Source: Kineococcus sp. TRM81007 (lineage in GTDB: Bacteria > Actinomycetota > Actinomycetes > Actinomycetales > Kineococcaceae). From it: a stretch of DNA of 44,501 nucleotides. The stretch is from the NCBI RefSeq assembly GCF_022669155.1, contig NZ_JALBVB010000030.1, positions 1 to 44,501 of the forward strand, given 5' to 3'. The position numbers and the translations under genes were made by a program. The notes beneath the pieces are model-generated. The model did no database searches. It saw only the letters and a list, made by a program, of their open reading frames with translations, and was not told the DNA's origin. This document shows, in pieces, positions 1-44,501 of the stretch. Every line of letters begins with the position of its first letter. Positions within the stretch are counted from its first letter, which is position 1.

Positions 1-71
1 CATGACCGCGATGCCCGGGGGCGTGAGGTCCGGCCGAGGGCGGGGAGGTGCGCGTGCGGGATGCTGGGGAC

Positions 72-893
72 ATGACGGTCAGCGATGACACCAATCCCGG
101 CCCCGGCCACGACCTGCTGCGGGCCGCGGCGGTCCACGCCTGGTCCCTGGACCGCACCCTGGGCCGCTTCCGGGCCGGAACCACCACCGAACCCGCCGGG
201 CTGCCGCTGCTCGAGCTGCCCGCGGCGCTGCGCGACCACGGCTACCGCACGGTGCAGGTGTGCCACTTCCACCTCCCGCACCGCGACGCCGGCTACCTCG
301 CCGAACTGCGCGCGGCGCTGGCCGAGGCCGGTGTCGTGCTGGACGCGTTGCTGGTGGACGACGGTGACCTGACCCACCCGAGCGAGGCCGCGCGCGAGGA
401 GGCGTGGATCTCCTCCTACCTCGCCGACGCCACCGCTCTGGGAGCCACCCGGATCCGAGTGGTGGCCGGCCAGACCCGCACCGGCACCGCGCAAGCCGAC
501 AGCTCCGCGGCGCTGGGGCGCATCGCCGCCCGTGCCGGGGACCTGCGCGTCGTCACCGAGAACTGGGGTGACGTGACGCGCGACGCCGCGGACGTGCGGG
601 CTGTCCTCGACCCCCTCGAGGGGGCGGTGGGACTGCTGGTGGACCTGGGGAACTGGAGCGGTCCGGGCAAGTACGCCGACCTGGCCGAGGTCGCCCCCTA
701 CGCGGAGACCTGCCACGCCAAGGCGCACTGGGACGGGGGCGACGTCGACGAGGTGGACTACCGCGAGAGCCTGTCCTCGATCCTCGACGCCGGGTACAGC
801 GGTCCGCTGGCCCTGGTCTACGACGCGGTCGGCGACGACGAGTGGGCGGGGCTGGCCGTCCAGCGCGCGATCGTGGAGGACCTCCTCAGCTGA
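72..893 (+). CDS. Sugar phosphate isomerase/epimerase-like TIM-barrel protein
   Basis: A 273-residue protein resembling the xylose-isomerase-like TIM-barrel (AP endonuclease 2) superfamily, whose members isomerise or epimerise sugars and sugar phosphates using a divalent metal. Visible family-like motifs are an Asn-Trp segment after a beta strand (VVTENWGDV), the metal-site style LVDLGNW and the C-terminal CHAKAHW followed by a GYSGPLALVYD strand. The ATG at 72 is preferred over the GTG at 48 because GGGGA lies just upstream of it. Substrate unknown. It stands alone, with the next gene on the other strand. Confidence 0.75.
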   Translation: MTVSDDTNPGPGHDLLRAAAVHAWSLDRTLGRFRAGTTTEPAGLPLLELPAALRDHGYRTVQVCHFHLPHRDAGYLAELRAALAEAGVVLDALLVDDGDLTHPSEAAREEAWISSYLADATALGATRIRVVAGQTRTGTAQADSSAALGRIAARAGDLRVVTENWGDVTRDAADVRAVLDPLEGAVGLLVDLGNWSGPGKYADLAEVAPYAETCHAKAHWDGGDVDEVDYRESLSSILDAGYSGPLALVYDAVGDDEWAGLAVQRAIVEDLLS

Positions 894-1067
894 GCGCTCG
901 ACTGAACGGCCGCGTTTCGGACGTGGCCGCTCGGCGACGACCGCGCGGATCGGGGGAGCCGTGACCGCGACGTCGTCGACGTCCACGACAGCGGGATGAC
1001 CGTGCGTCTGGCGAAGGCGGCTTCAGTGCCCGCTTCGGTGGTTGGAGATGCTGCGCGTGCGTCTGGT
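894..1067. other. Intergenic gap with repeat-like segments
   Basis: No gene seen. The reverse strand at about 953-970 reads GTCGCGGTCACGGC, a variant of the short motif that recurs in the gaps of the left arm. Positions 990-1007 hold AGCGGGATGACCGTGCGT, repeated exactly at 1871-1888. Confidence 0.5.
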
Positions 1068-1730
1068 TCAGGTCGTCTCGGTGGCCCAGTCCGGCACCGC
1101 GGTGGTGAAGGGCACCGTGGCCCAGTACTGCTGCTGCTCGGCGGTCAACTCACCGGTGGTGCCCGGCTCGGCCGGTGGCTTGCGCAGGACCTGGAAAGGG
1201 GTGGAGTCCACCTCTCCGCTGCGCACCAGCACCACCGGCGCATCGCCGAGGGCGGCCTGGCACGCGGGCAACTGGTCGGCGCACACGATGACGCCGGAAC
1301 CGTTCGACATCACATCGAGCACCGGGTGCTCCCACCAGGTGCTGGTGAAGGCCATGGAGATGTCGGCGGGCAGCTGAGAGGGCACCACGAAGGTGCCGGG
1401 GTGGCGCTGGATGGACTCGCGCACCTGCCGGCGCCAGTCGACCTGGTCGTCACCGGGGCGGTCCGGGGTGTCGAGCGGCAGTTCGACGAAGGGCGGCTGG
1501 ACGTAGCCGTCCGCGGTGGCGGGGCCGTCCAGCGCTGCAGGGGTCGTGGTGGTGGCGGTGCTGGGGGACTCAGGGGTGCTGGGGGTGGGGGATGACCCGG
1601 CGTCCTGGGTGCCGCAGGCGGTGAGCAGCACCGCGGTGGCGCAGGCGGTGATCACCGGCGCGAGGAGGCGCTGCGGTCGCCGTGCACGGGTGGGGGTACG
1701 CGGGGTGTCCACTGCTCGAGCGTGGCGCAT
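1068..1730 (-). CDS. Putative lipoprotein, unknown function
   Basis: A 220-residue secreted lipoprotein candidate. From the ATG at 1730 there is an Arg-rich n-region, a hydrophobic segment (LLAPVITACATAVLLTAC) and a lipobox ending LLTAC, so the mature protein would be anchored by the acylated cysteine. A Thr/Ser/Pro-rich linker follows, then a globular domain with conserved-looking Trp residues (FTSTWWEHP) and a VLVRSGEVDSTPF strand. I recognise no family. An upstream in-frame GTG at 1811 would add 27 unlikely residues before the signal peptide. There is no strong ribosome binding site. Confidence 0.65.
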   Translation of the reverse strand: MRHARAVDTPRTPTRARRPQRLLAPVITACATAVLLTACGTQDAGSSPTPSTPESPSTATTTTPAALDGPATADGYVQPPFVELPLDTPDRPGDDQVDWRRQVRESIQRHPGTFVVPSQLPADISMAFTSTWWEHPVLDVMSNGSGVIVCADQLPACQAALGDAPVVLVRSGEVDSTPFQVLRKPPAEPGTTGELTAEQQQYWATVPFTTAVPDWATETT

Positions 1731-1848
1731 CGCGGGGGCGGGTGCGGGGTGATGCGCGTGATCGCCGCTGGGGGCTTCGCTGCGGGTGGGGGGCGACGGG
1801 GGCCGGCCCACCGTTTCGCGCTGGTGGCGGAGTTGGCCGTGAGTCCGA

Positions 1849-1910
1849 ACTTCGACAGACGCGCGAAGTCAGCGGGATGACCGTGCGTGTCGGCGAAGCG
1901 ATCTCCAACG
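1849..1910. repeat. Intergenic repeat pair member (ACTTCGACAGA type)
   Basis: Positions 1849-1869 begin ACTTCGACAGAC and end CGCGAAGT, with 6-bp inverted arms ACTTCG/CGAAGT. The same 21-base segment occurs at 2629-2649 with two differences. It is followed directly by the 18-base sequence shared with 990-1007. Confidence 0.6.
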
Positions 1911-1967
1911 CCCTCCTCCGTAAAGGAGGGGGAATGGCCTTAGCGGCGACGAGATCGAGCTGCACCC

Positions 1968-2522
1968 TCAATCGGTCGCGGAGTCGACCCTGCGCCTGCT
2001 GCGTCGCTGGAGCGCGCGGGCGAGGCCTTGGCAGGCGAAGGTCGCCGGCAGCAGGAGGAGGGCTCCTCGCACGTAGGGCACGGGCCCTTCGATCAGCGTT
2101 CCGGTGGACCGTAGCGATTGACGTGCGCGACGCGTGTGGGGAAGCAGGACGGTCACGGCGGTGAGGACTCCCGTGGAGTAGCCCCCCAGCCAGCAGCTGG
2201 CGGCGAGGTGGGTGAGGACATGGCCCTGCAGGCCGGCCAGCACGTACTGGTAGAGGGGATCGCCTCCTGCCGAGCGGCGGCCTCGCTCGGTGGCGAAGGC
2301 CACCAGCACTCCCATCAGGGCGATGGCCGTGGCGGCTTCGACGGTGCTCACCTCCACCCGCTCGGCGGCGCGGCGGGCGGTCGGTGACGGCGAGCCGCGC
2401 AGGCGGGTGGCGAGGCGTCGTGAGGTCGCGGCCATGGTCAGGGCTTCTTCGAGGTCGTGGACGAGCCAGGTGAGGAAGAGTTCCGCGGCCAGCGCACGCT
2501 CACGGCTGCTGGGCGTCACCAC
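1968..2522 (-). CDS. HXXEE-motif integral membrane protein
   Basis: About 184 residues. The segment LFLTWLVHDLEEALTM contains the HxxEE signature that names the HXXEE family of integral membrane proteins. It is followed by the second family hallmark, a helix with LQGHVLTHLAAS and then GYSTGVLTAVTVLLPHT. Four or five hydrophobic segments are visible (ALMGVLVAFA, the GHVLTHLAAS region, GVLTAVTVLL, GALLLLPATFA). The role of the family is not established; the conserved His and Glu residues suggest metal binding or enzymatic activity in the membrane. The start is uncertain: GTG at 2522 or 2519 fits the usual short N-terminus, while the open frame runs to 2699. Confidence 0.7.
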   Translation of the reverse strand: MVTPSSRERALAAELFLTWLVHDLEEALTMAATSRRLATRLRGSPSPTARRAAERVEVSTVEAATAIALMGVLVAFATERGRRSAGGDPLYQYVLAGLQGHVLTHLAASCWLGGYSTGVLTAVTVLLPHTRRARQSLRSTGTLIEGPVPYVRGALLLLPATFACQGLARALQRRSRRRVDSATD

Positions 2523-2628
2523 CGCTGCCAGCGGCCGGCGTCGGTTCGCGCATGGGGAGGGGCGCACCGGGTCAGCATGCCGTTGGTCACCTCGTTGCGT
2601 GCGCACGAGCCCACTCGCAGCCGCCCGC

Positions 2629-2649
2629 ACTTCGACAGAAGCGTGAAGT
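2629..2649. repeat. Second copy of the ACTTCGACAGA hairpin repeat
   Basis: Reads ACTTCGACAGAAGCG then TGAAGT, matching 19 of 21 bases of 1849-1869. It has potential to form a small hairpin. It lies in the 290-base gap between the divergent HXXEE and lipoprotein genes, where I see no other feature. Confidence 0.6.
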
Positions 2650-2812
2650 GGATCGGCCATGATCGCGCCCGGAGGGCGGGATGAGCGGATGCCACGCAAG
2701 GTGACGAGCAGGACGGATCATGGAAGCTTGTGAGCATGACGGGCGAAGTGGCGCGGCATGAGTCGGTCAATCCGCTGCAGCGCGAGGGCAGCCTGCTGGG
2801 ACGGCGGAACCG

Positions 2813-3124
2813 ATGGGGGTGGGAGCTGTGAGGCGTTGCGGAGCCCTTGCTGGTGTGGTCCTGGTGGTCGGCCTTGCAGCGTGCAGCGGCTCCGACGTGC
2901 CTGACCCGCGCGATGTCGCCCTCGACACCTGTCAGGACATGGCGGTGCGGCAGTACGAGCTGTCCAGTGCTGGAGACGACGTACAGGTGCGCGAGGTATC
3001 GGTGGAGGCGGGTGACGCCTTCGAGGTGACGGGCGCGTCTGACGGTGTGGAGTGGATCTGCACCTGGACGTCCACGCGCACCGACGACGGTGCGCGGACC
3101 GAGGCCACGCTCGACCGGCGCTGA
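2813..3124 (+). CDS. Small putative lipoprotein
   Basis: A 103-residue lipoprotein candidate: short basic n-region (RR), hydrophobic stretch ALAGVVLVVGLAAC with lipobox GLAAC, then a mature part of about 78 residues. The mature part has two cysteines (DTCQDM and EWICTW) that could form a disulfide, around a small beta-rich domain reminiscent of secreted actinobacterial proteins of unknown function. A GTG at 2828 preceded by GGGGGTGGGAG is an equally good start and gives a more compact signal peptide. Confidence 0.65.
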   Translation: MGVGAVRRCGALAGVVLVVGLAACSGSDVPDPRDVALDTCQDMAVRQYELSSAGDDVQVREVSVEAGDAFEVTGASDGVEWICTWTSTRTDDGARTEATLDRR

Positions 3125-3204
3125 CTCGCCGCTCGTGCGGCGTGCTGGTGCGTGAGGGGCCCTGCTGGTGGGCTCAACGGCTGTGGCGGTCGGCGTGAAC
3201 GCCT

Positions 3205-3489
3205 GTGTGGTGTGACACGAGGGTGCGTCTAGACCGCCCGCTTCTCGACACGACCGCGAAGTCGAAGGCGACCCGCCGGCAGTCAGGCACGCCTTCCCAC
3301 CCGCAGACCCGAAGAGCCGTCAAGTGGGTGGACATCGACGGCGCCTTCCAGCACGAGGGCATCACGTGGCCGGAGTGGCTGGAAGCCATCACCGAAGAGG
3401 ACTGCCAGCGCAGTGCCCGAGCTCTACGGCGTTCCGGCCGGCGCGGCTTCGAGGCCTACGGCCGGAACGGCACGAGACGCCCCGGGTAG
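3205..3489 (+). CDS. Doubtful small hypothetical protein
   Basis: An open frame of 94 codons whose last 50 residues look more protein-like (VDIDGAFQHEGITWPEWLEAITEEDCQ in two parts: a beta-like VDIDGAF followed by WPEWLEAITEEDC). A GTG at 3328 could be the true start. It overlaps the 5' part of the next open frame. No family recognised, and it could be a gene remnant. The 384 bases before 3509 hold nothing else beyond repeat-like sequence near 3239-3262. Confidence 0.25.
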   Translation: MWCDTRVRLDRPLLDTTAKSKATRRQSGTPSHPQTRRAVKWVDIDGAFQHEGITWPEWLEAITEEDCQRSARALRRSGRRGFEAYGRNGTRRPG

Positions 3490-3508
3490 GGCCCCGAGAA
3501 GACACGTG

Positions 3509-4075
3509 ATGGCCGTCCTCGACCTCCTTCGCTCCGACGCGCAGAACGAACCACTACGGCGCGTCGCGGGCGAGACCATGCCGATGGCCGAACTCGCGGT
3601 CGGGCATCCTGGACGGGTGGGTGAACGCCGCCGCTACCGCCTCCGGAGCCACGGGACACTACGCCCGTGGTGGCGCGCGCAGGTCAACACCACCCCCTTG
3701 GCCAGCCGGCGCGAACCCCGTCCAGGCCCCGTCACCGATGCCGACGACGAACGCCTGGCCGAGCTGCGCCGGCGGGTCGTCGAACCGGTGGCCACCAGCG
3801 TGCTGGGGTCGACAGAGCTCGAAGCCCTGAGCGTGCACTGGGGCGTCGACGGGCGTGAAGGGGACGTGTGGGTGCGCATCGACGTCCCCGACGAGCGGCA
3901 CGAGGAGGTGCTGCTGTCGCCCTGGTGGATTCTCGGCCCTGAGGACGGGCACCCGCCCGCATCCGAGACCGAGATCGCCGCCCACCTGGGTGACCGCCTG
4001 GAGGACTGGGTGTGTGAGACGGCTTTCGCGTGGGGCCAGCGGCGTCGAGCTCGCTACGAGCTACCCGAGGACTAG
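3509..4075 (+). CDS. Hypothetical protein
   Basis: About 188 residues, start chosen at ATG 3509 with CGAGAAGA upstream; the frame is open from 3413. The N-terminal third (Arg-rich, QVNTTPLASRRE) looks loosely structured. The C-terminal 110 residues look like a genuine folded domain: a Leu-rich helix (DERLAELRRRVVEPVATSV), a beta region (VDGREGDVWVRIDV), LLSPWWILGPEDG, and a final amphipathic helix (HLGDRLEDWVCETAFAWG). I do not recognise a family. Confidence 0.5.
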   Translation: MAVLDLLRSDAQNEPLRRVAGETMPMAELAVGHPGRVGERRRYRLRSHGTLRPWWRAQVNTTPLASRREPRPGPVTDADDERLAELRRRVVEPVATSVLGSTELEALSVHWGVDGREGDVWVRIDVPDERHEEVLLSPWWILGPEDGHPPASETEIAAHLGDRLEDWVCETAFAWGQRRRARYELPED

Positions 4076-4231
4076 GTGTACTGACCACTGAGGTTGGTGA
4101 CGCGCGAGGCGGGTGGTAGCCCACTGAGAGCGGTGTGGTGCCGTGGCGAAGAGGCGGTGGGTGCCGGCGAAGCCGTGGGAGGTGCTCACCCGCCACCCAC
4201 CGAGTGCCGCAGGAGTCTCCCGAGGCTCCTC

Positions 4232-5230
4232 GTGAGACCGTGGGCCGTGGTCAGCGACAACCGCGAGCACGACGCCTTCGGACCGTGGGTCGACGAGGTC
4301 CACACCCCGCAAGACGTTCCGCGCCTCTACCGCGACCACCCGCTGAACCTCGACGACACCCGGCTGGTGCTGAAGGTGCCCCGCAACATCACCCGACGCG
4401 AGGCCACCGCCGAGACGGACCTCTACGAGCACCTGCTGGTGGTGCAGGCTGAGCTGTTGACCGTGCTGAGTCGCCACCAGAGCGCACACGAGACACCCAC
4501 GGGCAGGCCCGGTGGGTACCGGACTCGGCAAGTAGCGCTCCACGACATCGTCGCCGTCCGCGACGAGGTGGACCTGCTCGATGGCCACCTCCACGTCCAC
4601 ACCCGGGATGGAGGTGTCTTGTCGTTGAGCTACAACGGTTCAGCTCGAGAACGCGTGCAGCGCCTCATCGACGAGCTGCGCACCGGCCCTCACGGTCATC
4701 ACGCAGGGGCTCCCCGCCCGATCGCCTCGGCGCAACGCACCGCGCCCGGTGCGGGCGCTGAGGAACTGACGATCGCCGCCCTGAGCCCTGACGACGTCGC
4801 AGACGTCGCCGTCGTCGCGGACTACCTCCAGGTGGCTCGCCAGCGCCCTGACCTGATCGCCCTGGCCTGGCACGGACGGCAGGTCCTGCGCCCGCGCCTC
4901 ACCGGCCTGGTAGGGGCACTGCACCACCTGCCCCACCCGCGGTCACCGGTGACGCTGCAGGCGGCACTCCTCGCCCGCGACGGCACGCACCTGGAGGTGT
5001 TCGGACGCCGGGAACGGTTGGTCCGCGGCCAACGACCCGTCCACTCCAGTTCCCGGCTGCTCCTTCCCCTGCGCACCCTCGACCGGGTGCGTGCGCGCCC
5101 GAACCCCCGGTACCGACGAGCCACCGACGTCACGTTGCAGGCGGGCGATGCTCACCTGCACCTCACCGTCCCCACGGGGTCCCTAGCGGAGAGACTGTTG
5201 AGGGTCAGCGCCACCTGGCCGTCGAGCTGA
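4232..5230 (+). CDS. Conserved actinobacterial hypothetical protein, PH-like
   Basis: About 332 residues. The N-terminal half matches my memory of an uncharacterised actinobacterial protein type that begins D-A-F-G-P-W-V-D-E-V and contains PRLYRDHPLNLDDTRLVLKVPR, then a DLYEHLLVV..LTVLSR segment. It continues with an alternating beta pattern (VALHDIVAVRDEVDLLDGHLHVH, GVLSLSYNGSARERVQRLIDELR), like bacterial PH-like domains. The C-terminal half has a similar beta/helix arrangement. No signal peptide or membrane helix. GTG at 4232 or 4247 are the plausible starts; the frame is open from 4094. Confidence 0.6.
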   Translation: MRPWAVVSDNREHDAFGPWVDEVHTPQDVPRLYRDHPLNLDDTRLVLKVPRNITRREATAETDLYEHLLVVQAELLTVLSRHQSAHETPTGRPGGYRTRQVALHDIVAVRDEVDLLDGHLHVHTRDGGVLSLSYNGSARERVQRLIDELRTGPHGHHAGAPRPIASAQRTAPGAGAEELTIAALSPDDVADVAVVADYLQVARQRPDLIALAWHGRQVLRPRLTGLVGALHHLPHPRSPVTLQAALLARDGTHLEVFGRRERLVRGQRPVHSSSRLLLPLRTLDRVRARPNPRYRRATDVTLQAGDAHLHLTVPTGSLAERLLRVSATWPSS

Positions 5231-5674
5231 CCGCGCACCCGTTCCCACTCCCCACTGGAGCGCTGGAGCGCTCCGCCGCGCCAGCGAGGACGCCCAGGCC
5301 CGACTGGGCGCTGTCCGCGATCGGCTCGCGCACCCGGAGGTGAACAACCGTCTGATCACGAGCGGCGCGCGGTGGGCGACGGCTGCGAGGTGCCCTCACG
5401 GCGGGGACGTGGATCGCCGGCACCAGGGCAGGAGAGGCCCCCGGGGCGCGTGGCGCGGCCGCTCGGACGGATCCACGTCCTGGCGAGGTGATCTGCTGCG
5501 CTCGTGCGACGAGCGCGCCCGCACCCTCGGCTGCTCGTCGAGTGCGGCACGAACCTGCGGCCCTCCGACCTGGCGGTCACGGCGCTGCGCCTGCCTCGTG
5601 GTCTTGACGCTGACTTCACACGTCTGGCGATGTCCGACCTGTCGCGGTGTCGGCGCAGCGCGGTAGGAAGAGGC
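5231..5674. other. 444-base gap, no gene recognised
   Basis: Short open frames here look like shadows. It contains GCGGTCACGGCGC at about 5571-5583, one of the recurring left-arm motifs, and a TTGACG at 5604-5609 that could be a -35 element for the next gene, although no good -10 follows. Confidence 0.4.
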
Positions 5675-6115
5675 ATGGGCTACCGCGACACCTTCATCTC
5701 CGTGGCCGAGGACTGCCGGGCGTCCACCGGCGAAGCACCGCCGGCACGGGCCAAGCCCACGGTGGCCGGTGTGCAGCACGCGATGCTCACCGCACGTCCC
5801 GGGCACTACACGCAGGAGGACGTGCTGCTGGCCTCCTCACCCGAGGTGCGCGCCCGCGAAGCCGTCGGCGGCCGACCCGCGGGCCTGGAGCAGCTACCGG
5901 CGGAGGAGCTGCAGCAGTTGATGGCCGAGTACTTCGCCTCTCCCCGCGCGTGCCTGCGGGCCTCCCCGCTGCCCAAGACCTACGGCTGGGGCCTGCACCA
6001 CGACGAGGCCGGCCGCATCACCGCCCACGCGGTGGACTCGCCCGGGTACGCCCGCCTGAGCACCGACCCCTCCTTGACCCAGCTGAAGGCGATGCGCTCA
6101 CGCCGCGCCGGTTGA
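5675..6115 (+). CDS. DUF6157-family protein
   Basis: A 146-residue protein. It opens MGYRDTFISVAEDC and continues with PTVAGVQHAMLTA, a YTQEDVLLAS block, CLRASPLPKTYGWGLHHDEAG and a C-terminal SPGYARL..DPSLTQLKAMRSRR. This is the motif order of the DUF6157 family (family name from memory), small cytoplasmic proteins of unknown function. Its length appears complete. The start is clear: ATG with GGTAGGAAGAGG immediately upstream. It is followed by the F420-type nitroreductase-like gene in the same direction. Confidence 0.8.
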   Translation: MGYRDTFISVAEDCRASTGEAPPARAKPTVAGVQHAMLTARPGHYTQEDVLLASSPEVRAREAVGGRPAGLEQLPAEELQQLMAEYFASPRACLRASPLPKTYGWGLHHDEAGRITAHAVDSPGYARLSTDPSLTQLKAMRSRRAG

Positions 6116-6195
6116 GCTCACCGCGACACCAGCACCCGATCCACCAGCCAATTCACCACCGCCGCCACCACCACCGACGCCGATCAGGAGCACCC

Positions 6196-6636
6196 GTGAG
6201 CCCCACCCTGCAGGACCGACGACCACCTCAGTGGCTCGTCGACCGCATCGCCAACCCCGTGGTGCGTCGGCTGGCTCCCGGCCCGCTGGGCCGGCACCTG
6301 CCGGTGGCGGTGCTCACGGTCACCGGCCGGCGCAGCGGCCGCCGCTTCGACGTGCCCGTGGGGGTGCACGAGGTCGCCGGGCAGCGCCTGGTCTTCACCA
6401 GTGCGCCGTGGCGGGTCAACTTCCGCGGTGGCGCGAGCGCCGAGCTGCTCAGCGCCGGACAGCGCAGCACGGTGCACGGGGAGCTGGTGGAGGGCCCCGA
6501 GCAGGTGGGTGCCCTCTTCCGCGGCGCGTTCGCCGCGGGCATCACCCCGGCGCAGATCGCGCTGCGCATCCCCGCCGGCCACGAACCCAGCGACGAGGAG
6601 CTCGCCGCGCAGCGCAACGTCCTGCTGCTGCACTGA
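6196..6636 (+). CDS. Nitroreductase/quinone reductase family (F420-type) protein
   Basis: A 146-residue protein resembling the small split-barrel deazaflavin-dependent nitroreductase (Ddn-like) group. It shows the characteristic LTVTGRRSGRRFDVPVGV near residues 35-55, a strand LVFTSAPWRVNFRGG and a following acidic tail. The family binds coenzyme F420 or flavin and reduces quinones or nitro compounds; the substrate here is unknown. GTG start at 6196 with CAGGAG five bases upstream. It lies 80 bases after the DUF6157 gene and may share its transcript. Confidence 0.7.
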   Translation: MSPTLQDRRPPQWLVDRIANPVVRRLAPGPLGRHLPVAVLTVTGRRSGRRFDVPVGVHEVAGQRLVFTSAPWRVNFRGGASAELLSAGQRSTVHGELVEGPEQVGALFRGAFAAGITPAQIALRIPAGHEPSDEELAAQRNVLLLH

Positions 6637-6758
6637 GGTGCGCCGCTCGCGCCGTCGCAGCCGTGCGCGGTCACGGCTACGGGCTCGTGAGGTCGAAGGG
6701 CGGGCGGGTCAGGAGCAGCGATCAGCCGCCACCCCGGCCTGAGCACCATGATGTGATC

Positions 6759-7274
6759 GTGAACGTGAGGGGGGTCGTCCGGGACTGGCACGACGAGGAA
6801 GGGTGGGGCGTGATCGACAGCTCCCACACGCCGGGCGGTTGCTGGGTGCACTCCTCCGCCGCCACGACCACCCAGGACGGGCTTCGCCCCGGCCAGGACG
6901 TCGCCTTCACCTACGAGCAGGGCGAGCAGGACGGGTACCAGTACCGCGCCCTGCGCGCCTGGCCCTGGGACGAGCAACCGGCTCAGCGGCCCGGCACCAC
7001 GGTGTTCAACGACCGCAGCGGAGCCTTCACCAGCAGCCTCATCCTCACCTACGACGACCCCGCAGCCGCCGAGGCTGCAGGAGCGCCACCGGCCGGGACG
7101 ACGCACTGGCCGCCACCGCCGGCACCGGTCCTGGGCACGGTGACCGTCACCGTCTTCGAGGCGACGCCGGGACGCAACGAGGTCCGCATCCACAGTCGCG
7201 GCACGCTGAACGAGCACCTGGTGGACGCAGCCATCGGTGAACTGCAGCGGATCCGCCGACAACTGCCCCGCTGA
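6759..7274 (+). CDS. Cold-shock-like domain protein
   Basis: About 171 residues. The first 70 resemble a degenerate cold-shock/OB fold: RGVVRDWHDEEGWGVI, GGCWVHSSA, LRPGQDVAFTYEQGEQDGYQYRALRAW, i.e. the F/WGxI...VHxSA...G..V.F plan of CspA with the RNP motifs altered. Such long divergent variants are common in actinobacteria. The C-terminal 90 residues are Pro/Ala-rich and then beta/helix, unrecognised. Of three clustered GTG codons (6753, 6759, 6765) the middle one is chosen arbitrarily. Confidence 0.65.
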   Translation: MNVRGVVRDWHDEEGWGVIDSSHTPGGCWVHSSAATTTQDGLRPGQDVAFTYEQGEQDGYQYRALRAWPWDEQPAQRPGTTVFNDRSGAFTSSLILTYDDPAAAEAAGAPPAGTTHWPPPPAPVLGTVTVTVFEATPGRNEVRIHSRGTLNEHLVDAAIGELQRIRRQLPR

Positions 7275-7375
7275 GCCGACTCCCGCAGGAAGGGATCGGC
7301 CGCGGCCGCATCGATGTCACGCTCGTGACGCGATCTGCGCGCTTCTGACGCACCCGCAGTGACAGGGTGACCAGC

Positions 7376-7771
7376 ATGTCGAAACGGCTACCTCTGGCCG
7401 GGGACGAGAAGACCAGCTTGCACATCAGCCTGGACCGTCACCGCGACGCCGTCCTGTGGAAGCTGGAAGGCCTCAACGACGAACAACTCCGCCGCCCCAT
7501 GACGCCGTCAGGGACCAACCTGCTCGGCCTGGTCAAGCACCTCGCCGGCGTGGAGCACGAGTGGCTCCCCAAGACGTACGGCCGGTCGACCGAGCCGCTG
7601 GAGACCGACGTCGTCGCCGACATGAACGCTGGGCCGCACGAGTGGACCGCCGGCATCGTCGCCTTCTACGGGCGAGCCCGGGCGGCGTCGGACGCGGTGA
7701 TCGACGAGCACGGCATCGAGGACCTGGGCACCGCCTGGTGCCACTCGGAGTGGGAGCGCTGGGCTTCGTAG
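7376..7771 (+). pseudogene. Truncated DinB/DUF664-like gene
   Basis: 131 residues matching the first two thirds of a DUF664/DinB-like four-helix metal-binding protein: RHRDAVLWKLEGLNDEQLRRPMTPSG, LLGLVKHLAGVEHEW, then IVAFYGRARAASDAVIDEHG. In the family a C-terminal block with a His-rich helix (ETARHAGHAD type) follows. Here the frame ends after HSEWERWAS and no such block is found in the next 300 bases in any frame. The intact relative at 30387-30932 keeps its ETAQHSGHADVLRESLDG ending. The gene is therefore probably broken. Start ATG 7376 (GTG 7367 also possible). Confidence 0.65.
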
Positions 7772-8120
7772 GCCACCAGCGCACCACAGCGCCGACACAC
7801 CGGAAGCCTGACCCCGCGTGAGCTCTTAGCAAAGCCCTCCAGCACAGGCACTGGATCCACCCTGAAGTGCTTCTGGACTCCTCGCGGCACTCCCATGACC
7901 ACCACCCTGCCAGTAGCCCAACCACAGGGTCCGCCTCGACCCGCAAGGCCCCCGCCGATCGGCCTGGGACGTTCGACCCCTTCTTCTCAACACGCGCGGT
8001 CACGACGCGTCAGGTGCGCGATCACGAGCAGCCGTCGGTGCCCGCTCGTGTCGATGTGTGCGACATCACGAACACCGCCTCGACGCTCCACGTGTGGTTC
8101 GACGCGGTCTCCTGCGGCGG
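7772..8120. other. 349-base gap carrying a dispersed repeat
   Basis: No gene seen. Positions 7993-8056 hold CGCGGTCACGACGC, then CGCGATCACG eight bases on, then CCGCTCGTG fifteen bases on. The same three blocks at identical spacing occur at 13273-13336. Confidence 0.6.
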
Positions 8121-8546
8121 TCAGGACGGCATGGTCTCCGGGGCGATCTCGTGCAGGCGGGCGGCCACCGCCGCCTCCAGCCGGTCAAGGGTGGCGATCT
8201 CGAAGAACGCCGAGTCGAGCTGGTCCCACAACACGGCGTCCTCGTCGGAGAGCTCCTCCCGGCCGGTGGGTCGGAACCGCAGGTACTCGTCACGGGCGCG
8301 GGCGACGAGCGCAGCGACGTCGACCAGACCGAGCCAGCGGTACCCCGCGATGGCGTCATCGACCGACTGCATCCTCTCGCTGAAGAAGATGTTCTCGATG
8401 CCTCCGCCGACCAGTCCGCCGTTCTCGGCGATGCCGTGCAGGGCCAGAACCGCTCCCAGGGACCGCAGCCCAGGAAGGACCGTGGTGTCCTCGCGCTCGT
8501 AGGCGTCGATGGCGCGGACGTTCAACGCCTCGATCAGCGGGGTCAT
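8121..8546 (-). CDS. DUF4375 (DMP19-like) domain protein
   Basis: A 141-residue acidic cytoplasmic protein. LALHGIAENGGLVGGGIENIFFSERMQSVDDAIAGYRWLG follows the plan of the DUF4375/DMP19-like domain, where an N-G-G/F turn is followed by an aromatic-rich helix and then the accumulation of glutamates and LDSAFFEI..LDRLEAAVAARLHE near the C-terminus. Function of the family is unclear; some members mimic nucleic acid or serve as immunity-like proteins. GGAGG lies nine bases before the ATG at 8546. Confidence 0.55.
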   Translation of the reverse strand: MTPLIEALNVRAIDAYEREDTTVLPGLRSLGAVLALHGIAENGGLVGGGIENIFFSERMQSVDDAIAGYRWLGLVDVAALVARARDEYLRFRPTGREELSDEDAVLWDQLDSAFFEIATLDRLEAAVAARLHEIAPETMPS

Positions 8547-8807
8547 CGTCTGCGGCCTCCGGTCGCGAGCAGGTCGGGTTCAAACGCTAGTGCTCACCTC
8601 AGACGCTTCGGTGGAGGAGGACTGGGCGGGCGGCATCTGCGACCGAGTCCCGACCCTGGGCACCGTCGTGCGCAGAGATCGCCGAGACGCAGACCCTCGC
8701 TGCACCTCCACGGTCATGGCGCGTTGTTCGCGGTGCCCCTGTGCGACGGAGCGGATCTCGCAGTGCCTGGCTGCGACACCACCCCGCCCACTGCCGGCGA
8801 TCAGCGT

Positions 8808-9596
8808 TCAGGCGAAGCCGCGGAAGACCCCGTCAGGACCGGTGGAGCCCTCGAAGTCCTCCCAGTCCATGTTGGCGATCGACAGGTTGTTCTCCACCGA
8901 CGCCAGAGCCTGCGGCGCCACGCGCAACTGCTGGGCGTCACCACCGCGCACCTGCAGAACCAGCAGCGGCATCTCCGGCGAGGACAGCGCCGTCGCATCA
9001 GCGAGCACGAGCAGCACGTACGGCGGAGCAGCCGCCGCCAGGTCGGCGACGGACGCACCCGCCCACCGCTGGTGCTCGACGGTGCTCAGGGAGGGCGTGA
9101 ACCCGTCCGGGCCCGGCGTCTGCAGAGCGCTGACCAACGCCCCCCACTGCGGCTGACGGGTGAAGTCGGTGCGGATCAGCAGCGACCCCCGATCCGCAGG
9201 CAAGTCCCCGGTCGCCGCCAGCGCCTCGTCCTCAGCAGTCAGCTCGGGGTGCTCGGCCTCGTGCTCGGCCATCACCTGCCGCAGCCGTTCCTCATCGGCC
9301 CGCCGGGCGTCCTCCTGCGACCACCCCTGCGCCTCCTGCGCCAGGGCCGCCAGCCGCTCCTGCTCAGCCTGCGGGTCCGGAGCGGTCTGCTCCGCGCACA
9401 ACCCGATGCCGCCCTCCGCCGCGTCCTGCGGCGGTTCGCACCCCGACCCGGGATCGTCGGCCCAGAAGGAGTCCGAGCTCACCGCCGGGGTCTCAGGCTC
9501 ACCCTGGTCAGCGGTGGAGGTCCTCACCGGGTCGGTCGGGGAGCTGCAGGCGGTGATGGCCACCAGCAGGGCGCTCAGGAGCGGGACGCGACGCAC
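8808..9596 (-). CDS. Putative lipoprotein with glutamate-rich middle
   Basis: A 262-residue lipoprotein candidate starting at GTG 9596: RR, hydrophobic VPLLSALLVAITAC with lipobox AITAC, then a Thr/Ser linker. Two cysteines (GCEPP and LCAEQ) follow. Residues about 75-125 are Glu/Gln/Ala-rich and probably helical (QAEQERLAALAQEAQ). The C-terminal 130 residues form a mixed fold (GSLLIRTDF, APPYVLLVLADA, LPLLVLQVRGGD, WEDFEGSTGPDGVFRGFA). No known family. A separate gene from the toxin-antitoxin pair upstream. Confidence 0.6.
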   Translation of the reverse strand: MRRVPLLSALLVAITACSSPTDPVRTSTADQGEPETPAVSSDSFWADDPGSGCEPPQDAAEGGIGLCAEQTAPDPQAEQERLAALAQEAQGWSQEDARRADEERLRQVMAEHEAEHPELTAEDEALAATGDLPADRGSLLIRTDFTRQPQWGALVSALQTPGPDGFTPSLSTVEHQRWAGASVADLAAAAPPYVLLVLADATALSSPEMPLLVLQVRGGDAQQLRVAPQALASVENNLSIANMDWEDFEGSTGPDGVFRGFA

Positions 9597-9984
9597 ACCT
9601 CGAGTCTGCTCGACGACCGCTGACCGAAGACGACGAACCCTCAGGCTCGCCCCGCTCGGAGCAGCGGGCGCCCATCGCGGGGCCACCTCGATCAGGGCCG
9701 CTGACGATCTCGCGGTCACGGCGCACTGGTGTGCGTCCCCGGTGCCGCACCGCACCGCCACACTCGTGGTCCGCGGGTTCGTGCGGTCGAAGCCGCCGGA
9801 CCGCACCAGCACCCCGAGAGCGCGGAGGCCGTAGCGCACCCGATCGCGACCCCGTCCACCCCTCGCACGGGTCCTCGACCGGTCGCCACGCTGCCCGCCG
9901 TCACCGCCGCGCTGCCCGCGACGGCCGTGGCGACAGTGCGCGGCGCAGGCACCCCCTCTCGGCGGGTGCGTGCTTCGCGACCGG
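9597..9984. other. 388-base gap, no gene recognised
   Basis: Holds TCGCGGTCACGGCGC at about 9711-9725 and a downstream TTCGTGCGGTCGAAG at 9778-9792, both in the style of the recurring left-arm repeat. No convincing coding sequence. Confidence 0.4.
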
Positions 9985-10356
9985 CTACAGGAGCCGGACG
10001 TCGTAGTCGCTGAACCGTCGATCGACGGTGAGCAGCTGCAGCCCCCGCCGAACCGCCTGCGCGATGAGCATCCGGTCGAAGGGGTCGTCGTGGTGACGCG
10101 GCAGGGCGCCGGCGACCAGACCGTCTTCCACGGTGACCGGCAGCTCGGTGAACCCCTGCTGCTGCAACTCCGCACGCAGGCCGTCCGGCACGGTCAGCTC
10201 GCCCGGCGCCGCCTCGATCGACATCTCCCACGCCGAGGCCGCCGAGACGAGCACCTCGTTCTCGTCGTCGGCCACGGCGTCGCGCATGCGCTCCGGCAGG
10301 CGCTCGTCGTCGGTCAGCCACCACAGCAGCACGTGGGTGTCGAGCAGGAGGCTCAC
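9985..10356 (-). CDS. vapC: VapC-type PIN-domain toxin
   Basis: A 123-residue PIN-domain protein, the usual size for VapC, a Mg-dependent RNase that cleaves tRNA or rRNA when free of its antitoxin. The acidic catalytic set is visible: D6 in LLLDTH, E44 in SAWEMSIE, D94 in DPFDRMLIAQA, and D112/D117 in TVDRRFSDYD. GTG start at 10356 overlaps the antitoxin stop by four bases, so the two are translationally coupled. This VapC subgroup (LLLDTHVLLWWL) usually partners Phd/YefM-type antitoxins, as here. Confidence 0.9.
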   Translation of the reverse strand: MSLLLDTHVLLWWLTDDERLPERMRDAVADDENEVLVSAASAWEMSIEAAPGELTVPDGLRAELQQQGFTELPVTVEDGLVAGALPRHHDDPFDRMLIAQAVRRGLQLLTVDRRFSDYDVRLL

Positions 10357-10604
10357 CGGACGTGCGGCTCGACGTCGTCGTGGAAGGCCGCCACCAGCTC
10401 GTCGGGGATCTGGTCGAAGTCGGCGGCGACGGCCACCTGCCCCTTCCAGGACCCGGGACGGCGCGCTCCGCGGGAGCGGGCCGGCACCAGGCGGGCGACG
10501 GGCTTGCCCGAGCGGGCGATCACCACGTCCTCGCCCCGCTCGACCGCTTCGAGCAGTCGCGACAGGTGCGTCTTCACCTCGTGCACGTTCACCGTCTGCG
10601 TCAC
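10353..10604 (-). CDS. Phd/YefM-type antitoxin of the VapC partner
   Basis: An 83-residue antitoxin. The N-terminal TQTVNVHEVKTHLSRLLEAVERGEDVVIARSGKPVARLVP is the classic Phd/YefM DNA-binding and dimerisation fold. The C-terminal tail (FDQIPDELVAAFHDD) is the toxin-neutralising segment. GTG start at 10604 with GTGGAGCT just upstream. Such antitoxins normally repress their own promoter together with the toxin; the operator would lie in the bases just after 10604 but I cannot define it. Confidence 0.88.
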   Translation of the reverse strand: MTQTVNVHEVKTHLSRLLEAVERGEDVVIARSGKPVARLVPARSRGARRPGSWKGQVAVAADFDQIPDELVAAFHDDVEPHVR

Positions 10605-10854
10605 AGCTCCACGGTGTGGACTAAGTCGGACCGAGTTCATGCAGAAGCCACCGTCCTCGTCGGCTGCCACGACTTCACGCACACGGCGCCGATCACGTGA
10701 ACTGCGCCAGTGCAGTCGACGCCTGCGCGCCCGGGCAGGTCCCCGCCGCGACTGCCACCCTGGCCCCACGGCCGACCGTGACGACACCCGGCCGCTGCGA
10801 CGGCGGCACCTGCTGCGCTCCCGGCGCGGCACCGCCCCCGAGCACCCGGCCCCG
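10605..10854. other. Non-coding upstream region of the toxin-antitoxin pair
   Basis: No gene. Contains ACTTCACG at about 10673 and GATCACGTG at 10692, which resemble the recurring left-arm repeat blocks. Confidence 0.35.
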
Positions 10855-11025
10855 GTGGCTCTGGACTGCCTCGTGGCGCTGGCGGCCCTGCACCTGGCCT
10901 TCACCGCCCTCGTCGGCTTTCCCGTGTGGTCGGCGGCAGCGTTCGTGCTGCTGGCCGGCGCTGCCGCCTTCTGCGACACCCGGGAGCTGTACCTGTGGTG
11001 GCAGCGCCTGGGGCTGAGCCGCTGA
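10855..11025 (+). CDS. Possible small two-helix membrane protein
   Basis: 56 codons from GTG 10855. The product has two hydrophobic segments (LVALAALHLAFTALV and AAAFVLLAGAAAF) joined by GFPVWS and a charged, aromatic tail (DTRELYLWWQRLGLSR). The composition is that of a small membrane protein rather than random reading, but there is no clear ribosome binding site and the start is a guess. No family recognised. Confidence 0.35.
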   Translation: MALDCLVALAALHLAFTALVGFPVWSAAAFVLLAGAAAFCDTRELYLWWQRLGLSR

Positions 11026-11181
11026 GGGCTCGACTTCACGGCCTCGCCGTTGGACGCGCGCTCTTGTCGATGTCGTGGCGTTCGGCGTGACCACTGGGGA
11101 TGACCAGCGACTGCCCACGGCGTGCAGGATCGATGCACTCCTCCCCGAGCACTTCGAGGACCAGGCGCAGACCCCTCCGCC

Positions 11182-11595
11182 TCAGGCCGTGACGTGGGCG
11201 GAGGCCGTCAAGGCGTCGCGGACCACGGGAAAGAGGTCTCCCCAGCACTGGACGATCCTGCCGTCGGCGACTCGGTACATGACCAACTCCTGGGTGCTGA
11301 TCCTGCGGCCGGTGGGAGCGATGCCGCTGAAGGCTCCGGTGTGCGTACCCCGACCGATCAACCGTGCGGCGATCGTGTCCTGCTCGACGACCAGGTGCTG
11401 CACCTCCCAGCGGTAGTCGGGGAAGGCGACGCACACCGCTTCGACCCCGTCGATGTAGGCGGCCAGGCCATCGACGGGCCCGGACCCGCTCACCTGCTCG
11501 GAGACGAACTCGCCCAACTGGTCGAAGCGGTGCTCGTTGCAGCAGGTGAGGTAGCGCTCGTACAGGGCGACGACATCAGCGCGTTCGAGTCCCAT
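11182..11595 (-). CDS. SnoaL-like / ester cyclase family protein
   Basis: A 137-residue protein with the NTF2-like fold of the SnoaL-type ester cyclase family: VVALYERYLTCCNEHRFDQLGEFV at the start, AYIDGVEAVCVAFPDYRWEVQHLVVEQDTIAARLIGRGTHTGAF in the middle, and TQELVMYRVADGRIVQCWGDL at the end. These small dimeric proteins act as cyclases, isomerases or hydrolases; the substrate cannot be told here. Length is normal. ATG start at 11595. Stand-alone gene. Confidence 0.8.
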   Translation of the reverse strand: MGLERADVVALYERYLTCCNEHRFDQLGEFVSEQVSGSGPVDGLAAYIDGVEAVCVAFPDYRWEVQHLVVEQDTIAARLIGRGTHTGAFSGIAPTGRRISTQELVMYRVADGRIVQCWGDLFPVVRDALTASAHVTA

Positions 11596-11776
11596 GAGGC
11601 CATGCTCACACTGCGCAGTGCTGGTGCACCACGCCCGCGGCCTGTGATCACGGAGGTGTCGATCGCGTGGTCACGACGCTGTCGTGGACGTCGTCGACCG
11701 TCCGGATCTGTCGATCTACGCGCAGCGTCCACAGCGGCTCCCGGTGCGATGGCGCTCGAGTGGAGGCCCAGCCTGC

Positions 11777-12331
11777 CTACTCGGTCTTCGATGCCGCCGG
11801 TCGCCAGTGCGCGGTACCGGAGGCCACGTCCACGACCACGGCCCCCACCGGCCGCGACGAGGCCCACACTCGGCTGCCCTGCGCATCCAGCACCGCGAAC
11901 AGCTCGAAGGACACCTGCTCGGCCTCCGGCGGCAGCGGGTACGGCCCGCACTGCCCGATGGCCTTGACCTGCCCGGGCGGTGTCTCGAAGCTGGCCATGC
12001 CGCCGTGCTCACCGCCGGTGCTCCAGGCCAGGGGCGCGTCGGTGCGGTAGACGGCATCGACGATCGGCACGTTCTCCCAGGGGGCGGCGTCGATCTGCTC
12101 GTCGGTGAAGCCGGGCACCAGCTCGTACTCCAGGCTGACCATCTGCCACGTGCCTCCTGCTTCGGCCGGTGGCTCGTTGCCCAGCGCGTCGGGCCAGGTG
12201 CCCTCGTCGGTCAGGCCACGGGCGATGACGCGCTGGCCGGGGACGAGTTCACCGCAGTCGACGTCGAAGCTGGCCAGGAGCTGAGCGGACAGCCGCTCGG
12301 AGCGAGGTGGCAAGGTCACCTCATCGATCAT
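11777..12331 (-). CDS. Hypothetical protein
   Basis: About 184 residues from ATG 12331 (the frame is open to 12496). Beta-rich look: LSAQLLASFDVDCGELVPGQRVIARG, TWQMVSLEYELVPGFTDEQI, VSFELFAVLDAQGSRVWASSRPVGAVVVDVASG. Two cysteines (DVDCGE, GQCGPY). No signal peptide or membrane helix and no family I recognise. The 187-base gap to the next gene holds nothing clear. Confidence 0.5.
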   Translation of the reverse strand: MIDEVTLPPRSERLSAQLLASFDVDCGELVPGQRVIARGLTDEGTWPDALGNEPPAEAGGTWQMVSLEYELVPGFTDEQIDAAPWENVPIVDAVYRTDAPLAWSTGGEHGGMASFETPPGQVKAIGQCGPYPLPPEAEQVSFELFAVLDAQGSRVWASSRPVGAVVVDVASGTAHWRPAASKTE

Positions 12332-12518
12332 GCCGACCCAGCGGGTCCTGTGGAAGTGCTCGACGCATCCGCTCACGGCGCTGACCAGGACGTCCGCAAT
12401 CGCGACGTGTCGATGGTCGAATGCACGCTGAACACCTACATGCTCGTTGGGCCTCTTCCGACCTTCTCCGCTCACCGCGCACGGCTGGGCCAGCACCTCC
12501 CAGACGGCAAGCAGGTCA

Positions 12519-13088
12519 TTGGGTGACTATGAGTCACCAACGTCCGTCTCGGAGGCCACCACGCGGCAGTACGAGTCCTACTCGGAGCGGCGTCGGCTCG
12601 AGCAGTACGAAGATGATCTAGCCGCATGGGCGGCCGACGTGGCCGCGCTCCGTCACGAAAGAGCTGACTACCGCGCTAGGCGGTCCCACTGGCGGCGCAC
12701 CTCGCTCGCCTCCTACCTGGTCCACCGAGTCCTTCCACTCGTGGCGGTAGTCGTGCTCACTGTCGTGCTGGCTGCGGGCCTGCTGCTGTTCGCCATCACT
12801 GCTGCCATCTCTGGCGGATACGGCTTCACGGTCGGCTGCACCGTGCTCCTCGTTGGCATCCTCGTAGGCGGAGCTGTCGTCCACGTACGTCTTGAGCGCA
12901 CCCGGCCCGACTTCGAGCGTCCGGTCGCTCCTCCGAGGGTATCCCCGCCCATGAAGCCGGTGCGGCCTCTGACGGACCGGGAACAGCGACAGGTGAGGGC
13001 TCAAGAAGCAGCTGCGGCTCGTGCTCATGCCAAGCACATGAACCGAGTGGCTGGCGAGACGGCCCTTCGAGCGCAGAAGGGACACTGA
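12519..13088 (+). CDS. Two-helix membrane protein with charged coiled-coil flanks
   Basis: About 189 residues. Residues roughly 15-60 are highly charged and likely coiled coil (YESYSERRRLEQYEDDLAAWAADVAALRHERADYRARRSHWRR). Two hydrophobic segments follow (VLPLVAVVVLTVVLAAGLLLFAITAAI and FTVGCTVLLVGILVGGAVVHV), then a basic, Pro-containing cytosolic tail. Base composition is less GC-rich than its neighbours, hinting at transfer. The start is uncertain: TTG 12519 is chosen, and the frame is open from 12447. Function unknown. Confidence 0.5.
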   Translation: MGDYESPTSVSEATTRQYESYSERRRLEQYEDDLAAWAADVAALRHERADYRARRSHWRRTSLASYLVHRVLPLVAVVVLTVVLAAGLLLFAITAAISGGYGFTVGCTVLLVGILVGGAVVHVRLERTRPDFERPVAPPRVSPPMKPVRPLTDREQRQVRAQEAAAARAHAKHMNRVAGETALRAQKGH

Positions 13089-13657
13089 AGCCGCCGCTGC
13101 GCAACGGATCGGACGGACGACCGCTCCACTGCGTGGCTTCCTGCTCCCGCCAGCGCGGGGGGTGGAGCTTTCTGCCGTCAGGTGTTCCTCCACACCGCCC
13201 GGGCTTCGACTGCGCTCCCCGGGTAGTGAGTGCACTAGCAGCGTGCGAGGCGCTGCAAAGCGCCTCAACCACTTCGCGGTCACGACGCCCTCGGCGCGCG
13301 ATCACGGACGGCTGCTGTCGTCCGCTCGTGCCGACGAGCGAGGACCGACTGCGCCAGGCACCCTGGCTCGCACGGCCGCCCAGCACCTCACCGTCGAAGG
13401 GCACCAGCGGGTGGTGCGGTAGCCCTGTCGTCGTCCCCACCACCGTCGCCACCCACCCGGGCTCCGGCTGCCTCTCCGCCGTCCTCCGTGCCGTGCTCTC
13501 GCTGCCGTCCTCGGCCCACCTCGCCCATCGCCAGCCTCCATCCGGGTCCTGTCCGCGCTGAGGGGCCCGTGCTGCCGTCAGGGACGTGACGGTGCCCGAC
13601 TGCCGGGTCGTGCCGCGGTGTCCGCGACCCGTCGAGCGGCGCGTGCGAGTCCGGTCC
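13089..13657. other. 569-base gap with the right-hand copy of the dispersed repeat
   Basis: No gene recognised. Positions 13273-13336 carry the three-block repeat shared with 7993-8056. This is the last place where I see the left-arm repeat; from here rightwards gene density rises. Confidence 0.5.
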
Positions 13658-14875
13658 TCAGACCTTGCCGCGCAGCAGACGACGGAAGTAGATGCGCGGG
13701 AGGACGTGGCGGTCGAACCACCACGTCGATCGGCGAGGCGCGAAGGGATCCAGCAGGGGCAGCGGGCGGGGGCCGTTCCGGTCGGCCTGCACCAGCATCA
13801 GCTGGTTCCGGGAGGTGGTCACCGGCATCACGGTGTACCCGTCGTAGGAGCGCATCCTCCTGCCGGAGGAGGCGGCGGCGATGTTGTGGGCCAAGACCTC
13901 GACCTGCTTGCGCAGCGCCCCGCCGGAGGAGCGGGTGGCGATCGCGGCGGCATCACCGATCGCCCAGACGTCGTCGTGGCGCCTGGACCGCAGCGTGGCC
14001 GGGTCGATGTCGACGAGCCCAGCGGGCGGTGCACCGCCCAGCCCGCTGCGGGTGATCCACTCCGGGGCGCGGTAGTGGGGCACGGCGTGCGCGTAGGCGA
14101 CCTGGTCCAGTCGCCGGGTACCGGTGGGGGTGGCGATGTCCACGGAGCGCAGCACCGGGTCCACGCTTCCCAACCGGGACTCGCGCACCACCGTGACGCC
14201 GTAGGAGGCGAAGACGGCCTCCAGGTGCTCGTCGGCACCTGCCACGCCCAGCGGCTGGGCCTCGGGGAGCACCACGGTGACGTCGAGGTCGCTCAGCACC
14301 CCGCTGCGGCGCCAGTGGTCGCACGCCATCAGGGCCGGCTTCAGCGCTGTGGGACCGCACGGCGCCGGCTCAGGGGGGACGGTGAAGACCACCGAACCCT
14401 CACGGACCCCCTTCAGGGCGGGCCACACCAGCGGCGCCGAGCCCGGGACGTACGTCGAACCCGCCCAGCCGGCGCTGTAGGCGTCCTGCAACCCCGGGGT
14501 CGCCGCCCAGTCCTCGCGCATGCCGGGGCACAGCACCAGCGTGGTGTAGCCGATGCTCGCTCCCCGCCGGGTGCGCACGGTGCGGGCCTCGGCGTCGACC
14601 GACTCGACGGCGTCCTGCACCCAGCGGCACCCCGCAGGGATCACCGAGCTCGTGGGCCGTTCCACCTCGGCGGGTGTGGCTCGGCCGGCGCCGACGTAGT
14701 TCAGCAGTGGGCGGTAGCGGTGCACAGGGGACGGCTCGATGATCGCGACGTCGGGAGCGCCGTCCCGCAGGAGCTTGGCGGCCAGGGAGGTCCCTGCGTT
14801 GCCGGCACCGACGACGAGGACCTCGGCGTGGGTGACCGACGTGCCGGGACGGGGAGCGCGGAGGGGGGTGGGCAC
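13658..14875 (-). CDS. SQR-like NAD(P)/FAD-dependent oxidoreductase
   Basis: A 405-residue flavoprotein of the sulfide:quinone oxidoreductase/NDH-2 superfamily. FAD-binding VVGAGNAGTSLAAKLL lies at residues 21-35 and the second FAD motif is VWAIGDAAAIATR. The family-like PPEPAPCGPTALKPALMACDHW starts at residue 167, and the C-terminal YDGYTVMPVTTSRNQLML with STWWFDRHVLPRIYFRRLLRG resembles the SQR membrane-docking tail. In true SQRs the GYT motif continues with a redox cysteine; here it is VMP, so sulfide oxidation is doubtful and another quinone reductase role is possible. Divergent from the PPOX gene. Confidence 0.75.
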   Translation of the reverse strand: MPTPLRAPRPGTSVTHAEVLVVGAGNAGTSLAAKLLRDGAPDVAIIEPSPVHRYRPLLNYVGAGRATPAEVERPTSSVIPAGCRWVQDAVESVDAEARTVRTRRGASIGYTTLVLCPGMREDWAATPGLQDAYSAGWAGSTYVPGSAPLVWPALKGVREGSVVFTVPPEPAPCGPTALKPALMACDHWRRSGVLSDLDVTVVLPEAQPLGVAGADEHLEAVFASYGVTVVRESRLGSVDPVLRSVDIATPTGTRRLDQVAYAHAVPHYRAPEWITRSGLGGAPPAGLVDIDPATLRSRRHDDVWAIGDAAAIATRSSGGALRKQVEVLAHNIAAASSGRRMRSYDGYTVMPVTTSRNQLMLVQADRNGPRPLPLLDPFAPRRSTWWFDRHVLPRIYFRRLLRGKV

Positions 14876-15009
14876 CAGGCAACCCTCACCGCCGGACCCC
14901 GCGCACGCCAGTCGGTGGCAGCGCGGCTGCGGGGGTCCTGCGGCCGTGGCCCCGGCGGGTGCGCGGCGAACCCGTCGCGCCGGTGCCCGCCGGTCGGCAG
15001 ACTCCGGGT

Positions 15010-15630
15010 GTGCGTCGCATCACCTCGGAGGCCGAGCTGCGTGAACTCGTCGGGGAGCCGCTGCCGCAGGCGCTCGCCAAGGAGCGCACCCGCCTGCACG
15101 AGCTGGACCGGCAGTGGCTGGCCGCCTCCCCGTTCTGCCTGATCGCCACCTCCGGCGCCGACGGCAGCTGCGACGTCTCCCCGAAGGGCGACCCGCCCGG
15201 GTTCACGCTCGTCCTCGACGACACGACGATCGCGATCCCGGAGCGGCCCGGCAACCGCCGCGTCGACGGCTTGCGCAACGTCCTCGCCAACCCGCACGTC
15301 GGCCTGGTGCACCTCGTGCCCGGCCGCGGGGACACGCTGCGCATCAACGGCCGCGCCCACCTCGTGCGCGACGCGCCGTTCTTCGACCGGATGGTGGTGC
15401 GCGGCCACCGGCCGGTCCTGGCGCTCGTGGTGGAGGTCGAGCAGGTCTTCCACCACTGCTCGAAGGCGTTCCTGCGCTCGCGGTTGTGGGAGGAGGAGGC
15501 CTGGACGCCGGACGCGGTGCCGTCCCGGGCCGTGCACGCCCGGACGCTGGAGCGGCCGGACGAGGCGCTGGAGGACCTGGAGCGCTACTACGGCCCGGAC
15601 TACGCCGCCGGTCTCTACCGCGCCCGGTGA
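15010..15630 (+). CDS. PPOX-class FMN-dependent flavoprotein (MSMEG_1061-like)
   Basis: A 206-residue pyridoxamine-phosphate-oxidase-like split-barrel protein. It shows FCLIATSGADGSCDVSPKGDPPGFTLVLDD, then IPERPGNRRVDGLRNVLANPHVGLVHLVPGRGDTLRINGRAHLV and VVEVEQVFHHCSKAFLRSRLW. These are the diagnostic segments of the FMN/F420-binding PPOX family often named MSMEG_1061 or DR2398 type. The likely cofactor is FMN; the reaction is unknown. GTG start at 15010. The stop overlaps the start of the MFS gene by four bases, so the two are co-translated. Confidence 0.85.
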   Translation: MRRITSEAELRELVGEPLPQALAKERTRLHELDRQWLAASPFCLIATSGADGSCDVSPKGDPPGFTLVLDDTTIAIPERPGNRRVDGLRNVLANPHVGLVHLVPGRGDTLRINGRAHLVRDAPFFDRMVVRGHRPVLALVVEVEQVFHHCSKAFLRSRLWEEEAWTPDAVPSRAVHARTLERPDEALEDLERYYGPDYAAGLYRAR

Positions 15631-16898
15631 GCGTGCCGGCGCCCCGCGCACCCGACGCGGCGCCCGGCGGCAGCAGGGGCGGTGCCGTCCTGGTCGCGGC
15701 GCTCGCCGTGGACTCGCTGGGCAACGGGTTGTTCCTGCCGCTGTCGCTGGTGTTCTTCCTCGAGCTGACCGACGTGCCGCTGTCGCTGCTGGGCGTGCTG
15801 CTGACGGTCGCGAACGCGGTGGCGCTGCCGGTGCCGCTGTGGGCGGGGGTGCTCGCCGACCGCGTCGGCGCCCTGCCGGTGGTCGTCGGCGCGCAGCTGC
15901 TGCAGGCCGCCGGGTTCCTCGCCCACGCGCACGTGGGCGGCCCGGTGGGGGTCTTCTGCGCGGCCGCGCTCGTGGCGGTGGGGGTGCGGTTCTTCTGGTC
16001 GGCGGTGTTCACCGCGCTCGCCGACCACGCCGACGGGGGCGGCCGGTGGACGGCCGACACGTGGTTCTCGGTCGCCAACGGCGCCCGCACCGCCGGGCTG
16101 GCCGGCGGTGGGCTCGTCACCGGTGCCGTGGTCGCCGACGGCCGGGCGGGCACCTACGTCGCGGTCGCCCACGCGGCCGCGGGCTGCTTCGCCGCGGCGG
16201 CGGTGCTCATCGCCGTCTTCGTGCGCGCCCCCCGCCCGGCCGGCGCCGCACCGGCGGGCGGCGCCGAGGGGGCGGGCGGTGGTTACGGGGTGGTGCTGCG
16301 CGACCGGCCGTTCCTGGTGCTGGTGGGGCTGAACACGGTGTTCGCCCTGGTCAGCGTGCTGCTCGCCCTGGCGCTGCCGATCGTGGTGCGCGAGGACCTG
16401 CGCGCCGCGCCGTGGCTGACCGGGGCGGTGCTGGCCGGCAACGCCCTGCTGGTGGCGGTGCTGTCCGCGCCCGTGGGTGCCCGCCTGCCCCGGTACCGCC
16501 GCACGAGGGTGCTGGCGCTGGCCGCGGTGCTGTGGACGGCGTGGGCGCTGGCGCTGGCGGTGCTCGGCCCGGGCGGCGCCGGCGTCGCCGTCGCCCTGGC
16601 CGCGGTGACCCTGCTGTTCACCGCCGCCGAGCTGCTGCACGCGCCCGCCTCCACCGCGCTGGCCGCCGCCACGGCCCCGCCGCACGCGCGCGGCCGGTAC
16701 CTGGCGAGCTTCCAGTACTCCTTCGCGCTCGCCTCGATCGCGGCGCCGGCGTTCTTCACGAGCCTCTTCGCCGTCGGCACCGCCGCGCCCTGGCTGGTCC
16801 TGGCCGCCCTCGCCGCCGCCGCCGGCGGCGGGGTGCTCCTCCTGGAGCGGGCCCTGCCGCGCGGGGCCGTGCGCCCCGTCGCGGCAGCGCAGCGGTAG
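15627..16898 (+). CDS. MFS transporter
   Basis: A 423-residue major facilitator with about twelve hydrophobic helices. The loop between helices 2 and 3 carries the MFS signature-like AGVLADRVGALPVVVGAQ. The central loop (RAPRPAGAAPAGGAEGAGGG) separates two six-helix halves, and the second half has APVGARLPRYRRTRVL. Likely a proton-driven exporter of small molecules in the cytoplasmic membrane; the substrate is unknown. Starts at GTG 15627 within the stop of the PPOX gene (GTGA), so the flavoprotein and exporter form one operon. Confidence 0.85.
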   Translation: MSVPAPRAPDAAPGGSRGGAVLVAALAVDSLGNGLFLPLSLVFFLELTDVPLSLLGVLLTVANAVALPVPLWAGVLADRVGALPVVVGAQLLQAAGFLAHAHVGGPVGVFCAAALVAVGVRFFWSAVFTALADHADGGGRWTADTWFSVANGARTAGLAGGGLVTGAVVADGRAGTYVAVAHAAAGCFAAAAVLIAVFVRAPRPAGAAPAGGAEGAGGGYGVVLRDRPFLVLVGLNTVFALVSVLLALALPIVVREDLRAAPWLTGAVLAGNALLVAVLSAPVGARLPRYRRTRVLALAAVLWTAWALALAVLGPGGAGVAVALAAVTLLFTAAELLHAPASTALAAATAPPHARGRYLASFQYSFALASIAAPAFFTSLFAVGTAAPWLVLAALAAAAGGGVLLLERALPRGAVRPVAAAQR

Positions 16899-16917
16899 GG
16901 GCCGCCGCGCCGGAAGG

Positions 16918-16940
16918 GGGGCGCCACCGCGGGGTGGCCC
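16918..16940. terminator. Hairpin between convergent genes
   Basis: GCCACC (16923-16928), loop GCGG, GGTGGC (16933-16938), extended by GG/CC outside. It sits in the 48-base gap between convergent genes and could end both transcripts. No T-tract, as is usual in high-GC actinobacteria. Confidence 0.5.
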
Positions 16941-16946
16941 GCGGCG

Positions 16947-18017
16947 TCAGCCGAGTCGGCCGTCGGGCAGTGACCCGGCGCACCGCTGCACCCCGCGGTG
17001 CTGGGCCGGGGTGAACGCGCCGAACGGCTCGGCCGCCACCCCGTCGCGGTCCCGTGCCCACGTGCCGACGACGGTGCCGCCGTGCACGACGGTGCCGCGG
17101 AAGACGCCGTTGCCGCCGGGCACGACCCGTCCGGCGTGCTCGGGCGGCAGGACGTGGGAGCGGTCGGCGTAGCCGAGGAGGAACTCGTCGAAACCCGGCA
17201 GCAGGTGCACGCCGGCGGCCTCGCGGCCGTGCGCGGCGACGAGGTCGCCCAGGGCGGGGTCGTGCAGCAGCTCCACCCCGTCGACGTCGGCGGCGGCCAG
17301 TTCACCGCGCACGGCGGCGGCGCCGCGTCGTGCCGCCGTCACCGGCAGCCCCGCCCAGCGGGCGAGGTCGGCCGCGCTCGCGGGGCCGTGGGAGAGGAGG
17401 AACCGGCGGGCCAGCTCGGCGAGCGCCTCGTCGCCGTCGAGGACGCGCGGTGCGCTCACGTGCTCGGCGAGCAGCACGAACTCCTGCTCGCCGCCGCGCA
17501 GCGGCCCCAGGCACAGCACGCCGGTCAGCGACAGGTGCAGCAGCAGGTGGTAGCCGCGCCCGGCGGCGGTGGCCTGCCCCGCGGCCTCGAACGCGGCGAG
17601 CAGCTCCGCGCGGGAGGCGCCGCGGCCGCCGCCGAGCAGCTCCTCGGCGGCGGTGCGGGCGGCGCGCACGTCGTCGTCGCCGATGCCGAGGGCGGCGCGG
17701 CGGGTCGCGGTGGAGCGCAGCACGCGCGGCGCGCACAGCGCCAGCACCCACGGCAGGTCGGCGGCGGGCAGCAGGTGCAGGGTGCCGCGCAGAGGCCAGG
17801 ACCGCACGACCCGCCCGTCGTCCAGGGCGGCGGCCAGGCCCGGCGAGCCGGGGGCGGTGCGCAGCGCGACGGCGGTGGCGGCGGCGCGCAGGTCCTGCGC
17901 CTGCAGGCACGTCAGGTGCTCGACGACCTGCGCCGAGCCCGGCAGCGGCGGTACGACCCGCTGGGCGACGAGCCGCCAGGTCCCCACCTCGCGCGCGGTG
18001 AGCGCCACTGTGACCAC
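16947..18017 (-). CDS. Winged helix DNA-binding domain protein (HTH_42 family)
   Basis: A 356-residue protein of the HTH_42 winged-helix family related to YcaQ-type glycosylases. It has HLTCLQAQDLRAAATAVALRT near the start, RSWPLRGTLHLLPAADLPWVL, a repeated helical middle (ARRFLLSHGPASAADLARWAGLP) and the hallmark HLLPGFDEFLLGYADRS, followed by GGNGVFRGTVVHGGTVVGTW. Members bind DNA and some repair it; this one has not been assigned a substrate. It starts four bases after the TSUP stop, so it is in the same operon. Confidence 0.85.
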   Translation of the reverse strand: MVTVALTAREVGTWRLVAQRVVPPLPGSAQVVEHLTCLQAQDLRAAATAVALRTAPGSPGLAAALDDGRVVRSWPLRGTLHLLPAADLPWVLALCAPRVLRSTATRRAALGIGDDDVRAARTAAEELLGGGRGASRAELLAAFEAAGQATAAGRGYHLLLHLSLTGVLCLGPLRGGEQEFVLLAEHVSAPRVLDGDEALAELARRFLLSHGPASAADLARWAGLPVTAARRGAAAVRGELAAADVDGVELLHDPALGDLVAAHGREAAGVHLLPGFDEFLLGYADRSHVLPPEHAGRVVPGGNGVFRGTVVHGGTVVGTWARDRDGVAAEPFGAFTPAQHRGVQRCAGSLPDGRLG

Positions 18018-18021
18018 CCCT

Positions 18022-18777
18022 TCAGTGCAGCAGGTTGAGCGCGGACAGCGCCGAGGCGCCCAGCACGACGTTCTCGAACCGGTCGCGGTTCAGCCTCCCG
18101 ACGACCCACCGGCCGAGGAGGGCGCCGGCGACGACCGCGGGCACCAGCAGCAGGTCCAGGCGCAGGGACTCGGCGGTGATGAGCCCGAGCCCGGCGCTGA
18201 ACGGCAGCTTGAACACGTTGAGGATGAAGAAGAACCAGGCACCGGTGCCCAGGAACGACATCACCCCCAGCCCCATCGTGAACAGGTAGATCGACATGGG
18301 GGCGCCGCCGGCGTTGGCGACCATGGTGCAGAAACCCGCCAGCGACCCGAAGGTCGCGGCCACCAGGTGGCGCCGGCCGGGGGAGGCGGGCACGAGGTCG
18401 CCACCGCTGCGGCGCAGGCGGTGCCGCCGCAGCAGGTGCAGGCCGACGAGCAACAGGATCACCGCACCGATGGACCGGCGCATCAGGGTGTCGCCGACGA
18501 CGTCGATGAACCACGCGCCGAGCAGGACCCCGACCACGACGCTGGGCAGCAGCCGCAGCAGCAGCGACCAGTCGGCGTGCCGGCGGTAGGCGGCGAGCGC
18601 GAACAGGTCGCCGACGATGAGCAGCGGCAGGATCGCGCCGGTGGACTCCTTCGCCGGCAGCACCGTCGCGAAGATCGCGACCGCGACGGTGGCGGCCCCG
18701 CCGACGGCCGTCTTGGCGAACCCGACGACGAGGGCGGCGACCAGGAGGAGGACGAGGCCGGTGGTGCTCACGTCCAC
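18022..18777 (-). CDS. TSUP (TauE/SafE) family membrane permease
   Basis: A 251-residue protein with about eight hydrophobic segments and the TSUP hallmarks: VVGFAKTAVGGAATVAVA near the N-terminus, LPLLIVGDLFALAAYRRHADW, and in the second repeat AGFCTMVANAGGAPMSIYLFTMG and VFKLPFSAGLGLI. The family exports sulfite, sulfoacetate or related small anions. GTG start at 18777 (another GTG at 18771). Followed immediately by the winged-helix gene and preceded by the sigma factor gene on the same strand. Confidence 0.85.
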   Translation of the reverse strand: MDVSTTGLVLLLVAALVVGFAKTAVGGAATVAVAIFATVLPAKESTGAILPLLIVGDLFALAAYRRHADWSLLLRLLPSVVVGVLLGAWFIDVVGDTLMRRSIGAVILLLVGLHLLRRHRLRRSGGDLVPASPGRRHLVAATFGSLAGFCTMVANAGGAPMSIYLFTMGLGVMSFLGTGAWFFFILNVFKLPFSAGLGLITAESLRLDLLLVPAVVAGALLGRWVVGRLNRDRFENVVLGASALSALNLLH

Positions 18778-18838
18778 GGGGCGCCCCGGCGCTGGTGCGG
18801 TGTCACCGCGCGAGGCTAGGTCATCCGCGCGTGCCGGG

Positions 18839-19762
18839 TCAGGCGGCCGGCTCCATGGCGGTGCGCAGCCGCTTCAGGATGCCCTGCAGCAGCCGGGAGA
18901 CCTGCATCTGGCTGACCCCGATCTCCTCGGCGATCCGGTTCTGCGTCCAGCCCTGCTCGAAGCGCAGCGACAGCACGCGCGCGTCGCGCTCGGGCAGGGA
19001 GGCCAGCAGCGGGGCCAGGGTGAGGCGGTCCACGGTGGACTCCAGGGCGGCGTCGACGTCGCCGAGGGTGTCCAGGACGCTCGTGCGGGAGTCGTCGCCG
19101 CCGGCGACGAGCTCGTCCAGGGAGTGCAGGCGGTACTGCTCGGTGGCGGCGAGGCACTCGCTGACCTCGTCGACGTCGACGCCGAGCCGCTGGGCGACCT
19201 GCGAGATCGTGGGGGCGCGCCCGGACTCCTGCTCCAGCTCGCGCCGGGCGGCGCTGACGCGCGGGCTGAGCTCCTGCAGCCGCCGCGGCGGGCGGATGCT
19301 CCAGCCCTTGTCGCGGAAGTGGCGCTTGACCTCCCCGGAGATCGTGGGCACCGCGAAGACGGCGAAGTCGCGCCCCAGGGAGGGGTCGTAGCTCTGGACG
19401 GCCTTCATCAGCCCCACCGCGGCCACCTGCTGCAGGTCCTCCAGCTCCTCGCCGCGGCCGCGGTAGCGGCGCGCGATGTGCAGGGCCATCGGCAGGTTCA
19501 GGGTGGCGATGCGCTCGTGCAGGCGGGCCCGCTCGTCGGGGCTCTCCTCCCCGGCCAGCGCGGTGAACAGCTCGGCGGTCCGCTGCTGCACGGCGACGTG
19601 CTCGTGCTGCGCCGCACCGCGGGCGGCCGGGACCACCTGCTCCCGGGCCACCTGTTCCGGGAGCGTCGCGCCGGCCCCCGCGGGCAGGTCCACGACCGGA
19701 GCCACGGCACCCGTGGCCGGTGCGGTGACCTCCTCGGCGACGCCGTGCGGGTCGTTCGTCAT
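18839..19762 (-). CDS. SigB/SigF-type (sigma-70 group 3) RNA polymerase sigma factor
   Basis: A 307-residue sigma factor. An acidic/Ala-rich N-terminal leader of about 80 residues precedes region 2 (PMALHIARRYRGRGEELEDLQQVAAVGLMKAVQSYDPSLGRDFAVFAVPTISGEVKRHFRDKGWSIRPPRR in pieces), then region 3, and a complete region 4 with a helix-turn-helix (LPERDARVLSLRFEQGWTQNRIAEEIGVSQMQVSRLL). The 'FAVPTISGEVKRHFRDKGW' block is typical of stress-response SigB/SigF factors. No anti-sigma RsbW-type gene is adjacent, so control would be encoded elsewhere. The ATG at 19762 fixes the usual start; a strong hairpin lies in its leader. Confidence 0.9.
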   Translation of the reverse strand: MTNDPHGVAEEVTAPATGAVAPVVDLPAGAGATLPEQVAREQVVPAARGAAQHEHVAVQQRTAELFTALAGEESPDERARLHERIATLNLPMALHIARRYRGRGEELEDLQQVAAVGLMKAVQSYDPSLGRDFAVFAVPTISGEVKRHFRDKGWSIRPPRRLQELSPRVSAARRELEQESGRAPTISQVAQRLGVDVDEVSECLAATEQYRLHSLDELVAGGDDSRTSVLDTLGDVDAALESTVDRLTLAPLLASLPERDARVLSLRFEQGWTQNRIAEEIGVSQMQVSRLLQGILKRLRTAMEPAA

Positions 19763-19794
19763 GCTCGTGGCCGTCCTCGTTCCCTCTGGCTGCG

Positions 19795-19823
19795 CACCGC
19801 CCCTCCGGGACGGAGGGGCGGTG
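19795..19823. promoter_or_regulatory. Strong hairpin in the sigma factor leader
   Basis: CACCGCCCCTCC (19795-19806), loop GGGAC, GGAGGGGCGGTG (19812-19823): a perfect 12-bp stem. It lies 33 bases upstream of the sigma factor start, between this gene and the divergent dinB. It may terminate, stabilise or regulate the leader RNA; the function is inferred only. Confidence 0.55.
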
Positions 19824-19951
19824 TGCATGCCAGCAGTGCGCGGGCCGGTCGGCAACCGGAAGCGGGCAGCGGCGGGCGCGCGGGTGAGCCCGCCGTGCGC
19901 GCCCGTGCGCCGTCCCGCCGCGCTGTCGGTGCCGGGGTGCAGACTCGTCGC

Positions 19952-21373
19952 GTGCTGCCCCCCGGTGCGTCCGCGGTGCGCTCGCGCCCGGACCCGACCC
20001 GCCCGGCCGTGCTGCACCTGGACCTGGACGCCTTCTTCGCCGCGGTGGAGCAGCGCGACAAGCCGTCGCTGCGCGGGCGGCCGGTGGTGGTGGGCGGCAC
20101 GGGCGGTCGCGGGGTGGTGGCCACCGCCAGCTACGAGGCGCGCGTGTTCGGGGTCGGCTCGGCGGTGCCGACGGCGTGGGCGCGGCGGCTGTGCCCGAAC
20201 GCCGCCTACCTGGCGGGCCGCTTCAGCGCCTACCGCGTCGTCTCCGAGCAGGTGATGGCGCTGGCGCGGGAGCTGTCGCCGCTGGTGGAGCCGGTCTCGC
20301 TGGACGAGGCGTACGTGGACCTCTCCGCCGCCCGCGAGGGCCTGGACGCGGCGGCGGTGACGGCGATCGCGCAGGGGTTCCGGGAGCGGGTGCTGGCGGC
20401 GACGGGCCTGACGGTGTCGGTGGGTGCCGGCCCCAGCAAGCTGGTCGCGAAGATCGCCTCGGACCTGCGCAAACCGGACGGCCTGGTCGTGGTGCCGCCG
20501 GCCGAGCAGCACGACCTGCTGGCCTCCATGAGCGTGCGCCGCGTCCCCGGTGTCGGCGCCGTCACCGGCGACCGGCTGGTGCGCAGCGGCCTGCGCACGA
20601 TCGGCGACCTCGCCGCCGCCGACGAGGGCGAGCTGGTGCGGATGCTCGGACGCGCCCACGGCACCGGCCTGCTGGCGTTCGCGCGCGGCGTGGACCCGCG
20701 CCCGGTGGTGCCGGAGCGGGAGGCGAAGTCGGTGTCGGCGGAGCAGACGTTCAGCACCGACCTCACCGACCGGCGCGACCTGGCCGAGCGCACCCGGCGG
20801 GCGGCGGAACGCGTCGCCGGCCGGCTGGTGGCGGCGGGGGTGTCGGGCCGCACCGTGACGCTGAAGGTGCGCCGCTACGACTTCTCGACCCTGAACCGCT
20901 CGCGCACCCTGCCGCACGCGACGAGCTCGGCGCGGGAGATCGCCGCGCACGCCGTCGAGCTGCTCGACGGCGTCGACGTCGCCGACGGCGTGCGGCTGCT
21001 GGGCGTGGGCGTCTCGGGGCTGTCGGAGTTCGCGCAGACCGACCTGCTGGCGGACCTGCTCGGCCCGGTCGACGAGCCCGAGCGGGAGGAGCCGGCCGGG
21101 GACGGTCTGCTGCCGGGCGGGTCCGCCCACCCGTACGGCGCGCCCGCGCGGCCCGGGTGGCTGCCGGGCCAGGACGTCCACCACGCCGAGCACGGTCCCG
21201 GCTGGGTGCAGGGCTCGGGGGTGGGGCGGGTGACGGTGCGCTTCGAGGGCCCGCACACCCCGCCGGGGCGGGTGCGCACCCTGCGCGAGGACGACCCGGA
21301 CCTGCAGCCCGCCCCGCCGCCGGTGTTCGACCCGCAGCGGTGGGCGGACGCGCGCGCCCGGGCCGCGTCGTGA
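19952..21373 (+). CDS. dinB: DNA polymerase IV (Y-family)
   Basis: A 473-residue translesion polymerase. The catalytic acidic residues sit in LHLDLDAFFAAVEQRDKPSLRG and PVSLDEAYVDL, with the fingers motif YEARVFGVGSAVPTAWARRLCP. Next come the helix-hairpin-helix RRVPGVGAVTGDRL, the little-finger domain (SVSAEQTFSTDL...TVTLKVRRYDF) and a possible clamp-binding QTDLL. The C-terminal VHHAEHGPGWVQGSGVGRVTVRFE tail is the usual actinobacterial extension. GTG start at 19952. The stop overlaps the next gene by four bases, giving a repair operon. Confidence 0.93.
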   Translation: MLPPGASAVRSRPDPTRPAVLHLDLDAFFAAVEQRDKPSLRGRPVVVGGTGGRGVVATASYEARVFGVGSAVPTAWARRLCPNAAYLAGRFSAYRVVSEQVMALARELSPLVEPVSLDEAYVDLSAAREGLDAAAVTAIAQGFRERVLAATGLTVSVGAGPSKLVAKIASDLRKPDGLVVVPPAEQHDLLASMSVRRVPGVGAVTGDRLVRSGLRTIGDLAAADEGELVRMLGRAHGTGLLAFARGVDPRPVVPEREAKSVSAEQTFSTDLTDRRDLAERTRRAAERVAGRLVAAGVSGRTVTLKVRRYDFSTLNRSRTLPHATSSAREIAAHAVELLDGVDVADGVRLLGVGVSGLSEFAQTDLLADLLGPVDEPEREEPAGDGLLPGGSAHPYGAPARPGWLPGQDVHHAEHGPGWVQGSGVGRVTVRFEGPHTPPGRVRTLREDDPDLQPAPPPVFDPQRWADARARAAS

Positions 21374-22287
21374 CGGCTGCGCCGGCAGCGGTCGAGGGGC
21401 TGGTGCTGGACGTGCCCGGCGGGTTGCCGGCGGACCCGCTGCGCCGGTTCCTCGCCGCGCACGCGGTGCCCGGCGCGGAGCGCCACGACGCGGCCACCGG
21501 CACCCACGAGCGGCTGGTGCCCACCAGCGCCGGGCCCGCCCCGGTCGCGGTGGTGCTGGGCGCCGCTCAGCGGTGCGAGCGGGTCCCGGTGCGGGTGCTG
21601 GAGCCGGTGCCGGGTGAGGTGGTGGGCGAGGTGGTGGGCGAGGTGCGCCGCTGGCTGGACCTGGACGGCGCCGTCGCCGCGGCCGAGGAGCACCTGCGCA
21701 CCGACCCGGAGCTGGCGCCGCTGGTGGCGGCCCGGCCGGGGCTGCGGGTGCCGCGGACGGTGTCGGGCGCGGAGACGGCGCTGCTGACGGTGCTGGGCCA
21801 GCAGGTGTCGCTGGCGGCGGCGCGCACGTTCGCCGGTCGGCTCGCCGCCGCGTTCGGGCGGCCGGCGGGTGCGGGGCTGACGGCGTTCCCGGCACCGGCG
21901 GTGCTGGCCGCGGCCGGGCCGGACGCGCTGCGGGCGGCGACCGGGGTGACGGGGGCGCGGGCGCGGGCCCTGCACGCCCTGGCGGAGCTGCTGGCGGGCG
22001 GGCTGGACCTGGACGCCGCCCGGGCGGCCGGGGAGGGCGCGGCGGCGCGGGCGCGGCTGCTGGCGGTGCCGGGCGTGGGGCCGTGGACGGCGGACCTCGT
22101 GGCGCTGCGCGCGCTGGGCGACGACGACGCGTTCCTGCCGGGCGACCTCGTGCTGCGCCGGGCGATGGGCTCGCCCCCGCCGGCCGGGGCGCTGGCGCGG
22201 GCGGAGGGCTGGCGGCCGTGGCGCGGGTACGCGCTGCTGCACCTGTGGACGCGAGCGGTGTTCACGGACCCCGCCCCCTCACGCTGA
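21370..22287 (+). CDS. alkA: AlkA-type DNA-3-methyladenine glycosylase
   Basis: A 305-residue HhH-GPD glycosylase that removes alkylated bases from DNA. The core has TVSGAETALLTVLGQQVSLAAARTFAGRLAAAFG, the helix-hairpin-helix LLAVPGVGPWTADLVALRALGDDDAFLPGDLVLRRAMG with the catalytic Asp in PGDLVL, and the final WRPWRGYALLHLW. The N-terminal 100 residues form the AlkA-specific beta domain. It starts inside the dinB stop (GTGA), so both genes are co-expressed for damage tolerance and alkylation repair. Confidence 0.9.
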   Translation: MTAAPAAVEGLVLDVPGGLPADPLRRFLAAHAVPGAERHDAATGTHERLVPTSAGPAPVAVVLGAAQRCERVPVRVLEPVPGEVVGEVVGEVRRWLDLDGAVAAAEEHLRTDPELAPLVAARPGLRVPRTVSGAETALLTVLGQQVSLAAARTFAGRLAAAFGRPAGAGLTAFPAPAVLAAAGPDALRAATGVTGARARALHALAELLAGGLDLDAARAAGEGAAARARLLAVPGVGPWTADLVALRALGDDDAFLPGDLVLRRAMGSPPPAGALARAEGWRPWRGYALLHLWTRAVFTDPAPSR

Positions 22288-22295
22288 GTTCGGGT

Positions 22296-23057
22296 GTGAG
22301 TACGGTGCGGAACGTGCAAGCAGCGCAGGGGACCGTGGTCGTGACGGGCGGCAGCCGGGGCATCGGCGCGGCCGTCGTGCAGGCGCTCGCCGCCCGCGGG
22401 GTGCCGGTCTGCTTCAGCTACGCCACGAACCGCGAGGCCGCCCAGGTCGTCGCCGAGCAGGCCACCGACCTCGGCACCCCGGTCAGGGCGGTCCGCGCCG
22501 ACGTCTCCTCCGAGGCGGACGTGCGGCAGCTGTTCAAGGAGGCCGAGCAGCTCGGTCCCGTCACCGGCCTGGTCAACAACGCCGGCGTCAACGCGCCCGC
22601 GGCCCGGGTGGCGGACATCGACGCCGACCGCGTGCGCCGCCTGCTGGAGGTCAACGTCGTCGGCGCGTTCCTGTGCGCGCGCGAGGCGGTGACCCGCATG
22701 GCGCGCGGCGGCGGCGGCACCGTCGTCAACGTCTCCTCCCGCGCCGCGGTCCTCGGCAGCCCCGGCGAGTACGTGGACTACGCCGCCTCCAAGGCCGCCG
22801 TGGACACCCTCACCGTGGGCCTGGCGCAGGAGGTCGCCGCCGACGGCATCCGCGTCGTGGGCGTGCGCCCGGGCCTGATCCGCACCGAGATCCACGCCTC
22901 CGCCGGCGACCCGGGCCGGGTGGAGCGGCTGCAGCGCAGCGTCCCGATGGGCCGCGGCGGGGACGCCTCCGAGGTGGCCGAGGCCGTGGTGTGGTTGCTG
23001 TCCGACGCCGCCTCGTACGTCACCGGCACCACCCTGGACGTCAGCGGCGGTCGCTGA
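22296..23057 (+). CDS. SDR family oxidoreductase
   Basis: A 253-residue classical short-chain dehydrogenase. NAD(P)-binding VVTGGSRGIGAAVV is near residue 14, then ADVSSEADV, NNAGVNAP, the catalytic Ser in VVNVSSRAAV and Tyr/Lys in YVDYAASKAAVD, and the C-terminal SYVTGTTLDVSGGR. It resembles glucose 1-dehydrogenase or 3-oxoacyl-reductase-like SDRs; the substrate is not predictable. GTG 22296 is chosen from several in-frame GTGs. It lies only 8 bases after alkA, so it may share that transcript. Confidence 0.85.
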   Translation: MSTVRNVQAAQGTVVVTGGSRGIGAAVVQALAARGVPVCFSYATNREAAQVVAEQATDLGTPVRAVRADVSSEADVRQLFKEAEQLGPVTGLVNNAGVNAPAARVADIDADRVRRLLEVNVVGAFLCAREAVTRMARGGGGTVVNVSSRAAVLGSPGEYVDYAASKAAVDTLTVGLAQEVAADGIRVVGVRPGLIRTEIHASAGDPGRVERLQRSVPMGRGGDASEVAEAVVWLLSDAASYVTGTTLDVSGGR

Positions 23058-23065
23058 CCCGACCG

Positions 23066-23114
23066 GGTGCCCCCCCGTCCGGCGCCTTGGCGGGGGAGCG
23101 TCCCGGCGGGCACC
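23066..23114. terminator. Nested inverted repeat after the SDR gene
   Basis: Outer arms GGTGCCC (23066-23072) and GGGCACC (23108-23114) enclose a second pairing of the CCCCCG run with CGGGGG near 23091-23096. It is suitable as a terminator between the SDR and the diguanylate cyclase gene. Confidence 0.4.
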
Positions 23115-23196
23115 ATCGGGACCGGTCGCGGCACGAGCCCGGCGCGCGCCCCCCGGGGGGTGCGGGACGCACGGACGGCGGGAGGCGGTTTCTCCA

Positions 23197-24255
23197 GTGG
23201 CGGGACACGAGGTGCCGGAGCACCGGGAACCGGTGGGCACCCCGCCGCCGCGGCCCTTCACGCTGCACCCGGTGGCGTCGGCGGTGCCCGCCGCGGGCGG
23301 GAGCGCGAGCGGTCCCGGCGACGGTGACCGCACCTGCGCGGACCCCTGCGCGCACTGCGGGGAGCTCGCCGGTGCGGCCCTGGACGCCGACGTGGTGCGG
23401 GCCGTGCTGAGCAACACGACGGCGCTGGTGTGCATCCTCGACGCCGAGGGGCGCCTGGAGCTCTTCAACCGCGCCTGCGAGCAGCTGACCGGCTTCGCGG
23501 CCGCGGACGTCCTCGGGCACGGGGTGTGGGAGACCCTCGTGGTCGCCGACGAGCGGGCCGTGGCCCGCTCGGACATCGAGGTGATGGCCGCCGGGCCGGC
23601 CGGGGCGGTGGCCGAGGGCACCTGGCGGGACCGCTGGGGCGGCACCCACCTGATCGCCTGGCACAACACCCCCCTGCCCGACCGCGACGGCCGCCCGCAC
23701 CGCATGGTCTGCGTGGGCGTCGACATCACCGAGCAGCGCCGGGCCGAGCTGCGCCTGCACGAGATGGCCCGCACCGACGTGCTCACCGGGGCGCTGAACC
23801 GGCGGGCGATGTTCGACGAGCTGCGCACCGCGCTCGAGCCGGGCAGCGACGGGTGCGGGCTGCTGTACTGCGACCTGGACGGCTTCAAGCGGGTCAACGA
23901 CGAGCTGGGCCACGCCTCGGGCGACCGGTTGCTGACCGAGGTGGCGCACCGCGTGCGCGCGGTGCTGCGGCCCGGTGACCTGCTGGCCCGGCCCGGCGGC
24001 GACGAGTTCGTCGTGCTGCGCCCCGGTGCCGGGGCAGAGGCGCTGCCGGAGCTGCGGGAGCTGGCGGGCCTGGTGCGGCGGGCCGTGGGGGAGCCGTACG
24101 CGCTGCCCGGCGGCCGCGGCCGCGTGGGCGTCAGCGTCGGCGTGCACCTCGCCGCCCCCGGCGAGGGCCCCGACGAGGCGCTCGGTGCCGCCGACCGCCG
24201 CATGTACGGGATCAAGCGGGACGGGCGCACGGAGCGCGTGCGGGCCGGGCGCTGA
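23197..24255 (+). CDS. PAS-GGDEF diguanylate cyclase
   Basis: A 352-residue cytoplasmic protein that should make cyclic di-GMP. Residues 68-185 form a PAS sensor (NTTALVCILDAEGRLELFNRACEQLTGF, ending VGVDITEQRRAEL) and residues 190-345 a GGDEF domain. The active site GGDEF is at 267-271, with an inhibitory-site RxxD (258-261) five residues before it, so feedback inhibition is expected. In front of the PAS domain is C47-x3-C51-x2-C54, which could bind a metal. GTG start at 23197. Convergent with the next gene. Confidence 0.88.
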   Translation: MAGHEVPEHREPVGTPPPRPFTLHPVASAVPAAGGSASGPGDGDRTCADPCAHCGELAGAALDADVVRAVLSNTTALVCILDAEGRLELFNRACEQLTGFAAADVLGHGVWETLVVADERAVARSDIEVMAAGPAGAVAEGTWRDRWGGTHLIAWHNTPLPDRDGRPHRMVCVGVDITEQRRAELRLHEMARTDVLTGALNRRAMFDELRTALEPGSDGCGLLYCDLDGFKRVNDELGHASGDRLLTEVAHRVRAVLRPGDLLARPGGDEFVVLRPGAGAEALPELRELAGLVRRAVGEPYALPGGRGRVGVSVGVHLAAPGEGPDEALGAADRRMYGIKRDGRTERVRAGR

Positions 24256-24278
24256 GGCCCACCGGTCCCGTCCCGGGC

Positions 24279-25157
24279 TCAAGCGGGGGGCACCTGCCCC
24301 AGCCGGTCCCGCCCGGCGCGCTCGGCGGCCTGGAGGGCGCTGTCGGCGCTGGCGTACAGGTCGCGGGCGCTGCCGGCGTGCCGTGGCCCGCGGGCCAGCC
24401 CGGCGCTGACGGACAGCGGCACGCGCAGCCCGCCCGGCAGCACGTGGGGCTGCCCGCGCACGGCCTCGACGAGCGCCTCGGCGCGCTGCGCCGCCACCTC
24501 CTCGGGGCAGCCGGGCATGAGGACGGCGAGCTCGTCGCCGCCCATCCGGGCCACGACGTCCCCGGGGCGGCAGCGGGCGGTCAGGAGCGCGGCGACGTGG
24601 GCGAGGGCGGCGTCCCCGCCGAGGTGGCCGTGGGTGTCGTCGACCGCCTTGAACCGGTCGACGTCCACGACGACGAGCGCCACGCCGGCGCCGGGTGCGC
24701 CCACGGCCCGCTCCGCCGCGGCGTCCAGCACACGGCGGGTCACCAGGCCGGTGAGGGGGTCCACGTCGACCTGGTGCCGCAGCCGCTCCACCAGCCGCTC
24801 CTGGGTGACCGCGCCGTGCGCGAGGACCCCGGCGACGAGCAGCAGCAGCGTGGTCACGTACGCCAGGTCGGCGAGGGCGCGCTCGCGCGGCAGCAGCGTC
24901 AGGACGACGAGGGCCTCGGCGGCGACGGTGGCGGCGGTCACCAGGGCGGGGCCGCCCAGCCGCAGCTGGCCGGCCGCCCAGATGACGGGCACGCAGGAGA
25001 AGACCTGCCCGGTCAGCCCGGCGTCGGCGCTGAGGAGGTCCAGCCACACGACCGTGCCGGTGCCGGCCAGCGGGGCCAGCACCACCAGGTGCCCGGCGCG
25101 GCGCACCGGCAGCAGCAGCGCGCGGGGCCGCGGGGCCGGTCGCGGAGCCTGGTGCAC
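24279..25157 (-). CDS. Membrane GGDEF-domain (GGDEL) diguanylate cyclase
   Basis: About 292 residues. The N-terminal 130 residues have about four to five hydrophobic helices (GHLVVLAPLAGTGTVVWL, TAATVAAEALVVLTLL, AYVTTLLLLVAGVLAHG). A GGDEF domain follows (VDVDPLTGLVTRRVLDAA, VVVDVDRFKAVDDTHGHLGGDAALAHVA), with the active-site loop GGDEL instead of GGDEF and an RPGD inhibitory site five residues upstream. Probably active, but the Leu substitution leaves some doubt. GTG start at 25157; the frame is open upstream. Only 29 bases separate it from the upstream GGDEF-EAL gene, suggesting an operon. Confidence 0.8.
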   Translation of the reverse strand: MHQAPRPAPRPRALLLPVRRAGHLVVLAPLAGTGTVVWLDLLSADAGLTGQVFSCVPVIWAAGQLRLGGPALVTAATVAAEALVVLTLLPRERALADLAYVTTLLLLVAGVLAHGAVTQERLVERLRHQVDVDPLTGLVTRRVLDAAAERAVGAPGAGVALVVVDVDRFKAVDDTHGHLGGDAALAHVAALLTARCRPGDVVARMGGDELAVLMPGCPEEVAAQRAEALVEAVRGQPHVLPGGLRVPLSVSAGLARGPRHAGSARDLYASADSALQAAERAGRDRLGQVPPA

Positions 25158-25186
25158 GTCCCCGTACCGGCACCGCGGCGCCGACC

Positions 25187-27430
25187 TCAAGCTCCCTCGC
25201 CGGGACGGGGCCCGGTCAGGGCCGCCGGGTGCTCGGGTGCGGGGTCGCGGGCGAGCAGGCCGGCGAAGGCGTCCGCCTCCAGGGGGCGGGCGAAGTGGTA
25301 GCCCTGCCCGAAGCGCACCCCGAGCCGGCGGGCCTCCTCGGCCTGCGCGGCGGTCTCGATGCCCTCGGCGACGACGGCGAGGCCGAGGCTGGTCGCCAGC
25401 GCGGTGATGCCGGCGCGCAGGGAGCGGGCGGTGGCGTCGTCCGGCTCGACGAGCGAGCGGTCCAGCTTGAGCACCCCCACGGGGTAGCGGCGCAGGTAGC
25501 TCAGGGAGGTGTAGCCGACGCCGAAGTCGTCCAGGCTCACGCTCACCCCGGCGTCGACGAGGCGGTGCAGGCTGGTGCGGATCTCCTCGTCGTCGGGCAG
25601 CGCGTCGTGCTCGGTGATCTCCAGGTGCAGCTGCTGCGCGGGCACGCGGTGGGTGGTCAGCGCGTCCAGCACGCGCTCGGCCAGCTGCGGGTCGCACATG
25701 CTGCTGCGCCCCAGGTTCACGCTGACGCTCAGCCCGCGGTGGCCGGTCTCCTCCCAGCGCCGCAGCTGCGCCAGGGCCCGGTGCAGGACCAGTTCGTCGA
25801 CGACGGCGCCCAGGCCCTCGTGCTCGGCCAGCCCGAGGAAGTCGTCCGGGGGGACGACCCCGCGCAGCGGGTGCCGCCAGCGGGCGAGGGCCTCGGCTCC
25901 GCTGACGCTCCCGTCGGCCAGGTCGACGACGGGCTGGTAGACGACGAACAGCTCACCGGCGGAGGCGTCGCCCTCGCGGAGCAGGGCCCGCAGGTCCTCG
26001 ACGAGGGCGACGGCCGTCAGCGCCTCCTCGCGCAGGTCCGGCTGGAACAGCTGGGTGGTCGACTTGCCCGAGCGCTTGGCGGCGTACATGGCGATGTCGG
26101 CGTCGGCGAGCACGCGTTCGAGGTCGTCGCCGGGGGCGGCCTCGACGACGCCGATGCTGGCAGTGACGCTCAGCGCGCGGCCGCCGACGTCGACCGGGTC
26201 GCCGAGGACGCGCAGCGCAGCGCGCCCGACGGCCTCGACGTCGGGGAAGGAGTCCAGCAGGACGATGAACTCGTCGCCGCCGTGGCGGGCGACGACCCCG
26301 CGGTCCCCGACGGCCTCGCGCAGCCGGGTGGCGGTGGTGATCAGGAGGGTGTCGCCGCTGCTGTGCCCGTACCGGTCGTTGACGTGCTTGAAGTCGTCCA
26401 GGTCGATCCACACGACCATCCGCGACCCCGTCCCCGTCGCGCCGCTGCTCCCCGCGGTGCGGGCGTAGGCGCGGGTCAGGCCGCGGCGGTTGAGCAGGCC
26501 GGTCAGCGGGTCGTGCTCGGCGCCGCGCTCGGTCTCGCGCAGCACGGCGAGCGCGCGCAGCAGCACCGCGAGCGTCACCAGCGCGCTGACCGCCGTGAGC
26601 ACCGCGACGTGCAGGCGCAGGCCCGCACCGAGCGCGTGCGCGCCGAGGAGCAGGACGGGCACCAGCGCGGTCGGCACGAGCAGCAGGAGCTGGTTGGAGG
26701 GCCGGCGCACGTGCCGCAGGGCGCGGGCCCCGCCCAGCGCGGTCATCGACGGGTGCAGCGCGGCGAGGCCGAACAGGAGCATGTTCGCCACGCCCAGCGC
26801 CTGGACGGGGTCGCCGCCCAGGGCGACCCGGTCGCCGGAGAGGGTGACCACCAGGTCGTAGGTCAGGCAGCCGAGGCCGCCGGCCACGATCAGGGCCATC
26901 GCGGGCAGGAGCCGGCTGCGCGAGTGCAGGACCCACAGCAGCGCCCCCAGCAGGAGCGCGTCGATGCCCGGTGCCAGCGCCAGCGACCACGGCATGGCCT
27001 CCTCCCGGTGGCGGTCCACGCCCTGCAGGAGGAGCTCGGCGCAGACCAGGCCGACGACCAGCGCGTGGACGGTCAGCTCCAGCGCGCCGCCGCGCTCGCG
27101 GGACCGGCGGGGGCCCGGGCGCCCGCCGCCGAGGAGCAGCGGCAGCGCGGCGGCGGCCACCAGCTGGGAGGCGAAGGTGGCGGTGGAGGTGACCGGGTCG
27201 TCGCCGCCGGTCAGCGCCGTGCCGGTGTTGCCTACGGCGACCAGCACGGCGAAGACGGTCACGAGCGCCCAGAGGAGCCGGCGCGCCGGCCGGCGGTGCA
27301 GGACGCCGGCGACGACGAGGGCGACGGCCAGCCAGTTCGTCACCAGCAGCAGCGGGAGGCGCGCTGCTGGTACGGCCAACGAGGTCAGGGTCGCGAGACC
27401 CAGCACTACCAGTTGAGTCTTCAACTTCAT
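25187..27430 (-). CDS. Membrane-bound GGDEF-EAL bifunctional c-di-GMP enzyme
   Basis: A 747-residue protein from ATG 27430. The first 310 residues hold about eight hydrophobic helices. The GGDEF domain has DPLTGLLNRRGL and an intact HGGDEF but no RxxD inhibitory site. The EAL domain has all expected residues: GAEALARWRHP, VNLGRSSM, LHLEITEHD, LDDFGVGYTSLSYL, LKLDRSLV and VAEGIET. It can therefore be expected to degrade cyclic di-GMP and possibly also make it. Its ATG overlaps the end of the LysR remnant frame (ATGA), so translation may be coupled to that broken gene. Confidence 0.9.
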   Translation of the reverse strand: MKLKTQLVVLGLATLTSLAVPAARLPLLLVTNWLAVALVVAGVLHRRPARRLLWALVTVFAVLVAVGNTGTALTGGDDPVTSTATFASQLVAAAALPLLLGGGRPGPRRSRERGGALELTVHALVVGLVCAELLLQGVDRHREEAMPWSLALAPGIDALLLGALLWVLHSRSRLLPAMALIVAGGLGCLTYDLVVTLSGDRVALGGDPVQALGVANMLLFGLAALHPSMTALGGARALRHVRRPSNQLLLLVPTALVPVLLLGAHALGAGLRLHVAVLTAVSALVTLAVLLRALAVLRETERGAEHDPLTGLLNRRGLTRAYARTAGSSGATGTGSRMVVWIDLDDFKHVNDRYGHSSGDTLLITTATRLREAVGDRGVVARHGGDEFIVLLDSFPDVEAVGRAALRVLGDPVDVGGRALSVTASIGVVEAAPGDDLERVLADADIAMYAAKRSGKSTTQLFQPDLREEALTAVALVEDLRALLREGDASAGELFVVYQPVVDLADGSVSGAEALARWRHPLRGVVPPDDFLGLAEHEGLGAVVDELVLHRALAQLRRWEETGHRGLSVSVNLGRSSMCDPQLAERVLDALTTHRVPAQQLHLEITEHDALPDDEEIRTSLHRLVDAGVSVSLDDFGVGYTSLSYLRRYPVGVLKLDRSLVEPDDATARSLRAGITALATSLGLAVVAEGIETAAQAEEARRLGVRFGQGYHFARPLEADAFAGLLARDPAPEHPAALTGPRPGEGA

Positions 27431-28023
27431 GGGTGCGCCGTCCCTCCCGTGCGGGCGGCGGCTCCGCGCGCCCGCGTCCCCCCGGGCCGGCCGGGCGTCT
27501 CCTGAGGGCATCGGTCCCGTGGTCGGCCGCCTTGACGGGCCGTCCGGGTGAGTCCGTCCCGGCCCGTCTCAGCCGCCCCGCCCAGCAGGTCCGGGTGCGC
27601 CACCACCACGTCCCGGAACGCCGCCGCCACCCGCGGCAGGTCCCCCTCGCGCCACACCAGCCCCACGGTGCGCGACGTGGACGGCCCGGTCAGGGGCAGC
27701 TCGACCCCGTCCGGGCGAGGGCTGGCGGGTGCGGGCGGCAGCGCGACCCCCGGCCCGGCGGCGACCAGCCCGCGCACGGTGTCGGCGTCCTGCCCCTCGA
27801 ACGCCACCCGCGGCACGATCCCCGCCTCGGCGGCCTCCCGCAGCCCGTAGCCGTGCTCGAACAGCACGAGGTCCTCGCCGGCGACGTCGCCCAGGGCCAG
27901 TCGCTCGCGCCCCGCCAGCCGGTGGTCGGCGGGCACCGCCGGCACGAGGGGTTGCTCCAGCAGCGGGCGGGTGGGGGTGTGCGCCCGCCCGGGTGCGCGA
28001 GCGCAGACCTCGGCCCTCTGCAC
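27427..28023 (-). pseudogene. LysR-family regulator remnant lacking the DNA-binding domain
   Basis: A 198-codon frame in which residues about 17-150 match the substrate-binding domain of LysR-type regulators: RPLLEQPLVPAVPADHRLAGRE, LALGDVAGEDLVLFEHG, EGQDADTVRGLVAAGPGVALPPA and TVGLVWREGDLPRVAAAFRDVV. The helix-turn-helix and the first half of the effector domain are missing. Upstream of residue 17 the sequence changes abruptly and runs into the MFS remnant on the other strand. The stop overlaps the ATG of the GGDEF-EAL gene, and the last 50 residues are low-complexity read-through. Confidence 0.65.
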
Positions 28024-28195
28024 GTTCGGCTGCTACGCCGGCTCCAGCGTGCTGGGCTGGTTCGGTGGCGTGGTCCCGGGTGCCGACGGCTGGGCCGCCG
28101 TGGTGGCCGGGGTCCTCGCGCTGGCGGCCGCGGCGGCGCTGGTGGCCGTCCTGCTCCTGCGCCGGGGCGGCGCGGCGGGCAGCATGGGCGCGTGA
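28016..28195 (+). pseudogene. C-terminal remnant of an MFS transporter
   Basis: About 59 codons reading LCTFGCYAGSSVLGWFGGVVPGADGWAAVVAGVLALAAAAALVAVLLLRR in two parts: a GxYAGSSVLGWxGG helix-11-like motif, and a final hydrophobic helix followed by RR. This is how many drug-type MFS proteins end. The other roughly 340 residues are absent. It abuts the LysR remnant head to head, as if one deletion had removed the 5' parts of both. Its stop overlaps the start of the sirtuin gene by four bases, a relic of an operon. Confidence 0.6.
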
Positions 28196-29040
28196 GCGAC
28201 GAGCGCGAACTGCGGCGGCTGCGGGACCTCGTGGCCGGCGGCGGCGTCGCGGTCCTGGCCGGTGCGGGCATGTCCACCGACTCCGGCATCCCCGACTACC
28301 GCGGCCCCGGCGGCTCCCTGAAGCGGCACACCCCCATGACGTACCAGGAGTTCACCGGGTCCGCGGAGGGCCGGCGCCGCTACTGGGGGCGCAGCCACGT
28401 CGGCTGGGAGCACTTCCGGCGCGCGCAGCCCAACGCCGGGCACCGTGCCGTGGCCGCCCTGGAGGCCGCCGGCCTGGTGGACGGCACGATCACCCAGAAC
28501 GTCGACGGCCTCGACCTGGCCGCCGGCAGCCGGGACGTCGTGGAGATCCACGGCAACCTGGACCGCGTGGTGTGCCTGGAGTGCCGCGAGGTCACCGACC
28601 GCGCCGAGCTGGCGGTGCGGATGCGGGAGGCGAACCCCGGCTTCGACGCGCGCGTGCACGAGTTCCGCGCCCTGAACCCCGACGGCGACGCCGACCTCAC
28701 CGACGAGCAGCTCCAGGGCTTCCGCACCGTGCCGTGCCGGCGCTGCGGTGCCGACGCCCTCAAGGCCGACGTCGTCTTCTTCGGCGAGACCGTGCCGCGC
28801 GAGCGGGTCGACGCGTCCTTCGCGCTGGTCGACGCCGCCCGCTCCCTGCTGGTGCTGGGTTCCTCCCTGACGGTGATGTCCGGCTACCGGTTCGTCCTGC
28901 ACGCCGCGAAGCGCGGGATCCCCGTGGCGATCGTGAACTCCGGTCCCACCCGCGGCGACGCCAAGGCGGACGTGCGCGTCGACGCCCCGCTGGGCGAGGT
29001 GCTGCCGGCGCTGGCCGCCGAGCTGACCCCCGTGCGCTGA
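28192..29040 (+). CDS. Sir2-family NAD-dependent protein deacylase
   Basis: A 282-residue sirtuin. NAD-binding VLAGAGMSTDSGIPDYRGPGG starts near residue 20, then TITQNVDGLDLAAG, catalytic His in VVEIHGNLDRVVC, two zinc-binding CxxC pairs (CLEC and CRRC), VVFFGETVPRERV and VLGSSLTVMSGYRFV, ending with an NSGPTRGDAKADVRV segment. The family removes acyl groups from lysines using NAD. This looks like the class II (SIRT4-like) bacterial type. GTG start at 28192 lies within the MFS-remnant stop. Confidence 0.9.
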   Translation: MSDERELRRLRDLVAGGGVAVLAGAGMSTDSGIPDYRGPGGSLKRHTPMTYQEFTGSAEGRRRYWGRSHVGWEHFRRAQPNAGHRAVAALEAAGLVDGTITQNVDGLDLAAGSRDVVEIHGNLDRVVCLECREVTDRAELAVRMREANPGFDARVHEFRALNPDGDADLTDEQLQGFRTVPCRRCGADALKADVVFFGETVPRERVDASFALVDAARSLLVLGSSLTVMSGYRFVLHAAKRGIPVAIVNSGPTRGDAKADVRVDAPLGEVLPALAAELTPVR

Positions 29041-29050
29041 GGGGGCGGCG

Positions 29051-29665
29051 GTGCGCTGGTACGCGGACCTGCCCGCGGTGCGCGCCCGCCAGGTCACCGC
29101 CGACGCGGTGTGGCTGGTGCTCGTGGCCGCCTCGGTGCTGCTGGGCCGTGCCGTGGCCGCCGCCGTCTCCGCCCTCGCCGAACCCGCGCGGGGCTTCACC
29201 GGTGGGGCGCGCGACCTCGCCCGCCAGCTCGACGGGGCGGGGGAGAGCGCCGCGGACGTGCCGCTCGTCGGTGACGAGCTGGCTGGGCCGCTGCAGCGCG
29301 CCGCCGAGGGCGCCACGTCCCTGGCCGAGGCCGGCCAGCAGCAGGTGGACGCCGTGACCCAGCTGGCGACGGTGCTGGGCGTGGCGACCGCTGCGGTGCC
29401 GATCGTGCTGGTGACGCTGCTGCGCCTGGTGCCCCGCCGGCGCTGGCAGCGCCGCGCCGACGAGACCCGGCGCCTGGCCGCCACCGCGGGCGGGGAGCGG
29501 CTGCTGGCCCTGCGTGCCCTGCACACCCGCTCGGCGGCCGAGCTGCTGGACGTGCACCCGGACCCGGCGGGCGGGTGGGCGCGCGAGGACCCCGTCGCGG
29601 TGCGCGCCCTGGCGGACCTGCAGCTGCGCGCCGCCGGCCTGCGCCCCCGCGGCACCCCCCGCTGA
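29051..29665 (+). CDS. Conserved actinobacterial membrane protein
   Basis: A 204-residue protein with two hydrophobic helices: AVWLVLVAASVLLGRAVAAAV near residue 20 and LGVATAAVPIVLVTLLRLV near residue 115. Between them is a helical extracellular-type segment rich in Ala, Gly and acidic residues. A basic cytosolic tail (RRRWQRRADETRRLAA) leads into a small helical domain (LLALRALHTRSAAELL). I recall similar uncharacterised actinobacterial proteins but no named family. It begins 10 bases after the sirtuin stop and is probably co-transcribed. Confidence 0.7.
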   Translation: MRWYADLPAVRARQVTADAVWLVLVAASVLLGRAVAAAVSALAEPARGFTGGARDLARQLDGAGESAADVPLVGDELAGPLQRAAEGATSLAEAGQQQVDAVTQLATVLGVATAAVPIVLVTLLRLVPRRRWQRRADETRRLAATAGGERLLALRALHTRSAAELLDVHPDPAGGWAREDPVAVRALADLQLRAAGLRPRGTPR

Positions 29666-29713
29666 CGCCCGCTCACCCCTGCGTCGTCGACGACCGCACC
29701 CCGCCCTCCCCAC

Positions 29714-29755
29714 GGTGATCATGCACGGTTGAACCCTCAACCATGCATGGTCACC
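29714..29755. repeat. 42-base palindromic element, terminator-like
   Basis: Arms 29714-29732 and 29737-29755 pair over 19 positions with two G-U-type mismatches around a 4-base ACCC loop. Flanking CCGCCCTCCC and GGGAGGGGGCGG can extend the stem. It separates convergent genes and can act as a bidirectional terminator. The left arm CGGTGATCATGCACGGTTGA recurs at 31991-32010. Confidence 0.75.
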
Positions 29756-29779
29756 GCGAGGGAGGGGGCGGGGTTGCCG

Positions 29780-30349
29780 TCAGAGCTGGTCGCGGCGCCT
29801 GTCGATGGCCTCCAGGACCGTCTTGCGGCCCTTCCCGAGCTCCTGCTCGGCCCTCTCGGCGCGGTCCAGCGCGTCGGCGCCGTCCATGCCCCGCACCCGC
29901 TGCGCGGCCTCGGCGGCGGTGAGGTCGATGAGCTCGGCGGCCGCGCGGGCGTGCTTCGCCGCGTCGGTGTTCGCGACGTGCTGCTCCTGCCCGCCGCGCT
30001 TGCGCTCGTCGGTGGCCCGCCTCTCCTCCTCGCTGAGCAGTTCCCACGCGGCGTCCGGCAGGTAGCGCTTCGTGCCGTCGCCGGTGCGGGCGTCCGCCGA
30101 GCCGTCGGCGGTGCGCCAGTCCTGCTCCGTCCACTCGCGCAGGTGCTGCTGCGACTCGCTGCGCTCGCCGGGGTGGCGGTACCCGCCGCCGTGCTCCTCG
30201 TACTCGTGCTTGAGCAGCTGGCTCTTGCGCGCGCTCCACCGCCCCGGCTCGCCGCCCTTGTCGCCGGCCTTGATCTCCTCCTTGAGCCGCTCGCGCAGCT
30301 CGGGTTCCGTGTAGTCCTCGCCGTAGTCCTCCGCCGACTTCCCGCTCAT
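29780..30349 (-). CDS. DUF5872-type hydrophilic protein
   Basis: 189 residues, extremely charged. The first 100 contain YTEPELRERLKEEIKAGDKGGEPGRWSARKSQLLKHEYE, ESQQHLREWTEQDWRTADGSADA and RYLPDAAWELLSEEERRATDE, the plan I associate with DUF5872 (family name from memory). The tail HVANTDAAKHARAAAELIDLTAAEA and KGRKTVLEAIDRRRDQL is helical. No signal or membrane segment. Possibly a stress-related nucleic-acid-associated protein, but that is a guess. ATG 30349 chosen over GTG 30355. Confidence 0.75.
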   Translation of the reverse strand: MSGKSAEDYGEDYTEPELRERLKEEIKAGDKGGEPGRWSARKSQLLKHEYEEHGGGYRHPGERSESQQHLREWTEQDWRTADGSADARTGDGTKRYLPDAAWELLSEEERRATDERKRGGQEQHVANTDAAKHARAAAELIDLTAAEAAQRVRGMDGADALDRAERAEQELGKGRKTVLEAIDRRRDQL

Positions 30350-30386
30350 GCCCACCGGGTACCCATCGCGGGGGCCGGTGACGCGC

Positions 30387-30932
30387 TCAGCCCATCGTCT
30401 TCTGCCCGTCGAGGGACTCGCGCAGCACGTCGGCGTGCCCGGAGTGCTGCGCCGTCTCCGCCAGCACGTGCAGCAGCACCTGCCGCACCGTCCAGCGCGC
30501 GCCCGGCTCGAACCACGGCGCCGGCGGCAGCTCGTGCTCGGCGTCCAGGTCCGGCAGGGCGCGCACGACCTGCTCGGTGCGCCGGGCGACGGCCTCGTAC
30601 GCGTCGAGCAGGTCGGCCAGGTGTTCGCCGGGTTCCATGCGGAACGCGCCGGCCCAGGAGTCCCCGTCGTCGCCGGCGACGGCGCGCGGGCCCTCCGTGA
30701 TGAACCCGATCCAGCCCGCCTCGCACCCGGAGACGTGCTTGATCAACCCGCCCAGGCACAGCTCGCTGACGGTGGTGCGCCGGGCGGCCTGCTCGTCGGT
30801 GAGCCCGCGCACGGTGAAGCGCAGGAACTGCCGCTGCACCTCCAGGCCGCGCAGCAGGTCCTCGACCTCGCGGGCCGGGCCGGTGGATCCGGTGGTGGGG
30901 GTGGTCCCGGGGCTGTTCGTCGTCGTGGTCAT
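30387..30932 (-). CDS. DinB family protein
   Basis: A 181-residue four-helix DinB/DUF664 protein, likely a metal-dependent thiol-transferase-like enzyme or related. It has EVEDLLRGLEVQRQFLRFTVRGLTDEQAARRTTVS, LGGLIKHVSGCEAGWIGFI, and the C-terminal metal-type block RWTVRQVLLHVLAETAQHSGHADVLRESLDG with its histidines. Complete, unlike the relative at 7376. The start at 30932 is well supported (GTGGAGGC before ATG). It is divergent from a WYL regulator, which likely controls it. Confidence 0.85.
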   Translation of the reverse strand: MTTTTNSPGTTPTTGSTGPAREVEDLLRGLEVQRQFLRFTVRGLTDEQAARRTTVSELCLGGLIKHVSGCEAGWIGFITEGPRAVAGDDGDSWAGAFRMEPGEHLADLLDAYEAVARRTEQVVRALPDLDAEHELPPAPWFEPGARWTVRQVLLHVLAETAQHSGHADVLRESLDGQKTMG

Positions 30933-31008
30933 GCCTCCACACTCGCGGTCGAAGGTGCCAGTTCCTGACCGCTTCCCGGACGAGTTCGGGCGGATCCCCG
31001 GAGGGCCC
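30933..31008. promoter_or_regulatory. Shared divergent promoter region of DinB and WYL genes
   Basis: 76 bases between the two start codons. It contains CGGTC (30948-30952) and GACCG (about 30967-30971) flanking GCCAGTTCCTGAC, an imperfect inverted repeat that could be the regulator's operator. Candidate only. Confidence 0.35.
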
Positions 31009-32010
31009 GTGTCCACCAGCGCCCGCACCCTGCAGCTGCTGTCCCTGCTGCAGTCGCACCGCCTCGTCGCCGGCGCCGAGCTGGCTGCCCGGCTGGAGGT
31101 GTCGCTGCGCACCCTGCGCCGCGACGTGGACCGCCTGCGCGAGCTGGGCTACCCCGTGCAGGCGCACCGCGGCGGCGCGGGCGGGTACCGGCTGCTGCCG
31201 GGGGCGAGCCTGCCGCCGCTCGTGCTGGACGACGACGAGGCCGTCGCCCTGGTGGTGGGCCTGCAGGCGGCCGCGGACAGCGCCGTGGCCGGCACCGCGG
31301 AGGCGTCGGTGCGGGCGCTGGCGAAGGTCACCGCCGTGCTGCCGGCCCGGTTGCGCCGCCGCACCGACGCGCTGGGGGAGGCGAGCGTGCCGGTGCGCTG
31401 GGGCGAACAGGTCGCCGGCGTGGACCCGGGCGTCCTCACGGCGCTCGCGCAGGCGTGCCGGGCCCGTGAGCGCGTGGGGTTCGAGCACACCGGGGCGTCC
31501 GGCACCCCGGCGCGGCGCTGCGCCGACCCGCACCGCCTCGTGCGCACCGACCCGCACTGGTACCTGCTGGCGCACGACGTGGACCGCCACGACTGGCGGG
31601 TCTTCCGCCTGGACCGGGTGCGCGACGTGCGGCCCACCGGGCGCGCGTTCGCCCCGCGCGAGGTCCCGGGCGGGGACGCGGCGGAGTTCGTGCGCCGCCG
31701 CTTCAGCGGCGCCTCGCCCCACCACGAGGTGCACGCGCTCGTCGACGCCCCGGCCGCCGCGGTCCGCCGGGCCGTCGGGCGGTGGGGGCGCGTCGAGGAG
31801 ATCGGCCTGGACCGCTGCGAGCTGCGGGTGGCGACGGGGTCGCTGGACTGGGCGGCGTTCGCGCTGCTGCGCACCGGTGCGTCGTTCGAGGTCCTGGACC
31901 CGCCGGAGCTGCGCGAGCACCTCGCCGCCTGGGCCGCCCGCCTCACCCCTCGCGCGCCTGACCCCCCGCACGCCTCCCCACCACCACCCGCGGTGATCCT
32001 GCACGGTTGA
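31009..32010 (+). CDS. HTH-11/WYL-domain transcriptional regulator
   Basis: A 333-residue YafY-type regulator. An N-terminal winged helix (ARTLQLLSLLQSHRLVAGAELAARLEVSLRTLRRDVDRLRELGYPVQAHRGGAGGYRLLPG) is followed by the WYL ligand-binding domain (RVGFEHT...RCADPHRLVRTDPHWYLLAHDVDRHDWRVFRLDRV, in which the WYL core is WYLLA) and a WCX-like C-terminal domain. GTG start with GGAGGGCCC directly upstream. Its last codons (VILHG stop) lie inside the palindromic repeat at 31987-32038, so the present 3' end may have been set by that element. Confidence 0.9.
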   Translation: MSTSARTLQLLSLLQSHRLVAGAELAARLEVSLRTLRRDVDRLRELGYPVQAHRGGAGGYRLLPGASLPPLVLDDDEAVALVVGLQAAADSAVAGTAEASVRALAKVTAVLPARLRRRTDALGEASVPVRWGEQVAGVDPGVLTALAQACRARERVGFEHTGASGTPARRCADPHRLVRTDPHWYLLAHDVDRHDWRVFRLDRVRDVRPTGRAFAPREVPGGDAAEFVRRRFSGASPHHEVHALVDAPAAAVRRAVGRWGRVEEIGLDRCELRVATGSLDWAAFALLRTGASFEVLDPPELREHLAAWAARLTPRAPDPPHASPPPPAVILHG

Positions 32011-32038
32011 GCGTTCACGAGCGCGGGATCACCGCGGG
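31987..32038. repeat. Second palindromic element, overlapping the WYL stop codon
   Basis: CCCGCGGTGATCC (31987-31999) pairs perfectly with GGATCACCGCGGG (32026-32038) around a 26-base loop. Positions 31991-32010 match 19 of 20 bases of the left arm of the element at 29714. Terminator-like and probably a member of a genome-wide family. Confidence 0.7.
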
Positions 32039-32105
32039 GATGGGGGACCTGTGGGCGACGGCGCGCTGGCGTCGGAGCGCGGGCGCCGGGCGCTAGCCTC
32101 GGGGC

Positions 32106-32681
32106 GTGACGAGCGCGACGATCGGCAGCACCACCACCTACGTGGTGGTCGACGGGGAGAACATCGACGCCACCCTGGGTGCGTCGATCCTGGAGGGGCG
32201 CCCCGCCCCCGAGCAGCGCCCCCGCTGGGAGCGCCTGCTGGACTTCGCCCGCACCACCCACCAGCAGCCCGCCAAGGGCCTGTTCTTCCTCAACGCCTCC
32301 TCCGGGTACCTGCCGATGTCGTTCGTGCAGGCCCTGCTGGCGCTGGGGTACCAGCCGATCCCGCTCTCCGGTGGCCCGGGCGAGAAGGTCGTCGACATCG
32401 GCATCCAGCGCACGCTGGAGGCGCTGGCCGGCCGCGAGGGCGACGTCCTCCTCGCCAGCCACGACGGCGACTTCCTGCCGCAGGTCGACGCCCTGCTGGA
32501 CGGCACCCGCCGCGTGGGCCTGTTCGCGTTCCGCGAGTTCGTCAACAACCAGTACGCCGCCCTGTCCGAGCGCGGGCTGAAGGTCTACGACCTCGAGGAC
32601 GACGTCCGCGCCTTCAACGTGGTCCTGCCGCGGGTGCGGATCATCTCCCTCGCCGACTTCGACCCGTTGCGCTACCTCTGA
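32106..32681 (+). CDS. NYN-domain (PIN-like nuclease) protein
   Basis: A 191-residue protein. It opens with the NYN signature TYVVVDGENIDATLG, in which the Asp of VDGEN is a metal ligand. Then come GLFFLNASSGYLPMSFVQALLALGYQPIPL, KVVDIGIQRTLEAL and the conserved acidic LLASHDGDFLPQVDALL, followed by VGLFAFREFVNNQY. NYN proteins are PIN-like RNases, and this single-domain type is common in actinobacteria. GTG start at 32106. Stand-alone. Confidence 0.85.
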   Translation: MTSATIGSTTTYVVVDGENIDATLGASILEGRPAPEQRPRWERLLDFARTTHQQPAKGLFFLNASSGYLPMSFVQALLALGYQPIPLSGGPGEKVVDIGIQRTLEALAGREGDVLLASHDGDFLPQVDALLDGTRRVGLFAFREFVNNQYAALSERGLKVYDLEDDVRAFNVVLPRVRIISLADFDPLRYL

Positions 32682-32762
32682 CCCCTCCCGCTTGCCGTTC
32701 CGGCACGAGCGCTCGACCCCGCGGCCACCCCGGGGCGAACGTTCACGGCGGAGGTGGTCCGA

Positions 32763-33830
32763 GTGGACGAGCAGGTGGACGAGCAGGTGGACGAGCAGGT
32801 GCTGGAGCAGGACGGACGGGTCCTGGACGTGGTGGTCGTCGGCGGTGGCCCCGCCGGCCTGAGCGGGGCGGTGGCGCTGGCGCGCTCGCGCCGGCGGGTG
32901 GTCGTGGTGGACGCGGGGGAACCGCGCAACGCGCCCGCCGAGGGGGCGCACAACTACCTCAGCCGCGACGGCGTCGCGCCGCGCGAGCTGCTGGCGATCG
33001 GCCGGCGCGAGCTCGCCGGCTACGGCGGTGAGGTCGTCGACGGTGAGGTCGTCGCCGCCCGCCGGCTGGACGGCGGGGGGACGGAGCGCTTCGAGGTGGT
33101 CCTCGCCGACGGGCGCGCCCTGCGCTCGCGGGCGCTGCTGGTGACCACCGGCGTCACCGACGAGCTGCCGGACGTGCCGGGCCTGCGTCAGCGGTGGGGC
33201 CGCGACGTCCTGCACTGCCCGTACTGCCACGGCTGGGAGGTGCGCGAGCAGCCGATCGCCGTCCTCGCCACCAGCCCGCTGTCCTTCCACCAGGTGCTCC
33301 TGTGGCGCCAGCTCAGCGACGACGTCACCGTCGTCCTGCACGGCGCCGAGCCGTCCGATGAGCAGCGGGAGCGGCTCGCCGCGCGGGGGATCGCCGTCGT
33401 CGAGGGGCCGGCCACCGGCCTGCGCGTGGAGGGCGGCGCGCTCACCGGCGTGGAGCTGGCCGACGGCCACGTCGTGCCCGCCCGGGCGCTCGCCGTGGCC
33501 TCCCGACCCCTCGTGCGCGAGGGGTTCCTCACCGGCCTGGGCCTGGTGCCGGCGCCGGTGGAGGCGATGGGTGTCGTGATCGGCACCGCACTGCCGGCCG
33601 GGCCCGCCGGGGCGACGGACGTGCCCGGCCTGCGGGTGGCGGGCAACGTCGCCGAGCCGATGGCGCAGGTCGGTTCCTCCGCCGCGGCGGGCACGATGGC
33701 CGGCGCCGCCCTCAACGCCGAGCTCGCCGCCGAGGACGCCGACCGCGCCGTGGCCGCCCGCCGCGCCGGTCCCGCGGTCGTCGTCCCGCGCGCCGAGGCG
33801 GCCGGGGCGGAGCGGGTGCCCGGCCGCTGA
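32763..33830 (+). CDS. Thioredoxin-reductase-like NAD(P)/FAD oxidoreductase
   Basis: A 355-residue flavoprotein. FAD-binding VVVVGGGPAGLSGAVALARS starts at residue 23 and the redox motif HCPYCHGWEV places the dithiol at C152 and C155, as in low-molecular-weight thioredoxin reductases. It ends with LRVAGNVAEPMAQVGSSAAAGTMAGAALNAEL. No thioredoxin gene is adjacent. GGAGG lies eight bases before the GTG at 32763. The N-terminus carries three perfect 12-base repeats encoding Val-Asp-Glu-Gln, unusual for the family. Confidence 0.87.
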   Translation: MDEQVDEQVDEQVLEQDGRVLDVVVVGGGPAGLSGAVALARSRRRVVVVDAGEPRNAPAEGAHNYLSRDGVAPRELLAIGRRELAGYGGEVVDGEVVAARRLDGGGTERFEVVLADGRALRSRALLVTTGVTDELPDVPGLRQRWGRDVLHCPYCHGWEVREQPIAVLATSPLSFHQVLLWRQLSDDVTVVLHGAEPSDEQRERLAARGIAVVEGPATGLRVEGGALTGVELADGHVVPARALAVASRPLVREGFLTGLGLVPAPVEAMGVVIGTALPAGPAGATDVPGLRVAGNVAEPMAQVGSSAAAGTMAGAALNAELAAEDADRAVAARRAGPAVVVPRAEAAGAERVPGR

Positions 33831-33873
33831 ACCCGGCCCGGGTGAACCCCTCCCGCCGGCGCGGGCCCGCCCG

Positions 33874-33879
33874 TACGGT
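33874..33879 (+). promoter_or_regulatory. Possible -10 element for the retron RNA
   Basis: TACGGT at 33874-33879 lies six bases before 33885, the first base of the left arm of the inverted repeat, so it is correctly placed for transcription to start there. No convincing -35 is seen. Confidence 0.4.
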
Positions 33880-33884
33880 GGCGG

Positions 33885-34056
33885 GTGTGCGGTGGTGGAC
33901 CGGGCGAGAGGGCCGAGCCGGTACGCCGGTGACGCCGCTCCGGGGTTCCCCCGGGGACAGCACGACGACCACGGCAGGGCGCCGCAGGGACGTCGCTGCG
34001 CTGCGCGCAGGACGGTCCCCGCACGACGGGACGGGTCGCCCGGCACCACCGCACGC
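33885..34056 (+). ncRNA. Candidate retron msr-msd non-coding RNA
   Basis: GTGTGCGGTGGTG (33885-33897) and CACCACCGCACGC (34044-34056) form a 13-bp inverted repeat with one G-U pair, matching the a1/a2 stem of retrons. Inside are three hairpins. The first is ACCGG-CG (33899-33906) with CGCCGGT (33924-33930). The second is CCGGGG (33940-33945) with CCCCGG (33949-33954). The third is a long msd-like stem at 33987-34019: GGGAC/GTCCC, GTC/GAC and CTGCGC/GCGCAG with loop TGC and two single-base bulges. GGGCG (33977-33981) can also pair with CGCCC (34037-34041). The right arm ends 18 bases before the reverse transcriptase start. In known retrons the RT primes at a G just after a1 and copies the msd part. 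Confidence 0.75.
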
Positions 34057-34074
34057 CCCCGCCGGGGCGGCCGC

Positions 34075-35394
34075 GTGAGCGCGGCCGTCGCCGCCGCCCT
34101 GGCGGCCGCCTTCCTCGACGCCCCGTGGGAGGCGCCGCAGCTGGCCGCCGCGGGACGGTGGGCGCTGGGCCTGCGCCGCGCCGCGTGGCTGGACCGGCTG
34201 GCCGCGGACGTCGTGGCGCAGCACCCCCGCCCGCCGTGCGACGCGCCGCGCGCCCTCACCGCGCTGCTGGTCGCGCACCCGGAGCTGGCCTCCGCGCAGG
34301 CGGTGGCCCGGCGGCGCGGCCGTCCGCTGCGGGTGCGGCACCTGGTGGCGGTGCCGGCGGCGATGGGCCGGGCCCGCTGGCCGGTGCCGCCCCTGGGCGG
34401 CGCCGCCGACCTGGCCGCCCTGCTGGAGGTGTCCCCGGGGGAGCTGGACTGGTTCGCGGACGTGCGCGGCTGGCAGCGGCGCGCCGAGGGCACCGCCCTG
34501 CACCACTACCGCGCGTCGTGGGTCGCCAAGCGCGGCGCCCCCCGGTTGCTGGAGGCGCCCAAGCCGCGCCTGCGCGCCCTGCAGCGCCGCCTGCTGCGCG
34601 AGGTGCTCGGCGCGGTGCCCGCCCCGCCGGTGGTGCACGGGTTCGTGCCGGGCCGCTCGGCGGTCACCGGCGCGCGCGAGCACTGCGGCGCGGCCGTCGT
34701 GGTGCGCGTGGACCTGACGGCCTTCTTCGCCTCCGTGGACGCCGCCCGCACCTACCGCGCGTTCCGCTCCCTGGGGTACCCGGAAGCCGTGGCGCACCTG
34801 CTGACGGGACTGACCACGCACGCCACCCCCGCCCGCGACCTGCGCGGCATGCCACCGGGCGGCGACGCCGACGAGCGGTTCGCGCTGCGGCACCGGCTGG
34901 CCGCCGCGCACCTGCCGCAGGGGGCGCCGACGTCACCGGCGCTGGCGAACCTGTGCGCGCGCTCCCTGGACCGGCGCCTGGCCGGCCTGGCCGCCGCGCT
35001 GGGCGCCCGCGTGACCCGCTACGCCGACGACGTGACGTTCAGCGGCGGTGAGGAGCTGGCCGCGGGGGCGCAGCGGCTGGTGCGGTGCGTCACCCGCGTC
35101 GCCGCCGACGAGGGCTTCACCGTGAACCCGGCGAAGACGACGGTGCGCGGGCGCGGTGAGCGCCAGCTCGTCACCGGCGTCGTCGTCAACGAGCGCCCGA
35201 ACCCGGTGCGCTCGGAGTTCGACCGGCTCAAGGCGGTGCTGCACCGCTGCGCGGTCCACGGCCCGGCGTCGGTGGAGGCGCCCGGCGGGGTGGACCTGCG
35301 CTCGCACCTGGCCGGGCGCGTCGGCTGGGTGGAGGCGCTCAGCCCTTCGAGGGGGCGGCGGCTGCGGGAGTCGTTCGACGCGATCGCGTGGTGA
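34075..35394 (+). CDS. Retron-type reverse transcriptase
   Basis: A 439-residue RT. Motifs in order: APKPRLRALQR (161-171), VHGFVPGRS (187-195), VVVRVDLTAFFASVD with catalytic D213, LPQGAPTSPALANLCARSLDRRL (280-302), the catalytic RYADDVTFSG with D318/D319, and RQLVTGVVVN with the VTG (366-368) typical of retron RTs. The retron NAxxH motif appears as G-A-R-E-H (199-203). About 100 N-terminal residues precede the RT fold, as in myxobacterial retron enzymes. No maturase or HNH domain, so not a group II intron. GTG start 34075; its 3' end overlaps DUF3817 by 56 bases on the opposite strand. Retrons generally act in anti-phage defence. Confidence 0.88.
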   Translation: MSAAVAAALAAAFLDAPWEAPQLAAAGRWALGLRRAAWLDRLAADVVAQHPRPPCDAPRALTALLVAHPELASAQAVARRRGRPLRVRHLVAVPAAMGRARWPVPPLGGAADLAALLEVSPGELDWFADVRGWQRRAEGTALHHYRASWVAKRGAPRLLEAPKPRLRALQRRLLREVLGAVPAPPVVHGFVPGRSAVTGAREHCGAAVVVRVDLTAFFASVDAARTYRAFRSLGYPEAVAHLLTGLTTHATPARDLRGMPPGGDADERFALRHRLAAAHLPQGAPTSPALANLCARSLDRRLAGLAAALGARVTRYADDVTFSGGEELAAGAQRLVRCVTRVAADEGFTVNPAKTTVRGRGERQLVTGVVVNERPNPVRSEFDRLKAVLHRCAVHGPASVEAPGGVDLRSHLAGRVGWVEALSPSRGRRLRESFDAIAW

Positions 35395-35698
35395 CGCCGA
35401 GGCGGCCGGTGCGGTGGGCCCAGCGCTCGAAGACGACGGTGAACAGCGGCGGGACCGAGGCGGCGAGCGCCAGCACGACCGTGCCGGGCCGCCACTTCAG
35501 CGTCCGCGCCGCCCAGAGGGCCGACAGGAGGTAGACGACGAAGGCGGCGCCGTGGATCGCGCCGGCGATCGGCACGCCTCCCTCGTGGGGGGTCTCGACC
35601 TTCAGGACCCGCTTGAGGAACATGGCGATCAGGAGCAGCGTCCAGGACACCGCCTCCACGAAGGCGATGACGCGGAACCAGCGGGCGGCGACGGGCAC
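35339..35698 (-). CDS. DUF3817 membrane protein
   Basis: A 119-residue integral membrane protein with the DUF3817 pattern: WFRVIAFVEAVSWTLLLIAMFLKRVLK, then PIAGAIHGAAFVVYLLSALW and TVVLALAASVPPLFTVVFERWAHR, i.e. three to four helices. Function unknown. Its last 18 codons overlap the end of the reverse transcriptase gene on the opposite strand, so the two transcripts must overlap. Confidence 0.85.
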   Translation of the reverse strand: MPVAARWFRVIAFVEAVSWTLLLIAMFLKRVLKVETPHEGGVPIAGAIHGAAFVVYLLSALWAARTLKWRPGTVVLALAASVPPLFTVVFERWAHRTGRLGVTTRSRRTTPAAAAPSKG

Positions 35699-35840
35699 GG
35701 GTCTCCTCCTGGGCGACGGGGTCCTCGCTCAAGTCTGACGCGTCGTAGGAGGTGCCGGTGCCACCCGGGCCGTGGCATCGGTCACCCCGTCCCTCCCCGC
35801 GCGGGGTGCGGTCCGCCGGGCGCCTGCCTAGCGTGAGGGC

Positions 35841-36749
35841 GTGACGGACCTCTCCCTGCCCCCCGACAGCACCCTGCCCGCCGCCCGGGCCCGCATCAGC
35901 CTGTGGGGCGGTGGTCCCTGGGCGGACCCCGCCCGCCGCGACGAGGCGCGCGAGGCCGCCCGCGAGGTGGAGGCGCTGGGGTACTCCCGCATCTGGCTGT
36001 CCGGCGGCTTCGACCCCGGCCTGCACCCCGTCTTCGGCGAGCTGCTGGACGCGACCGAGGAGATCGGCGTGGCCAGCGGCATCGTCAGCGTCTACGCCGC
36101 CACCCCGGAGCAGACGGGGCAGGGCTTCGCCGACCTGGAGCGCCGCCACCCCGGCCGGTTCCTGCTGGGACTGGGCAACAGCCACGCCGTGGTCGTGGAG
36201 GGATCCGGCCAGGACTACTCGAAGCCGTACTCGCGCACGGTGGAGCACCTCGACGCCCTGGACGCCACCGGCTCGGTGCCGCGCGAGCGGCGGGCGCTGG
36301 CCGCGCTGGGCCCGCGGATGCTGCGCCTGGCCCGCGACCGCTCCCTGGGCGCCCACCCGTACTTCACCACCCCCGCGCACACCACGTACGCGCGCGAGGT
36401 CGTCGGCGACGGCGTGCTGCTGGCGCCGGAGGTCGCGGTCGTACTGGAGGACGACCCGGCGAAGGCGCGGGAGATCGCCCGCCGCTACGCCACCGGCTAC
36501 CTGGCGCTGCCGAACTACACGAACAACCTGCGCCGCTTCGGCTACGGCGACGAGGACTTCGCCGACGGCGGCAGCGAGCGCCTGATCGACGAGCTGATCC
36601 CCTGGGGCGACACGGCCACGGTCGTCGCCGGTCTCGCCCGGCACGTGGACGCGGGCGCGGACGAGATCGCCGTGCAGGTGCTGACGGCCTCCGGCGACGA
36701 GTTCCCGCTGGGGCAGTGGGAGGAGCTGGCGCGCGCGCTCATCGGCTGA
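35841..36749 (+). CDS. LLM-class F420-dependent oxidoreductase (TIGR03620-like)
   Basis: A 302-residue luciferase-like TIM barrel. RISLWGGGPWADPA is followed by REVEALGYSRIWLSGGFDPGLHPVFGELLDATEEIGVASGIVSVYAATPEQT (in pieces) and RFLLGLGNSHAVVV, then the central LGPRMLRLARDRSLGAHPYFTTPAHT and TGYLALPNYTNNLRRFG. This order is characteristic of an actinobacterial LLM subfamily that uses coenzyme F420. Substrate unknown. GTG start at 35841; the gene is preceded by its own 140-base gap. Confidence 0.88.
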   Translation: MTDLSLPPDSTLPAARARISLWGGGPWADPARRDEAREAAREVEALGYSRIWLSGGFDPGLHPVFGELLDATEEIGVASGIVSVYAATPEQTGQGFADLERRHPGRFLLGLGNSHAVVVEGSGQDYSKPYSRTVEHLDALDATGSVPRERRALAALGPRMLRLARDRSLGAHPYFTTPAHTTYAREVVGDGVLLAPEVAVVLEDDPAKAREIARRYATGYLALPNYTNNLRRFGYGDEDFADGGSERLIDELIPWGDTATVVAGLARHVDAGADEIAVQVLTASGDEFPLGQWEELARALIG

Positions 36750-36752
36750 GGG

Positions 36753-36768
36753 GCGGCGGGGCCGCCGC
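36753..36768. terminator. Hairpin between convergent LLM and CDF genes
   Basis: GCGGCG (36753-36758), loop GGGC, CGCCGC (36763-36768). It fills nearly the whole 19-base gap between the two stop codons and could serve both strands. Confidence 0.5.
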
Positions 36769-37692
36769 TCAGTCGTGGGTGGCGGTCTCGTGGCCGCCGT
36801 GGCCGACGGGTTCGAGCTGGAACGTGGAGTGCTCCACGGCGATCGGGAAGTGCTCGGCCAGGCACGCCTGCAGCTGGTCGAGGATCGCCGGGGCGTGCCC
36901 GTCGTGGAAGCAGGTGTCGTCCAGGACGACGTGGGCGGACAGCACGGGCAGCCCGGAGGTGATCTGGCTGGCGTGCAGGTCGTGCACCGCCCGCACGTGC
37001 GGCAGCTCCAGCAGGTGCCGACGCACGTCGTCGAGGTCCAGGCCGGGGGGCGCGGCCTCCAGCAGCACGCCGGTGGTCTCGCGCAGCAGCTTCAGCGTGC
37101 GCGGCACGATGAGCAGGCCGATGAGCACCGAGACCACCGCGTCGGCGCGGGTCCACCCGGTGAGGGCGATGACGGCGGCGGCGACGAGGACGGCGACGGA
37201 GCCGAGCGCGTCGTTGACGACCTCCAGGACGGCCGCGCGCACGTTGACGTTCCCGGCGCCCTCGCCGCGCAGCAGGAGCGCGAGGGCGGCGAGGTTGCCG
37301 AGCAGGCCGACGGCGCCGAAGACGAGCATCGCGGTGGAGGAGACCTGCGGCGGTTCCACCAGCCGCTGCACGCCCTCGACGAGCACGAAGGTGCCGACGG
37401 CCAGCAGCGCCGCGGCCTGCAGCGTGGCGGCGAGGACCTCGGCGCGCCGGTAGCCCCAGGTGCGGCGCGGGCTCGCCGGGCGGGTGGCGAGGGTCGCGGC
37501 GATGAGCGCGATGACGAGGCCGGCGACGTCGGTGAGCACGTGCCCGGCGTCGGCCAGCAGCGCGAGGCTGCCGGAGACCCAGGCGCCGACGGCCTCGGCG
37601 ACGAGGACCGCGCTGGTGATCGCCAGGGCCCCGGCGAGCCGGCGGCGGTTCTGCTCCGCGTGTCCGTGTCCGTGTCCGTGGCCCGCGCTCAC
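36769..37692 (-). CDS. Cation diffusion facilitator (metal efflux)
   Basis: A 307-residue CDF transporter that exports divalent metals such as Zn or Cd in exchange for protons. It has a His-rich N-terminus (HGHGHGH), six helices, and a TM2 metal site SLALLADAGHVLTDVAGL (HxxxD). The TM5 site is VLEVVNDALGSVAVLVAA, where the usual His is Glu, a variant I recall from actinobacteria. A cytosolic C-terminal domain follows (DLDDVRRHLLELPHVRAVHDLHASQI, LSAHVVLDD). Its GTG start overlaps the ArsR stop (GTGA), giving a metal-responsive operon. Confidence 0.9.
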   Translation of the reverse strand: MSAGHGHGHGHAEQNRRRLAGALAITSAVLVAEAVGAWVSGSLALLADAGHVLTDVAGLVIALIAATLATRPASPRRTWGYRRAEVLAATLQAAALLAVGTFVLVEGVQRLVEPPQVSSTAMLVFGAVGLLGNLAALALLLRGEGAGNVNVRAAVLEVVNDALGSVAVLVAAAVIALTGWTRADAVVSVLIGLLIVPRTLKLLRETTGVLLEAAPPGLDLDDVRRHLLELPHVRAVHDLHASQITSGLPVLSAHVVLDDTCFHDGHAPAILDQLQACLAEHFPIAVEHSTFQLEPVGHGGHETATHD

Positions 37693-38042
37693 GGGGTGAC
37701 CTCGCGGGTGGCCGGGCCCGTGGTGGCGGTCTCGCCCGGGTCCGCGCACAGCGTCCCCTGCACGGCGAGCACGACCCCGACGAGGTCGTCCAGGGCGTGG
37801 CGCAGGCGCGGGTCGGCCAGCTCGTAGCGCACCCGGCGCCCCTCGGGCTCGGAGACGACCAGGCCGCAGCCGCGCAGGCACGCGAGGTGGTTGGACAGGC
37901 TCTGCCGGGACACGCCCAGGGTCCCGGCGAGCTCCGCCGGGTAGCCGGGGGCCTCGCGCAGGGCGAGGAGCAGCCGCGCCCGGGTCGGGTCCGACAGCGC
38001 GTGGCCGAAGCGGGAGAGCACCTGCGCGTGTGTGCTGGTCAC
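37689..38042 (-). CDS. ArsR/SmtB-family metal-responsive repressor
   Basis: A 117-residue winged helix: LSRFGHALSDPTRARLLLALREAPGYPAELAGTLGVSRQSLSNHLACLRGCGLVVSEPEGRRVRYELADPRLRHALDDLV in segments. Cysteines in HLACLRGCGL and near the C-terminus (TLCADPGE) could bind metal, as in CmtR-type sensors. It most likely represses itself and the downstream CDF gene. GTG 38042 has CAGGGC upstream; an ATG at 38075 is an alternative. Confidence 0.88.
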   Translation of the reverse strand: MTSTHAQVLSRFGHALSDPTRARLLLALREAPGYPAELAGTLGVSRQSLSNHLACLRGCGLVVSEPEGRRVRYELADPRLRHALDDLVGVVLAVQGTLCADPGETATTGPATREVTP

Positions 38043-38049
38043 GCCCTGA

Positions 38050-38072
38050 CGATACAGACGTCGATGTACCGA
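38050..38072. promoter_or_regulatory. Possible ArsR operator
   Basis: Just upstream of the ArsR start is TACAGACGTCGATGTA, with TACA/TGTA arms eight bases apart, in an otherwise very GC-rich region. A weak candidate operator. Confidence 0.35.
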
Positions 38073-38152
38073 CATGGTGCCTGTGCCTGGGTCCCTCGAC
38101 CCGCTCCGGGACGTGGCCGGTGCCCGGCTGCGGCCCCGCGGCACCCCCACCC

Positions 38153-38171
38153 GCCCGGGCGCCTCCCGGGC
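38153..38171 (-). terminator. Hairpin downstream of ribokinase
   Basis: GCCCGGG, loop CGCCT, CCCGGGC: a perfect 7-bp stem beginning about 30 bases past the ribokinase stop. Likely the terminator separating it from the ArsR-CDF operon. Confidence 0.5.
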
Positions 38172-38200
38172 CGCGACCTTCCCTGACCGAGCGGCCGGGT

Positions 38201-39163
38201 TCAGTCGAGACTGTCGGCCTGCTCGTCCAGCTCGTCCGGGGACAGGGCCGGGCGGCCACCGAGCCGCTGCACCGTGGACCCCGCGGCGGCCGTCGCCCAC
38301 CGCACCGCCCGTTCGACCTCCTCACCGCGCAGCAGCGCCACCGCCAGCGCGGCGGTGAAGGAGTCGCCGCCGCCGGTGGGGTCGGCCACGTCGACGTCGG
38401 TCAGCGGCACCAGTTCCCCCCCGCCCTCCCACGCCGCGGCGTTGCCGGCGGAGCCGGCCTCCAGCACCACCAAGCGCGGGCCGCGCCCCACGAGCTCGCT
38501 CGCGGCCGCGAGCACGTCGTCCGGCCCGTCGAGCGAGCGCCCCAGGAACAGCTCGGCCTCCTGCGCGTCGGCGCGCAGCACGGTCGCGGTGGACAGCACC
38601 TGCTCGCGCAGCGCGGTGTCCTGCGCGGCCCCGTCGACGACGACGAACCGACCGGCTCCGCGGGCGATCCGCAGCGCCGCGGCGACCGCCTCCGCCGGTT
38701 GCTGCAGCTGCACCAGCACCGCCGCCGACCGCCGCAGCAGCCCCGAGGCGGCCTCCACGTCGGCTGCCGTCAGCAGCACATCAGGGGGCACGTCCTCCAG
38801 CAGCCGCCGTTCACCACCGGCGACGACGTCCACCAGCAGCGCCGTCGCGGCCCCCTCGCGCCGCACCACGGCCCGCACGTCCAGCCCGTCGCGGCGCGCC
38901 TGCGCCAGGACCTCCTCGCCGGCGGCGTCGTCGCCGACGACCCCGACGAGGGCGGCGGGCATCCCCAGCTGTGCGGCGGCCACGGCCTGGTTCGCACCCT
39001 TGCCGCCGAGGACCTCGCGGCGCTCGCGGACGTGCGTGGATCCGCCGGCACCGGGCACCCTGTCCACGGCCAGCGCCAGGTCGCGGCCCACCTGGCCCAC
39101 GACGACCACGACCCCCTCGACGACGCCCGTGGTGGTTCCTGCGCTGGTGCGTCCGGGGGTCAC
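38201..39163 (-). CDS. rbsK: Ribokinase (PfkB family)
   Basis: A 320-residue sugar kinase. The N-terminal PfkB block is VVVVGQVGRDLALAVDRVPGAGGSTHVRERREVLGGKGANQAVAAAQLG in pieces, with the ribokinase GGKGANQA. Next come VGDDAAGEEVLAQARRDGLDV, a middle NPAP-equivalent, and the C-terminal catalytic VDVADPTGGGDSFTAALAVAL, where the usual TGAGD is TGGGD with the catalytic Asp kept. It phosphorylates ribose or a similar sugar or nucleoside. No transporter is adjacent. Confidence 0.85.
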   Translation of the reverse strand: MTPGRTSAGTTTGVVEGVVVVVGQVGRDLALAVDRVPGAGGSTHVRERREVLGGKGANQAVAAAQLGMPAALVGVVGDDAAGEEVLAQARRDGLDVRAVVRREGAATALLVDVVAGGERRLLEDVPPDVLLTAADVEAASGLLRRSAAVLVQLQQPAEAVAAALRIARGAGRFVVVDGAAQDTALREQVLSTATVLRADAQEAELFLGRSLDGPDDVLAAASELVGRGPRLVVLEAGSAGNAAAWEGGGELVPLTDVDVADPTGGGDSFTAALAVALLRGEEVERAVRWATAAAGSTVQRLGGRPALSPDELDEQADSLD

Positions 39164-39244
39164 GGCCCGAGCGTCGCAGCGCCGGTGGCGCCCCGCACCC
39201 CGTAGCCGGCTTCCCCCAGCCCTGCGAACCGCCCCGCGGCCCGC

Positions 39245-39700
39245 TCAGCCGGCCGGCTGGGCTCCGTCCTCGTCCGGCGCCTGCCGGCACAGGCAGAACG
39301 GGTGCCCGCTGGGGTCGGCGTACACCCGGAACCCCAGGTGGTCGCGGCCGGCGTCCAGCACGGTGGCCCCCAGGGCGAGGGCCCGCGCCTCCGGCTCGTC
39401 GTAGTCGTCGACGTCCAGGTCGAGGTGCAGCTGCTGGTGCACGCCGCCGCCGGGCCAGGTCGGGCGCGGCACCCCCGGGGCGCGCTGGAAGCCCAGCGCC
39501 GTCCCGCCCTCACCGCGCACGGTCACCCAGTCGTCGGAGGTGTCCTCCGGGTCCAGCCGCCAGCCCAGCAGCTGCGCGTAGAAGTCCGCCAGCGCTCGCG
39601 GGTCGGGGGTGTCGAGCACCACCATCCCCAGCCGCACCGCCGGGCGCGGCCCGCCACCGCCGGTCCCGTTCCCCGTCCGGCTCGTCCCGGTCGCGCTCAC
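39245..39700 (-). CDS. VOC-family (glyoxalase-like) protein
   Basis: A 151-residue protein with two beta-alpha-beta modules of the vicinal oxygen chelate fold: LGMVVLDTPDPRALADFYAQLLGWRLDPED and VHQQLHLDLDVDDYDEPEARALALGATVLD, followed by GFRVYADPSGHPFCLCR. The H/E metal positions are partly recognisable (QLHLDLD). Often dioxygenase- or resistance-like, but no substrate can be named. Stand-alone. Confidence 0.85.
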   Translation of the reverse strand: MSATGTSRTGNGTGGGGPRPAVRLGMVVLDTPDPRALADFYAQLLGWRLDPEDTSDDWVTVRGEGGTALGFQRAPGVPRPTWPGGGVHQQLHLDLDVDDYDEPEARALALGATVLDAGRDHLGFRVYADPSGHPFCLCRQAPDEDGAQPAG

Positions 39701-39760
39701 GGTTCCCTCCTCGTCGTCGTCCCCACGTCCCGTCCTGGCCCCTCGGTCCCGGCGCCCCGG

Positions 39761-41935
39761 TCACTCGCCGTCGGCGAGGACGAAGGGGTGCACCCGCGCG
39801 GCCCCGGCCAGGCGCAGCTCGCGCGCCGCGACGGCGAGCGTCCACCCGGTGCGGGTGCGGTCGTCGACGAGCAGCACGGCGCGGCCCTCCACCGGTGCGC
39901 CCGGCGGCAGCCGGAACCGGCCGGTCACCTGCGCCAGCCGGTGCGCGGAGTTCACGTCGCTGCGGGTGGGACCGGCTCCGGGGTGCAGCTCGAACGTCGC
40001 CAGCAGCGGCAGCCCCGTGTAGCGCGCCAGCCCCTCGGCGAGGTGGGCCACCAGGTGCGGCCGCGACGCCGAGCTCATCGCCACCACGCCGTCCAGGCCC
40101 AGCTCGCGGGCCCAGTCGTCGAGCACGGCGGCGGCGGCGCGGCGCAGCGGCACGGGCGTCTCCTGGTCCGGTGCCGCGGCGGCGAACAGCTCACGCACGG
40201 CGCCCCCCCAGCCGAGGTCGGTGGTGCGCGCCACCGCGCGGCCCACCTCGGGACGCTCCTCCGCCGCGATCTTCCCGGACAGCGGCACCCCGAGCGCGGC
40301 CATGCCGCTGGGCCACAGCTTCTTCGGCTCCAGCGGCACACCCGGCCGGGTCAGGTCCTCCCCGGCGGCCCGGACGGCGTCCTCGTCGAGGTCCCGCGGC
40401 ACGTCGAAGCCGCCGCAGTTGTCGCAGCGCCCGCACGGAGCGGCCTCCGCGTCGTCCAGCGCCCGCCGCAGGAACTCCAGCCGGCACCCGCCGGTGGCCT
40501 CGTAGTCGAGCATCGCCTGCTGCTCCACGGCTCGCGTCTCCGACACCCGCGCGTACCGCTCCGCGTCGTAGGCCCACTCGCGGCCGGTGGCCTCCCAGCC
40601 CCCGCGCACCCGGCGCACCGCGCCGTCCACGTCGAGGACCTTGAGCATCATCTCCAGGCGGTTGCGCCGCAGGTCCACCTGCGCCTCCAGCGCCTGGGTG
40701 GACAGCGGCCGGCCCGCCTCGGCGAGCGCGGCCAGCGCCCGGCGCACGTCCTGCTCACCCGGGAAGCCCAGTGAGGCGAAGTGGCGCCACACGTCGCGGT
40801 CCTCCGCCCCCGGCAGCAGGACCACCCGGGCGTCGGCGATGCCGCGTCCCGCGCGCCCCACCTGCTGGTAGTAGGCGATGGGCGAGGAGGGGGCGCCCAG
40901 GTGCACGACGAAGCCGAGGTCGGGCTTGTCGAAGCCCATGCCCAGCGCGCTGGTCGCCACGAGCACCTTGACGCGGTCGTTGACCAGGTCGTCCTCGGCC
41001 CGCAGCCGCTCCGCCGGGTCGGTCTGCCCCGTGTAGGCGACCGCCTCCAGGCCGTGCGCGCGCAGGTGGTTCGCGACGTCGGCGGCGGCGGCGACCGTGA
41101 GCACGTAGACGATGCCGGAGCCGGGCAGCTGCGGCAGGTGCTGCACCAGCCACGCCAGCCGGTGCGCGTGGCCGGGCAGGCGCAGCACCGCCAGCCGCAG
41201 CGACTCCCGGTCCAGGGAGCCGCGCAGCACCAGCACGTCCTCGAGCGTGCGGGTGCCGCTGACCGACAGCTGCTCGGCGACGTCGGCGGTGACGCGCGCG
41301 TTGGCGGTCGCCGTGGTCGCCAGCACGGGGATGCCCTCCGGCAGGTCCGCCAGCAGCGTGCGGATGCGGCGGTAGTCGGGCCGGAAGTCGTGGCCCCAGT
41401 CGGACACGCAGTGCGCCTCGTCGACGACCAGCAGGCCGGTCGTGGCGGCCAGCGGCGGCAGCACCTCGTCGCGGAAGCCGGGGTTGTTCAGCCGTTCGGG
41501 GGAGACCAGCAGCACGTCGACAGCGCCGGCGCGCACGTCCTCGAAGACGCGGCCCCACTCCTCGCCGTTCGTGGAGTTCACCGTGACCGCCCGCACCCCG
41601 GCCCGCTCGGCGGCCGCGATCTGGTTGCGCATCAGCGCCAGCAGCGGCGAGACGATCACCGTCGGCCCGGCACCGCGCGCCCGCAGCAGGGCGGTGGCCA
41701 CGAAGTACACCGCGGACTTGCCCCAGCCGGTGCGCTGCACCACCAGCGCGCGCCGCCGCCCGGCGACGAGCGCCTCGATCGCCGTCCACTGGTCCTCGCG
41801 CAACCGCGCGTCCGGGTCGCCGACGAGGCGGCGCAGGACGTCCTCCGCCTCCTCGCGCAGGTCCAGGGTGTCGGGGGCGGTGGTGTCCGGGGCTGCTGCT
41901 GGCACGGGCGGGATGCTGCCAGCCCCCTCCGACAC
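39761..41935 (-). CDS. RecQ-like DNA helicase with C-terminal phosphoribosyltransferase-like domain
   Basis: A 724-residue ATP-dependent helicase. Walker A is VVQRTGWGKSAVYF (residues 66-79); the DEAH box is in LLVVDEAHCVSDWGHDFRPDYRRI. Later come TTATANARV, VLVATSALGMGFDKPDLGFVVHLG and the arginine-finger YYQQVGRAGR, then a RecQ zinc module (CRLEFLRRAL... CGRCDNCGG). The final 110 residues resemble a type I phosphoribosyltransferase or ComF domain (DGVVAMSSASRP, AVLLVDDRTRTGWTLAVAARELRLAGA), a fusion seen in actinobacterial RecQ proteins. GTG start 41935 with GGAG upstream. Confidence 0.88.
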   Translation of the reverse strand: MSEGAGSIPPVPAAAPDTTAPDTLDLREEAEDVLRRLVGDPDARLREDQWTAIEALVAGRRRALVVQRTGWGKSAVYFVATALLRARGAGPTVIVSPLLALMRNQIAAAERAGVRAVTVNSTNGEEWGRVFEDVRAGAVDVLLVSPERLNNPGFRDEVLPPLAATTGLLVVDEAHCVSDWGHDFRPDYRRIRTLLADLPEGIPVLATTATANARVTADVAEQLSVSGTRTLEDVLVLRGSLDRESLRLAVLRLPGHAHRLAWLVQHLPQLPGSGIVYVLTVAAAADVANHLRAHGLEAVAYTGQTDPAERLRAEDDLVNDRVKVLVATSALGMGFDKPDLGFVVHLGAPSSPIAYYQQVGRAGRGIADARVVLLPGAEDRDVWRHFASLGFPGEQDVRRALAALAEAGRPLSTQALEAQVDLRRNRLEMMLKVLDVDGAVRRVRGGWEATGREWAYDAERYARVSETRAVEQQAMLDYEATGGCRLEFLRRALDDAEAAPCGRCDNCGGFDVPRDLDEDAVRAAGEDLTRPGVPLEPKKLWPSGMAALGVPLSGKIAAEERPEVGRAVARTTDLGWGGAVRELFAAAAPDQETPVPLRRAAAAVLDDWARELGLDGVVAMSSASRPHLVAHLAEGLARYTGLPLLATFELHPGAGPTRSDVNSAHRLAQVTGRFRLPPGAPVEGRAVLLVDDRTRTGWTLAVAARELRLAGAARVHPFVLADGE

Positions 41936-42003
41936 GGTGCTCCGGGCGCCCGCGCGGCGGCCCTGCGCCGCGCGGGCGCCGCGCGTACTGAGAAGCTGTG
42001 GCC

Positions 42004-42651
42004 ATGCGCGTCGACCACGTCGGCTACGCCGCCGGTCCCGAGGGTCTGCAGGGAACGGCCCGGCGGCTCGCGGCCCTGCTCGGGGTGCGCGTGGTCGACG
42101 GCGGCCCGCACCCCCGCTTCGGCACGCGCAACGTGGTCCTGCCGCTGTCGGAGGGCGCGTACGTCGAGGTGGTCGAGGTGCTGGACCACCCGGTGGCGGA
42201 GAAGGCCGTCTTCGGCCAGGCCGTGCGCAGCCGATCGGAGGCGGGTGGCGGCTGGTTCACGTGGGCGGTCACGGTGGACGACCTGGACGCCTACGAGCGG
42301 CGGCTGGGCGAGCGGGCCGAGGAGGGGGCGCGGCGCCGGCCCGACGGGGTGGAGCTGCGCTGGCGGCAGATCGGCGCGCCGGGCCTGCGCGAGGACCCGC
42401 AGCTCCCGCTGCTCATCGAGTGGGACGGCCCCCTCACGCAGCACCCCTCCGCCATCGCCCTGGCGGGCGGTACGCGCCTGGCCGGCCTGACCATCGCCGG
42501 CGACCCCGCGCACGTGCGCCGCTGGATGGGCCTGACGCCGGAGTACGTGAGCGGGCGGATCGCCTTCGAGTGGCTCGACGCGGACTCCCCCGGACAGCCG
42601 GGCCTGCGCTCGGTCACCTTCGAGACGCCCCGCGGGGCGGTGCGGATCTGA
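42004..42651 (+). CDS. Glyoxalase-like domain protein
   Basis: A 215-residue protein. MRVDHVGYAAGPEGLQGTARRLAALLGVRVVDGGPHPRFGTRNVVLPLSEGAYVEVVEVLDHP (in pieces) matches the glyoxalase-like domain of the PF13468 type, followed by WFTWAVTVDDLDAYERRLGE and a second half with AGLTIAGDPAHVRRWMG. Probably a metal-binding VOC protein of unknown substrate. ATG 42004 has GAGAAG eight bases upstream; GTG 41998 is an alternative. Divergent from the helicase. Confidence 0.8.
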   Translation: MRVDHVGYAAGPEGLQGTARRLAALLGVRVVDGGPHPRFGTRNVVLPLSEGAYVEVVEVLDHPVAEKAVFGQAVRSRSEAGGGWFTWAVTVDDLDAYERRLGERAEEGARRRPDGVELRWRQIGAPGLREDPQLPLLIEWDGPLTQHPSAIALAGGTRLAGLTIAGDPAHVRRWMGLTPEYVSGRIAFEWLDADSPGQPGLRSVTFETPRGAVRI

Positions 42652-42656
42652 GCACC

Positions 42657-44135
42657 GTGGCCGACTGGTTGCCCGAGTGGGCGCCCTCGCTGACGGCGTC
42701 CGCGATCGTCCTGCTCGTCGTGGACCTGATCGTCCGCCTGACCGCGATCGCGGTCGTCCCCGTCAACCGCCGGCCGAGCTCGGCGCTGGCGTGGCTGCTC
42801 GCGATCTTCTTCATCCCCTACCTGGGGGTGCTCGCCTTCCTGGTCATCGGCAACCCGAAGCTGCCGCGGGCCCGGCGTCGCAAGCAGCGCGAGATCAACC
42901 AGCTGATCCTGGACTCCACGCGCGGCATGGATCTGGTGAGCACCGAGCCCCCGTGGCCGCCGTGGCTGAGCGGGATCGTGGAGCTGAACCGCAACCTGGG
43001 GTCGATGCCGCTGGTCGGGGGCAACACCGCCGAGCTGGTCGGGGAGTACGAGGAGTCGATCCGCGCGATGGCCCGCTCCGTCGACGCGGCCACCCGCTAC
43101 GTCCACGTCGAGTTCTACATCATGACCCTGGACCCCACGAGCGAGCCGCTCTTCGAGGCGTTGAGGCGGGCGGCCGAGCGCGGTGTCCGGGTGCGGGTGC
43201 TCATCGACCACCTCGGCGCCATCCGCTACCCGGGGTACCGGCGCACCGCGCGCTTCCTGGAGCGGTGCGGCATCGAGTGGCACCCGATGCTGCCGGTGCA
43301 GCTGCACAAGCTGAAGTACCAGCGCCCGGACCTGCGAAACCACCGCAAGCTGCTGGTGGTGGACGGTGACGTCGCCTGGCTCGGCTCGCAGAACGTGCTG
43401 GACCGCAGCTACAACAAGCGCGGCAACATCCGGCGGGGGCTGCAGTGGCAGGACCTCATGGTCCGGTTGGAGGGTCCCGTCGTCTCCGGCGTCGACGCGA
43501 TCTTCATCACCGACTGGTACTCCGAGACCGACGAGCTGCTGGACACGGAGATCTCGGAGGTGTCCCCGCAGGAGATGCCCGGCCGGCTGGAGTGCCAGGT
43601 CGTCCCCAGCGGGCCGGGCTTCGAGGGGGAGAACAACCTCAAGCTGTTCAACGCGCTGCTGTACTCGGCGCAGCGGCGCATCTCGATCACGAGCCCGTAC
43701 TTCGTGCCGGACGAGTCGATGCTCAACGCCATCACCACGGCCGCCGAGCGCGGGGTGGACGTGGAGCTGTTCGTCTCCGAGCACGGCGACCAGGCGCTGG
43801 TGCACTACGCGGAGTGCTCGTACTACGAGAACCTGCTGCGCGCCGGCGTGCGCATCCACCGCTACCCCGCGCCGTACGTGCTGCACGCGAAGCACATGAC
43901 CGTGGACGAGGACGTGGCCGTGATCGGCTCCTCCAACATGGACATGCGCTCGTTCCTGCTGGACCTGGAGCTCACGCTCATGGTCTGCGGACGCACCTTC
44001 GCCGACGACCTGCGCCGGGTCGAGGACGCGTACCGGGAGCGCTGCACCGAGCTGACGCTGCAGCAGTGGCTGGCCCGCTCACGCGGTCACGTGATCAAGG
44101 AGAACCTGGCGCGGCTCACGTCCGCCCTCCAGTGA
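42657..44135 (+). CDS. cls: Cardiolipin synthase
   Basis: A 492-residue phospholipase-D-superfamily enzyme that joins two phosphatidylglycerol molecules at the membrane. Two N-terminal helices (AIVLLVVDLIVRLTAIAVV, LAWLLAIFFIPYLGVLAFLVIG) are followed by two HKD motifs: LRNHRKLLVVDGDVAWLGSQN and LHAKHMTVDEDVAVIGSSNMDMRS. Between them are SITSPYFVPDESML and the YVHVEFYIM and LIDHLGAIRYPGY segments typical of bacterial Cls. GTG start at 42657, five bases after the previous stop, so probably co-transcribed. Confidence 0.92.
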   Translation: MADWLPEWAPSLTASAIVLLVVDLIVRLTAIAVVPVNRRPSSALAWLLAIFFIPYLGVLAFLVIGNPKLPRARRRKQREINQLILDSTRGMDLVSTEPPWPPWLSGIVELNRNLGSMPLVGGNTAELVGEYEESIRAMARSVDAATRYVHVEFYIMTLDPTSEPLFEALRRAAERGVRVRVLIDHLGAIRYPGYRRTARFLERCGIEWHPMLPVQLHKLKYQRPDLRNHRKLLVVDGDVAWLGSQNVLDRSYNKRGNIRRGLQWQDLMVRLEGPVVSGVDAIFITDWYSETDELLDTEISEVSPQEMPGRLECQVVPSGPGFEGENNLKLFNALLYSAQRRISITSPYFVPDESMLNAITTAAERGVDVELFVSEHGDQALVHYAECSYYENLLRAGVRIHRYPAPYVLHAKHMTVDEDVAVIGSSNMDMRSFLLDLELTLMVCGRTFADDLRRVEDAYRERCTELTLQQWLARSRGHVIKENLARLTSALQ

Positions 44136-44180
44136 TCACGGTCGCCGGTGCGCGGCGCCACCGGACGTGCTGGTCGCGAT

Positions 44181-44209
44181 TTGACCGGTTGGTGGGGTGT
44201 CGTTAACGT
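44181..44209 (+). promoter_or_regulatory. rRNA operon promoter
   Basis: TTGACC (44181-44186), 17-base spacer, TAACGT (44204-44209): close to the actinobacterial housekeeping consensus and directed at the rRNA leader. A second weaker -10, TAGGGT at 44382-44387, may mark another start. Confidence 0.65.
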
Positions 44210-44501
44210 GGTGGTCACACCGCGCGGCGGGGAGGAACGGACGGGTGACCGGCCGGTTCTCGTGGCGGGTGTCACTCCCTTCTTGTTGATGATCTTCTGC
44301 TGGGTGCTCAGGTGTGCCTGGTGGTGGTCGATGGGTGGGGGTTGCTCGCTTCGGCCGGTCGGATCGCTCCGGGGGCTGGGGTAGGGTGGTGAAGCCGAAA
44401 AGCGCAGGTGGTGCCGCTCCTGGTGGGGTGGTGTTCCTGGTGCGTCCGGTTCTTGAGAACTCAACAGTGTGCCAAGTGTTGATGCCAAATCAATCAACCC
44501 C
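44210..44501 (+). other. 16S rRNA leader with antitermination/processing element
   Basis: From 44452 the sequence reads CTTGAGAACTCAACAGTGTG and continues GCCAAGTGTTGATGCC. This matches the highly conserved element found shortly before 16S rRNA in actinobacteria (antitermination and RNase III processing region). The 16S gene itself lies past the window. No open frame in this stretch looks real. Confidence 0.8.

Follow-up and report, generated by a model that had tools for sequence, protein, structure and literature searches.

A probable two-part retron cassette of structured RNA and reverse transcriptase in an actinobacterium

A structured RNA and the reverse transcriptase (RT) gene downstream of it in Kineococcus sp. 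TRM81007 very probably form a two-part retron cassette in an actinobacterium, as judged from sequence comparison. The cassette lies in the window, by which we mean the whole stretch of 44,501 nucleotides that was analysed (contig NZ_JALBVB010000030.1). In favour of a retron we counted the structure and covariation of the RNA, the co-occurrence of RNA and RT, the class of the RT, its position in a tree and its fold. Against it we counted a priming motif that reads AGA and not AGC, an RT motif that reads GAREH, the weak fold of the predicted single-stranded DNA, the five of 67 sources in which the RNA was not matched and the lack of a two-hexamer promoter. The features of the locus are as follows.

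33874-33879, + strand: -10-like box TACGGT; the left arm starts 5 nt after it, and its position is conserved in the family
33885-34056, + strand: msr-msd RNA of retron type, 172 nt (fold z -3.96, matches of models R1 and R2 at 33885-34055, covariation)
33885-33907, + strand: arm a1, outer part 33885-33897 and inner part 33900-33907 (fold and helix 1 of the family model)
33908, + strand: candidate priming (branch) guanosine, within A33907-G33908-A33909 (family conservation)
33911-33936, + strand: msr hairpin 1, variable in length and sequence (fold and unfitted alignment)
33938-33956, + strand: msr hairpin 2, CUCCGGGG-NNN-CCCCGGGG, the most conserved element
33963-34035, + strand: probable template of the RT-DNA, copied from 34035 leftwards, with bounds inferred from the a1/a2 geometry
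33984-34022, + strand: msd hairpin, outer stem 33984-33991/34015-34022 and tip stem 33996-34001/34005-34010
34036-34056, + strand: arm a2, inner part 34036-34043 and outer part 34044-34056 (same basis as a1)
34075-35394, + strand: retron-type RT, 439 aa, GTG start (Pfam, PADLOC, tree and fold)
34075-34365, + strand: N-terminal extension of the RT, about residues 1-97, a predicted five-helix bundle
32106-32681, 32754-33830 and 35339-35698: neighbouring genes for an NYN-domain protein, an FAD oxidoreductase and a DUF3817 protein

The earlier note had described a 13-bp inverted repeat enclosing strong hairpins, and 33885-33897 indeed pairs with 34044-34056, with one G-U; once G-U is allowed the outer arms make a 15-bp run (33883-33897 with 34044-34058). 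Dinucleotide shuffling of 33828-34080 produced a gapless stem of at least 15 bp at a span of 120-220 in 2 of 300 trials, and 2 of 443 windows of the contig contain one. Stems of at least 13 bp at the same span occur in 34 of the 443 windows, so that the arms alone are only moderately unusual; in this GC-rich contig a 13-bp stem by itself is weak evidence and the case rests on comparison. There is also a second inverted repeat overlapping this region, with arms of 14 nt that are 93% complementary (33837-33850 with 33942-33955). The RNA, folded as 33880-34062, gave -117.9 kcal/mol compared with -101.3 +/- 4.2 for shuffled sequences (z -3.96, 0 of 200 as low), and the enclosed hairpins appear in this computed fold. 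The hairpin placed at 33987-34019 by the earlier note recurs in the family consensus, where 33984-33991 pairs with 34015-34022 and the cap 33996-34001 with 34005-34010. Beyond the stem already described, and after two unpaired bases, CCGGGCGA at 33900-33907 pairs with UCGCCCGG at 34036-34043. This inner block adds 8 bp to the a1/a2 stem, closing it at A33907:U34036. The proposed extent of the RNA, 33885-34056, agrees with the matches of our covariance models at 33885-34055, and the gap from the right arm to the GTG start at 34075 is 18 nt, as had been claimed. Rfam gave no match at gathering score within the window.

The RT has counterparts of 59-66% identity in five of ten congeneric genomes, and in all five the arms together with the same internal motifs lie upstream of it. 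A covariance model, R1, was trained on the six congeneric RNAs (that of the window included) and searched in 67 sources with the RT or its relatives. It gave one match per source in 58 of 67 (52 of the 61 untrained), over the full model length and with E-values from 9e-26 to 0.015; all 57 matches outside the window lie on the strand of the RT and end before the RT match. A second model, R2, built on the 58 R1 RNAs, recovered four of the nine loci that R1 had missed (L035, L040, L042 and L045). When R1 was run on the nine with filters off it returned 248 matches up to E 10, the best of which (E 0.0096 to 0.027) fall in L048 away from its RT; those at the expected place in L045, L040, L035 and L042 had E-values of 0.03 to 0.49. 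In five of the 67 sources (L048, L050, L053, L054 and L094) neither model matched an RNA at the E-values applied. Their RTs are only 29-41% identical, and L050 has no DNA upstream of the match. R2 also matched three of four plasmid relatives, namely those of Burkholderia, Dietzia and Tsukamurella, with no match in Methylobacterium, and had no match with E < 0.5 when tried on RTs of other retron types, viral RT loci and group II loci, six of each.

Covariance analysis across homologues with the same RT family, the check proposed in the earlier note, found covariation in both the arms and the hairpins. Of the cells in the alignment of all 58 RNAs, 92.3% are standard pairs, compared with 36-47% when the partners are slid by 1-3 columns, and both sides change in 41 of 49 pairs. 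The covariation score was 0.512 vs 0.150 shuffled and at most 0.077 slid, and there were 506 double-changed cells vs 141 shuffled and 46-104 slid, cells that are not independent events because the sequences share ancestry. Helix 1, in the a1/a2 stem, has double changes in 13 of its 13 pairs, with 93.2% of cells paired. Helices 9 and 10, which form the msd hairpin, are paired in 96.6% and 97.7% of cells and show double changes in 12 of 13 pairs. Helix 7 (msr hairpin 2) is paired in 98.2% of cells; of its nine pairs three are invariant, two vary on one side and four on both. Since this alignment had been fitted to the structure, 28 of the 58 RNAs, picked by hand, were aligned by MAFFT alone and folded anew. 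This recovered the a1/a2 stem, the CUCCGGGG hairpin and the msd hairpin, with double changes in 27 of 41 pairs, as well as a closing stem at the place of msr hairpin 1 (columns 36-38 with 69-71). We also observed that the tip of the msd hairpin (approximately GCGCU-N-CGCGC; A2 columns 183-188 with 203-210; 33996-34010 in the window) is conserved in sequence in most relatives, which is unexpected if pairing alone is needed; the DNA copy may be recognised at this site.

The earlier note had pointed to a TACGGT box placed so that transcription would start at the left arm. The box is present and correctly placed, and it belongs to a family-conserved -10-like element: a TANNNT starting 2-20 nt before the RNA was found for 49 of the 58 homologous RNAs, 36 of them at -10/-11, vs 11 of 580 upstream windows taken as control, and was absent before the other nine. 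A sigma-70-type promoter with both hexamers did not emerge from 33800-34120, where TACGGT has no -35 consensus partner. The RNA lies directly 5' of the RT gene, and the first in-frame start after it (the search for it began 6 nt before the end of the RNA) is within 50 nt in 44 of the 57 loci and at most 285 nt away. This arrangement would also suit an RNA that is never reverse transcribed and acts only on the RT gene, as its structured 5' leader or attenuator, a reading we hold to be very improbable: the RNA has a closed long-range stem with hairpins inside it, the A-G where this stem ends is nearly invariant, 33800-34120 holds no terminator-like site, and such RNAs are copied by known relatives of this RT class.

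A at 33907 is found in 55 of the 58 family RNAs and the following G (33908) in 57, while on the opposite side U at 34036 is found in 55 and the preceding G (34035) in 57. Because these bases are kept family-wide, the a1/a2 stem can be said to end at a nearly invariant A-G / G-U junction; at the candidate priming site GAG is invariant in 28 of 28 sequences of the unfitted alignment. G33908 is likely to be the priming base and 34035 the first base of the template. According to a 2019 review the priming guanosine of retrons sits in a conserved AGC (PMC6868368). The window has AGA, and the third base in the 55 AG RNAs is A in 23, G in 23 and C in 9, so that AGC is present in 9 of 58 relatives and the typical signature is missing here. 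The earlier note had the DNA start next to 34043; as the a1/a2 stem extends to A33907:U34036, the start is now expected near 34035. In the proposed mechanism one transcript would begin at about the left arm and contain the msr-msd RNA followed, after a gap of 18 nt, by the RT. Arms a1 and a2 would pair through 13 bp plus the inner 8 bp and present the conserved G33908, from which the RT would prime. Copying of the RNA would begin at about 34035 and proceed leftwards through the msd hairpin, and the product would be a branched RNA-DNA whose DNA part measures roughly 55-75 nt. The predicted single-stranded copy of 33963-34035 folds slightly better than shuffled sequences (z -1.69, 11 of 200 as low). 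The RNA structure, its co-occurrence with the RT, the conserved -10-like box and the RT class come from computation; we infer the 2'-5' branching, the ends of the DNA, which hairpin the RT would hold and any function.

The RT itself carries the motifs that had been read from it, LPQGAPTSP at 34912-34938, YADD at 35020-35031 and VTG, the mark of region Y, at 35170-35178. Its region X (NAXXH) reads GAREH, with A and H kept and N replaced; among surveyed retron RTs VTG occurs in 47% and NAXXH in 59% (PMC4244168). The protein matches Pfam RVT_1 at 7e-22, the sole RVT_1 match in its genome, and over its whole length, N-terminal extension included, the PADLOC profiles RT_other (9e-162) and RT_outgroup (5e-154), which also match the four relatives tested (L103, L104, L024 and L030). 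The next best PADLOC profile, RT_XIII (1.4e-84), covers residues 104-437 and has 109 positions before its aligned part. Type XIII was rejected, RT_outgroup and RT_other scoring 229 and 255 bits above it. A group II intron RT was likewise rejected (TIGR04416 at 42.7 bits vs a cut-off of 300, and a separate clade), as were Drt2 (26.1 bits vs a cut-off of 390, E 4e-6) and Drt3a (17.4 bits vs a cut-off of 200, E 0.002).

For a tree we picked 40 sequences by hand for diversity, comprising 31 of the family, six plasmid-borne retron RTs and three group II RTs, with DGR and DRT enzymes compared by profile and fold only. L093, L046, L049, L047, L041, L051 and L038 were left out as short, frame-broken, truncated or over-long, and L112 gave no usable ORF. 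The 31 family RTs form one clade (support 99/99), and a 100/100 branch parts the family and the six retron references from the three group II RTs. The phylogeny proposed as a check in the earlier note thus places this RT with retrons and not with group II. The AlphaFold2 model of the RT (pLDDT 92) found retron RTs in all of its 18 best Foldseek matches. By VIA it aligned from residue 98 to 439 with Ec86 (Z 27.0, rmsd 3.3, 294 residues, 28% identity), with Z-scores of 19.4-19.9 for DGR, G2L and group II RTs and 17.8 for DRT2, although one retron entry, 9l7p, scores only 16.5. These comparisons bear on the alternative that a retron-type RT copies its RNA by another route (DRT-like, protein-primed or repeat-making) and makes no 2'-5' branch. 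The relaxation of AGC to AGN, the lack of a detected effector gene (see below) and the use of noncoding RNA by some DRT RTs would all sit well with it. Still, Drt2 and Drt3a score far below the retron models, Ec86 is structurally closer than DRT2 on the Z-scores above, and a long a1/a2 stem that closes on an A-G / G-U junction belongs to the architecture of retrons, so that we regard copying by another route as improbable.

Some irregular frames were seen among the RT genes. In the window the RT gene and the DUF3817 frame are convergent and share 56 nt at their 3' ends (35339-35394). In L047 (3557-5644) the RT-domain ORF continues into pentapeptide repeats and the best RT alignment breaks at query residue 347, which is a frameshift or a fusion. 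The ORFs of L036 (3185-5044, 620 aa) and L019 (3743-5326, 528 aa) are over-long compared with the usual 410-490 aa and have no extra Pfam domain. In L093, L046 and L049 the RT frames are interrupted or short and the RNA still matches the full model, so these may be decaying copies or sequence errors.

Ahead of the RT core lies a domain that is present across the family and covered by the RT_outgroup and RT_other profiles. Residues 1-94 modelled alone gave a five-helix bundle (pLDDT 91). Searches with this domain returned nothing significant by Foldseek against PDB and BFVD (best E 4.5 and 0.82), by VIA against 61 chains (best Z 4.9, below noise level), by sequence profile against PDB (best E 0.35) or by Pfam for 11 family members (one match, ssDNA_TraI_N at 0.037); an absent match is no proof of a new fold. 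The domain carries a net charge of only +6 in the window (residues 1-97); in 11 relatives, taken as far as DWFAD, the value is +2 to +8. We therefore do not use charge to argue for RNA binding.

The neighbourhood was searched for an effector. In six of six RT-bearing genomes of the genus the cassette is flanked by the NYN-domain gene on one side and the convergent DUF3817 gene on the other, with extra DNA between NYN and cassette in five of them, the window included. G002 has, in this order, the NYN stop, 33 nt, RNA, 10 nt, RT and DUF3817, leaving no room for a further gene since only RNA and RT lie between the flanking genes. The RT was not matched in G003, G005, G008, G010 and G011. There NYN and DUF3817 are spaced, between their matched parts, by 79 nt (G003) and 64 nt (G010), by about 1.6 kb (G005 and G008) and, in G011 from the other genus of the family, by 120 nt; G004 also lacks an RT match, and its contigs end at this place. 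All 12 genomes searched have NYN, and all six without a found RT have DUF3817. Both genes exist with or without the RT and are therefore unlikely partners.

Across 65 loci (flanks of 1.5 to about 9 kb) we clustered ORFs of at least 90 aa directly, with no gene caller, and considered the 18 largest clusters. The widest covers ten loci, six at one downstream place in Micrococcaceae-type loci and four elsewhere, and the rest mostly reflect lineage synteny. Among ORFs of at least 30 aa within 1 kb, clustered in 62 of the 65 loci, the 12 largest clusters span at most three genus labels. Seven reach that number; six of them count the doubtful L005 as a label and the seventh consists of a convergent ORF from five Pseudonocardiaceae loci, which in two loci gave no Pfam or PADLOC match. 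No neighbour common to distant lineages emerged from these 18 and 12 clusters, and neither genus synteny nor the clustered ORFs of at least 30 aa revealed an effector gene in the cassette. A separate observation concerns the convergent RT neighbour of Micrococcaceae-type loci (L008:5327-6313, - strand), an oligopeptide-type ABC ATPase by Pfam that matches PADLOC mad3 at 3e-30; we take this match as probably reflecting general ATPase likeness.

With no effector gene found in the cassette, its gene content lends no support to a role in phage defence. It could still be an ordinary tripartite defence retron whose partner acts in trans or is a neighbour (NYN, FAD oxidoreductase or DUF3817), as these three genes adjoin the cassette in the window and two of them flank it throughout the RT-bearing genomes of the genus. 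We think this unlikely, given the presence of NYN and DUF3817 in genomes without a found RT, the lack of a PADLOC match for the four neighbours scanned (these three and a luciferase-like gene) and the lack of a shared neighbour in the clusters above. Within the retron reading any extra function most likely resides in the helical N-terminal domain of the RT itself, or else in a partner whose gene lies elsewhere, and the job of an effector could fall to either of these, or the msDNA could have another role.

RNA and RT occur together, and the components needed to make msDNA are present and co-evolve. Within the genus the RNA is found in six of 11 genomes, identical to the six with the RT, and at the level of the order in ten of 149 genomes under stricter filters, all ten of which carry the RT. 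A wider survey found the RT in 14 of 396 genomes. The four carriers beyond those ten are L089, L092 and L093, with the RNA by R1, and L094 without it, whose RT match is 37% over residues 147-384. Hosts with the RNA, their phyla taken from record titles and tree labels, are mostly Actinomycetota, together with Acidobacteriota (three loci), Planctomycetota (three) and Pseudomonadota (L024, L035 and L102). One record, L005 (WNZI01000030.1), is titled Vibrio cholerae strain 35D and holds an RT and RNA of the same family. Its neighbour genes cluster with those of the Arthrobacter loci L008, L010 and L014, so the label or the assembly is probably wrong.

The phage records and viral contigs searched held nothing close to the family. 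The former gave eight RT matches, none covering 80% of the query and all below 60% identity, and the latter six RTs at 25-36% identity. Plasmid records gave 50 RT matches, none covering 80%, and the best six listed were 44-50% identical, four of which were taken for testing. Values of dN/dS (NG86) were 0.300/0.590 for the window vs G002 and 0.088/0.348 for G007 vs G006, which suggests constraint, with dS unreliable at this GC content.

One tentative possibility is that the family is a single-gene class of retron without a separate toxin, spread over Actinomycetota, Acidobacteriota, Planctomycetota and Pseudomonadota, in which the N-terminal bundle would be the effector or the part that gates it, or in which the msDNA would have a chromosomal role outside defence. 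Such a role would fit both the fixed chromosomal place of the cassette in the genus and the absence of close relatives from the phage collections. Retron function has been studied in systems whose RT and msDNA keep a separate toxin in check. A conserved RNA-RT pair that lacks such a toxin would show whether msDNA serves another purpose, or whether the RT can be the weapon by itself. Our alignment also offers a template that can be tested, from about 34035 to 33963, and a candidate base for priming, and RTs and RNAs from loci of 73-78% GC could serve genome editing in actinomycetes.

The RT matches over its whole length the PADLOC profiles RT_outgroup and RT_other, a retron class without a type number, and this class is thus already catalogued. 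The literature searched, which had Mestre 2020, the founding paper of the class, outside it, gave no description of the RNA or effectors of the RT_outgroup/RT_other class. PADLOC has its own retron RNA models (PMC9252829), and this RNA may have been described before. The 2019 review mentions putative retrons of Actinobacteria from bioinformatic surveys (PMC6868368); the present family may or may not be among them. Type XIII retrons have the next best RT profile, but leave the N-terminal extension unmatched, and the partners of this type did not turn up among the four neighbours scanned with PADLOC. Typical defence retrons have an effector gene, whereas none was found in the cassette here. Ec86 differs in the same respect, and also in that the RT here has an extra N-terminal domain and the RNA has AGA instead of AGC. 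Yet the RT core from residue 98 to 439 is like that of Ec86, and Ec86 has the same layout as this cassette, the RNA followed by the RT.
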